Below are positions 1 through 64,000 of a stretch of DNA of 64,000 nucleotides, in pieces. Made by a program: the position numbers and the translations under genes. The notes beneath the pieces were generated by a model. The model searched no databases. It was not told where the DNA came from and saw nothing but the letters and a program-made list of their open reading frames with translations. Every line of letters starts with the position of its first letter. Position 1 is the stretch's first letter. The DNA is from Azoarcus sp. CIB (GTDB lineage: Bacteria; Pseudomonadota; Gammaproteobacteria; Burkholderiales; Rhodocyclaceae), in the NCBI RefSeq assembly GCF_001190925.1, contig NZ_CP011072.1, positions 124,001 through 188,000 on the forward strand, read 5' to 3'.

Positions 1-1244
1 TCACGCTGAACATCGAGATGCAGAAGGTCGCCGAAGCCGCCTTCGGCAAGCGCCGCGGGGCGCTCGTCGCGATCGAGCCGGCGACCGGCGGCGTGCTGGC
101 GCTGGTGTCCAAGCCCGGGTACGACCCCAACCTCTTCGTCGACGGCATCTCGACCGAGGACTGGAAGTCGCTCAACGAATCGCCCGACCACCCGCTGGTC
201 AATCGCGCGATCTTCAGCGCCTACCCGCCCGGCTCGACCTTCAAGCCCTTCATGGCGATCGCGGGCCTGTCGGCGGGCAAGCGCACGATCACGCAGACGA
301 TCGCCGATCCGGGCTATTTCATGTTCGGCGGCCACCGTTTCATGGACGACAAGATCGGTGGGCACGGCATGGTGGACCTGCCCAAATCCATCGTCGTGTC
401 ATGCAACACTTACTACTACCAGCTCGCCAACGATCTGGGCATCGACGGCATCGCGAACTTCATGCGCCCCTTCGGCTTCGGTGCGCGCACCGGCATCGAT
501 GTGCCCGGCGAGGCGGAGGGCGTGCTGCCGACGCCGGAATGGAAGAAGAAGCGCTTCCGCAAGAAGGAGCACCAGAAGTGGTTCGGCGGCGAGACGATCT
601 CGGTCGGCATCGGCCAGGGCTACAACGCCTACACGCCGCTGCAGATGGCCAACGCGGTGGCGGCGCTGGTCAATGACGGGAAGCTGTTCCGGCCGCACGT
701 CGTGCGCCATGTCGTCAATCCTGCAACGGGCGAACGTCGCGTCATCGAGCCCGAGCCGATCCGCACCATCCCGTTCAAGCCCGAGCATGCGGCCGCGGTG
801 CGTCAGGCGATGGTGGACGTGAACAAGGTCGGCACCGGCGCGCGCGCCTTCGCCGGCGCGCCTTACTCGGCCGGCGGCAAGACTGGCACCGCGCAGGTGT
901 TCTCGCTGCGCGGTCAGCGCTACGTCGAGGGGCGCGTGAGCGAACGCCTGCGCGACCATTCGTGGTTTATCGCCTACGCGCCAGCCGACAAGCCGACCAT
1001 CGCGCTCGCGGTGCTGGTCGAGAACGGCGGCTTCGGCGCGCAGTCGGCGGCGCCGATCGCTCGCCAGATCATCGATTTCCACCTGCTCGGCAAGCGCCGC
1101 GACCAGCCGGCCGGCGAGGATGCCGATGCGGCCGACGAGGGCGACGAGCACGCCGGCCATCCGCACGCAGGAGCGCCCGCGGTGGCCGCGGAACCCGCAG
1201 CGCCGGATGCGGGTGGACCAGACCGGGAGCCTCGTTCCGAATGA
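1..1244 (+). CDS. mrdA: Penicillin-binding protein 2, C-terminal part (5' end outside window)
   Basis: This is the transpeptidase portion of PBP2, the class B enzyme that cross-links peptidoglycan during lateral elongation. The reading frame is already open at base 3 (residues TLNIEMQ), so the start and the N-terminal pedestal domain lie outside the window. All three catalytic motifs are visible: the nucleophile box STFK inside PPGSTFKPF (near base 234), SCN (near 400) and KTGTAQ (near 880). A tail rich in Ala, Asp, Glu and His follows the catalytic domain. The stop overlaps the rodA start (ATGA), so the two are translationally coupled, as expected for partners in the elongasome. The order with rodA and rlpA supports the assignment. 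Confidence 0.95.
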   Translation, partial: TLNIEMQKVAEAAFGKRRGALVAIEPATGGVLALVSKPGYDPNLFVDGISTEDWKSLNESPDHPLVNRAIFSAYPPGSTFKPFMAIAGLSAGKRTITQTIADPGYFMFGGHRFMDDKIGGHGMVDLPKSIVVSCNTYYYQLANDLGIDGIANFMRPFGFGARTGIDVPGEAEGVLPTPEWKKKRFRKKEHQKWFGGETISVGIGQGYNAYTPLQMANAVAALVNDGKLFRPHVVRHVVNPATGERRVIEPEPIRTIPFKPEHAAAVRQAMVDVNKVGTGARAFAGAPYSAGGKTGTAQVFSLRGQRYVEGRVSERLRDHSWFIAYAPADKPTIALAVLVENGGFGAQSAAPIARQIIDFHLLGKRRDQPAGEDADAADEGDEHAGHPHAGAPAVAAEPAAPDAGGPDREPRSE

Positions 1245-2383
1245 CCGACACGCGTTTCCAGCCGCGCGAGCTGCTGCTCGGCTTCCTGCGCCCGATCGAC
1301 CTGCCGCTACTGCTGCTGCTCGGCCTGCTGCTCGCCTACGCCTTCGTCGTGATGATGAGCGCCTCGCCGGAGCGCGTCCCGTCCCTGCAGGTGAACACCG
1401 TCGTCGCGCTCGCGGCGATGTGGGCGACGGCGCGCCTGCCGGCCCAGCGCCTGCTGAGCCTCGCGCTGCCGCTGTACCTGATCGGCGTGCTCTTGCTCGT
1501 CGCGGTGGACCTCTTCGGTGAGACCTCGAAAGGGGCGACGCGCTGGCTCGACGTCGGTGTGACGCGCATCCAGCCGTCCGAGATCATGAAGATCGCGATG
1601 CCGTTGATGCTCGCGTGGTACTTCCAGCAGCGCGAGGGCCAGATCGGCCTGCGTGAGTTCATCGTCGCGGGCCTGCTGCTGGTCGTGCCGGTCGGGCTGA
1701 TCATGGTGCAGCCCGATCTCGGTACGAGCCTGCTCGTGACCGCCGCCGGCGTGTATGTGATCTACTTCGCCGGCCTGTCGTGGAAGCTGATCGTTCCCGT
1801 CGTCGCGGTCGGCGTGATCGGCATCGTCGCGATCGTCGGCTTCGGCGACCAGATCTGCCAGCCCGGCGTCGACTGGCCGGGCCTGCGCGAATACCAGAAG
1901 CACCGCGTGTGCACCCTGCTCGATCCTACGCAGGATCCGCTCGGCAAGGGTTTCCACATCATCCAGTCGACGATCGCGATCGGCTCCGGTGGCGTGCTCG
2001 GCAAGGGCTGGATGGACGGCACGCAGACCCACCTCGCCTTCCTGCCCGAGCGCCACACCGACTTCATCTTCTCGGTGCTCGCCGAGGAGTTCGGCCTGAT
2101 CGGCATCGTCGTGCTGCTGGCGATCTACGTGCTGCTGTTGCTGCGCGGCTTCTACATCGCGGCGATGGCGCCGACGCTCGCGACGCGCCTGCTCGGCGGG
2201 GCCATCACGATGATCTTCTTCACCTATGCTTTCGTTAATATGGGCATGGTCAGCGGTATCCTGCCGGTCGTGGGCGTGCCGCTGCCCTTCATCAGCTACG
2301 GTGGAACTGCGCTCGTCACGCTGTGTCTCGGGATCGGGATACTGATGAGCATCCAGCGCAGCCGCGTGCTCGCGCAGGCGTGA
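1241..2383 (+). CDS. rodA: RodA, SEDS peptidoglycan glycosyltransferase
   Basis: RodA polymerises lipid II into glycan strands in the inner membrane together with PBP2. The 380-residue product starts at the ATG overlapping the mrdA stop. Upstream in-frame codons are only mrdA read in another frame. The protein is made of multiple hydrophobic segments, with the SEDS hallmarks GATRWLDVG, QPSEIMK, QPDLGTSLLV, the large periplasmic loop with the HTDFIFSVLAEEFG stretch, and the C-terminal VPLPFISYGGTAL motif. Length matches the family. It sits directly downstream of its cognate transpeptidase. Confidence 0.96.
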   Translation: MTDTRFQPRELLLGFLRPIDLPLLLLLGLLLAYAFVVMMSASPERVPSLQVNTVVALAAMWATARLPAQRLLSLALPLYLIGVLLLVAVDLFGETSKGATRWLDVGVTRIQPSEIMKIAMPLMLAWYFQQREGQIGLREFIVAGLLLVVPVGLIMVQPDLGTSLLVTAAGVYVIYFAGLSWKLIVPVVAVGVIGIVAIVGFGDQICQPGVDWPGLREYQKHRVCTLLDPTQDPLGKGFHIIQSTIAIGSGGVLGKGWMDGTQTHLAFLPERHTDFIFSVLAEEFGLIGIVVLLAIYVLLLLRGFYIAAMAPTLATRLLGGAITMIFFTYAFVNMGMVSGILPVVGVPLPFISYGGTALVTLCLGIGILMSIQRSRVLAQA

Positions 2384-2399
2384 ATACGGAGACAGACCG

Positions 2400-3404
2400 A
2401 TGCCGACGCATACCCTGCAAGCCGGCCCGTCCGGATACAAGCTGCTGTTCGCGGGCCTGGTCGCGGCGGTGCTGACGCTGGCCGGCTGCAGCACGACGCC
2501 GCCGGTGGCCGGCACCTCCGAGATACAACCCCAGCCCGAATCGGCTCCGGGCAAGAGCGCCGTCGTGCAGAAGCGCGGTGGCGCCTACTACAAGGATGAC
2601 GGTCCGGGCGACAACCCGCCGGCCAACCTCGACGACATTCCCGACGCGCAGCCGCGTGCGGAGCCGCTGCACCGCTTTGCCAACCGCCCCTACAACGTGT
2701 TCGGCGCGGACTACGTGCCGGCGAAGGCCGTGATGCCTTTCCGCCAGCTCGGACGCGCGAGCTGGTATGGCAAGCGCTTCCACGGCAAGCCGACGTCCAG
2801 CGGAGAGCCCTACGACATGTACTCGATGACCGCCGCCCACCCGACGCTGCCGATCCCGAGCTACGCGCGCATCACGCACCGCGCGAGTGGGCGCTCGGTG
2901 GTGGTGCGCATCAACGACCGCGGGCCCTTCCACAAGGGCCGCATCATGGATCTCTCCTACGCCGCTGCGCACCGCCTCGGCTATGTGAATGTGGGTAGTG
3001 CGGAGGTCGAGGTCGAGGCCATCGTCCCCGACGGGGTCGAGATGGTCGCGACCGAAAAACCGGTCCCGCCGCTACCCGGCCGCCGGCCGGCAGCCCTCGT
3101 GCCGCCGCCGGTGCCCGCCGAACCGCCAGTGCAGCTCGCGCTGGCCGAGCCGTCCACGCTCACGGATGCGACGCGCGGCATCTTCCTGCAGCTCGGCTCG
3201 TTTTCCTCCGTCGCGAGCGCGGAAGGCTTCCGCGGCATGGTGCGCGACGCCTTCGCCGAGCACGCCGAGCGCCTCGAAGTCCTCGCCGACGGCAAGCGCT
3301 ACCGTCTGCACCTCGGGCCCTTCGCGTCGGTGACGGAAGCGAAGGGCGAGGCCGAGCGCATCGCGCGGGAACTGAAGTTCCGCCCCTTCGTCGTTACGCG
3401 CTGA
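2400..3404 (+). CDS. rlpA: RlpA-like lytic transglycosylase lipoprotein with SPOR domain
   Basis: The product is a 334-residue outer-membrane lipoprotein. A lipobox (LTLAGC) puts the lipidated cysteine at residue 30. A double-psi beta-barrel RlpA domain follows at roughly 118-210 (RASWYGKRFHGKPTSSGE, then RINDRGPF), then a Pro/Ala-rich linker and a C-terminal SPOR domain (about 258-334) that would bind denuded septal glycan. In characterised homologues RlpA cleaves glycan lacking stem peptides. The start has a GGAGA ribosome site and lies 16 bases after rodA, so it belongs to the same operon. The N-terminal insert between the lipobox and barrel (about 85 residues) is unassigned. Confidence 0.93.
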   Translation: MPTHTLQAGPSGYKLLFAGLVAAVLTLAGCSTTPPVAGTSEIQPQPESAPGKSAVVQKRGGAYYKDDGPGDNPPANLDDIPDAQPRAEPLHRFANRPYNVFGADYVPAKAVMPFRQLGRASWYGKRFHGKPTSSGEPYDMYSMTAAHPTLPIPSYARITHRASGRSVVVRINDRGPFHKGRIMDLSYAAAHRLGYVNVGSAEVEVEAIVPDGVEMVATEKPVPPLPGRRPAALVPPPVPAEPPVQLALAEPSTLTDATRGIFLQLGSFSSVASAEGFRGMVRDAFAEHAERLEVLADGKRYRLHLGPFASVTEAKGEAERIARELKFRPFVVTR

Positions 3405-3439
3405 TGCAATCTGAACCAATTGCGGCGTGCGCCAGTCTC

Positions 3440-3468
3440 CTGTCGGGGACCGGGCAAGCCTCTATAAT
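3440..3468 (+). promoter_or_regulatory. Putative sigma-70 promoter before dacC
   Basis: A perfect TATAAT -10 box lies at 3463-3468 in the 133-base gap between rlpA and dacC. The matching -35 region, 17 bases upstream, is weak. It would give the DD-carboxypeptidase and downstream genes an internal promoter. The call rests on the -10 box only. Confidence 0.45.
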
Positions 3469-3537
3469 CGAACCTTTGCCCCGGCCCTGAGGTCTTGCCG
3501 CCTCTGTCTGCCCACTGCCACCCGCCAGCCGATCCTC

Positions 3538-4665
3538 ATGCGCTTCCTCGTTGCCCTGCTGTTTGCCGTCGCCTCCTTCGCAGTTTCCGCCCAGACCGTC
3601 CCGCCCCCCACGCTCGCCGCCCGCAGCTGGTTGCTGATGGACCAGGCCACCGGCCAGGTGCTCGCCGCGCGCGAGGCCGATACGCGCATCGAGCCCGCGT
3701 CGCTGACCAAGCTGATGACCGCCTACCTGACCTTCGCGGCGCTCAAGAGCGGCAGCATCACGCTGCAGCAGACGGTGCCGGTGTCCGAGCGCGCCTGGCG
3801 CATGGAAGGCTCGCGCATGTTCATCCAGCCCGACAAACCGGTCACCGTCGAGGAGCTGGTGCAGGGCATGATCATCCAGTCGGGCAACGACGCCTGCGTC
3901 GCGCTCGCCGAGCTGATCGCCGGCAGCGAGGAATCCTTCGCCCACCTGATGAACCGCGAGGCGCAGCGCCTGGGCATGAAGAACACCAGCTTCATGAACT
4001 CCTCCGGCCTGCCCGACCCCAACCACTACACCACCGCGCGCGACCTGTCGCTGCTCGCGTCGGCGATCTCGCGCGACTTCCCCGAGTACTATCGCTACTA
4101 CTCGCAGAAGGAATACACCTACAACAAGATCACGCAGCCGAACCGCAACCGCCTGCTGTGGCTGGATCCGACCGTCGACGGTCTGAAGACCGGCCACACC
4201 GCGGCGGCCGGCTACTGCCTGATCGCGTCGGCGCTGCGCGGCCCGCGCCGCCTCGTGTCGGTGGTGCTGGGCACCGATTCCGACACCATCCGCGCGCAGG
4301 AATCGCTCAAGCTGCTGAACTACGGCTTCCAGTTCTTCGACACCGCCAAGCTGTATTCGGCGAACCAGGAGCTGTCGCGCTTCCGTGTGTGGAAGGGCGA
4401 GAAGAACGAGCTGCCGGTGGGCTTCCTCAACGATTTCGTGATTTCCCTGCCCAAGGGCCAGGCCGAGAAGGTTCAGAGCCAGCTCACCAGCCAGCAGCCG
4501 GTCGTAGCGCCCCTGCAGAAGGGCCAGCAGGTCGGCACGCTGCAGCTCACGCTTGACGGCCAGCCGATCGGCGAATACCCGGTCGTCGCGTTGCAGGACG
4601 TTCCCGTCGCCGGCTTCTTCGGCCGCCTGTGGGATACGATCGTGATGTGGATCAAGAGCCTGTAA
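3538..4665 (+). CDS. dacC: D-alanyl-D-alanine carboxypeptidase (PBP5/6 family)
   Basis: This periplasmic enzyme trims the terminal D-Ala from peptidoglycan pentapeptides. The ATG at 3538 is chosen because a clean signal peptide follows it (MRFLVALLFAVASFAVSA). The longer in-frame extension upstream contains no signal. Peptidase S11 motifs are present: SLTK (Ser55, Lys58), SGN (about 115) and KTG (about 217). A C-terminal PBP5-type beta domain (from about 275) and an amphipathic membrane anchor ending in WDTIVMWIKSL complete the 375 residues. Its position between rlpA and dat/ybeD matches dacA in E. coli. The symbol dacA would be equally valid. Confidence 0.94.
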   Translation: MRFLVALLFAVASFAVSAQTVPPPTLAARSWLLMDQATGQVLAAREADTRIEPASLTKLMTAYLTFAALKSGSITLQQTVPVSERAWRMEGSRMFIQPDKPVTVEELVQGMIIQSGNDACVALAELIAGSEESFAHLMNREAQRLGMKNTSFMNSSGLPDPNHYTTARDLSLLASAISRDFPEYYRYYSQKEYTYNKITQPNRNRLLWLDPTVDGLKTGHTAAAGYCLIASALRGPRRLVSVVLGTDSDTIRAQESLKLLNYGFQFFDTAKLYSANQELSRFRVWKGEKNELPVGFLNDFVISLPKGQAEKVQSQLTSQQPVVAPLQKGQQVGTLQLTLDGQPIGEYPVVALQDVPVAGFFGRLWDTIVMWIKSL

Positions 4666-4684
4666 GAAGCCCGCGGAGGCGCTC

Positions 4685-5542
4685 ATGAGCATCTGTTACC
4701 TCGATGGCACCTACCAGCCGCTGACCGAGGCGCGCATCTCGCCGATGGACCGCAGCTTCCTCTTCGGCGACGGCGCCTACGAGGTGATCCCGGTGTATTC
4801 GCGCCGCCCCTTCCGCATCGCCGAGCACATCGCGCGTCTCGGGCGCACGCTGGACGCGGTGCGCATCCCGAACCCGCACACGGCCGCGGAATGGGACGCG
4901 ATCGTGAACGAGCTCGTCGCGCGCAACACCTGGGTGGACCAGTCGATCTACCTGCACGTGTCGCGCGGTCCGGACGAGCGGCGCAACCACGCCTTCCCGG
5001 CCGTGATGCGTCCGACGGTGTTCCTGATGAGCGAGGCGCTCGTGACGCCGTCGGCCGACGTGTTGGCGAGTGGCGTTGCGGCCGTGAGCGCGGCCGATTT
5101 CCGCTGGGCGCGTTGCGACCTGAAGACCACCGCGTTGCTCGCGAACTGCCTGCTGCGCCAGGTCGCTGTCGACAAGGGCTGCGCCGAGACGGTGCTGTTC
5201 CGCGACGGCTTCCTCACCGAAGGCGCGGCCTCCAACATCTTCGTCGTGCGCGATGGCGTGATGCTTGCGCCGCCCAAGAGCCACCTGATGCTGCCCGGCA
5301 TCACCTACGACGTGGTGCTGGAACTGGCGGCCACGCACGGTCTCGAACACCGGGTGCGGGAGATCCTCGAGGACGAGGTGCGCACGGCCGACGAGCTGTG
5401 GCTCACCTCGTCGACGAAGGAAGTGCTCGCGATCACCAGCCTGGACGGCCGCCCGATCGGCGACGGCCGGCCCGGGCCGGTGGGGCGCGAGATGCATGCC
5501 TGGTACCAGGAATTCAAGAACACGGTGATGCGCGTTGGCTGA
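4685..5542 (+). CDS. dat: D-amino-acid transaminase (class IV PLP aminotransferase)
   Basis: The 285-residue protein has a fold-type IV aminotransferase sequence. The PLP-binding lysine is expected at Lys147 (DLKTTALL), and the cofactor-phosphate motif region EGAASNIF is present. The N-terminal FLFGDGAYEVIPVY and the SRGPDERRNH segment resemble D-alanine transaminases rather than branched-chain IlvE, so D-Ala/D-Glu interconversion is the likely reaction. A GGAG site precedes the ATG. The location inside a peptidoglycan cluster supports a role in supplying D-amino acids. Exact substrate preference cannot be read from sequence. Confidence 0.87.
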   Translation: MSICYLDGTYQPLTEARISPMDRSFLFGDGAYEVIPVYSRRPFRIAEHIARLGRTLDAVRIPNPHTAAEWDAIVNELVARNTWVDQSIYLHVSRGPDERRNHAFPAVMRPTVFLMSEALVTPSADVLASGVAAVSAADFRWARCDLKTTALLANCLLRQVAVDKGCAETVLFRDGFLTEGAASNIFVVRDGVMLAPPKSHLMLPGITYDVVLELAATHGLEHRVREILEDEVRTADELWLTSSTKEVLAITSLDGRPIGDGRPGPVGREMHAWYQEFKNTVMRVG

Positions 5543-5807
5543 TCAGAACCCCGAAACCCTCCTCGAGTTTCCCTGCGATTTCCCGATCAAGATCATGGGC
5601 GCGCGCGTGGACGAGTTCGCGCAGGTCGTCGTCGACGTCGTGCGCAAGCACGCACCGGATTTCGATCCCGCGACGGTGCAGATGCGGCCGTCGAGCAAGG
5701 GCAACTACATTTCCCTGACCTGCACCGTCCGCGCCGTGTCGAAGGCGCAGCTCGATGCGCTATACCGCGAGCTGTCCGGTCATCCGCTGGTGAAGGTGGT
5801 GCTGTAG
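5535..5807 (+). CDS. ybeD: DUF493 / YbeD family protein
   Basis: This 90-residue protein of the UPF0250 (YbeD) family has an ACT-like alpha/beta fold and no established biochemical role. It begins at a TTG codon eight bases inside the end of dat. The characteristic [14 protein letters not shown] start and [13 protein letters not shown] core are clear. Its conserved location immediately before lipB, as in E. coli, is the best functional clue and suggests a link with lipoate or envelope metabolism. Confidence 0.9.
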
Positions 5808-6454
5808 TGCAGGTGGTGGACGCCTTGCCGCTGGTCGTGCGCCGTCTCGGCCTGGTCGAGTACGAACCGACCTGGGCGGCGATGCGCGCATTCACCGACG
5901 CACGCACCGACGAGACGATCGACGAGCTGTGGTTGCTGGAGCACCCGCCGGTGTTCACGCTGGGCCAGGCCGGCAAGCCCGAGCACCTGCTGCGCGAGAC
6001 CGGCATCCCGCTGGTGAAGATCGACCGTGGCGGCCAGATCACCTACCACGGCCCCGGCCAGATCGTCGTTTACCTGCTCATCGACCTGCACCGTCGCCGC
6101 CTCAAGGTGCGCGAGATGGTCACGCTGATGGAGCAGGCACTCATCGACTGCCTCGCCGACTACGGCCTTGCGGCCGCGCGCAAGGACGGTGCGCCGGGCG
6201 TGTATATCGGCGGCGACAAGATCGCGGCGCTGGGCCTGCGCGTCAGGAACGGCTGCAGCTACCACGGCCTTGCGCTCAACGTCGATGTCGACCTCGCGCC
6301 GTTCTCGGCGATCAACCCCTGCGGTTACGAGGGGCTGAAGACGATCAGGATGAAGGATTTCGGCGTGACCGACGGCGTCGCCGAAGTGGGGGAGCGCCTG
6401 CGCGCCCATCTCGAGCGGCTGCTCGCACCCCGGCCGGCCACCGACAGGCCATAA
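5807..6454 (+). CDS. lipB: Octanoyl-[acyl-carrier-protein]-protein N-octanoyltransferase LipB
   Basis: LipB moves octanoyl from acyl-carrier protein to the lipoyl domains of 2-oxoacid dehydrogenases and the glycine-cleavage H protein. The 215-residue product starts at a GTG sharing one base with the ybeD stop. Family signatures include [13 protein letters not shown], the catalytic lysine in GGDKIAALG (Lys138) and the acyl-thioester cysteine in INPCGYEG (Cys172). Length is normal. It is followed 51 bases later by lipA. Confidence 0.96.
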
Positions 6455-6505
6455 TGCGGCGGGCGCCACAAGCGCCCGTTACCCCGAAGAGACGAGAGAC
6501 ATCGC

Positions 6506-7453
6506 ATGGACAACCAGAACCGCAAGCAGCGTGGCGCAGAGAAGACCGCGCGCATCCCGATCAAGATCGTGCCCGCCGAGCGGCTGAAGAAGCCCGAGTG
6601 GATCCGCATCAAGCTGGGCGCCGGCCAGGAGGCCGAGCGCTTCAACGAGATCAAGGCGACGCTGCGCGACCACAAGCTGCACACGGTGTGCGAGGAAGCC
6701 TCCTGCCCGAACATCCATGAATGCTTCGGCAAGGGCACGGCGACCTTCATGATCATGGGCGACATCTGCACGCGCCGCTGCCCGTTCTGCGACGTCGGTC
6801 ACGGCCGTCCCGAGCCGCTCAACCCCGACGAGCCGAAGGATCTCGCGGCGACCATCGGGGCGATGCGCCTCAACTACGTCGTGATCACCAGCGTCGACCG
6901 TGACGACTTGCGCGACGGCGGTGCCCAGCACTTCGTTGAATGCATCCGCGAGACGCGCGCCGCCTCGCCGAAGACCGCGATCGAGGTGCTGGTGCCGGAC
7001 TTCCGCGGCCGCATGGAGATCGCACTGGAGATCTTCGACCAGGCGCCGCCCGACGTCCTGAACCACAACCTCGAGACCGTGCCGCGCCTGTACAAGCAGG
7101 CGCGCCCCGGTGCGGATTACGCGTATTCGCTGAAACTGCTGAAGGAATTCAAGGCCCGCCACCCGGAGGTGCCGACGAAGTCCGGCCTGATGGTGGGTCT
7201 GGGCGAGACCGACGAGGAGATCCTCGCGGTGATGCGCGACCTGCGTGCGCACGACGTCGAGATGCTGACGATCGGCCAGTACCTGCAGCCGTCGACCGGC
7301 CACCTGCCGGTGCTGCGCTACGTGCACCCGGACACCTTCAAGATGTTCGAGACCGAAGCGCTGAAGATGGGCTTCAAGAACGCCGCCTGCGGCCCGATGG
7401 TGCGTTCGAGCTACTGGGCCGACCAACAGGCGCACGGCGCAGGGGTCGTCTGA
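6506..7453 (+). CDS. lipA: Lipoyl synthase LipA (radical SAM)
   Basis: LipA inserts two sulfurs into protein-bound octanoyl chains. The 315-residue protein shows both [4Fe-4S] sites: the auxiliary cluster [12 protein letters not shown] and the radical-SAM motif CTRRCPFC. The C-terminal RSSY motif, whose serine ligates the auxiliary cluster, is also present. A purine-rich GAAGAGACGAGAG stretch precedes the ATG. It is the last gene of the cell-wall/lipoate cluster, and repeat DNA follows. Confidence 0.97.
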
Positions 7454-7525
7454 GCCCGGCGTTCTCCGGTAGGCGCAACCTAGTGTAGTGGTGCTCGCTC
7501 TACGGCACGGAAGTTGGCGCAACTC

Positions 7526-7638
7526 GGCTCCCTCCCCTTCAAGGGGAGGGTTGGGGTGGGGATGGGTAGACTCCGCAGCGTCTGCAAGAAACCCATCCCC
7601 ATCCTGTCCTTCCCCTTGAAGGGGAAGGAACCTGCTAA
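7526..7638. repeat. Pair of inverted copies of a dispersed palindromic repeat
   Basis: Two related units face each other between lipA and the convergent dksA-like gene. Unit 1 is 7526-7568, centred on CCCCTTCAAGGGG. Unit 2 is 7589-7638, centred on CCCCTTGAAGGGG, with the outer arms reversed. Unit 2 matches 58544-58593 at 49 of 50 positions. The arrangement resembles REP/BIME extragenic elements and may act as a bidirectional transcript end. No coding function is seen in 7454-7692. Confidence 0.8.
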
Positions 7639-7692
7639 TCGCGCCTTGCGAACTCCAATCACGAGGAGGCTACCGCGCCGGGAGGCGTTCCT

Positions 7693-8124
7693 TTAGCGGT
7701 AAAGGCGTTCCTCGCGCTCGTGCCGTTCCTGCTCCTCGATGCTCAGCGTCGCGGTCGGGCGCGCGAGCAGGCGGCCGACGCCGATCGGCTCGCCGCTGAC
7801 CTCGCAGAAGCCGTAGCTGCCGTCCTCGATGCGGCGCAACGCCGCTTCCACCTTGTGCAGCAGCTTCAGTTCGCGGTCGCGGATGCGCTGTTCCAGCACC
7901 TGCTCTTCTTCCTGCGTCGCGCGGTCGGCCTCGTCCGGGGTCGCAACGGTTTCGCGCAGGTGCGAGCGGGTTTCCTCGCTGTTTTCGCGCAGCTCGACTT
8001 GCAGCTTGAGCAGGCGCTGGCGGAAGAATTCGAGTTGTGCGGCATTCATGTAGTCGTCCGCCGGCATCGCCAGCAGTTCGGCTTCGGAGAGTGTGCCGTT
8101 GCGTGTTGCAGTCGCCGTCATCAT
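7693..8124 (-). CDS. dksA: DksA/TraR-family transcription factor without the four zinc cysteines
   Basis: The 143-residue protein aligns with DksA, which binds the RNA polymerase secondary channel and works with ppGpp. A long coiled-coil region (about 28-105) is followed by the globular segment GFCEVSGEPIGVGRLLARPT. Where classical DksA has C-x2-C...C-x2-C, this protein has Cys-Val-Ser...Ser-Ile-Glu-Glu, so only one zinc ligand remains. Zinc-free forms are known (Pseudomonas DksA2) and similar forms occur in betaproteobacteria, so this is not by itself a defect. GGAGAA precedes the ATG pair; the first ATG (8124) is used here. Confidence 0.88.
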   Translation of the reverse strand: MMTATATRNGTLSEAELLAMPADDYMNAAQLEFFRQRLLKLQVELRENSEETRSHLRETVATPDEADRATQEEEQVLEQRIRDRELKLLHKVEAALRRIEDGSYGFCEVSGEPIGVGRLLARPTATLSIEEQERHEREERLYR

Positions 8125-8271
8125 GAGTTCTCCGTGTCACCACCCCTTGCACCACAGTGCCTCGGGGCCAAGTCCATTAATGAAAAAAGGGTAACTCCGG
8201 CACGCGCACGATACCCGTCGCGGGGTTATGCTCACTGGCGCTTCGAGCGAAACCCGTCCCTGGAGACCATC

Positions 8272-8955
8272 ATGCGTTCCATTCTGCGAGCTTTCGTCCT
8301 GCTTGTCATCTGTGTGCCGGCTTGGGCGGCCGGACTGGGGAGCATCACCGACTCCGAGGCCTCCGGTGGTTTGCGCGAGGCGCTGACGCAGGGCGCGGGC
8401 CGCGCGGTGGACCTGCTCGGCAAGAAGGACGGTTTCCTCGGCAACAAGAAGGTGAAGATTCCCCTGCCTGACGGGCTGGCGCAGGTCGAGCCGGTGATGC
8501 GCATGGCCGGGCGCGGCAAGGATTTCGACAGTCTCGTGACGACGATGAACCGTGCGGCCGAGGCGGCGGTGCCCGAGGCGAAGGTGCTGCTGGTCGATGC
8601 GGTGAAGCAGATGTCTGTCGACGATGCGCGCAACATCCTGAGCGGGGGCGACGATTCGGCGACACGCTACTTCAAGTCCAAGACGCAGGCGCGCCTCGCC
8701 GAGAAGTTCCTGCCCATCGTGAAGCAGAGCACCGACCGCCTCGCGCTTGCCGGGCAGTACAACAAGCTCGCGGGCCAGGCGGCGGGCTTCGGGCTGGTGA
8801 AGGGCGAGGACGCGCAGATCGAGGGCTACGTGACGCGCAAGGCGCTCGACGGCCTCTACGTGATGATCGCCGAGGAGGAGAAGGCGATCCGCAGGAACCC
8901 GATGCAGGCGGCGGGTTCGCTGGCGCAGAAGGTGTTCGGGATGCTGGGGCAGTAA
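8272..8955 (+). CDS. DUF4197 domain exported protein
   Basis: The 227-residue protein has a signal peptide (RSILRAFVLLVICVPAWA, cleavage near residue 20) and a DUF4197 body. The ATG at 8272 is chosen because the in-frame extension upstream runs antisense through the dksA-like gene and has no signal. The mature part is helical and rich in Lys/Ala, with the typical GLREALTQGAGRAVDLLG and DFDSLVTTMNRAAE segments. DUF4197 proteins are widespread periplasmic proteins of unknown function. It is transcribed divergently from the dksA-like gene and neighbours give no further clue. Confidence 0.85.
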   Translation: MRSILRAFVLLVICVPAWAAGLGSITDSEASGGLREALTQGAGRAVDLLGKKDGFLGNKKVKIPLPDGLAQVEPVMRMAGRGKDFDSLVTTMNRAAEAAVPEAKVLLVDAVKQMSVDDARNILSGGDDSATRYFKSKTQARLAEKFLPIVKQSTDRLALAGQYNKLAGQAAGFGLVKGEDAQIEGYVTRKALDGLYVMIAEEEKAIRRNPMQAAGSLAQKVFGMLGQ

Positions 8956-8971
8956 GGGGACTGAAGGGGCT

Positions 8972-9084
8972 GTAGGGCGGAAAACGAAGTTTCGGCGGAG
9001 CCAAAAGCGAAGCGCCTTCCGCCGTATGCGAACCGCGGATGCCGCACATTCGGCGGATAACGCCTTCGGCTCATCCGCCCTACG
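8972..9084. repeat. Extragenic repeat with 10-bp terminal inverted repeats
   Basis: The segment starts with GTAGGGCGGA and ends with its exact reverse complement, TCCGCCCTAC. It contains an inner imperfect palindrome around GGCGGATAACGCC. It fills most of the gap between the DUF4197 gene and rep. Similar TAGGGCGGATAA...CCGCCCTA elements are common dispersed repeats in proteobacterial genomes (general knowledge). No second copy was noticed in this window. Confidence 0.6.
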
Positions 9085-9215
9085 TTCAGCGGGGCGCGCC
9101 CGCTTCGGGTTGTAAGCGGGCCGATGCACCGGAGGCGATGCGGTAAAATCCGGCCTGGCGCCGCCATCGGGCGGCGCTGTCTTTTCCCGCCGTCGCACCC
9201 TCTGCTGTAACGCCC

Positions 9216-11198
9216 ATGTCCGCTCTCCTGAATGCCCCGCAGCGCGAAGCGATCCGCTACCTCGACGGACCGAGCCTCGTGCTGGCCGGCGCCGGCAGCG
9301 GCAAGACGCGGGTGATCACGCACAAGATCGCGCATCTGATCAACGAGTGCGGCCTGAACCCTTCGAACATCGCGGCGATCACCTTCACCAACAAGGCGGC
9401 GAAGGAGATGCAGGAGCGCGTCGCGGGTCTGATGGGCGGGCGGGTACCGGGCGGGCTGACGGTGTGCACCTTCCACGCGCTGGGGGTGCGGATGATTCGC
9501 CAGGAGGCGCTGCACTGCGGGCTGAAGCCGCAATTCTCGATCCTCGACGCGTCCGACACGGTGCAGATCGTCGCCGACATCTCGCGCGACTCGGACAAGG
9601 CACGCTCGAAGGCGATGCAGTGGCAGATCTCGGGCTGGAAGAACGCGATGATCACGCCGGCCGAGGCCGCGCAGCTGGCCGACGACGAGATTTCGTCGGC
9701 CGCGGCGATGCTGTACGCGGAGTACGAGCGCACGCTGCGCGCCTATCAGGCGGTCGATTTCGACGACCTGATCTCGCTGCCGGTGCGCCTGCTGGAGGAG
9801 AACCCGGACGTGCGCGAGCGCTGGCAGAACAAGCTGCGCTACCTGCTCGTCGACGAGTACCAGGATACGAACAAGGCGCAGTACCGGCTGCTGCGCCAGC
9901 TCTCCGGCGTGCGCGGGGCGTTCACGGCGGTGGGCGATGACGACCAGGCGATCTACGCGTGGCGCGGGGCGGACGTCGAGAACCTGAAGCTGCTGCAGCA
10001 GGACTATCCGAAGCTCAAGGTCATCAAGCTGGAGCAGAACTACCGCTCGTCGCGGCGCATCCTGACCGCGGCGAACACGGTGATCTCGAACAACGAGAAA
10101 CTGTTCGAGAAGCGCCTGTGGTCCGAGCACGGCGACGGCGAGCAGATCGCGGTGACGGCGTGCCGCGACGCGGACCACGAGGCGGAGTGGATCGCGTCGA
10201 AGATCAGCGCGCACAAGTTCGAGCACCGCACGAAGTTCTCGGACTACGCGATCCTGTACCGCGGCAACCATCAGGCGCGGCTGATCGAGCAGCAGCTGCG
10301 CAACCAGAAGATCCCCTACGTGATGTCGGGCGGGCAGTCCTTCTTCGACAAGGCGGAGATCCGCGACCTGATGTCGTGGCTGCGCCTGCTGATGAACGAG
10401 GACGACGACCTGGCCTTCATCCGCGCGATCACGACGCCGCGGCGCGGGGTCGGTGCGGCGACGATCGAGGCGATCGGCAACTATGCGGGGCGTCGCCACG
10501 TGAGCCTGTTCGCGGCGGTGTTCGAGGAAGGCGCGGCCCATGCGCTGAACGCGCGCCAGCTCGAGCAGCTGCAGGAGTTCGGCAACTTCATCAACCGCAT
10601 GCAGTACCGCGCCCACCGCGAGCCCGCGGCGCGCGTACTGGAAGACCTGCTGGCGGCGATCCGCTATGAGGCGTGGCTGTTCGAGCACCTCGACACGCGC
10701 GAGGCGGAGTCGAAGTGGAGCAACGTGCGCGACTTCGTCGGTTGGCTGGGCCGCAAGGGCGAGGCGGACGGCAAGAACCTGATCGAGCTCACCCAGACGA
10801 TCGCGCTGATCTCGATGCTGGACAAGGACGACGCCGAGTTCGACGGCGTGCAGCTGGCGACTCTGCACGCGTCGAAGGGACTGGAGTTCAAGCACGTGTT
10901 CCTGGTCGGCGTCGAGGAAGGTCTGTTGCCGCACCAGTCTTCGATCGACGAGGACAAGGTGGATGAGGAGCGCCGCCTGATGTACGTGGGCATCACGCGC
11001 GCGCAGCGCTCGCTGAACATCACGTGGTGCGAGCGGCGCAAGGCCGGCAAGGAGACGCGCACCTGCGAGCCGTCGCGCTTCATCGCCGAGATGGGCGGCG
11101 ACATCAAGATGAGCGACCGCAAGACGAATGCGCCAGTGTCGAAGGAAGAGGGGCGGGCGCGCGTCGCGAACCTGATGGCGATGCTGGAGGGGCGCTGA
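9216..11198 (+). CDS. rep: Rep-type ATP-dependent 3'-5' DNA helicase (UvrD/Rep superfamily 1)
   Basis: The 660-residue length is typical of Rep, a helicase that clears proteins ahead of replication forks. Superfamily 1 motifs occur in order: Walker A AGAGSGKT (24-31), motif Ia ITFTNKAAKEM, motif II LLVDEYQDTN, motif III VGDDDQAIYAWRGA, motif IV QNYRSS, motif V TLHASKGLEFKHVFLVG and motif VI RRLMYVGITRAQ. Rep is favoured over UvrD by length and overall pattern, though the two are close relatives. The gene is monocistronic and preceded by repeat DNA. Confidence 0.92.
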   Translation: MSALLNAPQREAIRYLDGPSLVLAGAGSGKTRVITHKIAHLINECGLNPSNIAAITFTNKAAKEMQERVAGLMGGRVPGGLTVCTFHALGVRMIRQEALHCGLKPQFSILDASDTVQIVADISRDSDKARSKAMQWQISGWKNAMITPAEAAQLADDEISSAAAMLYAEYERTLRAYQAVDFDDLISLPVRLLEENPDVRERWQNKLRYLLVDEYQDTNKAQYRLLRQLSGVRGAFTAVGDDDQAIYAWRGADVENLKLLQQDYPKLKVIKLEQNYRSSRRILTAANTVISNNEKLFEKRLWSEHGDGEQIAVTACRDADHEAEWIASKISAHKFEHRTKFSDYAILYRGNHQARLIEQQLRNQKIPYVMSGGQSFFDKAEIRDLMSWLRLLMNEDDDLAFIRAITTPRRGVGAATIEAIGNYAGRRHVSLFAAVFEEGAAHALNARQLEQLQEFGNFINRMQYRAHREPAARVLEDLLAAIRYEAWLFEHLDTREAESKWSNVRDFVGWLGRKGEADGKNLIELTQTIALISMLDKDDAEFDGVQLATLHASKGLEFKHVFLVGVEEGLLPHQSSIDEDKVDEERRLMYVGITRAQRSLNITWCERRKAGKETRTCEPSRFIAEMGGDIKMSDRKTNAPVSKEEGRARVANLMAMLEGR

Positions 11199-11380
11199 GG
11201 GGCACTGGCGGGGTGGCGACACGCTCGGCCGCGACGCGGTTCCGCTGCGGGTCAAGTGCTGGGGAATTTGCCCCGCGGCAATAGGGAAAAGCGTCTAGCG
11301 CGGTTCTTCATCCCTCCAATTTCGGCCGTTTCCCCGCGGGCCTAGAGTGGCAGCGACTTCCAACCCCTTGGAGCGTTGTC

Positions 11381-12121
11381 ATGAAAGACCAAGATCCGCG
11401 TGAGGTGTCGGCCTCCCGCCGCGCCTTCCTGCGCGGCATGCCGGTGCTCACCGCCGCTGCGGCCGCCCTGCCGGCCCCGGTGCTGGCGGCGCACGGCCGG
11501 CACCACTGGGCGATGCTCGTCGATGTGCGCAAGTGCATCGGCTGCCAGGCCTGCACCGTCGCGTGCATCCAGGAAAACGCGGTGCCGGAGGGGAGCTTCC
11601 GCACCGTCGTGTCGACCTACAGCGTGAAGCTTGCCGACGCAGAGCAGCCGGCCGGTACCTACATGCTGCCGCGCCTGTGCAACCACTGCGAGGAGCCGCC
11701 GTGCATCCCGGTGTGCCCGGTCGGCGCGACCTTCAAGCGCGAGGACGGCATCGTCGCGGTCGACGGCGAACGCTGCGTCGGCTGCGCGTACTGCGTGCAG
11801 GCCTGCCCCTACGACGCGCGCTTCATCAATCACGCGAGCAACAAGGCGGACAAATGCACCTTCTGCGCGCATCGCGTGGATGCGGGGCTGCTGCCGGCCT
11901 GCGTCGAGACCTGCGTCGGCGGCGCGCGCATCTTCGGCGACCTGAACGACCCGCAGGGCGAGCTGCGTCGCCGCCTCGATGCGGCGAAGGCCGAGGTGAA
12001 GGTGCTGAAGCCCGAACAGGGCACCGAGCCGCGCGTGTTCTATATCGGCCTCGACGAGCGCTTCCAGGGCAAGGTCGAAGGCCAGGGCACGCTGTGGCAG
12101 CCGCGCAAGGCGCATGCGTGA
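11381..12121 (+). CDS. ttrB: Tetrathionate reductase iron-sulfur subunit TtrB
   Basis: The 246-residue electron-transfer subunit carries a twin-arginine signal (SRRAFLRGM followed by an Ala-rich hydrophobic stretch), so it would be exported folded through Tat. Cysteine clusters for four [4Fe-4S] centres follow: CIGCQACTVAC, CNHCEEPPCIPVCP, CVGCAYCVQACP and CTFC...PACVETC. This DmsB/NrfC-type ferredoxin passes electrons from the membrane subunit to the molybdenum subunit. GGAG lies a few bases before the ATG. The TtrB name comes from the whole locus (NrfD protein, very large Mo subunit, TtrS/TtrR pair). The subunit alone would be generic. Confidence 0.88.
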   Translation: MKDQDPREVSASRRAFLRGMPVLTAAAAALPAPVLAAHGRHHWAMLVDVRKCIGCQACTVACIQENAVPEGSFRTVVSTYSVKLADAEQPAGTYMLPRLCNHCEEPPCIPVCPVGATFKREDGIVAVDGERCVGCAYCVQACPYDARFINHASNKADKCTFCAHRVDAGLLPACVETCVGGARIFGDLNDPQGELRRRLDAAKAEVKVLKPEQGTEPRVFYIGLDERFQGKVEGQGTLWQPRKAHA

Positions 12122-12140
12122 CGCGAACAGGAGAGCGATC

Positions 12141-13238
12141 ATGACCCCGGATATCATTGAAACCGTCAATGTCGCGCGCGAAGTCGCGTGGTTGCCGTGG
12201 GCGGTGCAGTACTTCTTCCTCATCGGCCTGTCCTACGGCGCCTATCTCGTGTCGCTGCCCGGACTGGTGTTCCGCCGTCGCGGCTGGGAAGGCATCTCGC
12301 GCCTGGCGTTGCTTGCGGCGCTGCTGTGCGGGCTGACCGCGCCGGTCGCGCTGCTTGCCGACCTGCATCAGCCGGGCCGCTTCTGGCACTTCTACGCCTA
12401 CTTCACGCCCAGCTCGTGGATGTCGTGGGGGGCGTTCTTCATTCCGGTGTATCTCACCGGGCTGATCCTGTACGCGTGGCTCGCCTTCCGTCCGACGCTC
12501 GCACGGCATGCGGACGAAGGCGGCAGGCTCGCCGGCCTCGCGCGCCGGCTCGCTTACGGCGGGCACGAGAGCCGCAAGGCGCTGGTCGCGGCGGCGCTGC
12601 TCGCCTTCGTCGGCGCGGCGCTGGTCGCGCTGTACACGGGCGTCGAGGTGATGCTGGTGCGCGCCCGCCCGTTGTGGCACACGCCGCTGCTGCCGGTGCA
12701 GTTCTTCGTCACCGCGGTGGCCGGCGGGGTGGGTCTTGCGCTGGTGTTCAACCGCGCGCTGCCGGGCGGCGGCGATCCGGCGGCGACGCGGCGCATGGCG
12801 GTCGCGCTGGCGCTCACGCAGTGCGCCGCGCTGCTGGTCGGCGCGGTGTGGCTGGTGCTGGGCATGAGCGGGATGTCGCCGGTGCATGCGCAGGCGCTGG
12901 CCGAGGTGGCGCCGTCGGCGAACTGGAAGATCAGCGCGGTGTGGGCGGTCGTCGCGACGGTCGTGACGCTGGCGATCGCGCTGAAGCGGCCGGGCTCGGG
13001 TCTGCTGATCGGGCTGCTCGCGCTGCATTCGGCGTGGATGATGCGCTGGACGATCTTCATCGGCGGGCAGGAGCTCCCCAAGACCGGCGCGGGCTACTAC
13101 AGCTACCAGCTGCCGCTCGGCCCCGAAGGCCTGATGGGCATCGTCGGTACGGCCGGGCTGTGGATCTTCCTCTTCGTCGTGCTGACGACGCTGCTGCCGC
13201 TCGAGCGCATCGGGCGGCCGGACCGTGCCGGCGCGTGA
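12141..13238 (+). CDS. ttrC: Tetrathionate reductase membrane subunit TtrC (NrfD family)
   Basis: The 365-residue polytopic NrfD-like protein would oxidise quinol and hand electrons to TtrB. The start at 12141 follows a strong GGAG site nine bases upstream; the slightly longer in-frame form (12114) overlaps ttrB. About nine hydrophobic segments are visible. The N-terminal WAVQYFFLIGLSYGAYL and the HQPGRFWHFYAYFTP loop are typical of the family. It lies 19 bases after ttrB and 22 bases before ttrA, consistent with one transcript. Confidence 0.88.
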   Translation: MTPDIIETVNVAREVAWLPWAVQYFFLIGLSYGAYLVSLPGLVFRRRGWEGISRLALLAALLCGLTAPVALLADLHQPGRFWHFYAYFTPSSWMSWGAFFIPVYLTGLILYAWLAFRPTLARHADEGGRLAGLARRLAYGGHESRKALVAAALLAFVGAALVALYTGVEVMLVRARPLWHTPLLPVQFFVTAVAGGVGLALVFNRALPGGGDPAATRRMAVALALTQCAALLVGAVWLVLGMSGMSPVHAQALAEVAPSANWKISAVWAVVATVVTLAIALKRPGSGLLIGLLALHSAWMMRWTIFIGGQELPKTGAGYYSYQLPLGPEGLMGIVGTAGLWIFLFVVLTTLLPLERIGRPDRAGA

Positions 13239-13260
13239 ATCGGATCAAGGAAACCAGATC

Positions 13261-16200
13261 ATGAAAATCCAACGTCGCGAACTGATTGCGGCCGGGGGCC
13301 TCGCTGCCTTTGCCGCGGGCTTCTCCCAGACCTTCGGCCGCATGGTGTCCGGCCTCGTCGGGGAGGAACCGAAGGCGCACAGCATCCACGGCCGCTCCGC
13401 CGAGCCGGAGTTTTCTGTCGACCATACGACCGGCGAGCTGCGCGTGAATTCGAACCGGCAGGTGAGCTACACCGCCTGCCTCGGCTGCACGACGCAGTGC
13501 GGCGTGCGCGTGCGCGTCGACAAGGCGAGCGGCAAGGTGATCCGCGTCGCGGGCAACCCCTACAGCCCGTTGTCGACCGAACCGCATCTGCCGATGAAGG
13601 CCTCGGTGAAGGAGAGCTTCGTCGCGCTGTCACGCTTCCAGGACAAGGGGTTGGCGGGGCGCTCGACCGCCTGCGGGCGCGGCAACGCGGCGATGGACCA
13701 GATCGACTCGCCCTTCCGTGTGTTGACCCCCTTGAAGCGCATCGGTCCGCGCAACGGCGGCAAGTGGCAGCCGATCTCCTTCGAGCAGCTCGTGCGCGAG
13801 CTCGTCGAGGGCGGCGACCTGTTCGGCGAGGGCCACGTCGACGGCTTCAGGGCGCTACGCGACCTCGCGACGCCGATCGATCCGGCCGCACCCGAGCTGG
13901 GGCCGAAGGTGAACCAGGTCGCGCTGATCTCCAGCGTCAATGATGGCCGCGAGGCCTTCGCGCGCCGCTTCTGGAACCAGGCCTACGGCACGCTGAACTT
14001 CGTCGGCCACGGCTCGTACTGCGGCGGGGCATACCGCTCCGGCTCCGGCGCGCTGTTCGGCGACATGAAGAAGATGCCGCACGCGAAGCCGGATCTGGCG
14101 CACGCCAAGTTCGTGATCTTCATCGGTACCGCGCCGGGCAACGCCGGCAACCCCTTCAAGCGCACCGGCACGCTGCTCGCACAGGGGCGCAGCGAAGGGC
14201 GGCTGGAGTACGTGGTCGTCGATCCGGTGCTGACCAACGCCGACAATCGCGCGGCGGGCGAGCGCGGGCGCTGGGTGCCGATCCGCCCCGGTACCGACGG
14301 CGCGCTGGTGATGGGCATGATGCGCTGGATGTTCGACAACGGCCGCGTGAACACCGCCTATCTGGCGTACCCGAACCTGCGGGCGGCGGAAGCCGCGGGC
14401 GAGCCGTCCTTCACCAACGCGAGCTGGCTGGTGGTTGCCGAGAAGGGGCATCCGCGCGAAGGGCGCTTCCTGCGCGGCTCGGACATCGGCATGACGGTGG
14501 CGGACGAAGAGAAGTACAAGGAGGCGGACCCCTACCTCGTGCTGGGGCCGGACGGCAGGCCGATGCCGGCCGAGACGGCGACCGGTGCCGCGCCGCTCGA
14601 AGCGGGCGGGTCGGTGATGGTCGGCGACGAGGCGCTCGCGGTGAAGACCTCGTACGAACTGCTGCGCGAATCGGCGCTGCAGCAGGGCATCGCCGAATAC
14701 TCGGCGATCTGCGGCGTGCCCGAGGCGGTCGTCACCGGCCTCGCCGACGAATTCAGCCGCCACGGCCGCAAGGCCTGCGCGATCGCGCACGGCGGCATGA
14801 TGGCGGGCAACGGCTTCTACAACGCCTACGCGGTCGTCACGCTCAACGCGCTCGTCGGCAACCTGAACTGGAAGGGCGGTTTCGTCATCAATGGCGGCGG
14901 CTTCAAGGACGCCGGCGCGGGCCCGCGTTACGACCTCGAGACCTTCCCCGGGATGGTGAAGCCGAAGGGCACACCGCTCGGGCGCAACGTGCCGTACGAG
15001 AAGTCCGCCGAGTTTGCGCGCCGCAAGGCCGAAGGCAAGCCTTACCCGGCGCGCGACGCGTGGTTCCCGAACGCGCCGGGGCTGGTCACCGAGTGGTTCC
15101 CGGCGATGCTGCGCGGCTACCCTTACGGGCTCAAGGCGCTGGTGCTGTGGAGTTCGAACCCGGTGTACGGCCTGCCCGGCGTACGCCCGCTGATCGAGAA
15201 GGATCTCGCCGATCCGAAGAAGATTCCGCTGATCGTGTCGGTCGACCCGCTGATCAACGAGAGCAACGCCTTCGCCGACTACATCGTGCCGGATTCGCTG
15301 ATGTACGAGAGCTGGGGCTGGAGTGCGCCGTGGAACGGCGTGCCGACGAAGGCGACGACCGCGCGCTGGCCGGTGGTCGAGCCGAAGGCGGCCCATACGC
15401 CCGAGGGCGACGCGATCGGCATGGAGACCTTCTTCATCGCGCTGGCGAAGGCGATGGCGCTGCCGGGCTTCGGGCCGGAGGGGCTCGCGGACATGGACGG
15501 CAAGCGCCTGCCGCTGGAGCGCCCCGAGCACTGGTACCTGCGCGGCGGCGCGAACATCGCCTTCCTCGGCAAGGCGCCGGTCGGGGATGCGAGCGACGAG
15601 GACCTCGCGCTGTCGGGCGTCGAACGCCTGCGCCCGCTGCTGGAGGCGACGCTGAAGGAGGACGAATGGCGCAAGGTCGCCTTCCTGTACACGCGCGGCG
15701 GCCGCTACCAGCCGGCCGGCGAGGCGCAGGATGAGGCGAATCCCGAGTGGCAGAGCAACCGCTTCCGGAATGCGCTGTGGCTGTGGAACGACAACGTCGG
15801 CGGGGCGAGGAACAGCCTTACCGGCAGGCGCTTTGCGGGTTGCGCGAGCTGGCAGGTGCCGGCCTTCGCCGACGGCACGCCGATGCGCACACTGCACAGC
15901 GAGGCCGACTGGCCGCTGCTTGCGGTGAGCTACAAGTCGGCGCTGCAGAACTCGTACAGCATCGCGACGCGCATCACGTCACTGCATCCGGACAACCCGG
16001 TGATCGTGCATCCCGAGGACGCCGCGCGCCTGGGGCTCGCGACCGGGGACCTCGCGCGCATGCAGACGCCCGGCGGCGAGGCGACCTGCCGCGTGATCGT
16101 GCATGCGGGGGTGATGCGCGGCGTGCTGGCGGTCGAGCACGGCTACGGCCACCGCGAGCTGGGTGCGCGGGCGCACCGGCTCGGCGAGGCGCGTCAGCCG

Positions 16201-16344
16201 GAGCGGCCGGACCTGCGCGCGGGCATCAACCTCAACGATCTGGGCCTGGTCGATCCGACCCGCGGCGGCGAGGCGCTCTGGGTCGATGCGGTGTCCGGAA
16301 CCTCGGTACGCAACGGCCTGCCGGCGAGATTGCAGAAGATCTGA
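13261..16344 (+). CDS. ttrA: Tetrathionate reductase molybdopterin subunit TtrA
   Basis: The 1027-residue catalytic subunit belongs to the DMSO-reductase family of molybdenum enzymes. An N-terminal twin-arginine stretch (QRRELIAAGGLAAFAAGF) suggests Tat export. A [4Fe-4S] motif C-x2-C-x3-C (ACLGCTTQCG) is completed by CGRGN downstream. The GHGSYCGGAYRSGSG segment is where the Mo-ligating residue usually lies, here probably Cys. The length, about 200 residues longer than DmsA-type enzymes, fits TtrA. The start at 13261 follows an AAGGAAA stretch. Related sulfur-oxyanion or selenate reductases cannot be excluded, but the adjacent TtrSR pair favours tetrathionate. Its stop is four bases from the convergent ttrR stop. 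Confidence 0.87.
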   Translation: MKIQRRELIAAGGLAAFAAGFSQTFGRMVSGLVGEEPKAHSIHGRSAEPEFSVDHTTGELRVNSNRQVSYTACLGCTTQCGVRVRVDKASGKVIRVAGNPYSPLSTEPHLPMKASVKESFVALSRFQDKGLAGRSTACGRGNAAMDQIDSPFRVLTPLKRIGPRNGGKWQPISFEQLVRELVEGGDLFGEGHVDGFRALRDLATPIDPAAPELGPKVNQVALISSVNDGREAFARRFWNQAYGTLNFVGHGSYCGGAYRSGSGALFGDMKKMPHAKPDLAHAKFVIFIGTAPGNAGNPFKRTGTLLAQGRSEGRLEYVVVDPVLTNADNRAAGERGRWVPIRPGTDGALVMGMMRWMFDNGRVNTAYLAYPNLRAAEAAGEPSFTNASWLVVAEKGHPREGRFLRGSDIGMTVADEEKYKEADPYLVLGPDGRPMPAETATGAAPLEAGGSVMVGDEALAVKTSYELLRESALQQGIAEYSAICGVPEAVVTGLADEFSRHGRKACAIAHGGMMAGNGFYNAYAVVTLNALVGNLNWKGGFVINGGGFKDAGAGPRYDLETFPGMVKPKGTPLGRNVPYEKSAEFARRKAEGKPYPARDAWFPNAPGLVTEWFPAMLRGYPYGLKALVLWSSNPVYGLPGVRPLIEKDLADPKKIPLIVSVDPLINESNAFADYIVPDSLMYESWGWSAPWNGVPTKATTARWPVVEPKAAHTPEGDAIGMETFFIALAKAMALPGFGPEGLADMDGKRLPLERPEHWYLRGGANIAFLGKAPVGDASDEDLALSGVERLRPLLEATLKEDEWRKVAFLYTRGGRYQPAGEAQDEANPEWQSNRFRNALWLWNDNVGGARNSLTGRRFAGCASWQVPAFADGTPMRTLHSEADWPLLAVSYKSALQNSYSIATRITSLHPDNPVIVHPEDAARLGLATGDLARMQTPGGEATCRVIVHAGVMRGVLAVEHGYGHRELGARAHRLGEARQPERPDLRAGINLNDLGLVDPTRGGEALWVDAVSGTSVRNGLPARLQKI

Positions 16345-16348
16345 GCGG

Positions 16349-16981
16349 TCAGTCGAGCGCCGCGGGGTCGGCGCGCAGCATCAGGCGCGCGAGTTCGGCG
16401 GCGCTGCCGATCTCGGCCTTGTCCATCACGTGCTGGCGGTGCACATGCACCGTCTTTTCGCTGATGTCGAGTTCGCGCGCGACGAGCTTGTTGGGTAGGC
16501 CCTGCGCGACCAGGCGGGCGACTTCCCGCTCGCGCGGCGACAGGCGGGCCAGGCGCGCCTTTGCATCGTCGCGCTGCGCGTCACGTGAGCGGTCCTCGGC
16601 GCCGCGCCGCACGGCCGTGGCGACGGCGTCGAGCAGCGCCTGATCCTTGAACGGCTTCTGCAGGAAGTCGCACGCGCCGTGCTTCATCGCCTGCACCGCG
16701 AGTTCGACGTCGCCGTGGCCGGTGATGAAGACGATGGGCGGCACGGCGCCCGCCGCCCGCAGGCGCTCCTGCAGCTCCAGCCCGCTCATCGTCGGCATGC
16801 GGATGTCGAGCACGAGGCAGCCGGGCGCGTCCGGCGAGCTCGCCTGCGTCGCGAGGAAGTCCTCCGCCGAGGCGTGACTCGCGACGCGCCAGCCGACCGA
16901 TTCGAGCAGGAACACCAGCGAGCGGCGGAAGGGCGCATCGTCATCGACGACATGGATCACGGCTTCATCGGTCGGCAACAT
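16349..16981 (-). CDS. ttrR: Response regulator TtrR (FixJ/NarL class)
   Basis: The 210-residue regulator has an N-terminal receiver domain (acidic pocket VVDDD, phospho-acceptor Asp in VLDIRMPTMSG, conserved Lys in LQKPFK). A C-terminal LuxR-type helix-turn-helix follows (LSPREREVARLVAQGLPNK, then ISEKTVHVHRQHVMDK). Its start lies inside the end of ttrS, overlapping by 17 bases, so the pair is translationally coupled. By analogy with Salmonella TtrRS it would activate ttrBCA when tetrathionate is present. No binding site was identified with confidence before ttrB. Confidence 0.88.
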   Translation of the reverse strand: MLPTDEAVIHVVDDDAPFRRSLVFLLESVGWRVASHASAEDFLATQASSPDAPGCLVLDIRMPTMSGLELQERLRAAGAVPPIVFITGHGDVELAVQAMKHGACDFLQKPFKDQALLDAVATAVRRGAEDRSRDAQRDDAKARLARLSPREREVARLVAQGLPNKLVARELDISEKTVHVHRQHVMDKAEIGSAAELARLMLRADPAALD

Positions 16982-18809
16982 GGTCGGTTCGGCGCTCCGG
17001 TGGTTCGCTGGCGGACGGCCCCAGCGGCAGGCTCAGGATGAATTCGCAGCCCGGCCCGCCGCCGGCGTCGTCGACGGTCAGGCGGCCGCGGTGGGCCTCG
17101 GCGATCGTGCGGCAGATCGACAGGCCCAAGCCGAGGCCGTCCGGCTTGGTCGTGAAGAAGGGCTCGAACAGGCGTTCGCGCGCCGCGGTGTCGAGGCCGC
17201 TGCCGTGGTCGCGCACGGCGATGCGCGCGTGGCCGGCGCTCTCGCCCTTGCCTTCGTCGATGCGTACCACCAGGCGCTGGCGCGCGGGCGGTTGGCCGCG
17301 CGCCGCATCGTACCCGTTCTTGAGCAGGTTCAGCAGCACCTGCTGGATCTGCAGCGGATCGACCTCGACGATCGCATCGGCGGGCAGCGAGTCGTCCACG
17401 GACACTTCCGGCGCGTTCGCGAGCATGCCGCGGAACAACGCGACCGCTTCGACGACGAGTGCTCCGGGGGCGACGCGCTCGCGCACCGCCGCGCGTTTCT
17501 TGGCGAAGCCGCGGATGCGGCCGAGGATGCCGGCGGCGCGTTCGGCCTGGCCGGCGATCTCGCCGGAGGCCTCGCGCACCGCGTCGTCGGTGAGGCGGCC
17601 GTTGTCGATGCGACGGATGAGGCTGTGCGCGTAGTTGGCGATCGTCGCGAGCGGTTGGTTGAGCTCGTGCGCGAGCGTGCCGGAAAGCTCCCCCAGCACC
17701 GACAGGCGCGCGAGGTGGTCGGCCTGCTCCTGGTTGGCACGGATGCGCACCTCGAGCGCCTCGCGCGCCGCGAGTGCCGCGCGCAGCTCGGCGGTGCGCG
17801 CGTGCACGAGGTGCTCGACGCGCACCGTGTACAGGATCCAGGCGGCCAGCAGCACCGCGAGCGCGGCGATCCAGCGCCAGTAGCGCTCGGCCAGCACCAT
17901 CAGCGTCGGCTCGCGCAGGTAGGCGTAGGGGCCGATCTGCAGCTCGCGGAACATCTCGTGCACGGCCTGGTAGTCCGCGGGGACGGCCCATTCCATGCCG
18001 TCGCGCGCGGCGGACATCGCCAGCAGTGCGAGCGTGACTTCCTTGGCGAGTGCCGGCGGGGTGTGGCGCAAGGCCGCGAGCGGCCAGTCGGGGTAGAGCC
18101 GCGTCGAGGTCGCGCAGGGGAAATCTGGCTCGCTGCGCGCACCCAGCACCGTGAAGGCGGAGCGCCATTCGGCGCGGCTTTCGAGCAGGCAGCTGCGCAC
18201 GATCCCGGCATCCGCCTCGCCGCGCGCGACGGCCTCGAACACGCCCGTCATCGGCAGACCGACGACCTTCAGTTCGGCGAAGTCGCGCTGCGGGTCGATG
18301 CCCTGCGCGGCGAGTTCGCGCCAGATCGTCTGGAAGCCGCCGAATCCCTCGGTCGACACGACCGCGACGCGCCGCCCGCGCAGGTCCGCGAGCGTGCGCA
18401 GCGCGCCGTTGCCGGCCTTGACGATCACCGCCGAGCCGATCGAGCGTTCGGGCGCACGCGGCGGGCCGGGATCCAGCGTCAGAATGCGGCTCGCGCCGAG
18501 TTCGGCTTCGAGCTCGACGTAGTGGCCGGGGTTGGTGATGAGGAAGTCGATCTCGCCCGCGGCGGCGGCGTCGCGCAGGCCGCGGTGGTCGAGCTGCACG
18601 AGGCTGACCGTGCGCCCGGGTAGCGCGGCCTGCAGCCGGCGCAGCACCGGCGACCATTCCCCGATGGCGGCTTCCGCGCCGAGGAAGGCGAGCACGCCGA
18701 TGCGCACCGCTGCGGCATTGTCGGCCGGGGTCGCGCGGGCCGGTGCGAGGGCGGCGAGGAGGAACAGCACGGCGCCGAGCAGGCGCCGCACGCCGGGGTA
18801 GGCAGGCAT
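16965..18809 (-). CDS. ttrS: Sensor histidine kinase TtrS with PhnD-like periplasmic sensor
   Basis: The 614-residue product has a signal peptide and then a periplasmic domain resembling phosphonate-binding PhnD proteins (about 35-300: VRIGVLAF, DFLITNPGHYVELE, LRGRRVAVVSTEGFGG). A membrane segment follows (RYWRWIAALAVLLAAWILYT), then a coiled region, the phospho-acceptor box GTLAHELNQPLATI and an HATPase domain with N and G boxes (LLNLLKNGYDAA, RDHGSGLD, GLGLGLSICRTI). PhnD-like sensor plus kinase is the defining architecture of TtrS. Cysteines sit at RSCLLE and FPCATS in the sensor and could matter for sulfur-compound sensing, which is inference. Confidence 0.9.
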   Translation of the reverse strand: MPAYPGVRRLLGAVLFLLAALAPARATPADNAAAVRIGVLAFLGAEAAIGEWSPVLRRLQAALPGRTVSLVQLDHRGLRDAAAAGEIDFLITNPGHYVELEAELGASRILTLDPGPPRAPERSIGSAVIVKAGNGALRTLADLRGRRVAVVSTEGFGGFQTIWRELAAQGIDPQRDFAELKVVGLPMTGVFEAVARGEADAGIVRSCLLESRAEWRSAFTVLGARSEPDFPCATSTRLYPDWPLAALRHTPPALAKEVTLALLAMSAARDGMEWAVPADYQAVHEMFRELQIGPYAYLREPTLMVLAERYWRWIAALAVLLAAWILYTVRVEHLVHARTAELRAALAAREALEVRIRANQEQADHLARLSVLGELSGTLAHELNQPLATIANYAHSLIRRIDNGRLTDDAVREASGEIAGQAERAAGILGRIRGFAKKRAAVRERVAPGALVVEAVALFRGMLANAPEVSVDDSLPADAIVEVDPLQIQQVLLNLLKNGYDAARGQPPARQRLVVRIDEGKGESAGHARIAVRDHGSGLDTAARERLFEPFFTTKPDGLGLGLSICRTIAEAHRGRLTVDDAGGGPGCEFILSLPLGPSASEPPERRTDHVADR

Positions 18810-19042
18810 CGGGCAAGCATCCCGCGTTCGTCGCAGCCGGTCAAGCGGCCGTCATGGGTCCCGGCGGCTGCGCCGCAGCAGACGCGGTGTGACGGTTTTC
18901 ACGGGGGGCTGCGCATAAGTTGCGCGATTTCACCCACCCGCAACGCGTCTCCGTAGAATGCTTCGCGGGATTTTCCTGTCCGTTCGCCATCGTATGGATC
19001 GCTGCGGGCCTTCGAAACGACATTTCCGGTGGAACTGAACTG

Positions 19043-19600
19043 ATGAACAATGAGCATCCGGTGTTGGTGAATTCCATGGTTCGGGGCGCAGCGGCGGCCA
19101 TCATTGCGGCACTGGCTCTGGCGTCCGGCGCCGCAAGCGCCGAAGAACGTGCCTGCCAGGGGCGGCTCGCGCCCATCAGTGCAAAGGTCACGACGAATGC
19201 CATCGGGCCGGGCGATACGCTGGGCGTCCTCGCCGGCAAGATCGACGACCGGCTCAAGCTGAACTGCGGCATCCAGGGCAAGGCCTTCTTCAACCCGGAC
19301 GGCACTTTCGGCGGCTTCACGCACACGCTGGTGTGCGGCGACGCGATCTTGGCGTTCGGCCAGACCGTGCATTCTCAGATCGTCGCGACCAGCCGCTACG
19401 ACGGCATGCCGCAATTCACGAGCTGCGGCATTCCGGGCATGGACCTGCAGTACGGCAGCTTCCGCGAGATCACCGAGCCGCAGAGCGGACGCGGCATCTT
19501 CTCGCCGACCGGCGGGGGCCGCCTCGAGGTCGAGGGCGCGGTCAATTGCGCCGGTGCCGTGGACATGAAGATCGAGGGCAAGGTCTGCGTCGTCTACTGA
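19043..19600 (+). CDS. Secreted protein of unknown function
   Basis: The 185-residue protein has a signal peptide (hydrophobic AAAAIIAALALASGAASA, cleavage near residue 34). The ATG at 19043 is used; Met12 (19076) is a plausible alternative because it starts just before the hydrophobic core. The mature part has several cysteines (ERACQGR, KLNCGIQ, LVCGD, TSCGIPG, NCAGAV, KVCVVY) that could form disulfides, and it is rich in Gly and Phe. No family is recognised. It stands alone, upstream of a convergent cytochrome gene. Confidence 0.65.
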   Translation: MNNEHPVLVNSMVRGAAAAIIAALALASGAASAEERACQGRLAPISAKVTTNAIGPGDTLGVLAGKIDDRLKLNCGIQGKAFFNPDGTFGGFTHTLVCGDAILAFGQTVHSQIVATSRYDGMPQFTSCGIPGMDLQYGSFREITEPQSGRGIFSPTGGGRLEVEGAVNCAGAVDMKIEGKVCVVY

Positions 19601-19657
19601 CGCAACGCAGACGGCGCAGGGGGTCGGTTAGCGCCGTTCCCCGCTGCGCTTCTCGTC

Positions 19658-20140
19658 TTACTTCGCGACCGGCGGTTCGGCGAATTTCGCCCCGCCGCTG
19701 TTCGCCAGGTAGGCCACCGCACGCTGCACCTCGGTATCGGTGAGATCGGCACCGCCACCGCGCGGCGGCATCTGGCGGATGCCGCTGATCGCGTTCTTCG
19801 TCAGCGTGTCGAAGCCCTGCGCGATGCGCGGCGCCCAGCCGGCGGCGTCGCCCGTCTTCGGTGCGCCGAGTGCGCCCGCGGCGTGGCAGCCGGCGCAAGT
19901 GCCCTGATAGACCTGTTCGCCGGTGCGGCTGCCCGGCGCGACTTTCTGTACTTTCAGCGAAATTTTCGCGACCGGTTCGATCCGGCTGGCGCGGGCTTCC
20001 GCGTCGCCTTCCTGCGGTTGGCTGCAGGCGCCCAGCAGCGCGGCGATCAGCGCGAGGGCGGGCAGCGCGAGGGCGGGCAGCGCGGCGTGGCGCGGGAGAC
20101 TGTCGGGGGACGGGGCGGGCCGATTGCGCAGGGCGGACAT
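19658..20140 (-). CDS. Class I cytochrome c lipoprotein (cytochrome c5-like)
   Basis: The 160-residue single-heme cytochrome has the heme-attachment motif CAGCH. A likely axial methionine lies in IRQMPPRGG, the usual c5 arrangement. A lipobox (ALLGACSQ) suggests anchoring to the membrane on the periplasmic side. The start at 20140 is chosen because AAGGAGCCCGC precedes it; a 10-residue longer form is possible. The C-terminal TDTEVQRAVAYLANSGG is typical of cytochrome c5/CccA proteins. Its electron partner is not evident here. Confidence 0.87.
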   Translation of the reverse strand: MSALRNRPAPSPDSLPRHAALPALALPALALIAALLGACSQPQEGDAEARASRIEPVAKISLKVQKVAPGSRTGEQVYQGTCAGCHAAGALGAPKTGDAAGWAPRIAQGFDTLTKNAISGIRQMPPRGGGADLTDTEVQRAVAYLANSGGAKFAEPPVAK

Positions 20141-20212
20141 GCGGGCTCCTTGTTGGTGTTGTTTGGGCAAGCCGAAAGTATAGCCGCCGGGCCGGCCGCG
20201 GGCCGCGCAAAC

Positions 20213-20236
20213 AAAAAAGCCGGGGAGTCCCCGGCT
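20213..20236 (-). terminator. Rho-independent terminator of the OmpA-like gene
   Basis: A GCCGGGG/CCCCGGC stem with a three-base loop is followed, on the minus strand, by a run of six T. It lies 29 bases after the stop of the OmpA-like gene. Confidence 0.85.
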
Positions 20237-20264
20237 GATTCGTGTGCGGCGGAACGACGTCCGC

Positions 20265-20750
20265 TTACTGCACGCGCACCTCGACGCGGCGCGCTTCGGC
20301 GGCGTCGCCGCCCCCCAGCGTTACCGCCGGACGACGCAGCAGCACGCGTTCGGCCGGCACGCCCGCCGCGATCAGCGCCTCGCGTACGGCCAGCGCGCGG
20401 TTCTTCGACACTTCGGCATTCACCGCGGCGCCGCCGGTCTCGTCATGGAAGCCCGACAGCAGCACCTTCTTCTCGGGCGCCGCATCCAGCGCGACGACGA
20501 TGGTCGCGATGTCCGGCGACGCATCCGCCGGCAGCGTCGCCTCGCCGACCGCGAAATGGAATTTCACCAGCGCTTCGCCCACTTCCGCCACGTCGGCGAA
20601 CTCGCCCGCAGCGGCCGCAGCCGGCGCCGGCACGTCGGCCGCACGCAGCTTCCAGGTCCCGAGGCCGATCACCAGCGCGATCACCAGCGCGATGACGCCG
20701 AAGAGCACACCGATGACAACGTTGAGTTCTCCGTCTTCCTGATCGAACAT
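20265..20750 (-). CDS. OmpA-family envelope protein with N-terminal membrane anchor
   Basis: The 161-residue product has one N-terminal transmembrane segment (VVIGVLFGVIALVIALVIGL) and a C-terminal OmpA-like peptidoglycan-binding domain. The pattern VLLSGFHDETGG...NAEVSKNRALAVREAL matches the G-H-T-D...N..LS..RA..V consensus with changes (HDE in place of HTD). It would tether the inner membrane to the cell wall. It is short for an OmpA protein and lacks a beta-barrel. A clear terminator follows and the neighbours are unrelated. Confidence 0.82.
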   Translation of the reverse strand: MFDQEDGELNVVIGVLFGVIALVIALVIGLGTWKLRAADVPAPAAAAAGEFADVAEVGEALVKFHFAVGEATLPADASPDIATIVVALDAAPEKKVLLSGFHDETGGAAVNAEVSKNRALAVREALIAAGVPAERVLLRRPAVTLGGGDAAEARRVEVRVQ

Positions 20751-21008
20751 GTTCTACGCTCCAATCACAGGGTTATCCCGCGTACGCAGGGTCGGCGGGC
20801 AGTTTAGCCCAAACGTCGGCGACTCGTATCCAATCATTTGACGGACGATCGCTGCCACGCCGCGGAATTCGCCGCACCGAACGACCGACGAGGCGGCAAG
20901 CCTGTTGCCTCGAGCGCGCCGTGGCGTTTGAATATGCAAAGTTCAAGTAGTTGCGCACGGACCGGAGCGGCGTGGATGCCCCGGACGGGTGCAGCAGCGA
21001 GGAGAAAA

Positions 21009-22106
21009 ATGGACATACCGACGATCATCGAGAAGCCCACGGTCCTGGTGGTCGACGACACCCCGGACAACCTGTCGCTGATGTCCGGCCTGCTCAAGGA
21101 CCGCTACAAGGTCAAGGTCGCCAACAACGGCGACAAGGCCCTGCGCGTCGCCCGCGGCGAGCCGTCGCCGGACTTGATCCTGCTCGACATCATGATGCCC
21201 GGCCTCTCCGGCTACGACGTGTGCGAGGCGCTCAAGGCCGATGCGGCCACGCGCGACATCCCCATCATCTTCCTCACCGCGATGACCGCGACCGAGGACG
21301 AGACGAAAGGCCTCGCGATGGGCGCGGCCGACTTCATCACCAAGCCGGTCAATCCGCCGGTGGTGCTGGCGCGCGTCGCGACCCACCTGCAAATCAAGGC
21401 CGCCGCCGACTTCCTGCGCGACAAGAACGCCTACCTCGAAGCCGAGGTCGCCCGGCGCACGCGCGAGCTCGCCGCGATCCAGGACGTTGCGATCCTCGCG
21501 ATGGCCTCGCTCGCGGAAACGCGCGACAACGACACCGGCAACCACATCCGCCGCACCCAGTTCTACGTCAGGGTGCTGGCCGAGCACCTGCAGCCGCACC
21601 CGCGGTTCCGCGATTTCCTCACCGACGGCACGATAGACATGCTGTTCAAGTCGGCCCCGCTGCACGACATCGGCAAGGTCGGCATCCCCGACCGCATCCT
21701 GCTCAAGCCCGGTCGCTTCGACGCCGCCGAGTTCGAGACGATGAAGGCGCATACGACGCTCGGCCGTGACGCGATCATCCACGCCGAGCGGAAACTCGGC
21801 ATGGACGTCGACTTTCTCCGCCTCGCCAAGGAGATTGCCTATTACCATCAGGAGAAGTGGGACGGCTCGGGCTACCCGGAAGGCATCGCCGGCGACACGA
21901 TCCCGATCTCGGCGCGCCTGATGGCGCTGGCCGACGTGTATGACGCGCTGATCAGCCGGCGCGTGTACAAGGAGGGGATGTCGCACGAGGACGCGGCCGC
22001 GATCATCCGCGACGGCCGCGGTTCGCACTTCGACCCCGACATCGTCGATGCCTTCGTCGAACTGCAGGACGAATTCCGCGTCATCGCCGCGCGTTTTGCC
22101 GATTAG
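21009..22106 (+). CDS. Response regulator with HD-GYP phosphodiesterase output
   Basis: The 365-residue protein combines a receiver domain (VVDDTPDN, phospho-acceptor Asp60 in [17 protein letters not shown]) with an HD-GYP domain. The metal-binding HD dyad is His219-Asp220 ([11 protein letters not shown]). The downstream [15 protein letters not shown] motif contains the GYP signature. Intact metal ligands imply c-di-GMP hydrolysis. The ATG at 21009 has a strong GGAGAAAA site; the longer in-frame extension is non-coding. The hybrid kinase 34 bases downstream is its likely phosphodonor. Confidence 0.93.
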
Positions 22107-22140
22107 ATCGACACCGCCACGCCACACAGGAGCCGCAAGG

Positions 22141-25100
22141 ATGAACCTCTCGATGACCGCGCTCGAGCGCCGCACGCTCGCGGCGAAACTGATGCTGGGT
22201 TTCGCCGGCCTGCTGCTGGTCGTCGGCGGCATCAGCCTGTATTCGCTGCACAACCAGAACCTCCTGAACGACGAACTGCAGGCGCTGTATGAACGGGAGC
22301 TGATGGGCGTGTCGCACGTCAAGGAGGCGCGCATCCAGTTCGCGCAGATGGGCCACGCCCTGCGCCAGGCCATCCTGCCGCAGGCGCCCGGCGAACGCGA
22401 TCACGCCTTTCGCCAGCTCGCCGAGTCGGAGAGCCGCCTGCGCAGCGAACTCGACGCCGCCGCAAAACTGTTTCACCGCCAGGACAACAGCGAACGGCTC
22501 GCGCGCTTCGACGAGCGCTTCGCGCAGTACAAGGCCAGCGTCGCGCGCATCGTCGACCTGCAGAAACAAGGCGATCTCATGGATGCGCTGGGCGCGGTCG
22601 CCTCGCCCGGATTCCAGCTCGCCGGCCAGGCCGCGGGCGACACGCTGGTCGACATCGCGCGGGTCATGGAGGAGGAAGCGCGCGATGCCGCCATCGCCGC
22701 CGACCGGCACATGCTCGAGATCAAGCGCACCACCTACGCCCTGCTCGGCGGCGGCGGCGTCCTCGCGTTGCTGCTGGGAGCCCTCGTCGCGCTGTCCATT
22801 CGCCGGCCGACCGAACGCCTGCGCACCGTCGTCGAGCAGATCGCTGCCGGCCACTTCGAGCAGCCCGTCCCGCACACCGAATACCCCAACGAGATCGGCG
22901 ATCTCGCGCGCGCGATCGAAGTGCTGCGCGTCGAAGCGCGCAAGGTCGAGACGCAGCGCTGGCTCAAGACCCACCTCGCGGCGATCTCGGGCGACCTGCA
23001 GACGTCCGCCGGCCTTGCCGAACTCGCGCAAAAATTCCTCTCCAACCTCGCGCCGGTCCTCAAGCTCGGCCACGCCGCCTTCTACTACCACGACGAAGCC
23101 GCGCAACGGCTCGTCCTGCTGGCGGGCTATGCCCTGCGCGGGCCCACTCAACCCATCCCGCAATTCGCCCCCGGCGAAGGCCTGGTCGGGCAATGTGCGC
23201 TGGAGCGCGCGCCGATCATCTTCACCAACCCACCCAAGGACTACATCCACATCGGCTCCGGGCTGGGCGAAGCCGCCCCGCGCGCGATTGCCGTGTTCCC
23301 CGTGCAGCGCTCCGAACGCCTGCTGGCGGTGGTCGAGCTCGCCACCTTCGACGGATTCGGCGCCCCCCAGCAAGCCCTGCTCGACGGCGTGATGCCCATC
23401 CTCGCGATGAGCCTCGAGATCCTCGAACGCAACGCCCGCACGCAAACGCTGCTCGAGGAAACGCAGCGCCAGGCCGAGAACATGGAACAACAGGCGTGCC
23501 AGCTCGAGGAGCAGACCGTCGAACTCGAAACCCAGCAGGCCTCGCTGCGCGATACCTCCGCCAACCTCGCGATCCTCGAAGAGCGCAGCCGCCTGATCCT
23601 CGGCTCGGTCAAGGACGGCATCATCGGCCTCGATCAGGACGGCGTGATGACCTTCGCCAATTCCGCCGCGCCCGCGATGCTCGGCTATGCGGAGGCGGAG
23701 TTCGTCGGTCAGCCCGTGCATGCCCTCATCCACCACAGCTACGCCGACGGCCGCATCTTCCCGCGCGACGAATGCGCGATGTATCGCACCGGCATGGACG
23801 GCCAGGCGCGCACCGTCGACAGCGAAGTCCTGTGGCGCAAGGACGGCACGCCGCTACCGGTCGAATACTCGACCACCCCCATCCACAAGGACGGCACCCT
23901 CGTCGGCACCGTCGTCGTGTTCCGCGATATCACCGAACGCAGGGCGGCCGAGAAGGCACTCGCCGACCAGCGCGCCTCGCTGCAGTACATCCTCGACCAC
24001 AGCCCGGTCGGCACCGCCTTCACCACCGACGGCCTGTTCCGCTACACCAACCCCGAATTCACCCGCATGTTCGACAGCCGCCCGGGCGACCCCGCGCTGC
24101 ACATCTACGCATCGCCCGAAGACCGACTGCGCATGGTCGAGGACCTGCGCCGCGACGGCTACATCCGCGACCGCGAAATGCGCCTGGTGGCTGCGGGCGG
24201 CGAGCTGCGCGACTTCCTCGTTACCTTCATGCCCTTCGCCCACGAGGGCGAGAAAGGCGTCATGGGCTGGCTGCTCGACATCACCGACCGCAAGCGCGCC
24301 GAGGCCGAAATCCTGCGCGCCAAGGAAATCGCCGAAGAGGCCACGCGCGCCAAGAGCGACTTCCTCGCCAACATGAGCCACGAGATCCGCACGCCGATGA
24401 ACGCCATCATTGGCATGTCGCACCTCGCCCTGCAGGGGCCGCTCGACCGCAAACAGCGCAACTACATCGAGAAGGTGCACCGCGCCGGCGAGAACCTCCT
24501 CGGCATCATCAACGACATCCTCGACTTCTCGAAGATCGAAGCCGGCAAGATGTCGATGGAAACGGTCGAATTCCGTCTCGAAGACATCATGGACCACCTG
24601 GCCAACCTCGTCGGCCTCAAGACCGAGGACAAGGGGCTGGAACTGCTGTTCAACGCCGCCCCGGACGTCCCCACCGCCCTCGTCGGCGACCCGCTGCGCC
24701 TCGGTCAGATCCTGGTCAACCTCGGCAATAATGCAGTCAAATTCACCGAAGCGGGCGAGATCGTTGTCGGCATCGACACCGTCGAACAGACTGCCGACGA
24801 GGTCGAGCTGCACTTCTGGGTGCGCGACACCGGCATCGGCATGAACCCCGAACAGTGCGAATCGCTGTTCCGCAGCTTCAGCCAGGCCGACGCCTCCACT
24901 ACGCGCAAGTACGGCGGCACCGGCCTCGGCCTCGCGATCTCGAAGAACCTCGTCGAAATGATGAAGGGCCGCATCTGGGTCGAAAGCACCGTCGGCCGTG
25001 GCTCCACCTTCCACTTCACCGCCCGCTTCGGCCTGCAGGCCGAACCCATGAGCCGGCGCATGTTCCGCGCCGACGAACTGCAGGGCGTGCGCGTCCTCGT

Positions 25101-26580
25101 CGTCGACGACAACGCCTCCGCGCGCGAAATCCTCTCCGCGATCGTGCGGCACTTCGGCCTCACGGTCGATGCCGCATGGGACGGCAGCCAGGCGCTCGAC
25201 ATGATCGCCGCCGCCGACGCCCGCCGCACCCCCTACGACCTCGTGCTGATGGACTGGAAGATGCCCGTCATCGACGGCGTCGAAGCCGTGCGTCGCCTCC
25301 AGGCCGGCCACCCCGCGCGCCAACCGGCCGTCATCATGGTCACCGCCTACGGCCGCGAAGAGGCGCTCGGCTCGGCCGAACTGCGCGGCGTTGCGGTCAA
25401 GTCCGCCCTCACCAAGCCGGTCACCGCATCCCGCCTGCTCGAAGCCATCGGCGAGGCCCTCGACAAGCGCGGCCTCGTCGATACCCGCGCGCATGAAAGC
25501 ATCGACGGCTCCAGCGCCGCAATGGCGAGCCTAGCCGGCGCCCGCGTGCTGCTCGTCGAAGACAACGAAATGAACCAGGAACTCGCCACCGACCTGCTGC
25601 GCCAGGCCGGCATGGAGGTCGTCGTCGCCGGCAACGGCCAGGAAGCGCTCGACATCCTCGCCCGCGACGCCCGCTTCGACGGCATCCTCATGGACTGCCA
25701 GATGCCCGTCATGGACGGCTACACCGCCACGCGCGAAATCCGCCGCAACCCCGCGTGGGCGGGGCTCCCCGTGCTCGCGATGACCGCCAACACCATGGCC
25801 GGCGACCGCGACAAGGCCATCGCCGCCGGCATGGACGACCACATCGCCAAGCCGCTCGACGTCGCCGGCATGTTCGTCACCCTCGCGAAGTGGATCCACC
25901 CCGCGGCCGTCCCCGGCGCCACCGCAATCGCAACCGCCACGGCAGCACCGACGGCGCCGGAACACAGCGCAGCCGCCCTGCCCCCCCTACCCGGCATCGA
26001 CGTCGCCGCCGGCCTCGCCACGACGATGCACAACCACAAGCTCTACCGGCGCATGCTCACGCGCTTCCGCGACACCCAGAGCCGTTTCGCCGAACAGTTT
26101 GCCGCCGCCCAGTCCGACCCCGACCTCACCGCCCCCCTGCGCGTCGCCCACACCCTCAAGGGCAACGCCGGCAACATCGGCGCCCGCGGCGTCCAGACCG
26201 CCGCCGAAGCCCTCGAACACGCCTGCCGCGACAAGCTGCCCACCGCCCAGCTCACCCCGCTGCTCGAATGGACGCTCGCCGAACTCGCCCCCGTCATCGA
26301 AGGCCTGCAACAGCTCGGTTCGGCCGAAAGTGCGCAAGCGTCGGCAGAGGCAATCGTCGCGACCATCGACGTCGCGAACCTGCAACAGGATCTGGAGCAT
26401 CTCAAGGCCCTGCTGGAAGACAGCGACCCCGCAGCCGCCGAGGCCGCCGACGCCCTCACCGAACGCGCCGCCGGCACCTCGCTCGCGCCTGCCCTGAAGC
26501 ACGTCGCCGCCAGCGCCGCCACCTACGACTTCGACAAGGCGCTGGAGAGCCTCGCAGTCCTGAGTGCGAGGGACGGGTGA
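22141..26580 (+). CDS. Large hybrid sensor histidine kinase (HAMP-GAF-PAS-PAS-HisKA-HATPase-REC-REC-HPt)
   Basis: The 1479-residue protein is a BarA-type tripartite phosphorelay kinase. Two membrane segments (about 18-38 and 200-222) bracket a helical periplasmic sensor. Then follow HAMP, a GAF domain (about 280-430), a coiled coil rich in Glu/Gln, two PAS domains (about 480-590 and 615-720), and the kinase core with phospho-acceptor His747 ([10 protein letters not shown]). Two receivers follow, with Asp1038 ([11 protein letters not shown]) and Asp1185 ([11 protein letters not shown]), and a C-terminal HPt domain with His1337 ([13 protein letters not shown]). The start is the ATG after AGGAGCCGCAAGG. 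It forms a two-gene unit with the HD-GYP regulator, linking an unknown signal to c-di-GMP turnover. Confidence 0.93.
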
Positions 26581-26632
26581 GAGGGCTTCCGGAGGATACT
26601 GCCGCCGCGACGACCGCCCTCCGAAGGCCGGA

Positions 26633-26661
26633 TTCGTCATGCGCCGCAGATCAGGTATAAT
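26633..26661 (+). promoter_or_regulatory. Promoter of tRNA-Arg
   Basis: A perfect TATAAT (-10) lies at 26656-26661, 32 bases before the mature tRNA. A weak TTCGTC is placed 17 bases upstream as -35. The position relative to the tRNA makes the call reasonable. Confidence 0.6.
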
Positions 26662-26693
26662 GCTGCGTTCCGTTGCCACGCCAGTGGCACAAG

Positions 26694-26770
26694 GCGCCCG
26701 TAGCTCAGCTGGATAGAGTACTGCCCTCCGAAGGCAGGGGTCGGACGTTCGAATCGTCTCGGGCGCGCCA
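26694..26770 (+). tRNA. tRNA-Arg (anticodon CCG)
   Basis: The 77-base cloverleaf has acceptor stem GCGCCCG pairing with CGGGCGC, discriminator G and an encoded CCA. The D arm is AGCTCAGCTGGATAGAGT. The anticodon stem CTGCC/GGCAG closes the loop CTCCGAA, with CCG at positions 34-36, and the T arm has TTCGAAT in its loop. It reads the arginine codon CGG. The accessory region of this window begins right after it. Confidence 0.97.
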
Positions 26771-26778
26771 GATACTAG

Positions 26779-26814
26779 AAAGGCCTTGATTTCGCGAAGA
26801 AATCAGGGCCTTTT
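26779..26814 (+). terminator. Rho-independent terminator after tRNA-Arg
   Basis: GGCCTTGATTTC pairs with GAAATCAGGGCC (one G-T wobble) around the loop GCGAA, followed by TTTT. It begins eight bases after the tRNA CCA end. Confidence 0.9.
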
Positions 26815-26998
26815 GCATTTCGAGTTGCCGGATGACTCTGGGCACGGATCGCTCGAAGGGGATCGGATCCCAAGGGGTGCCCGGGGAGGGTAACTGGCAA
26901 AGCAAAGCGTGGCAGCGACCAGAAGTGAGAGGAGTTGCCGCTCTTCTTAAATCTCCGCGATTCCGTTCATTTTCCGGGCATAAATGAGTAGATTGAAT

Positions 26999-27025
26999 CT
27001 ATCTCCTCACTTTTTGAGGAGATAG
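26999..27025. repeat. Perfect 11-bp hairpin overlapping a ribosome-binding-like site
   Basis: CTATCTCCTCA (26999-27009) is exactly complementary to TGAGGAGATAG (27015-27025) with loop CTTTT. The 3' arm contains GAGGAG, nine bases before the ATG of a 33-codon frame at 27031. No T run follows on either strand, so it is not a standard terminator. The remainder of 26815-27118 shows no gene I can support beyond that short frame. Confidence 0.6.
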
Positions 27026-27030
27026 GTAAC

Positions 27031-27132
27031 ATGCCGGTCGGTAATTTCGGTATGAGCGAGGAGTTCCACGAGATGGTTGGCGCTGATTTGGGTCATCCCG
27101 GCACGTGGACACCTTCCCTCACTGCGCCGTGA
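27031..27132 (+). CDS. Possible 33-residue ORF, unrecognised
   Basis: An ATG nine bases after GAGGAG opens a 33-codon frame (MPVGNFGMSEEFHEM...) ending just inside the 3' end of the convergent PIN gene. No family is recognised. Its interest comes only from the hairpin that would sequester its ribosome site. It may be non-coding or a remnant of a longer gene. Confidence 0.2.
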   Translation: MPVGNFGMSEEFHEMVGADLGHPGTWTPSLTAP

Positions 27133-27544
27133 GGTAAATTTCGACGGTGGCAGTCGTCCAGGTCGGCACTCCGGTGCCGAAAAAGTCCCTGTCTTCGGTC
27201 CAGATCGGGCAATTCATCAGCAGTGCGGCAGCGAGGCCGGGCCAGTCGCGTTCGTCACGCTGGCCGATGCGTGCGCGGGCGTCGGCTTCAACCAGCGTCA
27301 ACTCCTCTTTCCCGACAAGCTGGACGGCGCTCATCAGGGTTTCGAGCGACGTTTGCCAGACCTCGTCCGAAATCCCCCGCCGGGGAGCAAGCTGGGCGAC
27401 GTAGTGACGGGCTTCCTCGAAATTGGCTTCGGCCACATAGAAAGCGACCTGCTCGCTGGCGCCGGCGATCAAAGACCGCACCCGTTGCCCGAAAACGGCG
27501 CGAATGAGGATATTCGCGTCGATGACGAGTCGCTTATGTTGCAT
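27119..27544 (-). CDS. PIN-domain toxin (VapC-like ribonuclease)
   Basis: The 141-residue product starts at the ATG at 27544 (MQHKRLVIDANILIRAVFG). The acidic PIN residues are visible: Asp in LVIDANIL, acidic residues in EANFEEARH, and ERDWPGLAAAL plus IWTEDRDFFGTG near the C-terminus, which carry the metal-binding carboxylates. PIN toxins cleave RNA. The start overlaps the end of the upstream Phd-like gene by 11 bases, the usual antitoxin-toxin coupling. The first 35 codons of the longer frame are antitoxin sequence in another frame and were excluded. Confidence 0.86.
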   Translation of the reverse strand: MQHKRLVIDANILIRAVFGQRVRSLIAGASEQVAFYVAEANFEEARHYVAQLAPRRGISDEVWQTSLETLMSAVQLVGKEELTLVEADARARIGQRDERDWPGLAAALLMNCPIWTEDRDFFGTGVPTWTTATVEIYLTAQ

Positions 27545-27794
27545 CTTGCTTATTGCGCCAGGTCTTGAAATCCGCCGCCAGCTCATCTTCGGTGATTCCC
27601 AGACGAGCCATTTCCTCTTGCATGCGCCGCCCCGCTTCGAGGAGTGCATCGCGTTCGGATTGGTTGGGTCGTTTGGGGACGGGAATATAGAACCCGATCG
27701 TCCGACCGTGACGTGTGACCTCGATAGGCATCGACGCCTCGAGATATTCGGCCAGTTTCTCGCGCAACTCCCGCATGCCGATGCGCAGACTCAT
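27534..27794 (-). CDS. Phd/YefM-type antitoxin
   Basis: The 86-residue protein starts at 27794 after a GAGGGAAG site (MSLRIGMRELREKLAEYLEA); a 15-residue longer form is less likely. The N-terminal part fits the Phd/YefM DNA-binding fold (SMPIEVTRHGRTIGFYIPV). The charged C-terminal tail (EDELAADFKTWRNKQDAT) would bind and neutralise the PIN toxin. Such antitoxins normally repress their own operon. Pairing of a Phd-like antitoxin with a PIN toxin is common. Confidence 0.85.
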   Translation of the reverse strand: MSLRIGMRELREKLAEYLEASMPIEVTRHGRTIGFYIPVPKRPNQSERDALLEAGRRMQEEMARLGITEDELAADFKTWRNKQDAT

Positions 27795-27917
27795 GACTTC
27801 CCTCTTGTGTATCAATTGCGTACGCAATTTATAGCACACGTAATCGTTGTCCGCCGAGATCTATCACGACCACCTTGATATGGACTGGGCACCTGCGTCC
27901 AGTGTATTCCCCTGCTG

Positions 27918-28183
27918 TTACGCCTCAAGCGCGCTCAGCACTGCCGTGTGGCTCTTCTCGATCACGTTGAGACCAAGGCCGGGCCTTGCGGCCGCCGGGC
28001 TCCTCGTTCCCAATGCCTCACGGTCGCGACGGAGAACCCGATGCGAGCAGCGAACTGCTCTTGCGTCATATGTTCGCCGCGCAGCAACGCGGGCAGTTTG
28101 GTCTTGGCTTCGTACAGCCGATCTCGAGCTTTATTGCCGGCCTCCTGTGTGACATATAGACCAGATTTCTGACTGGTCTTCAT
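27918..28183 (-). pseudogene. HTH (XRE/NadS-like) antitoxin gene with C-terminal frameshift, no toxin partner
   Basis: The frame from the ATG at 28183 (MKTSQKSGLYVTQEAGNK...) has a helix-turn-helix typical of HigA/NadS antitoxins (MTQEQFAARIGFSVATVRHWERGARRPQGPAL). It then stops at 27962 as VST. In the next frame the expected C-terminus continues as NVIEKSHTAVLSALEA to a stop at 27918-27920, so one base appears missing near 27965-27970. Only the last ~17 residues are lost, so residual DNA binding is possible. No RelE/HigB-like toxin is visible on either side. Confidence 0.7.
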
Positions 28184-28345
28184 GGTGTCGAGTTCGCACG
28201 CGACATTGCCAGCGCTTACCGGCGCAAGGGCTGCGCGATGCGGCGCAGACATCCGTCAGCAGCGGTGCGTGGCGCAGGTGCGGCGGTTTCGCTCGCACGA
28301 ACGCCGCCACAAAGTGGAAAATCTGGGCCCGGTGTAGTCAGCTCG

Positions 28346-28382
28346 GGGTAAAACTGAGGGCATAATGTCCGCAGTTATACCC
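28346..28382. promoter_or_regulatory. Inverted repeat around the promoter of the methyltransferase-HNH gene
   Basis: GGGTAAAACTG (28346-28356) and CAGTTATACCC (28372-28382) form an 11-bp inverted repeat with one mismatch. It brackets CATAAT, a plausible -10 box, and ends 10 bases before the start codon. Such a layout suits autorepression by the helix-turn-helix at the N-terminus of the encoded methyltransferase. That role is inference. Confidence 0.55.
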
Positions 28383-28392
28383 AGAGATACTC

Positions 28393-30468
28393 ATGACTGC
28401 GACTGTACTCACTACCGGCGTCAGCGGGAACGACGCGCTGCGCTACCTCCACGAAGCATTGAAGCACCGCAGCCAAGCGGATATCGCGCGGCATCTCGGC
28501 AAAGATGTCCGCACCGTGCGGCGCTGGGTCGCGGAGCAGACAATTCCGGCGCACTACGGCTATGCGCTGCAGGCGCTGCTGCCGTTCGCGCCCCCGGTCC
28601 GCCACCAGTCTGCGTTCACGTTCATCGATCTGTTCGCCGGCGTTGGCGGGATTCGTTCAGCGTTCGAGGGCATCGGCGGGTGCTGCGTGTTCACCAGCGA
28701 ATGGGACGAATATGCGCAGAAGACCTATGCGGAAAACTATCGCGACGGTCACGTCATCCACGGCGACATCACGAAGATTCCCCCCGAGGATGTGCCGGAT
28801 CATGACGTGCTCCTCGCAGGTTTTCCCTGCCAGCCGTTCTCGATCGCCGGCGTCTCGAAGAAGAATGCCTTGGGCCGTGCCCACGGGTTCGCCTGCGAGA
28901 CGCAGGGCACACTGTTCTTCAATATCTGCACCATCCTTGAAACCAAGCGCCCGCGCGCGTTTCTGCTTGAAAACGTCAAGAACCTGATGTCCCACGACAA
29001 GGGGCGCACCTGGGACGTAATCAAGCGCTCGCTGGATGACCTTGGCTACGACATCTCGCCGAAGGTCGTCGATGGTGCCCATTTCGTTCCGCAGCACCGT
29101 GAACGCATTCTCATCGTCGGATTCCGGAAGGAGGACCGCATCGCATTCGATTGGGACGCCCTGCCGATGCCACCGAAAGGCGTGCACAAGCTCCGCGATG
29201 TCCTGCATCGTAGCGATGGGACCGAGCCCGTACTCGAATGGGACGGCGACAGATTCTTCGATCATGCCGCGTACAAGGTTCAGGATAGATACACCCTGAC
29301 GCCCAAACTGTGGCGATATCTGCAGGACTATGCCGAGAAGCACCGTGCCAAGGGTAATGGCTTCGGTTTCGGTCTGGTGTTTCCGGACAGCGTGACGCGC
29401 ACGCTGTCGGCCCGGTACTACAAGGACGGCTCGGAGATCCTCGTCTATCAGGGCGAAAACATGAACCCCCGGCGGCTCACGCCGCGCGAGTGCGCGCGGC
29501 TGATGGGGTTTCCGGATACGTTCAGGATTCCGGTGTCGGATAGTCAAGCGTACCGCTTGCTATCACATGCCGCGGTCGTACCAATGACGTCGTGGGCGGC
29601 TAAACTCATGGGTTCCAATCTTCCCGTACGAGACGGCGAATCGGCGCAGGTGCCTGTGGCCGTGCCAAAGGACATCATGAGAAATGGTCGTTGGACTGGG
29701 GAGCAACTCAAGCTCGCCTTTCATCTTTATTGCCAACTCCCATTCGGGAAACTGCATTATCGAAATCCCGAGATTGCCGAATTGGCTGAGCTGATTGGGC
29801 GTACGCCATCGGCCGTCGCAATGAAGCTCGTCAATTTCGCGAGCCTCGATCCGGCAATCACGCGCAGCGGGCGCAAGGGCCTTGGCAATGCGTCGAGCGC
29901 AGATCGCGAAATCTGGGACCAATTCCATGCCGATTGGGAGGGGCTCGCGTTGGAGTGCACGCGCCTGCGCGAGGCAATTCGCCTAGATCACGGCAAAGCC
30001 ATCACGACCGTTAGCAGCGATATCGAGCTGGAGGAAATAGCCGATTTCACCGGGGAAACCAGGCGAGTCATTGTCGAGCAGCGTATCAAGCAAGACTTCT
30101 TCCGCAGAGCGGTATTGAGCAGCTATCGGGGAAGATGTTGCATGTCGCATCTTGCGGAGCCGCGATTGTTGATCGCGAGCCACATCGTTCCGTGGAGCCA
30201 GGACAGGGCGAACCGTTTGAACCCGAGTAATGGGTTGTGTCTTTCCGCGATACACGACAAGGCGTTTGATCAAGGGTTGCTCACGCTGTCAGACGACTTC
30301 CGGGTCGTGGTGTCCGATGAACTAAAACGGCGCAATGAGCCGTTCCTTAATCAATTCATCATCCCGCTCGATGGACGGCCAATCGAGTTACCCGAACGCT
30401 TCACTCCGGATCTGGCGTTCGTGCGTCGTCACCAGTCGGATGTTTTTGTCGATAGCCAACGGAGATGA
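28393..30468 (+). CDS. Dcm-type DNA (cytosine-5) methyltransferase fused to HNH endonuclease
   Basis: The 691-residue protein joins two enzymes. Residues 1-70 contain a helix-turn-helix-like segment (QADIARHLGKDVRTVRRW). Residues 75-400 are a C5-methyltransferase close to E. coli Dcm, with motif I FIDLFAGVGG (77), motif IV GFPCQPFS (catalytic Cys146), motif VI ENVK (Glu193), QHRERI and a Dcm-like target-recognition stretch (SVTRTLSARYYKDGSEI). CCWGG-type specificity is therefore plausible but inferred. Motif X, normally with GNSV, reads RLLSHAAVVP at 387-396. From about 427 an HNH nuclease follows (RWTGEQLKLAFHLYCQLPFG), with His597 (ASHIVPW), Asn613 and His621 at normal spacing. An in-frame ATG at 29677 could also yield the nuclease alone. 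Confidence 0.88.
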   Translation: MTATVLTTGVSGNDALRYLHEALKHRSQADIARHLGKDVRTVRRWVAEQTIPAHYGYALQALLPFAPPVRHQSAFTFIDLFAGVGGIRSAFEGIGGCCVFTSEWDEYAQKTYAENYRDGHVIHGDITKIPPEDVPDHDVLLAGFPCQPFSIAGVSKKNALGRAHGFACETQGTLFFNICTILETKRPRAFLLENVKNLMSHDKGRTWDVIKRSLDDLGYDISPKVVDGAHFVPQHRERILIVGFRKEDRIAFDWDALPMPPKGVHKLRDVLHRSDGTEPVLEWDGDRFFDHAAYKVQDRYTLTPKLWRYLQDYAEKHRAKGNGFGFGLVFPDSVTRTLSARYYKDGSEILVYQGENMNPRRLTPRECARLMGFPDTFRIPVSDSQAYRLLSHAAVVPMTSWAAKLMGSNLPVRDGESAQVPVAVPKDIMRNGRWTGEQLKLAFHLYCQLPFGKLHYRNPEIAELAELIGRTPSAVAMKLVNFASLDPAITRSGRKGLGNASSADREIWDQFHADWEGLALECTRLREAIRLDHGKAITTVSSDIELEEIADFTGETRRVIVEQRIKQDFFRRAVLSSYRGRCCMSHLAEPRLLIASHIVPWSQDRANRLNPSNGLCLSAIHDKAFDQGLLTLSDDFRVVVSDELKRRNEPFLNQFIIPLDGRPIELPERFTPDLAFVRRHQSDVFVDSQRR

Positions 30469-30471
30469 GCC

Positions 30472-30846
30472 ATGAATGCATCCGATTTTTCGGTATTCGA
30501 GTATTTGTACCGCGACAGCGGGAACTACAAGTCTTGGGGGGAGCTTCTCCTCAGGGGCTGTCTTACGGATGACGAAATTGAGAAGATGCGCGAAAAATTT
30601 TCTGCCAAGGAATACTTTATTGCCGAGCAGATTGGCGTTCCCTCCGTTGCCGAGCAGTTGTGGGGAGCGGATGGCTCGCCGAACGAATCCGATCACACAT
30701 GGCACGAATTCAGTGCAGTACGTGACGCCACCGATCAAGACGTGAACACCTTGCCCGTGTGGGGGGACGCCAAGACGCTCTTATTGAGGATCTTGAGTGT
30801 CAAGCAATGGGATGAAACTCAGTCATGTAACTGGTCTCGCCATTAG
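30472..30846 (+). CDS. Small protein of unknown function downstream of the methyltransferase-HNH gene
   Basis: The 124-residue acidic protein starts three bases after the fusion gene stop, with GGAGATGAGCC as ribosome site, so it is co-transcribed. No signal peptide or membrane segment is seen. The sequence (SVFEYLYRDSGNYKSWGE, then DDEIEKMREKFSAKEYFIAEQIG) is helical and has a Trp-rich C-terminal half. I do not recognise the family. Its placement suggests an accessory to the restriction-modification unit. Confidence 0.7.
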   Translation: MNASDFSVFEYLYRDSGNYKSWGELLLRGCLTDDEIEKMREKFSAKEYFIAEQIGVPSVAEQLWGADGSPNESDHTWHEFSAVRDATDQDVNTLPVWGDAKTLLLRILSVKQWDETQSCNWSRH

Positions 30847-31132
30847 CATCTGGCGGTCAGGTCGGCACTCTACGTCGCATATGCGATGAACTCTGTTCAG
30901 CGGCACTTTGGAGGGGGCTAGAAATGACAATGCCGTCCCGAGGCGCCCGTCGCCCCATGAGCATCAGGCTCTATGCGGCTTGCGGCGAAAGCCCGCTTGA
31001 TTCGCCGCAAATACTGCGGTGAATAGTTGTCACTGCGCCGAAAAGCACCGACCACGCCTTGAGCGATCTGCTTCTTGCCCGAGAAAGATCCCCGGGCAAG
31101 CGTCTCCATGCGCGCTTACCCGGGTCCATCTA

Positions 31133-32233
31133 TCAGATGCTCGGGCGGTAATTCGCCAGCCAGTGAGCATAGGGGGCCGGCAGCACCCAGGACGGCTTCT
31201 CTTCCTTCAGCTGCAAGGCTGCGTGGTAGCTCCAGTGCGGATTGGCGAGATGTGCGCGGCCGATCATCACGAGATCCATCTGCTGGTCGGCAACGACGCG
31301 GTTGGCCGTGGCCGGCGCGTCGATGCCCCAGGACGAGGCGACGGGCAGTTCGGCCTCGCGGCGGACCCGTTCGGCAATCGGTGCGAGGAAGGCCGGGCCC
31401 CACGGGATCTGCGCGTCGGGTGTGGAAAAGCCGACGCTGACGTTGAGCAGGTCGAGGCCGCTGCGGCGGAAGGCGCGGGTCAGTTCGATGGATTCCGTCA
31501 GCGTCTCTTCGTCCCGGCCATCGTATTCGATGACGCCGAAGCGGACCGTCAGGGGCAGGCGCTCCGGCCACACCTCGCGGACGGCGGCCAGGGTTTCGAG
31601 CAGGAAGCGGCTGCGTCCGGCATAGTCGCCGCCGTACTGATCGGTCCGCTGATTGGCATGGACGGAGAAGAAGCTTTGCGCCAGGTAGCCGTGGGCGAAG
31701 TGTAGTTCGAGCCACTCGAAGCCGGCATCCCGCGCGCGGCGCGCGGCCGCGACGAAATCGTTTCTGACGCGGGCGATGTCGTCCACGGTCATCGCGCGCG
31801 GCACTTTCGGCAGGTGGGCGCCAAATGCCACCGCGGACGGGGCCAGCGGCGTCCACGCCCGGGTGTCGCCATCGGGGATGTGGTCGTCACCTTCCCACGG
31901 GCGATTCGCGCTCGCCTTGCGGCCCGCGTGTCCGATCTGGATGCCGGGAACGGCGCCGCCGGCCTTGATCGCGGCCGCGATGCGGGCGAGGCCCTGCGCC
32001 TGCTCGTCGTTCCAGAGACCGAGGCAGGCCGGGGTGATGCGCCCTTCCGGCGCCACCGCGGTCGCCTCGACGATGACGAGGCCGGCGCCGCCGCGTCCCA
32101 GGCTCGCGTAATGGCCCCAGTGCCAGTCGTTGCTGACGCCGTCCGCGGCGCTGTACTGGCACATGGGCGGGATGGCGATGCGGTTGCGCAGGGTGACGTC
32201 TTTCAGTTTGAAGCTGCTGAACAATGCGGACAA
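31133..32233 (-). CDS. NADH:flavin oxidoreductase, Old Yellow Enzyme family (YqjM-like)
   Basis: The 366-residue FMN enzyme would reduce activated C=C bonds (enones, xenobiotics) with NAD(P)H. A TTG start at 32233 is chosen: GGAGG lies eight bases upstream and homologues begin LSALFSSFKLKD. The longer ATG frame runs into insertion-sequence DNA. Markers include RNRIAIPPMCQYSA, WHWGHYASLGRGGAGL, the His pair in QIGHAGRKAS, the proton-donor Tyr region HFAHGYLAQSF, QYGGDYAGRSRFL, and FMN-phosphate binding at DLVMIGRAHLANP. The YqjM-type subclass is indicated by the Cys in PPMCQYS. Confidence 0.93.
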   Translation of the reverse strand: MSALFSSFKLKDVTLRNRIAIPPMCQYSAADGVSNDWHWGHYASLGRGGAGLVIVEATAVAPEGRITPACLGLWNDEQAQGLARIAAAIKAGGAVPGIQIGHAGRKASANRPWEGDDHIPDGDTRAWTPLAPSAVAFGAHLPKVPRAMTVDDIARVRNDFVAAARRARDAGFEWLELHFAHGYLAQSFFSVHANQRTDQYGGDYAGRSRFLLETLAAVREVWPERLPLTVRFGVIEYDGRDEETLTESIELTRAFRRSGLDLLNVSVGFSTPDAQIPWGPAFLAPIAERVRREAELPVASSWGIDAPATANRVVADQQMDLVMIGRAHLANPHWSYHAALQLKEEKPSWVLPAPYAHWLANYRPSI

Positions 32234-32339
32234 GGTGCTGACCTCCGGAAATGGCGGACCGCATGCACGGCAATGCATGTCGGCGGTGGACTCGGACTGG
32301 ATGGAATCGTAAATCATTGGCCGACGATGGTGGCGGCTG

Positions 32340-32471
32340 CCCCGTTCCACAGTCTGCTCCTTGAACTCGGCGGTGTACTCCTGCTTCGGGATGTGTTTCA
32401 CGTCATTCTTCCCGTCGTTGCGTCGATCGGATGACGACTACGGTGGAAGACGAAATTCGTGGGGCAGGTCA
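32340..32471 (-). mobile_element. Left-end remnant of an IS3-type insertion sequence
   Basis: On the minus strand TGACCTGCCCC (complement of 32461-32471) resembles the terminal repeat of IS3-family elements. About 60 bases further, an ATG at 32401 opens MKHIPKQEYTAEFKEQTVE, the usual N-terminus of an orfA transposase. Similarity ends after about 20 codons, where sequence upstream of the Old Yellow Enzyme gene begins. The rest of the element is missing. The flanking parts of 32234-32576 show no other gene. Confidence 0.65.
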
Positions 32472-32576
32472 CTGTCGACGCACCTCCATGTTCCGCCGAC
32501 TTTGCCGGCATATGCCGTTGATCTCGTTACATCCGGATAGAATTGATCGGATCGATTCCCGCCAAATCATTTGCTC

Positions 32577-35500
32577 ATGGCCGTTCCGCCCGCTGCGCCC
32601 CGTGCGCGGTGCCTGTGCCTCGACATTGAAACCGCCCGCCAGGACCGCTTGGTCCTGCGCGAGCTGGGCATGTTTCGCCCCGATCTCGATGCGCGGCTGA
32701 GGCTCCCGGGCAAGGCGCCGGATCTGGTGCCGCGGCTGGATGCGTTGACCGAAGGGGCCGCCTTCGTCCTCGGCCACAACGTCGTCGCCTTCGACCAGCC
32801 GGCGCTGGCGGCGCTGCATCCCGAGCTCGCGCTGCACCGCCTGCCGCTGATCGACACGCTCGAACTCTCGCCCGTCGCTTTTCCGCAGAACCCGTATCAC
32901 CGGCTGGTGAAGGACTACAAGCTGTGCAGGACGACGCGCAACGATCCGGTGCGCGATGCGGAGCTCGCCTACGCGCTGTTCGTCGACCAGAGCGAAGCCT
33001 TGCAGCAGCGCGTCGCCGACCATCCGGACGAGGCGTTGTGCCTGCATTACCTGCTCGCGCCGGAGAACGGCAAGGGCGTGGCGAACTTCTTCGCGACCTT
33101 GCGTCGCGCGCTGCGGCCATCGCTCGCGGAAACTGCGGCGGCATGGCGGCGCGTGACCGCTGGCAAGGGCTGCATCACCGGGCAGCGCTGGGTGCTCGAT
33201 CACTGCCTGGCCGATCCCGCGTGGCACAAACCGTTGGCGTATGCGCTGGCGTGGCTGCGCGTCGCGGGCGGCAATTCGGTGCTGCCGCCGTGGGTGAGCC
33301 TGAGTTTCCCGAAGACGCGCGAGGTGATTGCGGCCCTGCGCGACGTGCCCTGCCCGGACCTGGCCTGCGCGTGGTGCCGCGACCAGCACGACCTCGACAC
33401 CGTGCTGCCGCGCTACTTCCCCGGCATCACGCGCTTCCGCAGTACGCCGACCACCGCGGACGGCCGCTCGCTGCAGCAGGCGATCGTCGAGAACGGCTTC
33501 GCCGGCCGCCCGACGCTCGCGATTCTGCCGACCGGCGGTGGCAAGTCGCTGTGCTTCCAGCTTCCCGCGCTGGCGCGCTATTACCGCAACGGCAGCCTGA
33601 CGGTGGTGATCTCGCCGCTGCAGTCGCTGATGAAGGACCAGGTCGACAACTTGGAGGCGCGCGGCATCACCTGCGCGGGCTACCTCAACAGCCTGCTCAA
33701 CCCGATGGAACGGCGGGTGATGCTCGACAAGCTGCGCCTGGGTGATCTCGGTCTGATTTTTGTCGCGCCGGAGCAGTTCCGCAGCACCGCCTTCGCCAAT
33801 GCGCTGATGCATCGCGAGATCGGTGCGTGGGTGTTCGACGAGGCGCACTGCCTGTCGAAGTGGGGCCACGACTTCCGGCCGGACTACCTCTACGTGTCGC
33901 GCTTCATCAAAGCACGCCAGAAGGACAAACCCTCGCCAGTGTTCGGCTTCACCGCGACCGCCAAGCCGGATGTGGTCGACGACATCTGCGCGCACTTCGA
34001 GAAGCGCCTCGGCGTCGTGCTCGACCGCCTCGAAGGCGGAGTGAGCCGCGAGAATCTGAGCTACGAGGTCAGGACGGTGCCGGCGCAGGCGAAGTACGCC
34101 GAGACCTTGCGCCTGCTGCAGGACGCCCTGCGCGAGGAGGGCGGTGCGATCGTGTTCTGCGCGCGGCAGAAGACGGTCGAGGAGGTCGCGGAATTCCTGA
34201 AGAATGCCGGCCTCGACTGCGGTTACTTCCACGGCGGCATGCTCCCGGCGAACAAGCGCGCGGTGCAGGAAGCCTTTCTTGCCGGCACGCTACGCGTCAT
34301 CGCTGCGACCAACGCCTTCGGCATGGGCGTCGACAAGCCCGACGTGCGGCTCGTGATCCACCTCGACACGCCCGGTTCGCTGGAGAACTACCTGCAGGAA
34401 GCCGGCCGCGCCGGGCGCGATCAGGCGCCGGCGCGCTGCATCCTGCTCTACGACGACGCCGACCTCGACGTCCAGTTCCGCCTGCTCAGGAACTCGCGCC
34501 TCACGCAGCACGACATCGGCGCCATCCTCAAGGCGCTGCGCGCGATCGAGCGCAAGGACCGCAGCGAGGGCAAGGTCGTCGTCACCAGCGGCGAGATCCT
34601 GCTCGAAATCCCCGACGCGCACCGCATCGATCCCGACGCCAGCGACGCCGACACCAAGGTGCGCATCGCGGTGGCCTGGCTCGAGGAAGCGCGCCTGCTC
34701 GAACGCCACGAAAATCACACGCGCGTCTTCCCCGGCAGCCTGCTCGTCGCGACCGAGGAAGAGGCGCGCGCGCTCCTGCACAGGAAGCTCGGGCCGGACG
34801 CGGACGTCGAGCCCTACGTGCGCATCCTCACCATCCTGATCCAGGCCGAGGACGACGAGGGCCTGTCGACCGACGAGCTGATGCTCGCGACCGGCAAGGA
34901 CTCGCGCACGCTGCAGCACATGCTGCGCGAACTCGACCGCTGGAAGCTGCTGTCGAACGACACCGAGATCGGCGTCACTTTCTATCGCGATCCTGACACC
35001 GCGCAGCGCATCGACGAGCTCGCGCGCATCGAGGACGCCCTGCTGAAGAACCTGCGCGAAGAGGCGCCCGACGCCGACCAGGAAGGCTGGCAGATCCTCA
35101 ATGTGCGCCGCCTATGCGACACCTTGCGGCGCGACGCGCAGGTCGATTTCGACCCGGACAAGCTCACCCGCCTGCTCAAATCGTTCGCCGAACCTTTCGG
35201 GCAAGGCGCGACCCATCGCGGCTTCTTCGCGTTGCGCCCGCAGACCGCGGACAGCCGCTATCTGAAGGTGCTGCGCAACTGGCAGGACATCGAGACGATC
35301 CGCGAACGGCGCATGCGCCTCGCCCGTGCGCTGGTGCAGGAATTCCAGCGCCGCCGCCAGGGCAACACGCTGCTCGTCACCTGCAAGCAGGGCGAGCTCG
35401 AAGCCGCGCTGCAGGCCGACACGACGCTCGCCGACCTCGAAATCGACAAATGGGATGTCGCCCTCTCCGCGGCGCTGCTCTACCTCGACGCCAACGAGGT

Positions 35501-37733
35501 GCTGCATCTCGCGCGCGGCAAGGCGGTGTTCCGCTCCGCGATGAGCATCGAACTCAACGCCGAGGCGCGCCGCCGCCAATTCAAGAAGTCCGACTACGCC
35601 GAACTCGCGCTGCACTACAAGGACAAGATCGTCCAGGTGCACGTGATGGCCGAGTACGCCAAGCTCTCGATCCGCAAGATCCAGGCGGCGATGGCCTTCA
35701 TCGTCGACTACTTCAGCCTCGACCGCGCCGAGTTCGTGCGCCGCTACTTCGCCGGGCGCAAGGACGTGCTCGAGATGGCGACCACCGAGGCCGCGCACCG
35801 CAGAATCCTCACCGACCTCGCCAACCCGGAGCAGCAGGCCATCGTCGCCGCACCCCTCGAAGGCAACCACCTCGTGCTCGCCGGCCCGGGCGCCGGCAAG
35901 ACGCGTGTGATCGTGCATCGCGTCGCCTGGCTGCTGCGCGAATGCATGGTGCTGCCCGAAGCCATCATGGTCCTCGCCTACAACCGCTCCGCCGCCAACG
36001 AAATCCGCCGGCGCCTGTGGGCGCTGGTCGGCGCGGACGCGGCCGGCGTCGCGGTGCAGACGCTGCATGGGCTGGCGATGCGCCTCACCGGCACCAGCTA
36101 CGCCGTCGCGATCGAGCGCGGCGAGGCGGTCGACTTCGGCGAGGTGATCCGCCAGGCCACCCGGCGCCTGCGCGCCGCCGAGCAGGACCCGAGCGTGAAC
36201 GACGGTGTTGGCCCCTCCATCCTGCGCGACCGCCTGCTCTCCGGCCTGCGCTTCCTGCTGGTCGACGAGTACCAGGACATCAACGGCGACCACTACGAGC
36301 TCATCAGCGCGGTGGCCGGCCGCACGCTGCAGACCGAGGAAGACCGCGTCTCGCTGATGGTGGTCGGCGACGACGACCAGAACATCTACGCCTTCGACGG
36401 CGCGAGCGTGCGCTACATCCGCCAGTTCGAAACCGACTACGCCGCGCGCCGCTACGCGCTGATCGAGAACTACCGTTCGACGAAACACATCATCCACTGC
36501 GCCAACCGCGTCATCGAACGCGCGCGCGAGCGCATGAAGGCGGGACAGGCGATCCGCGTGAACCACGCCCGCCGCGACCAGCCCGACGGCGGCGAGCACG
36601 CCGCGCTCGACCCGCTCACCGAAGGCCGCGTGCATGTCCTCGAAGTGCCGCGCAACCCGCATCAGGAAGTGCAGGTCGCACTCGTCGAACTGCAGCGCCT
36701 CCACGACCTGCTGACGCATCGCGCAACCGGCGCGCCCGGCCAATGGGGCCGCTTCGCCGTCATCGCCCGTCGCTGGGAAGACCTCGAACCGATGGCCGCG
36801 CTGTGCCGCCTGCGCGGCATCCCGGTCCGCCTGCAGCGCGACGCCGGCCAGGTCAGCCTGCACCAGACGCGCGAAGGCAACGCCCTCGTCACCCTCTTGC
36901 GCGGCTCACGCAGCAATGCCCGGCGCCGCCGCGTGCTGGTGCGCGTGGGCGTCCTGTCACGCTGGTTCCGCCGCCGCTTCCACGCCCCGCCCGACGGCCT
37001 CATCGACCACCCCTACCGCGCCGCGCTCGCGCAGTTCATTAGCGACGCTGAATCCGCCGCCCCGGGCCGCGAGCTCGTCGTCGACGACCTCATCGAGTCC
37101 CTGTACGACTTCGGCGCCATCGGCAAACCCCCCGCCGATGCCCGCCCCAACGCGCCGCTGGTCCTGATGACCGCCCACCGTGCCAAGGGCCTGGAATTCG
37201 ACCACGTGCTGGTCCTCGACGGCGGCGGCTGGCAGGGGCGCGGCGATGACGAGCGGCGGTTGTTCTATGTCGCGATGACGCGGGCGCGGAAGTCGCTGAC
37301 GCTTTGCGAGGTGGTCGGAGGGCAGCATCCGTTCGCGCGCGATCTGGAGGGGCTGGTGCTGCGTTCGCGACCGAAGGCGCTGCCGCCGCAGCCGGGCGTT
37401 GTGCATCGCATCTGGTGTGCCGATCCGGAGAAGGTCGTGCTGTCGTGGCCGGGGCGCTTCGCGCCGACTGCTCCGATTCACGGTGCGCTGGCGGCGCTCG
37501 ACGTCGGTAGTCCGCTGGCGCTGCGGCAGCGGAGCGGTGGCCGTCCCGGATGGGAAATCACCGATGCGTCGGGCGTCGCGGTTGGCCGGATGTCGTCTAA
37601 GTTCCGGCCGCCGCAGGGCGAAATCGTTGCAGTGCGGGTGGCAGCGGTGCTGGTGCGCCATGCGAGGGAAGACGAGCAGGGCTTGCAATGTGAGTCGTGG
37701 GAGCTGGTGCTGCCGGAGATCGAGTATGGATAG
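32577..37733 (+). CDS. Exonuclease-RecQ-UvrD fusion helicase
   Basis: The 1718-residue protein has three parts. Residues 10-130 form an RNase-H-fold 3'-5' exonuclease-like domain (LDIET with Asp16 and Glu18, GHNVVAFD with Asp73, RDAELAYALF with Asp127). Residues 290-700 are a RecQ-type superfamily 2 helicase (Walker A PTGGGKS near 316, FDEAHCLSKWGHDFRPDY near 419, FGMGVDKPDVR, QEAGRAGRDQ) with a winged-helix-like region after it. Residues 1080-1600 are a superfamily 1 UvrD-type helicase (PGAGKTRVI near 1101, LLVDEYQDING near 1227, GDDDQNIYAFDGA, TAHRAKGLEFDHVLVLDGG, RRLFYVAMTRARKS). The ATG at 32577 is used. All helicase motifs look intact. The role, repair or defence, is not established; defence is suggested by the surroundings. 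Confidence 0.88.
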   Translation: MAVPPAAPRARCLCLDIETARQDRLVLRELGMFRPDLDARLRLPGKAPDLVPRLDALTEGAAFVLGHNVVAFDQPALAALHPELALHRLPLIDTLELSPVAFPQNPYHRLVKDYKLCRTTRNDPVRDAELAYALFVDQSEALQQRVADHPDEALCLHYLLAPENGKGVANFFATLRRALRPSLAETAAAWRRVTAGKGCITGQRWVLDHCLADPAWHKPLAYALAWLRVAGGNSVLPPWVSLSFPKTREVIAALRDVPCPDLACAWCRDQHDLDTVLPRYFPGITRFRSTPTTADGRSLQQAIVENGFAGRPTLAILPTGGGKSLCFQLPALARYYRNGSLTVVISPLQSLMKDQVDNLEARGITCAGYLNSLLNPMERRVMLDKLRLGDLGLIFVAPEQFRSTAFANALMHREIGAWVFDEAHCLSKWGHDFRPDYLYVSRFIKARQKDKPSPVFGFTATAKPDVVDDICAHFEKRLGVVLDRLEGGVSRENLSYEVRTVPAQAKYAETLRLLQDALREEGGAIVFCARQKTVEEVAEFLKNAGLDCGYFHGGMLPANKRAVQEAFLAGTLRVIAATNAFGMGVDKPDVRLVIHLDTPGSLENYLQEAGRAGRDQAPARCILLYDDADLDVQFRLLRNSRLTQHDIGAILKALRAIERKDRSEGKVVVTSGEILLEIPDAHRIDPDASDADTKVRIAVAWLEEARLLERHENHTRVFPGSLLVATEEEARALLHRKLGPDADVEPYVRILTILIQAEDDEGLSTDELMLATGKDSRTLQHMLRELDRWKLLSNDTEIGVTFYRDPDTAQRIDELARIEDALLKNLREEAPDADQEGWQILNVRRLCDTLRRDAQVDFDPDKLTRLLKSFAEPFGQGATHRGFFALRPQTADSRYLKVLRNWQDIETIRERRMRLARALVQEFQRRRQGNTLLVTCKQGELEAALQADTTLADLEIDKWDVALSAALLYLDANEVLHLARGKAVFRSAMSIELNAEARRRQFKKSDYAELALHYKDKIVQVHVMAEYAKLSIRKIQAAMAFIVDYFSLDRAEFVRRYFAGRKDVLEMATTEAAHRRILTDLANPEQQAIVAAPLEGNHLVLAGPGAGKTRVIVHRVAWLLRECMVLPEAIMVLAYNRSAANEIRRRLWALVGADAAGVAVQTLHGLAMRLTGTSYAVAIERGEAVDFGEVIRQATRRLRAAEQDPSVNDGVGPSILRDRLLSGLRFLLVDEYQDINGDHYELISAVAGRTLQTEEDRVSLMVVGDDDQNIYAFDGASVRYIRQFETDYAARRYALIENYRSTKHIIHCANRVIERARERMKAGQAIRVNHARRDQPDGGEHAALDPLTEGRVHVLEVPRNPHQEVQVALVELQRLHDLLTHRATGAPGQWGRFAVIARRWEDLEPMAALCRLRGIPVRLQRDAGQVSLHQTREGNALVTLLRGSRSNARRRRVLVRVGVLSRWFRRRFHAPPDGLIDHPYRAALAQFISDAESAAPGRELVVDDLIESLYDFGAIGKPPADARPNAPLVLMTAHRAKGLEFDHVLVLDGGGWQGRGDDERRLFYVAMTRARKSLTLCEVVGGQHPFARDLEGLVLRSRPKALPPQPGVVHRIWCADPEKVVLSWPGRFAPTAPIHGALAALDVGSPLALRQRSGGRPGWEITDASGVAVGRMSSKFRPPQGEIVAVRVAAVLVRHAREDEQGLQCESWELVLPEIEYG

Positions 37734-38132
37734 CGAGAGCGTGCCGTCGGACCACAAACCGCGCAACTTTGTCGCGCAGCGCCTCGAAGAGCTCACTTGC
37801 ATCTTTTCAGACAAATGACATGATCCCTTTTGGATTTGTGTGTGGAAATGTAATATCCCGAATGATCAAGTGAGTCGGCTTTGATTCTGACGTTCGGGGT
37901 CTGCATTGACTTCTTCGCATCGCTCGAAAAGTCGCTTTTCCTCACCGCACATGCTGGAGAGTAGGGTGCCGAGCGCATAGGGAGAAAAGGCATTTGATAT
38001 TCGAGCGCGCCCAGTCGCGTGAGGACTTCAGGTGCCTTCTAGACGGCATCATGATCATCGGTCGCGGTGCTCAGTGAAATTTTGTCTATTGCATCGATCG
38101 ATGCAGGCGTGCCGGCAGCGCGACTCTGCCAT
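37734..38132. other. Gene-free stretch
   Basis: About 400 bases between the fusion helicase and the convergent ATPase gene. It is noticeably more AT-rich than its surroundings. No frame resembles a known protein and no strong hairpin, tRNA or repeat was found. Confidence 0.5.
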
Positions 38133-39323
38133 TTAACCCTCGGCATTAAGCTTGAGCGAGCTTTGCAGACTCTTCGGTGGCCACTTCGCGGCCGCCTTGC
38201 GATCCTCGAACCAGCGGTGCATCGCCGCATCCTCGACGGCGTATTCCCCGCGCGCTGATTTCCACACCAGAGCGGGCATTCGCTGGCGCAAGGATTCGAG
38301 GGCGTTCTGCGCGCGTTGCGCCGTCACCTTTTCCTGGGTCTGCACGCGGTAGAAGGCTAGGGCCTCGGCATCATAGGGGCGGAAACGTGATCCGACTTCC
38401 AGCATCCGCCACAGAACGGCCTGCTCCAACGGCTTCAGGCCCAGGTAGTCGGACTCCATCTGCGCCTCGTCATCCCGCTGGCGCTGCAAGGCGGCGGCAA
38501 GCATGGCCAGTTCGAAGCGTTCGGTGATCCCGGACAGCGGGCTAAGCGCCTGGCCCAGTGCCTCCATGAAGAACTGGGGCCGATAGCCGAATCCCTCGAA
38601 TGCCTTGTAGAGCGTGCCGCGATCAACGCGTCCAAGATCCGGGCGCTGCGCTTCGACCAGATGCGCGAGGAAATCGATAAAACGTTCATCCAACAAGGGC
38701 ATGCGCTGAATCTGGGAACCATAGAACGGAGCGCCGTTGGAATTCACCAGCCGCAGCAGCTTGTCGCGATCCGAGCCGGACATGACCAGCATCAACTGCA
38801 CGTTCCCCGGCCGGTTCATCTGGTCGCGTGCGGACTTCAGCGCCGACATCGAGTTTTCGCCCGCGGCGCTGGTGAGGGCGTGCTGCGCCTCGTCGATGAT
38901 CAGCGCCACGGGTTTGCCGGCGGTTTCGTTGAGCGCCCGCAGCGCGTCGACCAGCGTCAGCCCATCGACCTTGCCGATGCGGGTGGTATCGACGTGCAGC
39001 CAGCCGCCGAGATTCACCTTTTCGAGCCCTGCACTCTTCGCCGTCCGGGCGATCACGCCCAGATGCGGTTGTAGTGCGCGCCCGATCGCTTCGGCGATCA
39101 GGATGCCGGGGTCGCGCGCGGCATCGGCCCATAGGTCGACGTACACCACCGCGACGCCGGCCGCTTCCAGGGCGGGGCTCAGGTCGCCGCGCAGAAAGGT
39201 CGTTTTACCTGTACGGCGTGGCGCGGCGAGGAACAGGCCGTTATGCGCATCGCTGAATCCGGCCTTGCCCCGCAGGGCGGTGACCAGTTCACCGGCTAGC
39301 TCGGCTCGGGAGAAGGAGATCAT
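38133..39323 (-). CDS. P-loop ATPase with C-terminal winged-helix-like region
   Basis: The 396-residue protein begins MISFSRAELAGELV. It carries Walker A APRRTGKT (34-41), Walker B VALIIDEAQHAL (Asp144-Glu145) and a sensor-like LMLVMSGSDRDKL. The layout resembles ExeA/TniB-like and archaeal-type AAA ATPases. The C-terminal third (TAQRAQNALESLRQRMPALVWKSARGEYAVED) looks like a winged helix, often used for DNA or partner binding. No membrane segments or fused effector are seen. The gene stands alone behind a long palindrome. Its function is unknown; possibilities include a regulatory or defence ATPase. Confidence 0.75.
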   Translation of the reverse strand: MISFSRAELAGELVTALRGKAGFSDAHNGLFLAAPRRTGKTTFLRGDLSPALEAAGVAVVYVDLWADAARDPGILIAEAIGRALQPHLGVIARTAKSAGLEKVNLGGWLHVDTTRIGKVDGLTLVDALRALNETAGKPVALIIDEAQHALTSAAGENSMSALKSARDQMNRPGNVQLMLVMSGSDRDKLLRLVNSNGAPFYGSQIQRMPLLDERFIDFLAHLVEAQRPDLGRVDRGTLYKAFEGFGYRPQFFMEALGQALSPLSGITERFELAMLAAALQRQRDDEAQMESDYLGLKPLEQAVLWRMLEVGSRFRPYDAEALAFYRVQTQEKVTAQRAQNALESLRQRMPALVWKSARGEYAVEDAAMHRWFEDRKAAAKWPPKSLQSSLKLNAEG

Positions 39324-39336
39324 GATTTATCGCCTA

Positions 39337-39373
39337 TTATCCGCATTCTGATAAATTATCAGAATCAGGATAA
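39337..39373. promoter_or_regulatory. 37-bp near-perfect palindrome upstream of the ATPase gene
   Basis: ATTCTGATAA (39345-39354) and its exact complement TTATCAGAAT (39356-39365) flank a single A. Beyond a two-base mismatch, TTATCC (39337-39342) again matches GGATAA (39368-39373). The centre lies 32 bases before the ATPase start on the minus strand, in AT-rich sequence where its promoter should be. It is a strong operator candidate for an unknown dimeric regulator. Confidence 0.6.
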
Positions 39374-39429
39374 AAAGCAATAATCACCCACCGACCCGCT
39401 GACACCCGGTACCCGCCTCCCCGCGCACG

Positions 39430-40068
39430 TCAGTCCTTCCTCAGCAGCCAGACGTTCTCCGTGGCCGGGCACTTCCCTTTGAGTCCACCTTCTACATCGA
39501 CGTGGGCGAGCAATGTCGGGCGGAAGCGGCCAGCGTAGTGCTGCCGCACCTCCTCGGCGTCGATCGAGAACGGGGGCCCGGCGTGCTGGCTCTGGTCGTA
39601 TTCGAAGCAGATGAGTAGCTGCGGCGCTTCGCGCGTGATGGCTGCGAGATGGGCCGTGTAGCGCGGGCGCATGGTGTGCGGCAGCGCGACCAGTGCGGCG
39701 CGGTCGTAGACCGCGTCGACCGGGCCGAGTATCTCCGCGGTGAGATCGAAAATGTCGCCCACGTACACGTCGAGACCTTCGGCCGCGTAGCGGTCGAGCG
39801 CGCCGACGCGTGACACCGTCGGTTCCACACCGAGCTCGGCGAAGAGCTGCTGGATGGCGAGCGGACTCAGTTCGGCGCCGACGACGCGATGACCTTGGGC
39901 GAGCAGCCAGTGGATGTCCAGTGTCTTGCCGCACAGCGGCAGGAAGATGCGGCTGCCCGGCGGGAGCGCGAGCGCGTCGAAGTGTTCGACCAGTAGCGAA
40001 TGGGCTTCACTGCCGTGGAAGCCGATCTCGTTGCGTTCCCATTTTGCGTGCCAGAAGTTGGCGTCCAT
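39430..40068 (-). CDS. tpm: Thiopurine S-methyltransferase
   Basis: The 212-residue SAM-dependent methyltransferase is a full-length bacterial TPMT. The start MDANFWHAKWERNEIGFH, the SAM site FLPLCGKTLDIHWLLAQGH, GAELSP, and the acidic motif DIFDLTAEILGPVDAVYDRAAL are diagnostic. Bacterial members methylate thiopurines and also selenite or tellurite, giving volatile or less toxic forms. The gene is the last of three minus-strand genes (hemerythrin, kinase-like, tpm) separated by short gaps. Shared function among these is not evident. Confidence 0.94.
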   Translation of the reverse strand: MDANFWHAKWERNEIGFHGSEAHSLLVEHFDALALPPGSRIFLPLCGKTLDIHWLLAQGHRVVGAELSPLAIQQLFAELGVEPTVSRVGALDRYAAEGLDVYVGDIFDLTAEILGPVDAVYDRAALVALPHTMRPRYTAHLAAITREAPQLLICFEYDQSQHAGPPFSIDAEEVRQHYAGRFRPTLLAHVDVEGGLKGKCPATENVWLLRKD

Positions 40069-40147
40069 GAGCAGAGCCCTTGCGGTGATGGTGCTGCGGA
40101 CCGGTCAGTGTATCGGAGGTGCGAACGGGACTGAATGCCCGGACGAA

Positions 40148-41050
40148 TCAGCGCAGCAGCTCCGCCGCCAGCGTGCGGATCATGCGTTCGGCCTGGCCGA
40201 GGTAGGCGCGGCCGAAGAGGTTCAGGTGGTTGAGGATGTGGTACAGGTTGTAGAGCGTCTTGCGCAGTTCGTAGCCTTCGGCGGGCGGCCAGGCGCTGCG
40301 GTAGGTGGCGTAGAAGGACGCGGGGAAGCCGCCGAAGAGTTCGCTCATCGCGAGATCGGCATCGCGGTCGCCGCGGTAGACGGCGGGGTCGAAGATCACG
40401 GGTTTGCCGTCGGCGGCGATGGCCGCGTTGCCGTTCCACAGGTCGCCGTGCAGCAGGCTGGGGCGGGGCCGGTAGTCGAGGAACAGCGCGGGGATGCGTT
40501 CGAGGAGCTTGTCGGCGTCGCGGCCGAGGGCTCCGCCGTGGCCTTTCGCACGCGCCATCTGCAGTTGCGGCAAGAGGCGGCATTCGACGAGGAACCGGGC
40601 CCAGGCGTCGTGCGGCGTGTTGTGCTGGGGCGTGGCGCCGATGTAGTTGTCGCGCGTCCAGCCGAACCGTTCGCCGGTGTCACGGTGCAGTTCGACGAGC
40701 GCCGCGGCGAAGCGCCGGCCGTCTTCGGCGCTCGCGAGTGGGCGCAGCGGTAGGTGTTCGAGCAGCAGGAAGGCTTCGTCCTCGGTCGCACCGCAGGCGA
40801 GCGGGCGCGGCACGCGGAAGGCGTCGCAGTTGGCCAGGGCGGTGAGGCCGTCGACCTCGGCTTCGAACATCGGCAGGGCGGCGGCGTCGTTGAGCTTGAG
40901 GAAGTAGGTCCGGCCGCCCGCCTGCACTTCCAGCGTGCGATTGATGCAGCCGCCGCCGACCGGGGTCAGGCGTGCGTCGGTGAAGTCGATACCGCTGGCG
41001 GCCGCGAGGGCGCGGGCGAGCGCGTCGTCCGGGGTGTCAGGGGACGTCAA
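40148..41050 (-). CDS. Fructosamine kinase family protein
   Basis: The 300-residue protein belongs to the fructosamine/ketosamine-3-kinase family (aminoglycoside-phosphotransferase fold). Markers are GGGCINRTLEV (nucleotide loop), YFLKLND, ERFGWTRDNYIGATPQHN and the catalytic loop SLLHGDLWNGN followed by VIFDPAVYRGDRDADLAM. These enzymes phosphorylate glycated lysine residues so that the sugar adduct falls off, repairing glycated proteins. The ATG at 41050 gives the family length. Confidence 0.92.
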   Translation of the reverse strand: MTSPDTPDDALARALAAASGIDFTDARLTPVGGGCINRTLEVQAGGRTYFLKLNDAAALPMFEAEVDGLTALANCDAFRVPRPLACGATEDEAFLLLEHLPLRPLASAEDGRRFAAALVELHRDTGERFGWTRDNYIGATPQHNTPHDAWARFLVECRLLPQLQMARAKGHGGALGRDADKLLERIPALFLDYRPRPSLLHGDLWNGNAAIAADGKPVIFDPAVYRGDRDADLAMSELFGGFPASFYATYRSAWPPAEGYELRKTLYNLYHILNHLNLFGRAYLGQAERMIRTLAAELLR

Positions 41051-41081
41051 CGGCAGAGGCTCCGATCGAGGCCGGCGCGCG

Positions 41082-41495
41082 TCAGAGGGCGGGGGCGGTG
41101 TTGTGCGCGGCGATGCTGTCGACGAGCTTCTTGTCGGCGACGGTGGTGTGCATCGCGAACCAGTCGAACATGAAGTGCGCGAGTTCCTGAAGGGGGGCGC
41201 TGTCGGTGTAGTAAAGATTGCATTCGTGCTCCAGCCGGCGCAGCAGCCACGCGTGTTCCTCGCGGTGTTCTTCGTAGTGCGGATAGTCGACGTCGAGCAT
41301 GATGTTCTCTTCGCTGACGAAGTGGAATTCCGCGTACTTGCGCACCTCGAGGAGCAGGCGCATGGCCTTTTCCTTCGGGCAGTTCCGGTCTGCTTCGACG
41401 GATACCGCGCGGATCAGGTCGACGAAGGCGCGGTGCTCGGCGTCGATGCGCGGGTGTCCGACTTCGAATTTGCTGTCCCACTTGATGTCAATCAC
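41082..41495 (-). CDS. Bacteriohemerythrin
   Basis: The 137-residue oxygen-binding di-iron protein has all seven ligands in place: His21, His58, Glu62, His77, His81, His116 and Asp121. A GTG start at 41495 is chosen because GGAG lies eight bases upstream and the resulting start (M/VIDIKWDSKFEVGH) matches the family. The longer ATG frame adds 25 unrelated residues. Single-domain hemerythrins deliver or sense O2 in microaerophilic bacteria. Confidence 0.93.
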   Translation of the reverse strand: MIDIKWDSKFEVGHPRIDAEHRAFVDLIRAVSVEADRNCPKEKAMRLLLEVRKYAEFHFVSEENIMLDVDYPHYEEHREEHAWLLRRLEHECNLYYTDSAPLQELAHFMFDWFAMHTTVADKKLVDSIAAHNTAPAL

Positions 41496-41622
41496 GTCCG
41501 TCTCCGCCTCGCGAGTCGGGGCGGTGCCTCGCGGTGCGGCAGGATCCGCGCGGAGGGGTGCCCCGCGCATATCCTAACCGAATATGAACGCGGGGGCAGC
41601 GGGAGGGCGGCCCCGGGGGGCG

Positions 41623-43041
41623 TCAGGCCCCCGGGCGCGAAGCGCTCACCGCGAAGGACGGCGTGGCTGCGGCCGGTTCCGCTGCCGGCTCGGCGCGGAC
41701 TTGCGTGTGCAGCCCCGGGATGTGGCGCTTGACGACGGCCAGCGCGAGGAAGGTGAGCACCATGGCGCCGCCGAGCAGCGACAGGTAGCTGTCCGCACCG
41801 CCGGAGGTGATGACGGCGGCGCCCGCGAAGGAGCTCAGGATCGCGCCGAGGCGGCCGAAGGACAGGGCCGAGGCGGTGCCGGTGGCGCGCATCATGGTCG
41901 GGTAGACGTAGGCGCACAGCGCATACATGGTCGCCTGGACGGCGATCACGAACATGCCGTGCACGCCGAGTCCGATCATCAGCCAGGTGGTGTTCGTGGC
42001 GAAGTCGACGCCTTGCAGCACGAAGGCGCTGGCTGCGGCGCCGATGCTGCACAGGATCAGCGGCCAGCGCGAGCCGTAGCGCGTGATGGCCAGCGCGCAG
42101 CCGAGCGAGCCGATCACGCCGCCAAGATTGTAGGCGGTGAGGCCGGAGCCTGCCAGGGCGGTGGGCAGGCCTTCGGCGGCGAGCATCGTCGGCAGCCAGC
42201 TGAAGGCGGTGTAGGTGGCGAGCATGACGAGGAAGAAGCCGACCCAGATTGCCAGCGTGTCGCGCGCGCGGCCGCTCTGGAACAGGGCGGCGAAGCCGGC
42301 GCGCTGGTCGCTGCCGGTTTCGGCCACGTCGACGAATACCGTGCCGGGGTCGGCGGGGCGTTCCATGCGTGCGAGCAGCCGGCGCAGCTCGGGCCAGCGG
42401 GCGGTCTTGCGCGCGAGGTAGCGGGCGGATTCGGGCAGCAGCGCGAGCAGCACCAGGCTGTAGATGACGGGCAGCGCGCCACCGATCCAGAACAGGCCGC
42501 GCCAGCCGAGCACGGGCAGGACGGCGCCGGCGAAGAGGCCGGCGAGCATGCCGCCGAGGGGATAGCACACGATGGTCGCGGTGACGGCAAGGGTGCGGCG
42601 GCGGGCCGGGGTGAATTCGGCGGTCATCGTCGAGGCGCTCGGCAGCGCGCCGCCGATGCCGAGGCCGGCGAGGAAGCGCAGCACGGCGATCGCCGTGATG
42701 TCGGGCGCGAAACCGATCGCGATCGTCGCGGCGCCGAACAGGAACACGCTGGCGATCAGCACCAGCCGCCGGCCGATGCGGTCCGCGACGATGCCGGCAC
42801 AGGCGCTGCCGACGGCCATGCCGACCAGGCCCGCGGCCACGGCGGGCGCGAAGGCGGCCTTGGTGATGCCCCATTCCTTGATCAGCGCCGGGATCGCGAA
42901 GCCGATGAGCTGCCCGTCGAAACCGTCCATGACGATCGCAAGGGCGGCGAGCATCACGACGAGCCGTTGCATCGACGTGAACGGGCCGTAGTCGAGTATC
43001 CCGCCGATATCGACGGGGGCGGACGAGGACTTCTGCTGCAT
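41623..43041 (-). CDS. MFS transporter, aromatic acid:H+ symporter type
   Basis: The 472-residue polytopic protein has about 12 membrane segments. The DGFDGQLIGFAIPAL motif in the first segment, ADRIGRR between segments 2 and 3, and LPESARYL at the end of the sixth are typical of the AAHS branch (PcaK/BenK-like). Uptake of an aromatic acid such as a hydroxybenzoate is therefore likely, but the substrate cannot be read from sequence. No catabolic genes adjoin it. Confidence 0.86.
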   Translation of the reverse strand: MQQKSSSAPVDIGGILDYGPFTSMQRLVVMLAALAIVMDGFDGQLIGFAIPALIKEWGITKAAFAPAVAAGLVGMAVGSACAGIVADRIGRRLVLIASVFLFGAATIAIGFAPDITAIAVLRFLAGLGIGGALPSASTMTAEFTPARRRTLAVTATIVCYPLGGMLAGLFAGAVLPVLGWRGLFWIGGALPVIYSLVLLALLPESARYLARKTARWPELRRLLARMERPADPGTVFVDVAETGSDQRAGFAALFQSGRARDTLAIWVGFFLVMLATYTAFSWLPTMLAAEGLPTALAGSGLTAYNLGGVIGSLGCALAITRYGSRWPLILCSIGAAASAFVLQGVDFATNTTWLMIGLGVHGMFVIAVQATMYALCAYVYPTMMRATGTASALSFGRLGAILSSFAGAAVITSGGADSYLSLLGGAMVLTFLALAVVKRHIPGLHTQVRAEPAAEPAAATPSFAVSASRPGA

Positions 43042-43314
43042 CGGTGTGTCTCCGGTGATTGGCGGGTTCGCTCCGGGTCCGGGCGATCCTCTTCGTGGGA
43101 AACGATACTATTTTGATTGATGGACAGCAAGCGAGTTGTATCACATCAGTAACACGTGGACACGGCAACTCAGCACCACGGTGCGGCGCATAGGTAACGC
43201 AGTCGGATGAAAAAATACGTCACACTCGGGCGGGAATTCCTTGGCCGGGTTGTGGTCTTTTGGATGAGTTCGCACGTTGAATGGACGTGTCATCCTGCCG
43301 ACAGGGAGGTCACC

Positions 43315-43731
43315 ATGAAATGGTTCAGACTTGCGCTTGCCGCGCTCCTGGTGCTGGGCACCGCGTTGCCGGACCTCGCGTCTGCCGATCGCGGCCGCAT
43401 CGGCCGGCACCGCAGCCACTCGAGCCTGGGCGTGCACATCGGGATTCCGCTGTTCTGGGGCTGGCCCGGCCCGTATTACGGCTATTCGCCCTACCGCTAT
43501 TACGAGCCCTACCCCTACTATGCCTACCCGCCGTATTACGCCTATCCGCCGGCCGTGAGGGCGCCGTCCTCGCCGCCCGTGTATATCGAGCGCGAAGATG
43601 ACGACGCGGATGATGACCGGAAGTCCGCCGGCAATTACTGGTATTACTGCGACCGCCCCGAGGGCTACTACCCCTACGTCAAGGAATGCCCCGGCGGGTG
43701 GGAACGCGTCGCGCCGCGGCCGTCGCGCTGA
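43315..43731 (+). CDS. Exported Tyr/Pro-rich protein
   Basis: The 138-residue product starts at the ATG following a strong AGGGAGGT site, with signal peptide MKWFRLALAALLVLGTALPDLASA. The mature part has a low-complexity Tyr/Pro stretch (YYGYSPYRYYEPYPYYAYPP), an acidic linker (EREDDDADDD) and a C-terminal motif YWYYCDRPEGYYPYVKECPGGW with two cysteines. This C-terminal motif recurs in small envelope proteins of betaproteobacteria. Function is unknown. It lies 14 bases before a lipoprotein gene. Confidence 0.8.
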   Translation: MKWFRLALAALLVLGTALPDLASADRGRIGRHRSHSSLGVHIGIPLFWGWPGPYYGYSPYRYYEPYPYYAYPPYYAYPPAVRAPSSPPVYIEREDDDADDDRKSAGNYWYYCDRPEGYYPYVKECPGGWERVAPRPSR

Positions 43732-43745
43732 GGGAGGATCCGAAC

Positions 43746-44264
43746 ATGAACATCCGTATCTGTCTTGTGCCGCTCGCGGCAGTGCTCGTGACCGCGGGCT
43801 GCGTGTCGATGCCGTCCGGGCCGAACGTGCTCGTGCTGCCCGGCACCGGTGCGAGCTTCAATGAGTTCCGCGCCGACGACTCGGCCTGCCGCCAATACGC
43901 GTACGAATACATCGGCGGACGCTCGGCCGGGCAGGCAGCGGCCGATGCCGGCGTGCGCAGCGCGGTCGTCGGCACCGCGGTCGGCGCGGCGGTCGGTGCC
44001 GCCGTCGGCGGCGGGCGCGGCGCGGGCGTGGGTGCCGGCACCGGGTTGCTGGTCGGCAGCGCCGCCGGCAGTGGTGCGGCCGAGGTGTCGGGCTACGACG
44101 CGCAGCGGCGCTATGACCACGCCTACGTGCAGTGCATGTACGCGAGCGGCCATCGCGTACCGGTGTCGGGCCGCTACTCGCCCAGCCGCTCGGATCGCTA
44201 CCGCAGCACGCCGCCGCCCCCGCCCGCGGGCATGCCCCCGCCGCCGCCGCCCGGCGTGCGCTGA
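43746..44264 (+). CDS. Glycine-zipper lipoprotein
   Basis: The 172-residue product has a lipobox (VLVTAGC, Cys19) and a glycine-zipper region (about 78-115, GTAVGAAVGAAVGGGRGAGV). It ends in a Pro-rich tail (PPPPPAGMPPPPPPGVR). A conserved-looking YDHAYVQCMYASGH follows the zipper. Such proteins sit in the outer membrane and may oligomerise. It probably forms an operon with the Tyr/Pro-rich protein upstream. Specific role unknown. Confidence 0.83.
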   Translation: MNIRICLVPLAAVLVTAGCVSMPSGPNVLVLPGTGASFNEFRADDSACRQYAYEYIGGRSAGQAAADAGVRSAVVGTAVGAAVGAAVGGGRGAGVGAGTGLLVGSAAGSGAAEVSGYDAQRRYDHAYVQCMYASGHRVPVSGRYSPSRSDRYRSTPPPPPAGMPPPPPPGVR

Positions 44265-44470
44265 CGCGCGTCGCGGCGGTGATCGTCACGCCTGCGTTCA
44301 ATACTTCACGCCAGGCCGGCGCGACGGCTCGCTATGCTGGATCTCCCCGACGCCGGACAGCGAGCGCGTCGGGGCGAGCAGCGCTGTACACGCGGCCATG
44401 CCGGGTGCCGCCGCGCCGATCGGCGATTCCGTGCCGTAAGCCTGCGGTGCGACCGTAGCGGAGGACCGCC

Positions 44471-46585
44471 ATGTCAGATGAGTCGAATTCCCGCACTGCC
44501 GGGCCGGCCGGCCCCTGGCACAGGCTGAGGAAGTCCGCCGGCCGGCTGCAGGACTGGTTCGCGATCCAGTCCGCGCTGGTCAAAGTCCTGGTCGTGGCGA
44601 TCGCGCTGCTGATCCCCCTCACCGGCATCTATTCCCTGATGCTGGCGCAGAAGCGCGCCGTGCTGGCCGAGGAGGTCAAGGCGATGGCGGTCGCCGGCGG
44701 GGCGGGGGTGTGGACCTTCGACGAGAGCGTGCCGGTGGTGCTCGGCAGCGGCTCGGTGCTCGGCTTCCTCGACGCGAACCCCGTCGAGCGCGTCACGGTG
44801 ATCTACGAGCCGCTGATGTGGAACCTGTCCGAGCGCATCATCCTCGTGCAGTCGCAGGGGCAACAGCACGCCTACTATCCGAGCGACCTGGAGACGAAGA
44901 TCTTCGCCGACAGGGCGGTCTCCGCGCCGTGGTCCGGCCGGCTCGCCTTCATTCCCCGCGCCGAACTCGGCGAGGGAGCGCTCAAGGTGTTCGAGCGTCT
45001 CGACCAGCGCTTCGCCAACGGGCGCCCGCGTTCGGCCGACGACGGCTGGCGCTCCGCGGCCAGCGGCGTGCTGTCGGGCGCGCTGATGCTGGGCCTGCTC
45101 GCCTTCCTGTTCATGCAGCTGCGCGGTCAGTTCAAGTCGCTGAAGTTCATCGAGCCCGGGCAGGTGAGCGGCTCCATCGACGAACTGGTCGGCATGGACG
45201 ACATCAAGGCCGAGGTCGCACAGATCAAGGACCAGTACGAGCGGCGCGCGCTGTACGCCGAATACGGCATCCGCAAGCCGTTCAACGTGATGTTCAGCGG
45301 CCCTGCGGGCACCGGCAAGACCAAGCTCGCGAGCTACCTCGCGAAGGAGCTCAAGCTGCCCATCCTGTTCCACTCGGCGGCGAACCTGGAGACCGGCTTC
45401 GTCGCGGGCGGCGCGAACACCCTCAATCGCATCGTGTCGATGGCGAAGCGGCGCAAACGCTGCATCGTGTTCCTCGACGAGGCGCAGGATCTCTTCATGA
45501 AGCGCGGCGGACGGCGCAAGTTCGACGACGATACCGCCAACACCCTGCTCGCCGTGCTAGACGGCGTGCGCAGCAAGGACGAGGCCGAGATCATCTGGAT
45601 CGTGGCGAGCAACTTCAACAGCCAGACGATGCAGATGGACGAGGCGATGCTGCGCCGCTTCCAGATGAAGGTGGATTTCCGCCTGCCCAACCGCGAGGAG
45701 CGGCTCGCGATCATCCAGCACTACCTCTCGCAGCGCGCCGACAAGGTGCTGCCCGGCCTCGATCTGAGCCACCTCGTCGGCGTCACCGAAGGGCGCAGCC
45801 CCGCCGACCTCGAGACGATCGTCAACCAGGCCGGCATTACCGCGGTGCAGGCGGGCGAGATGATCGGCGCGGACACCCTGATGCAGGCCGCCGAGCGCGT
45901 GCTGGTCGGCAACGTCAATTCCAACACCACCGACGAACGCGAGCGCGACCGCCGCATCATCGCCGTGCATGAGTGGGGCCACTTCCTCGTCGACCTGCAG
46001 CGCGAGCGCGAGGTCACCAACGATGATTGGGACCGCATCCTCGCCGACATGAAGACGATCAAGATCTCGCTCAAGGCCATCCCGCGCAGCAACGCGCTGG
46101 GCTTCGTGTTCCACAAGCAGGGCACCAACCTGCTCAAGACCAAGGGCGACATCGAGCACGACGTGCGCGTGCTGCTCGGCGGCATGGCCAACGAGGAGCT
46201 CTTCTTCGGCGAGGACGGCACGACCAACGGCGCCCACAACGACATCACCCGCGTCACCCAGCTCCTGCATCACGCCGTCGGCGAGATGGGTATGTACCGC
46301 AAGACGCGCCTCAACTTCGGCGCGCTGACGAACGACGGGCAGGGCGGCAGCCGCGCCCTCGACGAGGAAACGCGCGGCATCATGGAAGCGCAGAGCGAAC
46401 GCCTGTATGGCGAGACCAAGGCGGTGCTGGCGGAGCTCAAGCCGCTGACGGAATTTCTGGCGAACAAGCTGATCGAGGCTGGCGAGATGAATCTGGACGA
46501 GGCGCTGGCGGAGATCCGGCGCTTCGAGGAGGGGCGTGCGGCAGCGGCAGCTGGAAAGGGGGCGATGCTGAGCGCTGCGGGATGA
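44471..46585 (+). CDS. FtsH-like membrane AAA protease (M41)
   Basis: The 704-residue protein has two membrane segments (about 36-57 and 197-217) around a periplasmic domain of ~140 residues, larger than in E. coli FtsH. An AAA module follows: Walker A GPAGTGKT (277-284), Walker B CIVFLDEAQDL, and MLRRF in the arginine-finger region. The M41 protease domain has the zinc motif HEWGH (His500, Glu501, His504) and a third ligand in NGAHNDIT. Active-site residues are intact, so it should be a functional ATP-dependent protease. Divergence from canonical FtsH suggests a paralogue with its own substrates. Confidence 0.88.
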   Translation: MSDESNSRTAGPAGPWHRLRKSAGRLQDWFAIQSALVKVLVVAIALLIPLTGIYSLMLAQKRAVLAEEVKAMAVAGGAGVWTFDESVPVVLGSGSVLGFLDANPVERVTVIYEPLMWNLSERIILVQSQGQQHAYYPSDLETKIFADRAVSAPWSGRLAFIPRAELGEGALKVFERLDQRFANGRPRSADDGWRSAASGVLSGALMLGLLAFLFMQLRGQFKSLKFIEPGQVSGSIDELVGMDDIKAEVAQIKDQYERRALYAEYGIRKPFNVMFSGPAGTGKTKLASYLAKELKLPILFHSAANLETGFVAGGANTLNRIVSMAKRRKRCIVFLDEAQDLFMKRGGRRKFDDDTANTLLAVLDGVRSKDEAEIIWIVASNFNSQTMQMDEAMLRRFQMKVDFRLPNREERLAIIQHYLSQRADKVLPGLDLSHLVGVTEGRSPADLETIVNQAGITAVQAGEMIGADTLMQAAERVLVGNVNSNTTDERERDRRIIAVHEWGHFLVDLQREREVTNDDWDRILADMKTIKISLKAIPRSNALGFVFHKQGTNLLKTKGDIEHDVRVLLGGMANEELFFGEDGTTNGAHNDITRVTQLLHHAVGEMGMYRKTRLNFGALTNDGQGGSRALDEETRGIMEAQSERLYGETKAVLAELKPLTEFLANKLIEAGEMNLDEALAEIRRFEEGRAAAAAGKGAMLSAAG

Positions 46586-46620
46586 GACCATGATCCTGCG
46601 ATGCGGGTAGGGCGCGTCGG

Positions 46621-47196
46621 TCAGGGCGCGAGCCGCAGTTCCCAGATCCCCGCCGGCGGCGTGTTGCGCCAGATCACCGCGGTGCGCTTCCAGCGCAGGA
46701 GGCGCGGCGCCGCGAAGGGCGCACGCGTGCGGTAAGTGAATTGAACGAGTTTGCGTTCCGGGTTGTGCGCGAGAAAGCGACACAGGCTGTGCGCGGTCTC
46801 GGATGCGACATGTGCCGGAAGCGAGCGGAACGGCAGGCTGGAGACGAGGACGATCCGCCCCGGGTGGTCGAACAGCGAATCGACCACATGCCGTGCCGTC
46901 GCCTGGCGCACGTCGACCGACGGGTAACGATGGCGCAGGCGCTGCGCGAGGGCGGCCTGCAGTTCGACCGCGATCAGCGGCACGTCGGGCAGCTTCGCCA
47001 GCAGCGCGTCGGTGACCGGACCGGTGCCCGCCCCGAGTTCGACGACGAGGTCCGCGCCTTCCGCGGCAGTCGCCAGCGCGTTCGCGAGTGTGCGCGATGA
47101 CGGTAACAGCGTGCCGGTCGAGCCCGGATTGCGCAGCATCGCGACCAGCAGCTGCAGGTGTGCGGACGGGGTGACGAGGCGGAACATGGATGCCAT
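46621..47196 (-). CDS. SAM-dependent methyltransferase, PmtA/KsgA-like
   Basis: The 191-residue Rossmann methyltransferase has motif I VVELGAGTGPVTDALL and the follow-on ELQAALAQRLRHRYP. The N-terminal FLRNPGSTGTLLPSSR-like segment (here MLRNPGSTGTLLPSS) is typical of PmtA-type phospholipid N-methyltransferases. Methylation of phosphatidylethanolamine is possible, but many relatives remain uncharacterised. It is convergent with the FtsH-like gene. Confidence 0.72.
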   Translation of the reverse strand: MASMFRLVTPSAHLQLLVAMLRNPGSTGTLLPSSRTLANALATAAEGADLVVELGAGTGPVTDALLAKLPDVPLIAVELQAALAQRLRHRYPSVDVRQATARHVVDSLFDHPGRIVLVSSLPFRSLPAHVASETAHSLCRFLAHNPERKLVQFTYRTRAPFAAPRLLRWKRTAVIWRNTPPAGIWELRLAP

Positions 47197-47428
47197 ATTA
47201 ATCAGGCCTCCTGGTCCTTGGGCGGATGCTTGCGTGTGAATATGTAACGGAGCGCTGCGGCGACGGCCACCCGCGGGCGTTTCCGCAGGCTCGGCCGCAG
47301 CGTCGCGATACCTTTTGGCGGTAGTGATGCATGCGCGTCTCCCGCGAATCGGGGGCGACCCCCATGCTGCAGTGTAGTACCGCAGGACGGTCGAGGCGCG
47401 CGTGCGGGGTGTCCTGGCCCCGGTGGGG

Positions 47429-47644
47429 TCAGCGGCTCGCCGGTTCCGCAGGCTTGTGCGGCTCTTCCGCCACGTCCAGCCCCCAGTCGCCGTATTCGTA
47501 CCAGTCGTCGCCGAGCATCTCGGCCGGGTGCAGCGTGCGGCCGGAACCGTTGCCGCAGGCGAGGGAATCGGCCGGGCAGTACTTGTCGCAACCCCAGCAG
47601 ATGCGTTCGGGGTGCTTGGGATGCAGGGGAAACTTCTTGGCCAT
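47429..47644 (-). CDS. DUF3079 small protein
   Basis: The 71-residue protein matches DUF3079 (KKFPLHPKHPERICWGCDKY). Four cysteines in CWGCDKYCPADSLAC could bind a metal. A Pro/Ala-rich tail follows. The family is common in betaproteobacteria and has no known function. The region 47197-47428 beside it holds no gene I can support. Confidence 0.86.
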   Translation of the reverse strand: MAKKFPLHPKHPERICWGCDKYCPADSLACGNGSGRTLHPAEMLGDDWYEYGDWGLDVAEEPHKPAEPASR

Positions 47645-47861
47645 GTCGGGGAGCCTCGTGACCGCTTGGGATGCGGGTTCTGGAAATATCCGACAAGTTT
47701 ACTCGGTCATCATTGGCGGGCTTTGATGACCGTCAAGACTGTCTGCTGCCGCGGCGGCTGCATCGCAGGCGCGGGCGGCGTATAGTCGCGTCTCCGCAGA
47801 TTGCCCCCGTTCGCCGCTTCCGATCCACGCGCGACGCGGGCGCCACCGCCGCCGACCCAAG

Positions 47862-48965
47862 ATGTCACTGCCCCGCTTCGATCCCGCCGAATATTCCAGC
47901 CAGCTCGCCGACAAGGCCGCCCGTTTTGCGGGTGATTTCGCGCCGCTGGGCGTGCCCGCGCCGGAGGTGTTCGCCTCCGAGCCGCTGCACTACCGCCTGC
48001 GCGCCGAGTTCCGCATGTGGCATCACGGCGACGGTCTCGTCGACTACGCGATGTTCGCCGCCGACGACCCCAAGACGCCGGTGCTGCTCGACGACTTCCC
48101 CGTCGCCGCGGCGCCGATCTGCGCGCTGATGCCACGCCTGCGCGACGCCCTGCGGGCAAATGATGCGCTACGGAAGAAGATCTTCCAGGTCGATTTCCTC
48201 GCGACGCTGAGCGGCGAGCTGATGGTGAGCCTGGTCTACCACCGCGCGCTCGATACGGACTGGGAAGCGGCGGCGCGCGCGCTCGCGCACCAGCTCGGCG
48301 TGCAGGTCATCGGCCGCAGCCGCAAGCAGAAGATCGTGCTCGACCGCGACTGGCTGCTGGAAGAGTTCGACGTGGATGGCCGGCGCCTGCGCTACCAGCA
48401 GATCGAAGGCAGCTTCACGCAGCCCAACGGCGGCGTGAATCGCCAGATGCTGGGCTGGGCGCGGCGCCAGGTTGCGGGCGTGGGCGGCGACCTGCTGGAG
48501 CTCTACTGCGGCAACGGCAACTTCACGATGGCGCTGGCGCCGCTGTTCGAGCGCGTGCTCGCGACCGAGGTCAGCAAGTCCTCGGTGCGCGCCGCGCACT
48601 ACAACATCGAGGCGAACGGCGTCGACAACATCACCATGGTGCGCATGTCGAGCGACGAGATCAGCGACGCCTTCGCCGGCGGGCGCGAATACCGCCGCAT
48701 GAAGGACGTCGAGCTCGCCGGCTACCGCTTCTCGACGCTGTTCGTCGACCCGCCGCGCAGCGGCCTCGACGACGCGACCGTCAAGCTCGCGCGCGGCTTC
48801 GACCGCATCCTCTACATCTCCTGCAACCCGAACACCCTGCGCGACAACGTCGCCGCGCTCGCCGACACGCACGAAATTTCCGCTGCGGCGGTGTTTGACC
48901 AGTTCCCCTACACCCACCACCTCGAGGCCGGCCTGCTGCTGACGCGGCGCGGCCAGCACGGCTGA
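47862..48965 (+). CDS. trmA: tRNA (uracil(54)-C5)-methyltransferase
   Basis: The 367-residue enzyme makes ribothymidine at position 54 of tRNAs using SAM. SAM-binding DLLELYCGNGNFTMALAP, the FVDPPRSGLD loop and the nucleophilic cysteine in YISCNPNTL mark a TrmA/RumA-type enzyme. The absence of an N-terminal TRAM domain and FeS cysteines, together with length, identify TrmA rather than RlmD. The start follows the family N-terminus (PRFDPAEYSSQLADK). Confidence 0.95.
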   Translation: MSLPRFDPAEYSSQLADKAARFAGDFAPLGVPAPEVFASEPLHYRLRAEFRMWHHGDGLVDYAMFAADDPKTPVLLDDFPVAAAPICALMPRLRDALRANDALRKKIFQVDFLATLSGELMVSLVYHRALDTDWEAAARALAHQLGVQVIGRSRKQKIVLDRDWLLEEFDVDGRRLRYQQIEGSFTQPNGGVNRQMLGWARRQVAGVGGDLLELYCGNGNFTMALAPLFERVLATEVSKSSVRAAHYNIEANGVDNITMVRMSSDEISDAFAGGREYRRMKDVELAGYRFSTLFVDPPRSGLDDATVKLARGFDRILYISCNPNTLRDNVAALADTHEISAAAVFDQFPYTHHLEAGLLLTRRGQHG

Positions 48966-48969
48966 GGGT

Positions 48970-49332
48970 TCAGCGGCCTCGCGTGGTCGCCCGCGCATGC
49001 GACGGTGGATCGGGGCGATCGGCGTCCTGCAGCGGATAGGAGTCGGCAAAGTACGCCGGTCCCTTCATGATCAACACGATCACCGCCCCGATCGCGAGCA
49101 CCGCGACGCTGCTGAAGGTCAGGCCCAGTATGCTGATGCCGATGATGTCGGCAGTGGTGATGCTCGCCGTGGGATCCGGGCCGATGCCGGCCCACGCCAT
49201 CAGGCGCGCGAGTGCCGGTGCCAGCGCGGCGACCAGCATGCCGCCCGCCAGCACGAAGGGAAGCCGTACGAGCAGGCTGCGTTCGAACGCCGTCGACACG
49301 GCGTTCCTGTCGGGGGAAATGGGGGAGTTCAT
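48970..49332 (-). CDS. Small inner-membrane protein of unknown function
   Basis: The 120-residue product starts at 49332 (MNSPISPDRNAVSTAFER) after AAAGGAGTCGCC. Two or three hydrophobic segments (LPFVLAGGMLVAALAPALA and IIGISILGLTFSSVAVLAIG, continuing into AVIVLIMKG) suggest an integral membrane protein with a charged cytoplasmic tail. No family is recognised. It is convergent with trmA, four bases away. The 200 bases upstream hold a short GC-rich duplication (GGGCCTTTGC twice) but no gene. Confidence 0.65.
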   Translation of the reverse strand: MNSPISPDRNAVSTAFERSLLVRLPFVLAGGMLVAALAPALARLMAWAGIGPDPTASITTADIIGISILGLTFSSVAVLAIGAVIVLIMKGPAYFADSYPLQDADRPDPPSHARATTRGR

Positions 49333-49535
49333 GGCGACTCCTTTCGTTCTGGTGGGGGTTTGACGCTGGGGGGCGCGGATGATTCCGCAGGGCCTTTGCG
49401 GGCCTTTGCGGGCCGTCCCGGGACGACCAGAGGCATCCACAGGGTAAGGTTAACAGCTGCTCCGGCGATCATTCATGAGCGGCGCGGATCAATTGTTTTC
49501 ACAACGTTATGCTGCATCCTGCAAGGCGTCAGATG

Positions 49536-50171
49536 TCAGCGTCTGCAGTGCGGCGGGATTTCCTTGCTGTCCTCGGCCGATGGCTTCCTTGCGAAGCTGT
49601 AATAGCAATTACGCGTCCCATCGTCCACGTCAGGCCACTTTGTGTGAATCATGACATTGGTTATTCGCCAGCCGACTTCGGATTTTCTCAGAAAGTAGAG
49701 ACTACGGCCAAGTGAAATTTCTTCGCCCTCAGTCAATACCGATACCTTGGCCAAAGAGCCGTTCACCTCCGGGCTATTTATTATCGGTTTGGGAATCGAA
49801 ATATAGCGGGTCGCTGATGAAAGATTTTCTGCATCCAAGTTCGGATATCTGTAGTCCGCGCTGCACTCGGTCGTGCCAGATCGATTATTGTTTTTACTTA
49901 TCGCCCCTTCTTCGAAGAAGTTACGGAGAAAAGCACAGTGTCGAGTTGGATCGAACTTCCCCCTGGATTCTGAAGTACGATTTAATAGGAAAGGACTCCC
50001 GTCTTTCTCGGAAAATCTTCCGAGGCTGAACGTGTCTGGATCATATGAATAGACTTTCTCAACAAACTTCTTGACCTCATTCTGTTCGATGGTGGTGTCG
50101 TTGCCGAGAGAAATGCTTGGTGCGATGAGCGATATGGAAAAATAAAGTAGAAATTTCGCTGCGAGTCTCAT
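49536..50171 (-). CDS. Putative periplasmic immunity protein of the type VI effector
   Basis: The 211-residue product has a signal peptide (AAKFLLYFSISLIAPSISLG), so it would act in the periplasm. Its start codon overlaps the stop of the upstream effector gene by four bases (ATGA), the classic effector-immunity coupling. Base composition is far more AT-rich than surrounding genes, a sign of transfer. The family is not recognised from sequence. Three or four cysteines (HCAFL, TECSAD, RNCYYS, PHCRR) could form disulfides. The immunity role is inferred from position, export and the effector's peptidoglycan target. Confidence 0.65.
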   Translation of the reverse strand: MRLAAKFLLYFSISLIAPSISLGNDTTIEQNEVKKFVEKVYSYDPDTFSLGRFSEKDGSPFLLNRTSESRGKFDPTRHCAFLRNFFEEGAISKNNNRSGTTECSADYRYPNLDAENLSSATRYISIPKPIINSPEVNGSLAKVSVLTEGEEISLGRSLYFLRKSEVGWRITNVMIHTKWPDVDDGTRNCYYSFARKPSAEDSKEIPPHCRR

Positions 50172-52123
50172 GCCTTTTCTTTTTCCATGCTCAGATATTT
50201 ATCGAATTGGCGGGAAAAGTAGTTAATATTCATTTGGGTTTTTTCTGCGGTAAGACGGTGCGCGTTTTCCTTGCCTCCTGGAAGACTAGTCCACTCCGAG
50301 GTCAATCCGGAAACCGCTTCTTCGATCCTCCCGGTACGCACGAGATGTAGGACTCCGCGATCCTCAAGCTTCATTACAGCAATTCGATCTTGAATTTCTG
50401 GACTGAATTGATCTCCCTGTGATTGGATCAATCCATTGTCGAATACTTCTTTCCAAGTGCCATGAATAGTTTGATAGGCGCCAGCGGCAGTGGAGCCTTT
50501 GGCCGGCTTTGATATCCCTTCCCATGGATGGGTAGTGTAGTTGGCGAAGCGCCTGCTCCCGTTCGGAAGCGCCGCATTAAGCATTTGATAGCGCTTTTTG
50601 TCATCGGGCTCTGCTTGGCATTCGAAATCACGGATGCAGTGCAGAAAGGCCCGGATGCGCTGTGTCGGGAGTGGGTCGAATATTTTTCTGTAGACTCGAA
50701 TGTTTTGATAGCTTACCCAAGCAGGATGATGGCCCGGATGTTTTGGTGGCGCGGGAATGAAATCGCTAATGTAGAATTCGTAGTCCCGAATATCGATATG
50801 CCCATAGTTCGGCGTGCTTGGATTTTTCTTCTTGCGTTTCGTCCAGGCTGAGTCCGTCCATTCGTAGACGATTACGTCACCGGCTGCTGCCCATCTCGCG
50901 TCGGGTACCTCATCGGTCACATCCTTGAAACCCTTTCCCAACAAGGCCGGTCCGGCACTACTGGCCGACTCGCCGGCGAGCATGCCATCCACAATTTTGC
51001 AGCGAGCCAGCGCAATCTTCACATAGGTGTAACAAAGTCCGGTGGCATCGTTCGTTAGCTTTTCGCCGTTGTTGTGCTTGAATGTTCCGTTATTCATCGA
51101 GGCCAAGACGGTTGCCGTTCGTTCTCCGCTCGCCTTATAGTCATATTCGGTCTGTTCCCGTGCGAACTCCAGCAGAGCTTCGACCTTCTTGGTCATTTCT
51201 GCATTGAACGCAACATTGGCGGTAGGTGTCGTGCCGCCTGCGCTTTGCGATTGCGGCCGGGAGTCGCTTGGCACGCCTGCACCCCAAAGATTGGATGTAG
51301 GCAATCGCCAACTGTTCCACCAATCCAGCACCTTTTCGGAAATGAACGCAAGAGGGTTGCCATTCCGGTCGCGCCGTGTCTCCAGGGTTGGCTTTCGTGC
51401 CTTCCTCCCGGCGATGTGCTGTGGTGGTCTATCGGTTTCCTGTCTGGGTTTTGGGCTTGAAATTGACAATTCCCGGTCGTGGTTGCGTTCACGCCCATGA
51501 CTTACTTTCGGCGAGGGCTCTTGTGCGATGATGACTTTGTTTGAGGTCGTGTCCGAACTTCCGGGTGACTGTGCCCCACGGACTGGATCCTGCGGTGGTT
51601 CAGCTTCCACGGTTGCTGCGTCGGTGCCAACGGGACTCGGTGCGAGCGGTTCTTGGGCTGGGATCAAGTCTCCCAGGTCGGTTTCCGCTGGTTTGGGGAT
51701 ATGATCTTCCGCGCTGCCGGGGTCGCCTTCATGCTTTTCCGAGATTGTGTCGAAGAAAATGTTCGGGCTGACTGTTGTCAATACGCCGTCGCTCGATGGC
51801 ATTCGGCACTCGCCTATTTTCTTGTAGGTCCCGTCGAGGCGCTGGACGGAGATGCTCAGCGTCTCCCCCGGTGGTGCTTCGACAGGCGGAATGTTGCCAC
51901 CGCCATCGGTTCTGGCAATCAATTCGCCGTCGGACCAGCGGATGGCTACCCCCATCTTCGCGATCGGGTCGCCGTCCAGTGCCAGAAAGCCGATTTCGAG
52001 TCGAGGCTGGCCTGCGGGTTCGTGCTCGGTGGCGTTTGCGGCGATTAACGCGGCTTCCTCGAGAAGGTCGCCGTCGGCTTGTTGCGTGTTGCCATCGACG
52101 AGGGCATCGGTCAGTGCGTTCAT
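50168..52123 (-). CDS. Type VI secretion effector with two peptidoglycan-hydrolase domains
   Basis: The 651-residue protein follows vgrG by 13 bases. The N-terminal ~110 residues form a carbohydrate-binding or carrier-like beta domain (PRLEIGFLALDGDPIAKMGV). A Pro/Ser-rich linker (about 120-310) follows. Residues ~320-470 look like an NlpC/P60- or CHAP-like amidase with a Cys-His pair (Cys364 in TGLCYTYVK, His442 in YGHIDIRD). Residues ~485-645 align with phage lambda R endolysin, a lytic transglycosylase: Glu501 at the catalytic position, then TTHPWEG, STAAGAYQ, FSPEIQDRIAVMKLEDRG and SEWTSLPGG. It would attack both peptide and glycan parts of the wall of target cells. There is no signal peptide, as expected for VgrG delivery. 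Confidence 0.78.
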   Translation of the reverse strand: MNALTDALVDGNTQQADGDLLEEAALIAANATEHEPAGQPRLEIGFLALDGDPIAKMGVAIRWSDGELIARTDGGGNIPPVEAPPGETLSISVQRLDGTYKKIGECRMPSSDGVLTTVSPNIFFDTISEKHEGDPGSAEDHIPKPAETDLGDLIPAQEPLAPSPVGTDAATVEAEPPQDPVRGAQSPGSSDTTSNKVIIAQEPSPKVSHGRERNHDRELSISSPKPRQETDRPPQHIAGRKARKPTLETRRDRNGNPLAFISEKVLDWWNSWRLPTSNLWGAGVPSDSRPQSQSAGGTTPTANVAFNAEMTKKVEALLEFAREQTEYDYKASGERTATVLASMNNGTFKHNNGEKLTNDATGLCYTYVKIALARCKIVDGMLAGESASSAGPALLGKGFKDVTDEVPDARWAAAGDVIVYEWTDSAWTKRKKKNPSTPNYGHIDIRDYEFYISDFIPAPPKHPGHHPAWVSYQNIRVYRKIFDPLPTQRIRAFLHCIRDFECQAEPDDKKRYQMLNAALPNGSRRFANYTTHPWEGISKPAKGSTAAGAYQTIHGTWKEVFDNGLIQSQGDQFSPEIQDRIAVMKLEDRGVLHLVRTGRIEEAVSGLTSEWTSLPGGKENAHRLTAEKTQMNINYFSRQFDKYLSMEKEKA

Positions 52124-52136
52124 GGGATGGATTTAG

Positions 52137-55127
52137 TCAAAGGTGGTTCACATCCAGGAAGAACTGCCAATCGCCTTGGCTAATCACGACTTTGAGTTTT
52201 TTCGGCTGCTGCGTGTAGATGATCTCGGTCGTGCCGTCCGCGTCCAGTTTGCCGGTGGCGATCAGCGCGCCTTCCTCGTCGTAGGCTTCATAAGGGAGGC
52301 AGGAATAAAGCGACCTGGTTTGCGGGTCGCTACCGATCAGTCCTGCAACGTTGACGCGTTGGCTGAAGGCTGTCGCTTCCAATGGTGGAAGATCGGATTT
52401 CGCCCGGCGCGGTAGCTCGACCGCCGCTGCCTTCGGCCCGGTCAAATTCTTCCTGCTCGCCTTCAGCGCGACCTTCCCGGGCGCATGCAGCTGGATGTTC
52501 CCGCCCTCGATCCTGAGATACGCCCCTTGTGCGGTGGCGAGGATGTGCTTGCGGGCGCTGGCGGACAGCGCGGCGGTGGTGCTGGCGACGGTCACCCGCT
52601 TGTCGGCGGCGGCGTTGAGTTTGCCGCTCTGGCTTTGCACGCTGACCTGGCCGCTGGCAGCATGCAGGTGGATGCCGGTTTCGGTGATCGGCTGCGATCC
52701 CGTGCCTGCCTTGCCGGCCGTGAACAGCGCGAGGCCGCGGGCGACGGCCATGCTGTGGTTGCCCTGGCTGACGAGCTGGGTGTCGCGGCTTGCGCTGACG
52801 AGGTTCGTGCCGGCCGCGAGGATCACGTCTTTCGGGGTGAGCTGGGCGATGCCGGCCGGGGCGCTGTACTGGATGCGGGGGGCGGACCAGGCGGCGACGG
52901 TGCCTGTGCCGCCGCCGGCTGCGAGGAAGCTGCCGGGGGCGGTGGGATGGTGGGCGGAGTCCTGGTGGTCCGCGGTGTTGCGCAGGACTTCTAGGGCGCG
53001 ATCGAGCGAGGCGCTGGCGGGCAGTTTGTCGGGCGTGTCGTCCGCGCCCAGGCCGGCGTGGTGTTTGTGCGCGATTGAGGCGAGGCTGCTGACGAGGTCG
53101 TGGGCCTCCGCGCTGCGTTCGATCGCTTCGCGGCTGTCGAGGTGGTGTCCGCCGGCGTCGGGGCGGGCGTCGGCGCTGACGAGGAGGCCGCTGCCGGCGC
53201 GGGTGGCGATGGCGGCGCGGGTGGCGAGTTCGGCGCCGTGGCCGCGGCTCGCTTCGCGGGCGTTGCCGGTTTGTTGCTTGAGGTGGCCCAGTTGCAGGCG
53301 GGTGTCGTGGGCGGTGGTCGACAGTTCGATGCGCGATTCATTCGCGGTGTCGTCGAACACGAGCTGGTTGTAGCCGCCCTGGCCGCTGCGGCTGGCGGCG
53401 AGTTCCTGCGTCTTGATGCCGGAGAGGCTGGCGCGGTGGGTGTGGGTGCGGGCGGGGTCGGAGCGGCCGGCGAACCACGCGGGCGCGTTGGCGGTGGCGT
53501 GCTGGGTGCCGCCGGCGAGGCGGTTGCCGGCGCCGTCGGGGTGGCCCTCGCCGTTGTAGAGGCTGCCGATGACGACGGGGCGGTCGATGTTGCCGTGCTG
53601 GAAGGCGACGAGCACTTCCTGGCCGGGCCGCGGGACGAAGTGGCCGCCCCAGTCGGTGCCGGCCATTGGCGAGAGTACGCGCAGCCATACGCCGCGCGTG
53701 GCATTGGCGGGGGCGTTGTCGCTGCCGCTGGGGTGGGGCAGGCGGCCGGCCGAGCGTTCGCCGCGCTGCCAGTGGAATTGCACGCGGATGCGCTGGTCGC
53801 GGTCGGTGTGGGTGGGGGCGGGCTCGCCGGCGCCGGCGCAGGTGCCGACGACGATTGCGGTGGTGGGGCCGATGGCGGTGGGACGCGGGTGGATGGCGCG
53901 GCCGTGGTCGTCGCGCAGCAGCGGGCGCCACGGCGCGGCGGCAGGGACGCAGTGGATGCGGTTGCGGTAGAAGTCGGCGTTGCCGATTTCCGTCGCGGCT
54001 GCGCCTGCGGTCGTGGGCAGCAGCGTCGCGAGGTTGTTGCGGGCGCGGTGCGTGACGGTGGTGATCAGGAAGCGGTGCTGATCGGTGTCCGTGCCGGCAT
54101 GCCGCGCGTGGTCGGCGAGTTCGAAGGTGGTGGCGGGCGCGGCGCTGCGCACGCTGCCTTCGCCGAGCATCTGCCGCAGGCGGGCGTCGATGGCTTCGCG
54201 CTGGCGGCGGATCATGCGTTCGCCGTCCGCCGCGGTCTGCCAGGCGTAGGGGCCAGGGTCGTCGGTGGCGACGGTGGCGGCGCCCGGTGCAGGAGTGATG
54301 GCGCTGTCGGCGGTCTGGGGGCGCGTCGCCAGGCTGCGGTAGTCCCAGCTCGCGGCGCGGGTGGTGGTGGTGTCGATGCGGGCGCAGGCGGTCCAGCGGT
54401 CGAGGCTGTCTTCGGCGAGCGTCGCGCCGGCCTGGGTGAAGCGGATGCGCGGCTGCGGGTTGTCGCGGAAGGCGGCGTTGTGGTCGCCGATAGCGAGGGT
54501 GTGGGCGCCGAGCGTGGGGCCGCTGTCGGCCTGGTGCTCGAACCAGCAGAACAGCCCCTCCTCGGCGAGCAGGCGCCTGAGGAAGGCGAGGTCGCTTTCG
54601 CGGTACTGGGTGGTCATGCCGCGCCGCGGGTAGGCGGCGGGGTCGGCGAGCTGCCAGCGCCATGCGGGGGCGAGCCGCCCCTGTGCCTGCCAGTCGCCGA
54701 GCAGTTCATCGACGATCTCGACGACGCTCATGTCCTGGAACAGGTAGCTGTCGCGCGTCCGGCCGAGGAAGCTTAGCCACGGCTCGATGGTCAGCCGGTA
54801 GCGCGCGAAGCCGCCGTCGGCGCCGAGGCGGGCGGCGTGGGTGATGTGGCCGTGGAAGGGGCGGAGGGCGGTGCGCGAGGCCGCGGTGAGCAGATCGACG
54901 CGTGCGGGCTGGCCGAGCAGGGGGGCGAGCGGCAGGTGGGCGTCGGCGCTCAGGGCGGTGAGCTCGATGCGGAAGCCGGCATGTTCGGCGAGCGGGCCGA
55001 GCGCCTCGTCGATGGTGGCCGTTTCGGCGAGCAGGACGTCGGGGCCGAGCGGCGTCGTCAGGGTGAGCAGGCGCGCGGTCTGACGCCATCCGGCGCCGCC
55101 GGCGATGAGGTCGGGAATGCTTTGCAT
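52137..55127 (-). CDS. vgrG: VgrG spike protein with C-terminal effector-docking extension
   Basis: The 996-residue type VI secretion spike begins with the gp27-like Rhs/VgrG domain (about 1-400). A gp5 OB/needle start follows (about 475-520, RGVWLRVLSPMAGTDWGG, VLVAFQHGNIDRPVVIGS), then a DUF2345 needle region (about 750-900) with repeated beta motifs. A ~90-residue extension (PYEAYDEEGALIATGKLDADG...QGDWQFFLDVNHL) resembles transthyretin-like adaptor domains that bind cargo. No core secretion genes are present, so this is an orphan vgrG cluster depending on an apparatus encoded elsewhere. Confidence 0.93.
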   Translation of the reverse strand: MQSIPDLIAGGAGWRQTARLLTLTTPLGPDVLLAETATIDEALGPLAEHAGFRIELTALSADAHLPLAPLLGQPARVDLLTAASRTALRPFHGHITHAARLGADGGFARYRLTIEPWLSFLGRTRDSYLFQDMSVVEIVDELLGDWQAQGRLAPAWRWQLADPAAYPRRGMTTQYRESDLAFLRRLLAEEGLFCWFEHQADSGPTLGAHTLAIGDHNAAFRDNPQPRIRFTQAGATLAEDSLDRWTACARIDTTTTRAASWDYRSLATRPQTADSAITPAPGAATVATDDPGPYAWQTAADGERMIRRQREAIDARLRQMLGEGSVRSAAPATTFELADHARHAGTDTDQHRFLITTVTHRARNNLATLLPTTAGAAATEIGNADFYRNRIHCVPAAAPWRPLLRDDHGRAIHPRPTAIGPTTAIVVGTCAGAGEPAPTHTDRDQRIRVQFHWQRGERSAGRLPHPSGSDNAPANATRGVWLRVLSPMAGTDWGGHFVPRPGQEVLVAFQHGNIDRPVVIGSLYNGEGHPDGAGNRLAGGTQHATANAPAWFAGRSDPARTHTHRASLSGIKTQELAASRSGQGGYNQLVFDDTANESRIELSTTAHDTRLQLGHLKQQTGNAREASRGHGAELATRAAIATRAGSGLLVSADARPDAGGHHLDSREAIERSAEAHDLVSSLASIAHKHHAGLGADDTPDKLPASASLDRALEVLRNTADHQDSAHHPTAPGSFLAAGGGTGTVAAWSAPRIQYSAPAGIAQLTPKDVILAAGTNLVSASRDTQLVSQGNHSMAVARGLALFTAGKAGTGSQPITETGIHLHAASGQVSVQSQSGKLNAAADKRVTVASTTAALSASARKHILATAQGAYLRIEGGNIQLHAPGKVALKASRKNLTGPKAAAVELPRRAKSDLPPLEATAFSQRVNVAGLIGSDPQTRSLYSCLPYEAYDEEGALIATGKLDADGTTEIIYTQQPKKLKVVISQGDWQFFLDVNHL

Positions 55128-55352
55128 GAGGGGTCCGGGACGCGCGCCGCGGCGAACAGGGGCTGCAGCGTCACTTGCGCTTGGTTGCCGGAAAGCCCGT
55201 TAGCATATCCTAAAAACATGTCAACGGGATTCTCTTCGAGCCGGTCGCAGGGCGAGAGTTCGTACGATTGCCTTGCGCCATGTGACGGGAATTTCACCGG
55301 CGGGCGTGCCAATTGTTACACTTCAAAGTCCTGACATCCGGAGGTGAGAGGA

Positions 55353-57257
55353 TTGCGCGTTCCCGAGACCGTCGCGACCGACGAGCAGGAAGACGAGAAG
55401 GCGGCCCATGCAGCCGTCGTCGCCGATGAGCAGGTCGACCATGAGCGCCCGGCCAGCCTGCCGGCGATGTACCGCGCGCTGTGGCAGCACGCGGAGGGCG
55501 TGCGCCACCTGATCTTCGGCGCCTTCGCCCTGCTGCTCGCCTCCCAGCTTTTCAAGCTCGCCGTGCCGTGGTTCGCCGGCAACGCGATCAACGCGATCCA
55601 GAAGGGGGGGGTTGAGGCACTGTCCGACGCCGGGCGCTGGCTGATCCTCGTGTTCACGGCCATCGTCGCGACCTGGCTGCTGCACGGTCCCGGCCGCATC
55701 CTCGAACGCAACGTCGCGCTGCGCGTGCGCGAACGCCTGTCGGCGCTGCTCGTCGGGCGCCTGATGCGCGCGCCGCTGGCGTGGCACGAGCGCCACCACT
55801 CCGGCGAGATCACGCACCGCGTGCAGCAGAGCACCAGCGCGCTGTACGACTTCGCGCAGAGCCAGTTCATCTACCTGCAGAACACGGTTCAGCTCATCGG
55901 CCCGATCGTCGCGCTGTGGCTGATCTCCACGCTCGTCGGCAGCGTGGCCGTGATCGGTTACGGCCTTATCGCGCTGATGATCACGCGCTTCGACCGCGTG
56001 ATGATGAAGATCGCCGTCGATACCAACCGCGCCGAGCGCGCGTGGTCTGCGACCATGGTCGACGTGCTCGGCAACGTGCTGTCGGTGCTCGCGCTGCGCC
56101 GTGCCGAAGGTGTCGCGCGCCTGATCGCGGCGCGGCTGGAGGCGATGGCGGGGCCGCTCAAGCGCAGCATCGTCATCAACGAGGCGAAGTGGGCCGCGGT
56201 CGACCTGCTCGCGAGCCTGCTGTGGTGCATCCTCGTCGCCGTGTATGCCGCGCAGGCGGCCGGTTTGATCGGTGCGGAGGCTGCCGCCGGGGTCGCGACC
56301 GGCATCGCGCTGGGCAAGGTGTTCATGGTGTACGAATACTCGCAGCAGGCCGGCGGCGTGATCACCGCGATCGCCTCGCACTTCCAGTCGCTGTCGCGCC
56401 AGCGCGCCGACTTCGCCTCGGCGCAGCCGGTGTTCGTGGCGCGCGAGTCCGCCGAGCCCGCGCGTTGCACCGCCGACGGCGAACCCTGGCACCGCATGAC
56501 CGTCGCGGACCTGCGCTTCGCCCATGTCGGCGCCGACCGCGCCGGTGCGACGATAGCCATCCCGCATCTGGAACTCGAACGCGGCCGCCGCTACGCGCTG
56601 ATCGGCCCCAGCGGCGCGGGCAAGAGCACGCTGCTGCGCCTGCTGGCCGGGCTCGACACCCCCGCCGAAGCGGTCGTGAGCTTCGACGCGATCCCCGCGC
56701 CCGAGACCGCGTCCATCCTGCGCGGCATCGCGACGCTGATCCCGCAGCAGGCCGAGATGTTCGACGGCACCGTCGCCGAGAACCTGCTGCTGGGCGGCAC
56801 CGCCCACCCCGAGGCCATCATCGCCGCGCTGCGCGCCACCTGCGCGGACGCCTTCGTCGAGGGCCTGCACGGCGGCTTGGCTGCGCGCGTCGTTGAAGGC
56901 GGCGCGAACTGGTCTGGCGGTCAGCGCCAGCGCCTCGCGCTCGCCCGCGGCGTGCTCGCGGCCGAGGGCAGCTCGCTGGTGCTGCTCGACGAACCGAGCA
57001 GCGCGCTCGACCCGGAAACCGAGGCGCGCGTGTATCAGGGCCTGTTCGAGCATTTCGCCGATGCGGTCGTCGTGTCTTCGGTGCACCGCCTGCACCTGCT
57101 CGACCGCTTCGACCAGGTGATCCTGATGCAGGACGGGCGCATCGAGGCAATGGGCACGGCGTGGGAGCTCGCGCAGGCGTCGCCGCTCTTCCGCGAGATG
57201 CTTGCGGTGCAGGCGCGGCCGGAGAGGCGCAAGCAGCCGGAAGCGCCGCACCATTAA
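55353..57257 (+). CDS. ABC transporter, fused membrane and ATP-binding domains
   Basis: The 634-residue half-transporter has an N-terminal six-helix exporter domain (about 55-330) and a C-terminal nucleotide-binding domain: Walker A GPSGAGKST, Q-loop LIPQQAEMFD, signature WSGGQRQRLALARG, Walker B LVLLDEPSSALD and H-loop SSVHRL. A TTG start at 55353 is preferred because GGAGG lies eight bases upstream; GTG at 55344 is the alternative. MsbA/HlyB-like exporters share this layout. Substrate unknown; the nearest genes do not help. Confidence 0.85.
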   Translation: MRVPETVATDEQEDEKAAHAAVVADEQVDHERPASLPAMYRALWQHAEGVRHLIFGAFALLLASQLFKLAVPWFAGNAINAIQKGGVEALSDAGRWLILVFTAIVATWLLHGPGRILERNVALRVRERLSALLVGRLMRAPLAWHERHHSGEITHRVQQSTSALYDFAQSQFIYLQNTVQLIGPIVALWLISTLVGSVAVIGYGLIALMITRFDRVMMKIAVDTNRAERAWSATMVDVLGNVLSVLALRRAEGVARLIAARLEAMAGPLKRSIVINEAKWAAVDLLASLLWCILVAVYAAQAAGLIGAEAAAGVATGIALGKVFMVYEYSQQAGGVITAIASHFQSLSRQRADFASAQPVFVARESAEPARCTADGEPWHRMTVADLRFAHVGADRAGATIAIPHLELERGRRYALIGPSGAGKSTLLRLLAGLDTPAEAVVSFDAIPAPETASILRGIATLIPQQAEMFDGTVAENLLLGGTAHPEAIIAALRATCADAFVEGLHGGLAARVVEGGANWSGGQRQRLALARGVLAAEGSSLVLLDEPSSALDPETEARVYQGLFEHFADAVVVSSVHRLHLLDRFDQVILMQDGRIEAMGTAWELAQASPLFREMLAVQARPERRKQPEAPHH

Positions 57258-57271
57258 CCCGGCTGCGAATG

Positions 57272-57332
57272 CCGTTCGTCCTGAGCCTGTCGAAGCCCGC
57301 GATTGCCCCTTCGACAGGCTCAGGACGAACGG
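57272..57332. repeat. Perfect 23-bp inverted repeat between convergent genes
   Basis: The 23 bases 57272-57294 (starting CCGTTCGTCCTGAGCC) are exactly complementary to 57310-57332, with a 15-base loop. It lies between the convergent ABC transporter and membrane-protein genes and could end transcription both ways. Closely similar GTTCGTCCTGAGCCTGTCGA sequences are frequent dispersed repeats in proteobacteria (general knowledge). Confidence 0.8.
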
Positions 57333-57350
57333 AGGTAATTGATTGCCTTC

Positions 57351-58463
57351 TTAACGATTACCCACCACCCAGCGCCGCCCCTCGGCAGCGACCTTGTACA
57401 GGCGCCAGCCGTCCGCCCCGGGCGTGCCGCACAGGCCGTAGATGAAGGGCAGGTCGACGCGGCCGGGGATTTCGAAGCGCAGGTCGCGGAAGGCGGCGCA
57501 CAGGCTGCCGGAGGCATCCTGCTGCGCGTGGTCCAGCACCGGGAACATCGCGAACCAGCGGTAGAAGGCGAAGTCCTCCTTGCTCCACACTTCGCGCGCG
57601 AAGCCTTGCAGGTCGCCGTTGCCGAAGCGCGGGCGCGACTCCCATTGCGCGAGCGCGACGGGGCGATAGGGGGCGGAGAAGCGGCGGATGAAGTTGTCGT
57701 CGGGACCGGCGGCGAGGAGTTCGCTGCGGCGCGTGTTGAGGTGGGCGTAGTGGTATTGCTCGCCGTCGAACACGATCGCGGTCCAGTTGAAGGGCGAGGC
57801 GGGGCGGGGCGCCGCATCGACTTCGACGACGGGCACCTTGTTCGCGGCCGCCCAGGTGCGCGCGGCGGCGATCGCCTCGCCGCGGCCGAGCGCGCCGACG
57901 CCTATCCATGCGATGACGAGAGCGAGCGCGGTGGCCGCGGGGATGCGGCTCGTGCGCCACAGGGCGCTTGCGACGAGGCCGGCGACGAGCAGGCCGGTGA
58001 TCACGAGGTCGATGATGAAGGTGGTGCCCCAGCCGAAGCGCCGGTCGGAGAAGGGGGCGAGGATCATCGTGCCGAACTGGGTGATGAGGTCGCCGCCGAT
58101 ATGGATCAGGATGCCGGCGCAGGCGACGGCGTAGAAGCCGCGCCAGTCCGTTTCCGGGCGACTGCGCCGCGCGAGGCGGCCGAACAGCCAGGCGAGCAGC
58201 AGGCCCCACAGCGGCAGCAGGACGAGCGAGTGGGTGACGCCGCGGTGGCCGCGCAGGTAGGCGAGTTCGGAGACGTAGCCGAGGACGAAGTCGAGGTCGG
58301 GAAAGGCCGCGGCCGCCGCGCCGGCGGCGACGGTCTGCCAGACTGGCAGGGACGTCGCCGATGCGGAGGGGGTTGCGGCCGCGGTGGGGCTGGCGGCGGG
58401 ACGCCGTGCGGCGAGCAGGCGGCCGACGATCGCGCCGGAGAGGGCGTGGGTGAGCGTATCCAT
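57351..58463 (-). CDS. YdjM-like inner-membrane metal-dependent hydrolase family protein
   Basis: The 370-residue protein has the family start MDTLTHALSGAIVGRL and the conserved His/Asp motifs AAFPDLDFVLG and HRGVTHSLVLLPLWG, then HIGGDLITQFG. These His/Asp residues are the predicted metal ligands. Four to five membrane segments lie in the N-terminal 190 residues. A soluble C-terminal half (from about 210) is specific to the longer subgroup. E. coli YdjM is SOS-regulated; no LexA-type box was recognised here. Substrate unknown. Confidence 0.85.
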   Translation of the reverse strand: MDTLTHALSGAIVGRLLAARRPAASPTAAATPSASATSLPVWQTVAAGAAAAAFPDLDFVLGYVSELAYLRGHRGVTHSLVLLPLWGLLLAWLFGRLARRSRPETDWRGFYAVACAGILIHIGGDLITQFGTMILAPFSDRRFGWGTTFIIDLVITGLLVAGLVASALWRTSRIPAATALALVIAWIGVGALGRGEAIAAARTWAAANKVPVVEVDAAPRPASPFNWTAIVFDGEQYHYAHLNTRRSELLAAGPDDNFIRRFSAPYRPVALAQWESRPRFGNGDLQGFAREVWSKEDFAFYRWFAMFPVLDHAQQDASGSLCAAFRDLRFEIPGRVDLPFIYGLCGTPGADGWRLYKVAAEGRRWVVGNR

Positions 58464-58543
58464 GCGGCGTTTGAGGCGATCGGGAGGGCTTCGTTCCCCG
58501 CGGGGCGGGAGCGGCTTTGGCGACGTCCGCGCGAAAGCTACCG

Positions 58544-58593
58544 AAACCCATCCCCATCCTGTCCTTCCCCTTGAAGGGGAAGGTACCTGCTAA
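58544..58593. repeat. Second locus of the CCCCTTGAAGGGG palindromic repeat
   Basis: These 50 bases match 7589-7638 at 49 positions. The palindrome core is TTCCCCTTGAAGGGGAA. It lies between the YdjM-like gene and the end of the type I adaptor gene. A 12-base sequence next to it (58672-58683) also occurs, inverted, beside the first locus (7481-7492). Confidence 0.85.
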
Positions 58594-58680
58594 ATGGCAC
58601 CGCGACACATGATGTAAGGAGCCGGCCGGGACCTAAGCTGCTGCACGCAAGTTAAGTCCCTCCGAGAACGAACCACTACA

Positions 58681-59958
58681 CTAACGCTCGCGGAAGGCGC
58701 GCATCATCGTGTCGGTGACCGGTTCGAGCAGGTACTCGAGCGCGGTGCGCGGCTTGGTGCGGATGAACACCTCCGCGGCCATGCCCGGTTGCAAGTCAGC
58801 GAGCGGCGAGCGGGCCTCTGCGCTGTCGGGGACGAGCTGGACGAGGTAGAAGGTTGCCCCGTCCTCGACCGTGAGCGCGTCGGGCGAGATGTAGCTGACC
58901 TTGCCGGCGAGCAGCGGGGTCGTGCGCTGCGGCAGCGCGGTGAGGCGGATGTCGGCGGCCTGGCCGACGTGCAGTTCCTTGATCGAGTCGACATGCACGC
59001 GGCCTTCGAGGACGAGCGGGCCGGTGTCGGGCACGATCTCCATCAGCGTCGCGCGCGGCGCGATCGTGCCGTTTGCAGTATGCACGGCGAGGTTCAGCAC
59101 GCGGCCGGCGACCGGGGCGCGAATGGTCAGGCGCTGCAGGAGGTCGGAGGCGGGGCGCAGGCGGTCCTGCAGTTCCATGATGCGCGTGGTGCTGGCCTTC
59201 GCCTCCTCGGCGGCCTGGCGCACGAGATCGCTGCGCAGCGTCACCGCGCGCAGGCGCAGTTCCTCGCGCTGGCTCTGCGCATGGGCGATCTCGGAGCGGC
59301 GCTCTTCCTCGCGCGAGCGGTAGTCGGAGATCACGCGCTTCTGCGTCAGCAGGCGGGTGTTGGCGACGAACTTCTGGTCCTTCAGCGACGCGAGGCTGGC
59401 CATCTCCTCCTCGGCCGCGGCGGCACCCATGCGCTCGGCGGCCATCTGCGCCTTGAGCGCCTCGACCTCGTCGCCGACGCTCTTCGCCTGGTTCTCCAGC
59501 AGCGCGATCTGCGCGCCGAGCGCGCGCCGGCGCTCTTCGAAGAGGGCCTGCTCGCGGCGCATCATCTCGGCGGCGACGGGCTCGTCCTTGCGCTGCAGCA
59601 GCGCCTGCGGGAATTTCGGCGTGCTGCCGGTCATTTCCGCTTCGAGGCGGGCATGGCGGGCGAGTTCGGCGTCGAGCGCGGTGTGCGTGACCGAGTACAG
59701 CGCCTCGGCCTGCGCGTCGCGCAGCACGATCAGCGGCTGACCTTCGGTGACGATGTCGCCGTCGCGCACGAAAATCTCGTTCACGATGCCGCCTTCGTTG
59801 TGCTGCACGGCCTTGCGGTTGGCGTCGACCTTGGCCTGCGCCGTCATGATGACGGCGCCCTGCAGCGGCGCGAGTGCGAGCCAGATGCCCAGGCCCACGA
59901 ACGCGATCGCGATGATCAGCTGGCCGACGCGGATGAGGCGTTTCGTCTGGTCGATCAT
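58681..59958 (-). CDS. Type I secretion membrane-fusion protein (HlyD/PrtE family)
   Basis: The 425-residue adaptor has one N-terminal membrane helix (GQLIIAIAFVGLGIWLALAPL) and a split lipoyl-like domain (KAVQHNEGGIVNEIFVRDGDIV). A long periplasmic coiled coil (about 90-290) and a C-terminal beta-barrel domain (LAGKVSYISPDALTVEDG) follow. It links the inner-membrane ABC protein to an outer-membrane TolC channel. Two ATG codons in tandem follow AGGAGG; the second (59958) has better spacing, and the first (59961) overlaps the transporter stop. No TolC-like gene is in the window. Confidence 0.93.
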   Translation of the reverse strand: MIDQTKRLIRVGQLIIAIAFVGLGIWLALAPLQGAVIMTAQAKVDANRKAVQHNEGGIVNEIFVRDGDIVTEGQPLIVLRDAQAEALYSVTHTALDAELARHARLEAEMTGSTPKFPQALLQRKDEPVAAEMMRREQALFEERRRALGAQIALLENQAKSVGDEVEALKAQMAAERMGAAAAEEEMASLASLKDQKFVANTRLLTQKRVISDYRSREEERRSEIAHAQSQREELRLRAVTLRSDLVRQAAEEAKASTTRIMELQDRLRPASDLLQRLTIRAPVAGRVLNLAVHTANGTIAPRATLMEIVPDTGPLVLEGRVHVDSIKELHVGQAADIRLTALPQRTTPLLAGKVSYISPDALTVEDGATFYLVQLVPDSAEARSPLADLQPGMAAEVFIRTKPRTALEYLLEPVTDTMMRAFRER

Positions 59959-61715
59959 CATGCCTCCTGCACGCGGCTGGGGCCCACCGGGGCCACGGGT
60001 GCGACAGGGGCCACGCGCTGCGGCGCGATGCGCGCGAGCAGTTCCTCGCGCGGCCCGTAGCCTTCGACGCGGCCTTCGCGCAGCACCAGCACGCGGTCGA
60101 TGCAGTCGAGCAGGCTGGGCTTGTGCGTGACCATCACGACCGTCACGCCGTCGTGCGTGATCTGGCGGATGCAGCGCACGAGGCTGGCCTCGCCTTCGGC
60201 GTCGAGGTTGGCGTTGGGTTCGTCGAGGATCACGAGCGCGGGATCGTCGTACAGCGCGCGTGCGAGCCCGATGCGCTGCATCTGGCCGCCGGACAGGATG
60301 TAGTCGAGCTGGCCGATGCGCGTGTCGTAGCCCTCGGGCAGGCGCAGGATCAGCTCGTGCACCTGCGCGCGCTGGGCCGCGGCGATGACGCGCTCGGCGT
60401 CGACCGCGCCGAGGCGCGCGATGTTCTCGGCGATGGTGCCGGGGAAGAGCTCGACGTCCTGCGGCAGGTAGCCGATATGGCGGCCGTGGCCGCTGGCGAT
60501 GAGCTGGCGCACGTCGGCGCCGTCGACGCGCACGGTGCCGTGGGTCGGCGCCCACACGCCGGCGAGCAGGCGCGCGAGGCTGGACTTGCCCGAGGCGCTG
60601 GGGCCGACGATCGCGAGCGACTGGCCGGCGGGGAGCTGGAAGCTCACCTGGCGCAGGATGGTCTGCATCGCCGTGCGCCCGGCCAGGGTGACGGCCTCGA
60701 CCGACAGCTCGCCGCGCGGTTCGGGCAGGCTGGTCGGCGCCGCGGCGTCGTCCTCTTCGAGGAAGGGCTTCATGCGCGCCCACGCGGCGCGCGCGAGCAC
60801 GAAGTTGTTCCAGTTGCCGATGACGCTCTCGACCGGGGCGAGCGCGCGGCCGAGCAGGATGGTCGCGGCGATCATGATGCCCGGCGTGACGTGCTGGTCG
60901 ATCACGAGCCATGCGCCGGTGCCCATCACGGCGACCTGGATGAGCTGGCGCACGAAGCGCGACAGGCTGGTGACGCCGCTCATGGCGCCACTGGTGGCGA
61001 GCGAGCTGGCGATCACTTCGTCGTTGAGCGCGTGCCAGCGTTCGACGAAGGGCACGGTCATGCCCATCGAGTTGAGCACGTCGGCGTTGGCCATGCCCTT
61101 GTCGATGTACTGGCCGGCGCGGCGCGCGCGGTCCTGCACCGCTTCGACCTTCTTGCGGTTCATGCGCTCGTTGATCAGCGCGAGCACGAGCAGCGCGAGC
61201 ATGCCGCCGACGGCGACGATGCCCATCAGCGGGTGGAACAGGAAGATCAGGACGACGAAGATCACGCCCCACGGCGCGTCGAACAGCGAGATGATGCCGC
61301 TGCCGGTGAGGAAGCCGCGTAGCGTCGCGACGTCGCGCAGGCCGTGGAGGTTTTCGCGGCGCTGGATGTTCGAGGCGTTGCGGATCAGCGCGACGAGCAC
61401 GCGGCGGCCGAGGGTTCGGTCGAGCAGCGCGCCGGCGCGCTGCAGCAGCAGGCCGCGCAGGTAGTCGAGGGCAAGCGCCAGCAGCAGTGCGCCGGCGGTC
61501 GCGATGCTGAGCATCAGCAGGGTTTCGTCGCTGCGGCTGGCGAGCACGCGGTCGAACACCTGCAGCATGTAAAGCGAAGGGGCGAGCAGCGCGATGTTGA
61601 TCGCGAGGCTGAATACGCCCGCGTTTACGAAGATCGAGCGGAAGGTGGAGATGAACTGCCGGGTTTCTGACATCACGGGACTGGCGGCTTGAAGCCGGTG
61701 CGGCGAATTAAGCAT
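59958..61715 (-). CDS. Type I secretion ABC transporter (PrtD/HlyB family)
   Basis: The 585-residue inner-membrane exporter has about six transmembrane helices (from FSLAINIALLAPSLYMLQVFDRV) with no N-terminal C39 peptidase-like domain, as in PrtD. The ATP-binding domain has GPSASGKSSLARLL, PQDVELFPGT, LSGGQMQRIGLARAL and LVILDEPNANLD. The C-terminal PVAPVAPVGP repeat is unusual. It could alternatively begin at 61673 (MSETRQFISTF), which gives the family's usual start. It should export the adjacent RTX proteins. Confidence 0.93.
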   Translation of the reverse strand: MLNSPHRLQAASPVMSETRQFISTFRSIFVNAGVFSLAINIALLAPSLYMLQVFDRVLASRSDETLLMLSIATAGALLLALALDYLRGLLLQRAGALLDRTLGRRVLVALIRNASNIQRRENLHGLRDVATLRGFLTGSGIISLFDAPWGVIFVVLIFLFHPLMGIVAVGGMLALLVLALINERMNRKKVEAVQDRARRAGQYIDKGMANADVLNSMGMTVPFVERWHALNDEVIASSLATSGAMSGVTSLSRFVRQLIQVAVMGTGAWLVIDQHVTPGIMIAATILLGRALAPVESVIGNWNNFVLARAAWARMKPFLEEDDAAAPTSLPEPRGELSVEAVTLAGRTAMQTILRQVSFQLPAGQSLAIVGPSASGKSSLARLLAGVWAPTHGTVRVDGADVRQLIASGHGRHIGYLPQDVELFPGTIAENIARLGAVDAERVIAAAQRAQVHELILRLPEGYDTRIGQLDYILSGGQMQRIGLARALYDDPALVILDEPNANLDAEGEASLVRCIRQITHDGVTVVMVTHKPSLLDCIDRVLVLREGRVEGYGPREELLARIAPQRVAPVAPVAPVGPSRVQEA

Positions 61716-61724
61716 ATTGGCATG

Positions 61725-61750
61725 AAAAAGGCTGCCCGGGGGGCAGCCTT
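61725..61750 (-). terminator. Rho-independent terminator after the first RTX gene
   Basis: AAGGCTGCCC and GGGCAGCCTT form a 10-bp stem with a three-base loop, followed on the minus strand by a T run. It lies 26 bases after the RTX stop and just before the transporter gene, so RTX and export genes may be separately controlled. Confidence 0.87.
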
Positions 61751-61775
61751 ACGCGATTGCCGGGAACTTACCGGA

Positions 61776-63347
61776 TCAGACGAACAGCACGGCGTCGTCG
61801 ATGAAGTTGTCGGCGTCCAGGCCGGTGAGCGAGCCTTTCACGACCGCGATCTGCACCGCGGCCCCGCCATTGCTGCCGTCCGCATCGTAATACAGCTTGC
61901 CGCCCTGGGTGTCGAAGATGAGGTAATCGTCTGTTTCCGTTGCGCTTGCCTGCGCGCCGACGACCACGTTCTCCGCGGTGATGCCGCCGGCGAGCGACGT
62001 GAACACGCTGGTGTCGAAGGCGAAGAAGTCCTCGGCGGCATTGAAGTCGTTGATGAGGTCCTTGCCGCCGACGGCGGGGTTGTCGAACACGAAGACGTCG
62101 CTGCCTGCGCCGCCGTTGATCTTGTCGGCACCCTCGCCGCCGTAGATCACATCGGCGCCCGCGCCGGTGCCTAGCACGTCGTTGCCCGCGCCGCCTTCCA
62201 CCCAGTTGTCGCCCTCGCCCGCGACGACCTTGTCGTTGCCGCTGCCCGCGAAGATGAAGTCCGAGTTCACGCCTGACGTGATGCTGTCGTTGCCGGCGCC
62301 GGATTCGATCCAGTTCAGGCCGTCGCCGGCGACGATCTTGTCGTTGCCTGAACCGGTGTACACCTCGTCACTGCCGGCGCCCAGGGTGATCTGGGCATTA
62401 CCTTCCTCGTCGACGACAATGTTGTTGCCGGCGTTGTCGCTGATCTTGTCGTTGCCGGCGCCGCCGTCGATGTAGTCGTCGCCGGCTCCGCCCGTGAGCT
62501 GGTCGTTGCCGCCGCCACCGTAGATTACGTCGTGGCCGTCGCCGCCGTTGACCTTGTCGTTGCCGGTGAAGGCATCCAGATAGTCGTTGCCCGCGGTGCC
62601 GGTGATGGTGTCGTTGCCGGAGTACAGCCCGGCGGACAGGCCTTCGAAGCCGCTGCCCGCGAGCGCGGCGCTCGTGCTGGAAGCGTCGAGTTTCAGGCCG
62701 CTGGCGCTGCCTGCAGGTATCCAGGTGAGCGCACCGTTCGCGACCACCGTTCCCCACTCGACGCCGGTGATCTTGCCCGTCAGCGACGGCGTGCCGCCAA
62801 GGACGTCGCCGCCGATGCTGACGCTGCCCTTGAGCGTGACGTAGCTCCACTCGACCCCGACCGTGTTCGGATCGTCGTCCTGCCAGCCCATCGTGAGGGC
62901 GCTCAGCTTGCCGGACACCGCACCGCTGTCGGTATTGAATTTCAGCGACCCGGTGAGGATGGTGGAGACCGCATCGTTACCCATCGACAGCGACGTGAGC
63001 GAGACGCCGGTGAGGTCGGTGATCTCGCCGAAGGTGTCGTACTGGACCTTGGCGCTGCCCGAGCCGCTCAGCCACGCCCCGTCCGGGGCGTACAGATCGA
63101 AGTCGGTGACGGTGGCCGACGTGGCGTTCCACGAGGACAGGGTGGCGTACAGCTCGGTGCCGTCCCACCACGTTCCCCACGCATTGGTGGCCGGAAACGA
63201 CCAGTCGTCGGGGGAGTAGTAGTAGACGGTGTCGATCGCATAACTGACCGACCAGGCGGCGTCGAGCAGTTCGGCGGTGTAGCTCGCATAGTTGAAGCCG
63301 GCAGTGATCGTTGCCGAGGTGTCGCTGACGCTGCTGAAAGTTGCCAT
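61776..63347 (-). CDS. RTX calcium-binding protein, type I secretion substrate
   Basis: The 523-residue protein starts at the ATG after AGGAAACC (MATFSSVSDTSATITAG). Residues 1-240 are a Trp/Tyr/Ser-rich beta region (SVSYAIDTVYYYSPDDWSFP) that I do not recognise. Residues ~250-420 hold RTX-type nonapeptide repeats (GNDTITGTAGNDYLDA, GGDGHDVIYGGGGNDQLTGG), many degenerate. The C-terminus (VFVFDNPAVGGKDLINDF, then DDYLIFDTQGGKLYYDADG) is a haemolysin-type export signal domain. There is no Sec signal. Calcium-driven folding after export is expected. The N-terminus gives no sign of protease or lipase activity, so an S-layer-like or adhesive role is possible. Confidence 0.9.
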   Translation of the reverse strand: MATFSSVSDTSATITAGFNYASYTAELLDAAWSVSYAIDTVYYYSPDDWSFPATNAWGTWWDGTELYATLSSWNATSATVTDFDLYAPDGAWLSGSGSAKVQYDTFGEITDLTGVSLTSLSMGNDAVSTILTGSLKFNTDSGAVSGKLSALTMGWQDDDPNTVGVEWSYVTLKGSVSIGGDVLGGTPSLTGKITGVEWGTVVANGALTWIPAGSASGLKLDASSTSAALAGSGFEGLSAGLYSGNDTITGTAGNDYLDAFTGNDKVNGGDGHDVIYGGGGNDQLTGGAGDDYIDGGAGNDKISDNAGNNIVVDEEGNAQITLGAGSDEVYTGSGNDKIVAGDGLNWIESGAGNDSITSGVNSDFIFAGSGNDKVVAGEGDNWVEGGAGNDVLGTGAGADVIYGGEGADKINGGAGSDVFVFDNPAVGGKDLINDFNAAEDFFAFDTSVFTSLAGGITAENVVVGAQASATETDDYLIFDTQGGKLYYDADGSNGGAAVQIAVVKGSLTGLDADNFIDDAVLFV

Positions 63348-63476
63348 GGTTTCCTGTCCTGTCGGGGAATGCTGAGCGGCAATAATTTTATACAAATGAA
63401 ATGGCGATAAACGATCCGGATACTGCAATTTTTCGTCCCGCCAGCGAACGGTGCTCAGGCCTGCGGGTAAACGGGA

Positions 63477-63501
63477 AGGGCTGCCCGCAGGCAGCCCTTC
63501 C
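63477..63501 (-). terminator. Terminator-like hairpin after the second RTX gene
   Basis: GGAAGGGCTGCC pairs with GGCAGCCCTTCC around CGCA, 24 bases after the second RTX stop. The following T run is weak. Its core (GGGCTGCC) resembles the terminator of the first RTX gene. Confidence 0.65.
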
Positions 63502-63524
63502 GCAATGGCCGGGATGAGGCCGGA

Positions 63525-64000
63525 TCAGACGAACAAGGTCGCCTCGTCGATGAAGTTGCCGGCGTCCAGGTTGGTGAGCGAGCCTTTGACGACTGCTATC
63601 TGCACCGCCGCCCCGGGGTTGCTGCCGTCCGCGTCGTAATACAGCTTGCCGCCTTGGGCATCGAATATCAGGTAGTCGTCGGCGGCGACCGCGGTCTTGC
63701 CCGCGATGAAATTGGCATCGGTGATGCCGCCCGCGAGCGACGTGAACACGGTGGTGTCGAGGGCGAAGAAGTCCTCGGCCGCATTGAAGTCGTTGATGAG
63801 GTCCTTGCCGCCGACGGCGAGGTTGTCGAACACGAAGACGTCGATGCCGCCGCCGCCGTTGATCTTGTCGGCGCCTTCGCCGCCGTAGATCACGTCGGCA
63901 CCGGCGCCGGTGCGCAGCACGTCGTTGCCTGCGCCGCCTTCGACCCAGTTGGCGCCGTCGCCCGCGACAACCTTGTCGTTGCCGCTGCCGGCGAAAATGA
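63525..64000 (-). CDS. Second RTX protein, C-terminal part (5' end outside window)
   Basis: The reading frame is open from the window edge and ends at 63525. It contains RTX repeats (AGSGNDKVVAGDGANWVEGGAGND, GADVIYGGEGADKINGG) and an export-signal domain. Over the last ~130 residues it is nearly the same as the first RTX protein (VFVFDN, GGKDLINDFNAAEDFFA, VFTSLAGGIT, GGKLYYDADGSN). The two genes are tandem paralogues and presumably use the same exporter. The valine at 63920 that an ORF finder would take as a start is internal. Confidence 0.9.
   Translation of the reverse strand, partial: IFAGSGNDKVVAGDGANWVEGGAGNDVLRTGAGADVIYGGEGADKINGGGGIDVFVFDNLAVGGKDLINDFNAAEDFFALDTTVFTSLAGGITDANFIAGKTAVAADDYLIFDAQGGKLYYDADGSNPGAAVQIAVVKGSLTNLDAGNFIDEATLFV

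Follow-up and report, generated by a model that had tools for sequence, protein, structure and literature searches.

A Dcm-like cytosine methylase with a replaced motif X joined to an HNH nuclease in Azoarcus sp. CIB and other bacteria

The 64 000-nucleotide stretch of Azoarcus sp. CIB DNA analysed here (the window) encodes a protein in which a Dcm-like C5-cytosine methylase and an HNH nuclease are joined in one intact chain (Table 1). The methylase half has selectively lost the canonical motif X, and sequence comparisons indicate that the altered motif and the nuclease form a module that entered EcoRII-type loci repeatedly. The reading that we favour, and to which we give about an even chance, is that of a type IV-like restriction enzyme, dependent on methylation, in which a change at the cofactor site has reprogrammed the Dcm domain to read the mark rather than to write it.

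Table 1. Features of the fusion gene and of its surroundings in the window
Feature	Coordinates	Strand	Description
Putative operator	28346..28382	+	Imperfect palindrome, 37 bp, upstream of the ATG; putative operator of the N-terminal HTH
Fusion gene	28393..30468	+	691 aa: HTH, Dcm-like C5 methylase with replaced motif X, three-helix domain, HNH nuclease
N-terminal HTH-like four-helix region	28426..28572	+	aa 12-60; AlphaFold helices 12-23, 28-35, 39-46, 53-60
C5 methylase body	28609..29553	+	aa 73-387; motifs I, IV (PCQ), VI (ENV), VIII and IX intact
Replaced motif X	29554..29586	+	aa 388-398; canonical motif Q-F-G-N-S-V-V-V
Segment standing where the sister locus L010 differs	29554..32528		In place of L010's canonical motif X, 96-aa gene, Vsr and EcoRII; homology to L010 absent between 29553 and 32529
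Linker	29614..29676	+	aa 408-428; partly low confidence, pLDDT <50 at 414-419
Three-helix domain	29698..29841	+	aa 436-483; start of the nuclease half
HNH_2 nuclease core	30136..30288	+	aa 582-632; PF13391, 3.6e-12
Companion gene A	30472..30846	+	124 aa, directly after the fusion; no Pfam or PADLOC match

The single-chain methylase and nuclease predicted from this DNA proved genuine: the frame holds no internal stop, PF00145 matches residues 75-400 of the protein (6.9e-77) and PF13391 matches its HNH core. The nearest solved structure by sequence is that of a Dcm-like protein from Shigella (PDB entry 3lx6; 4.3e-105). The methylase motifs listed in Table 1 are accompanied by the C5-methylase fold, the fold comparison (VIA-align) covering residues 72-415 and so barely touching the nuclease half, whose core also matches the HNH endonuclease chain 6yex (profile E 8.5e-18). 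The catalytic residues named beforehand (Cys146, Glu193, His597, Asn613 and His621) are in place and invariant in an alignment of ten fusions; His621 is replaced by a tyrosine in both unfused Treponema relatives described below. The nuclease half appears to begin with three helices (residues 436-448, 459-467 and 472-483), for which the ten-residue means of the AlphaFold pLDDT are above 90. Four further predicted helices at the N-terminus agree with the helix-turn-helix (HTH)-like region, of possible control function, that the original prediction had placed there; the region resembles that of regulatory methylases, and Pfam HTH matches to it stay below threshold.

A GTDB genome scan, from which 80 of 125 relatives were kept, gave nine loci in which a single stop-free frame matches the two halves (L002-L009 and L011, the last matching the fusion only from residue 60) and one broken fusion (L059). 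Surveys with the nuclease half added fusions in genomes G286, G279 and G324, the last cut by a contig end; the fusion of G111 is the Dechloromonas denitrificans gene already present as L005. There are thus 13 distinct fusions, the window's and 12 others, and since the match is free of stops in all of these others, a sequencing error or a frameshift at the junction, which had been named as a possible refutation, is ruled out. Separate genes in relatives had been named as another: these do occur at two Treponema loci (L033 and L034), where the nuclease gene lies eleven bases downstream of the methylase gene and motif X is altered as well, and the 12 fusions are uninterrupted. The methylase halves of six fusion pairs show dN/dS values of 0.026-0.115, indicating strong purifying selection, and the constraint equals that on the nuclease half where both can be measured. 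Both halves are of known kinds. Among the papers that our literature searches listed, we found no description of a C5-methylase-HNH fusion, as judged by titles and abstract openings, and as far as these searches show the recurrent joining and the selective replacement of motif X are apparently undescribed.

Motif X of the window's fusion reads RLLSHAAVVP and occupies residues 388-397. The original prediction was therefore right about the alteration and one residue off in placing it at 387-396. In 113 rows of unfused homologues, in which one gene is counted twice (L163 and L238, both from genome G465), 107 columns hold one residue in at least 95% of rows, and five of these columns are lost in at least two of the 13 fusions: Asp138, Gln389, Gly391, Asn392 and Val394. 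All but Asp138, which becomes a glutamate in two fusions, belong to motif X. Nine unfused rows fail to align through the motif; the remaining 104 without exception keep Gly391, Asn392 and Val394, compared with 0/13, 2/13 and 0/13 of the fusions, respectively, and the G-N-(S/A/C)-V signature of Dcm/EcoRII-type methylases is missing from 13/13 fusions (Fisher p 1.6e-17 for the difference from the unfused rows, kinship ignored). The fusions have a motif X pattern of their own, with Ala393 and Ala394 each in 12/13 and Pro397 and Met398 in 13/13; Asn392 gives way to Asp, Gln, His or Glu in 11/13. A frameshifted canonical motif was ruled out by reading the DNA and by the similar altered motifs elsewhere. 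The motif of the unfused Treponema pairs, LFANSSVVPL, keeps the asparagine and the serine and has lost the glycine and the valine, so that the change tracks the nuclease and not the covalent link. The methylase thus changed along with its nuclease, as had been surmised.

The window locus has a sister in an Azoarcus locus (L010), whose methylase is 91.5% identical to that of the window over residues 1-410 and which occupies the same chromosomal site, with the same helicase gene downstream. L010 has a canonical motif X, Vsr (PF03852) and a separate EcoRII (PF09019 and PF09217), whereas the window locus has none of the three. The two loci are 91.7% identical over window positions 28308-29553 and 92.5% identical over 32529-35400; the segment in between holds the canonical motif, a 96-aa gene, Vsr and EcoRII in L010, and the altered motif, the nuclease, gene A and an oxidoreductase gene in the window. 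The 96-aa gene (L010 6278-6568, between methylase and Vsr) has no Pfam match, and genes like it were seen by eye in L012, L013, L016 and L017. The oxidoreductase is of the NADH:flavin type (PF00724; 31133-32401, minus strand), and its place inside the segment suggests that it probably came or stayed through another event. The downstream gene (32571-37733), which the Azoarcus sister locus also has beside its restriction genes, encodes a protein of 1720 aa that combines helicase parts of the RecQ-like and UvrD-like kinds.

Homology to L010 breaks with the final base of codon 387 (Tyr), and this breakpoint recurs. In 12 sister pairs, not all of them independent, the 30 bases up to the end of that codon are 70-97% identical; identity falls to 33-70% in the 30 bases that follow and is 19-36% between +60 and +150. 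Downstream homology returns in 10 of the 17 pairs compared. Gene pieces lying after the HNH gene part in L011, L149, L033 and L034 match the EcoRII of L010, and a piece in L009 matches a similarly placed, unclassified gene of L014 and L015. In a tree of methylase bodies built without motif X (75 unfused, 13 fusions and two pairs; entry at E 1e-60 and at least 60% identity over about 180 residues), fused and unfused Dcm/EcoRII-type bodies interleave, and no fewer than six changes of the fused state are needed to account for the supported branches; a single clade of fusion methylases is rejected (p-AU 3.7e-5). Altered motif X accompanies the nuclease in seven independent contrasts on supported branches, a number that counts contrasts and is not a separate measurement, the second trait having been set equal to the first because the table of motif X columns gave the same split. 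Fused and solitary nucleases interleave too, with at least three changes forced by supported branches; all of these trees are quick ones and that of the nuclease has long branches. The interleaving of the methylase bodies, together with homology that ends at motif X, argues that motif X and nuclease were exchanged together. The idea of an older gene pair joined by mutation, put forward originally, is thus too simple: a gene pair does exist in Treponema, and the module appears to have been passed into EcoRII-type loci more than once. A neighbour gene of one kind, probably thiC, flanks EcoRII-type systems, fusions and solitary nucleases at eight loci (L003, L006, L013, L016, L142, L143, L145 and L150) and marks a common exchange site of the three. 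One planctomycete locus (L062 5960-7342) carries a Dcm-like methylase with a canonical motif X, then a nuclease, in which a weak sub-threshold EcoRII-N-like domain is joined to HNH_2, and then a Vsr-like gene.

The nuclease half also occurs by itself. At E 1e-20 it matches in 50/399 genomes of the order and in 35/398 of the phylum. PF00145 was searched at 1e-10 in 47 of the 49 genomes whose nuclease match is at least as good as 1e-50, with G000 and G382 (a partial one) omitted, and 24 of the 47 gave no match, all of them among the 43 that have an unfused nuclease; the other 19 of these 43 hold some C5 methylase. Among unfused-nuclease genomes with completeness of 90% or more and contamination of 5% or less, 21/35 are without a PF00145 match. 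Stops interrupt the nuclease match in 8/43 genomes, six of them among the 24, and the nuclease is therefore uninterrupted in 18 genomes without any PF00145 match. Solitary copies are constrained as well (dN/dS 0.08-0.13 in six pairs with unsaturated synonymous changes), and most of the solitary-nuclease relatives that were read have no adjoining Dcm-like gene. Directly before the nuclease, four genomes retain methylase relics, with a stop-free nuclease match in three of them: the relic in G243 reads FSQAAVVPL, namely an altered motif X, that in G251 is an N-terminal part only, and in G191 and G311 the PF00145 match is gone from the genome, the G311 nuclease itself having a stop. A fifth candidate (L108) was dropped as another methylase, with 30% identity and lying more than 900 bases upstream. 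The relics indicate that the nuclease can outlive its methylase and that these relatives are former fusions that lost the methylase yet kept the nuclease.

The function of this family can be approached through R.PcaRCII of Pectobacterium carotovorum, described as a solitary HNH enzyme with no methylase nearby, which restricts plasmids and phage methylated at CCNGG, depends on 5-methylcytosine by experiment and has a three-helix, hTRF1-like N-terminus (PMC8989522). The promoter of its gene, pcaIIR, has a CCTGG overlapping the extended -10 (PMC8989522). In one genus of our surveys, 19/25 genomes carry a nuclease gene of the family, full-length and stop-free in 17, and the 12 loci read there encode proteins 44-47% identical to the window's HNH half. 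All 12 have a single CCTGG at -57 that runs into an extended -10-like TGGCATAGT (TGG-CATAGT). One genome of this genus (G610) encodes an L-asparaginase identical over 327 residues to PDB entry 1zcf, an Erwinia carotovora enzyme (PMC2956972), and on this ground we identified the genus as Pectobacterium. We took the 12 loci to be pcaIIR orthologues from the genus and this promoter hallmark, not from the published protein sequence. On that identification, the window's nuclease half is homologous to the PcaRCII family, and its predicted three-helix and HNH build agrees with PcaRCII as described. PcaRCII is solitary, whereas the window's nuclease, known here from sequence, is fused to a Dcm-type domain.

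A second PF00145 match was not found in the window's genome. Vsr, which repairs deaminated 5-methylcytosine in CCWGG-type sites, is absent from the five fusion genomes searched (G324 being only 87% complete) and present in 36/41 genomes with unfused Dcm-like genes (p 1.8e-4) and in 3/17 with an unfused nuclease; in the locus stretches it was seen at 1/12 fusion loci, as a fragment in L011, versus 40/63 unfused loci. This absence may simply reflect that the exchanged segment contained Vsr. In the order and phylum surveys, a Dcm-like gene (1e-70) and a strong unfused nuclease coexist only in G465, an avoidance that is statistically weak (rough P 0.017, from hand-set counts). The nuclease gene of G465 contains stop codons. 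A partial exception in the Pectobacterium set is G774, where a full-length nuclease coexists with a Dcm-like gene of greater distance (57%, over part of the length); in G239 and G420, which possess a Dcm-like gene, only the HNH core is matched, and weakly.

The upstream region offers a candidate operator. Within the palindrome before the start codon, the core GGGCATAATGTCC (28358-28370) overlaps a CATAAT box; this core occurs once in the window, with 0.00 expected from shuffles. It recurs (GGRCATAATGTCC) ahead of some relatives, fused and unfused, an exact match being absent from 244/260 loci. The regulatory site of M.SsoII is AGGACAAATTGTCCT (PMC6100179), and the combination of a GGRCA-N3-TGTCC-like palindrome with an N-terminal regulatory domain recalls M.SsoII and M.EcoRII; unlike the fusion, these regulatory methylases methylate DNA and have no nuclease domain. 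A catalytically inactive EcoRII methylase is described as still repressing if Dcm has methylated the sites (EcoSal review). From the resemblance to the M.SsoII operator, the HTH probably controls its own promoter, which is ordinary for the methylase family. Gene A has homologues at 11/12 fusion loci (G324, cut by the contig end, excluded), 3/21 solitary-HNH loci, 0/63 unfused methylase loci and 0/2 Treponema pairs. Homologues of another small gene (L005 7433-7807) occur at 5/12 fusion, 6/21 solitary-HNH and 1/63 unfused loci. The minus strand at 27119-27839 and 27962-28252 carries a PIN_2 domain gene with a small upstream partner, toxin-antitoxin-like in arrangement, and a separate HTH_3 gene just upstream of the fusion.

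We may wonder how such a protein works. In the proposed mechanism, the nuclease half, with its three-helix domain and HNH core, would cut DNA that has 5-methylcytosine within sites of the CCWGG/CCNGG type; such sites would still be recognized by the Dcm-type half, which would help to dock the nuclease on them and, with motif X replaced, would no longer methylate the host efficiently, while the N-terminal HTH would repress the fusion's own promoter. A CCWGG target is suggested by residues 301-350, which are identical to those of the EcoRII-linked methylase of L010. A nuclease directed against methylated CCWGG and an active CCWGG methylase joined to each other would harm the host, a conflict that the replacement of motif X would resolve. 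This reader model is favoured by the homology of the nuclease to a methylation-dependent family and its survival in genomes without C5 methylases, former fusions among them, by the selective loss of motif X and the coupling of the altered motif to the nuclease, by the fusion's being the only PF00145 protein of its genome and by the absence of Vsr from fusion genomes. Several observations speak against it. The other methylase motifs, the catalytic cysteine included, are conserved, and both this and the purifying selection fit an active enzyme at least equally well. An M.HhaI variant with alanine at the motif X asparagine, combined with Q82A, is described as losing methylation only modestly (PMC10666283), so that a change in motif X need not disarm a methylase. 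To these are added the Vsr-like fragment of L011, the C5 methylases in 19/43 genomes, the HNH half being only about 45% identical to the Pectobacterium proteins, and the weak avoidance statistics together with the cases of G774, G239 and G420. The conserved motifs, the low dN/dS and the M.HhaI variant hold the reader model at the even chance given above.

One of the two readings in the original prediction was a single-chain restriction-modification enzyme, here taken as self-protecting. Its Dcm half would methylate host DNA and its HNH half would cut the site where methylation is lacking, motif X having been retuned to keep the two in balance. This reading now has less support, and we regard it as unlikely. 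It fits two intact halves under purifying selection, a fusion that is the sole PF00145 match of its genome and that sits, like the others, in a former EcoRII-type restriction-modification locus, and the match of the HNH half to a PADLOC model of a type II HNH enzyme (PDLC03546). It fits poorly with HNH relatives that live without PF00145 in 24/43 genomes and are stop-free in 18, with the relic-bearing genomes, and with the methylation dependence described for the tested relative (PMC8989522); moreover, as fused and solitary nucleases interleave, the inverted specificity would have to arise repeatedly. Because relatives lost the methylase and kept the nuclease, this enzyme is less likely than the reader model. 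To our knowledge, known single-chain type IIC/IIG restriction-modification enzymes use adenine methylases. They resemble the fusion in having methylase and nuclease in one chain, whereas the fusion combines a C5 methylase with an altered cofactor motif and a nuclease of a seemingly methylation-dependent family. Another reading lets the nuclease act alone, dependent on methylation, with the methylase as a recombination passenger at EcoRII-type loci and motif X travelling with the module. The recurrent breakpoints just before motif X, the frequency of unfused nucleases and the relics, which show that the methylase half can be lost, would all follow. Yet the methylase half is constrained as much as the nuclease half where measured, the altered motif is conserved in a manner of its own, Pro397 and Met398 being present in every fusion, and in Treponema, where the nuclease gene is separate, the motif was apparently altered in situ, with 60-73% identity over it, and we hold a mere passenger to be quite improbable.

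Two further readings give the altered motif a chemical role. The methylase half might still react at C5 with another donor or to another product, the motif X asparagine being the gating group, and leave a mark that the attached nuclease ignores. The replacement of Asn392 in 11/13 fusions with the other motifs intact is in keeping with this, as are reports that changes at the motif X asparagine alter donor use in M.HhaI and that the engineered M.MpeI N374K and an active-site arginine of the phage CmoX permit carboxymethyl transfer (PMC10666283; PMC12783734); we read N374 of M.MpeI as the motif X asparagine. No fusion, on the other hand, has Lys or Arg at the Asn392 position, two keep the asparagine and no donor-making gene was seen beside the fusion within the locus, which makes this reading highly unlikely. 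Alternatively, the replaced motif would give the Dcm half a new chemistry, in which it flips and attacks cytosine, uses another donor or reads 5-methylcytosine covalently and thereby licenses the nuclease. This is a very improbable reading; were it true, a restriction enzyme would owe its methylation sensor, or its writer of a non-methyl mark, to an active site made for modifying DNA.

A methylase makes the mark that a methylation-dependent nuclease destroys, so that the two are opponents, yet here they have been joined repeatedly, and in every known fusion the cofactor motif is replaced and the rest of the methylase kept. A general question, namely what motif X contributes to C5 methylases besides AdoMet binding, thereby becomes testable. 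If the reader model holds, the fusions would represent a natural route from a modification enzyme to a modification detector and a ready-made reader of 5-methylcytosine in CCWGG for biotechnology, and the exchange of a module would turn a restriction-modification locus into its opposite.
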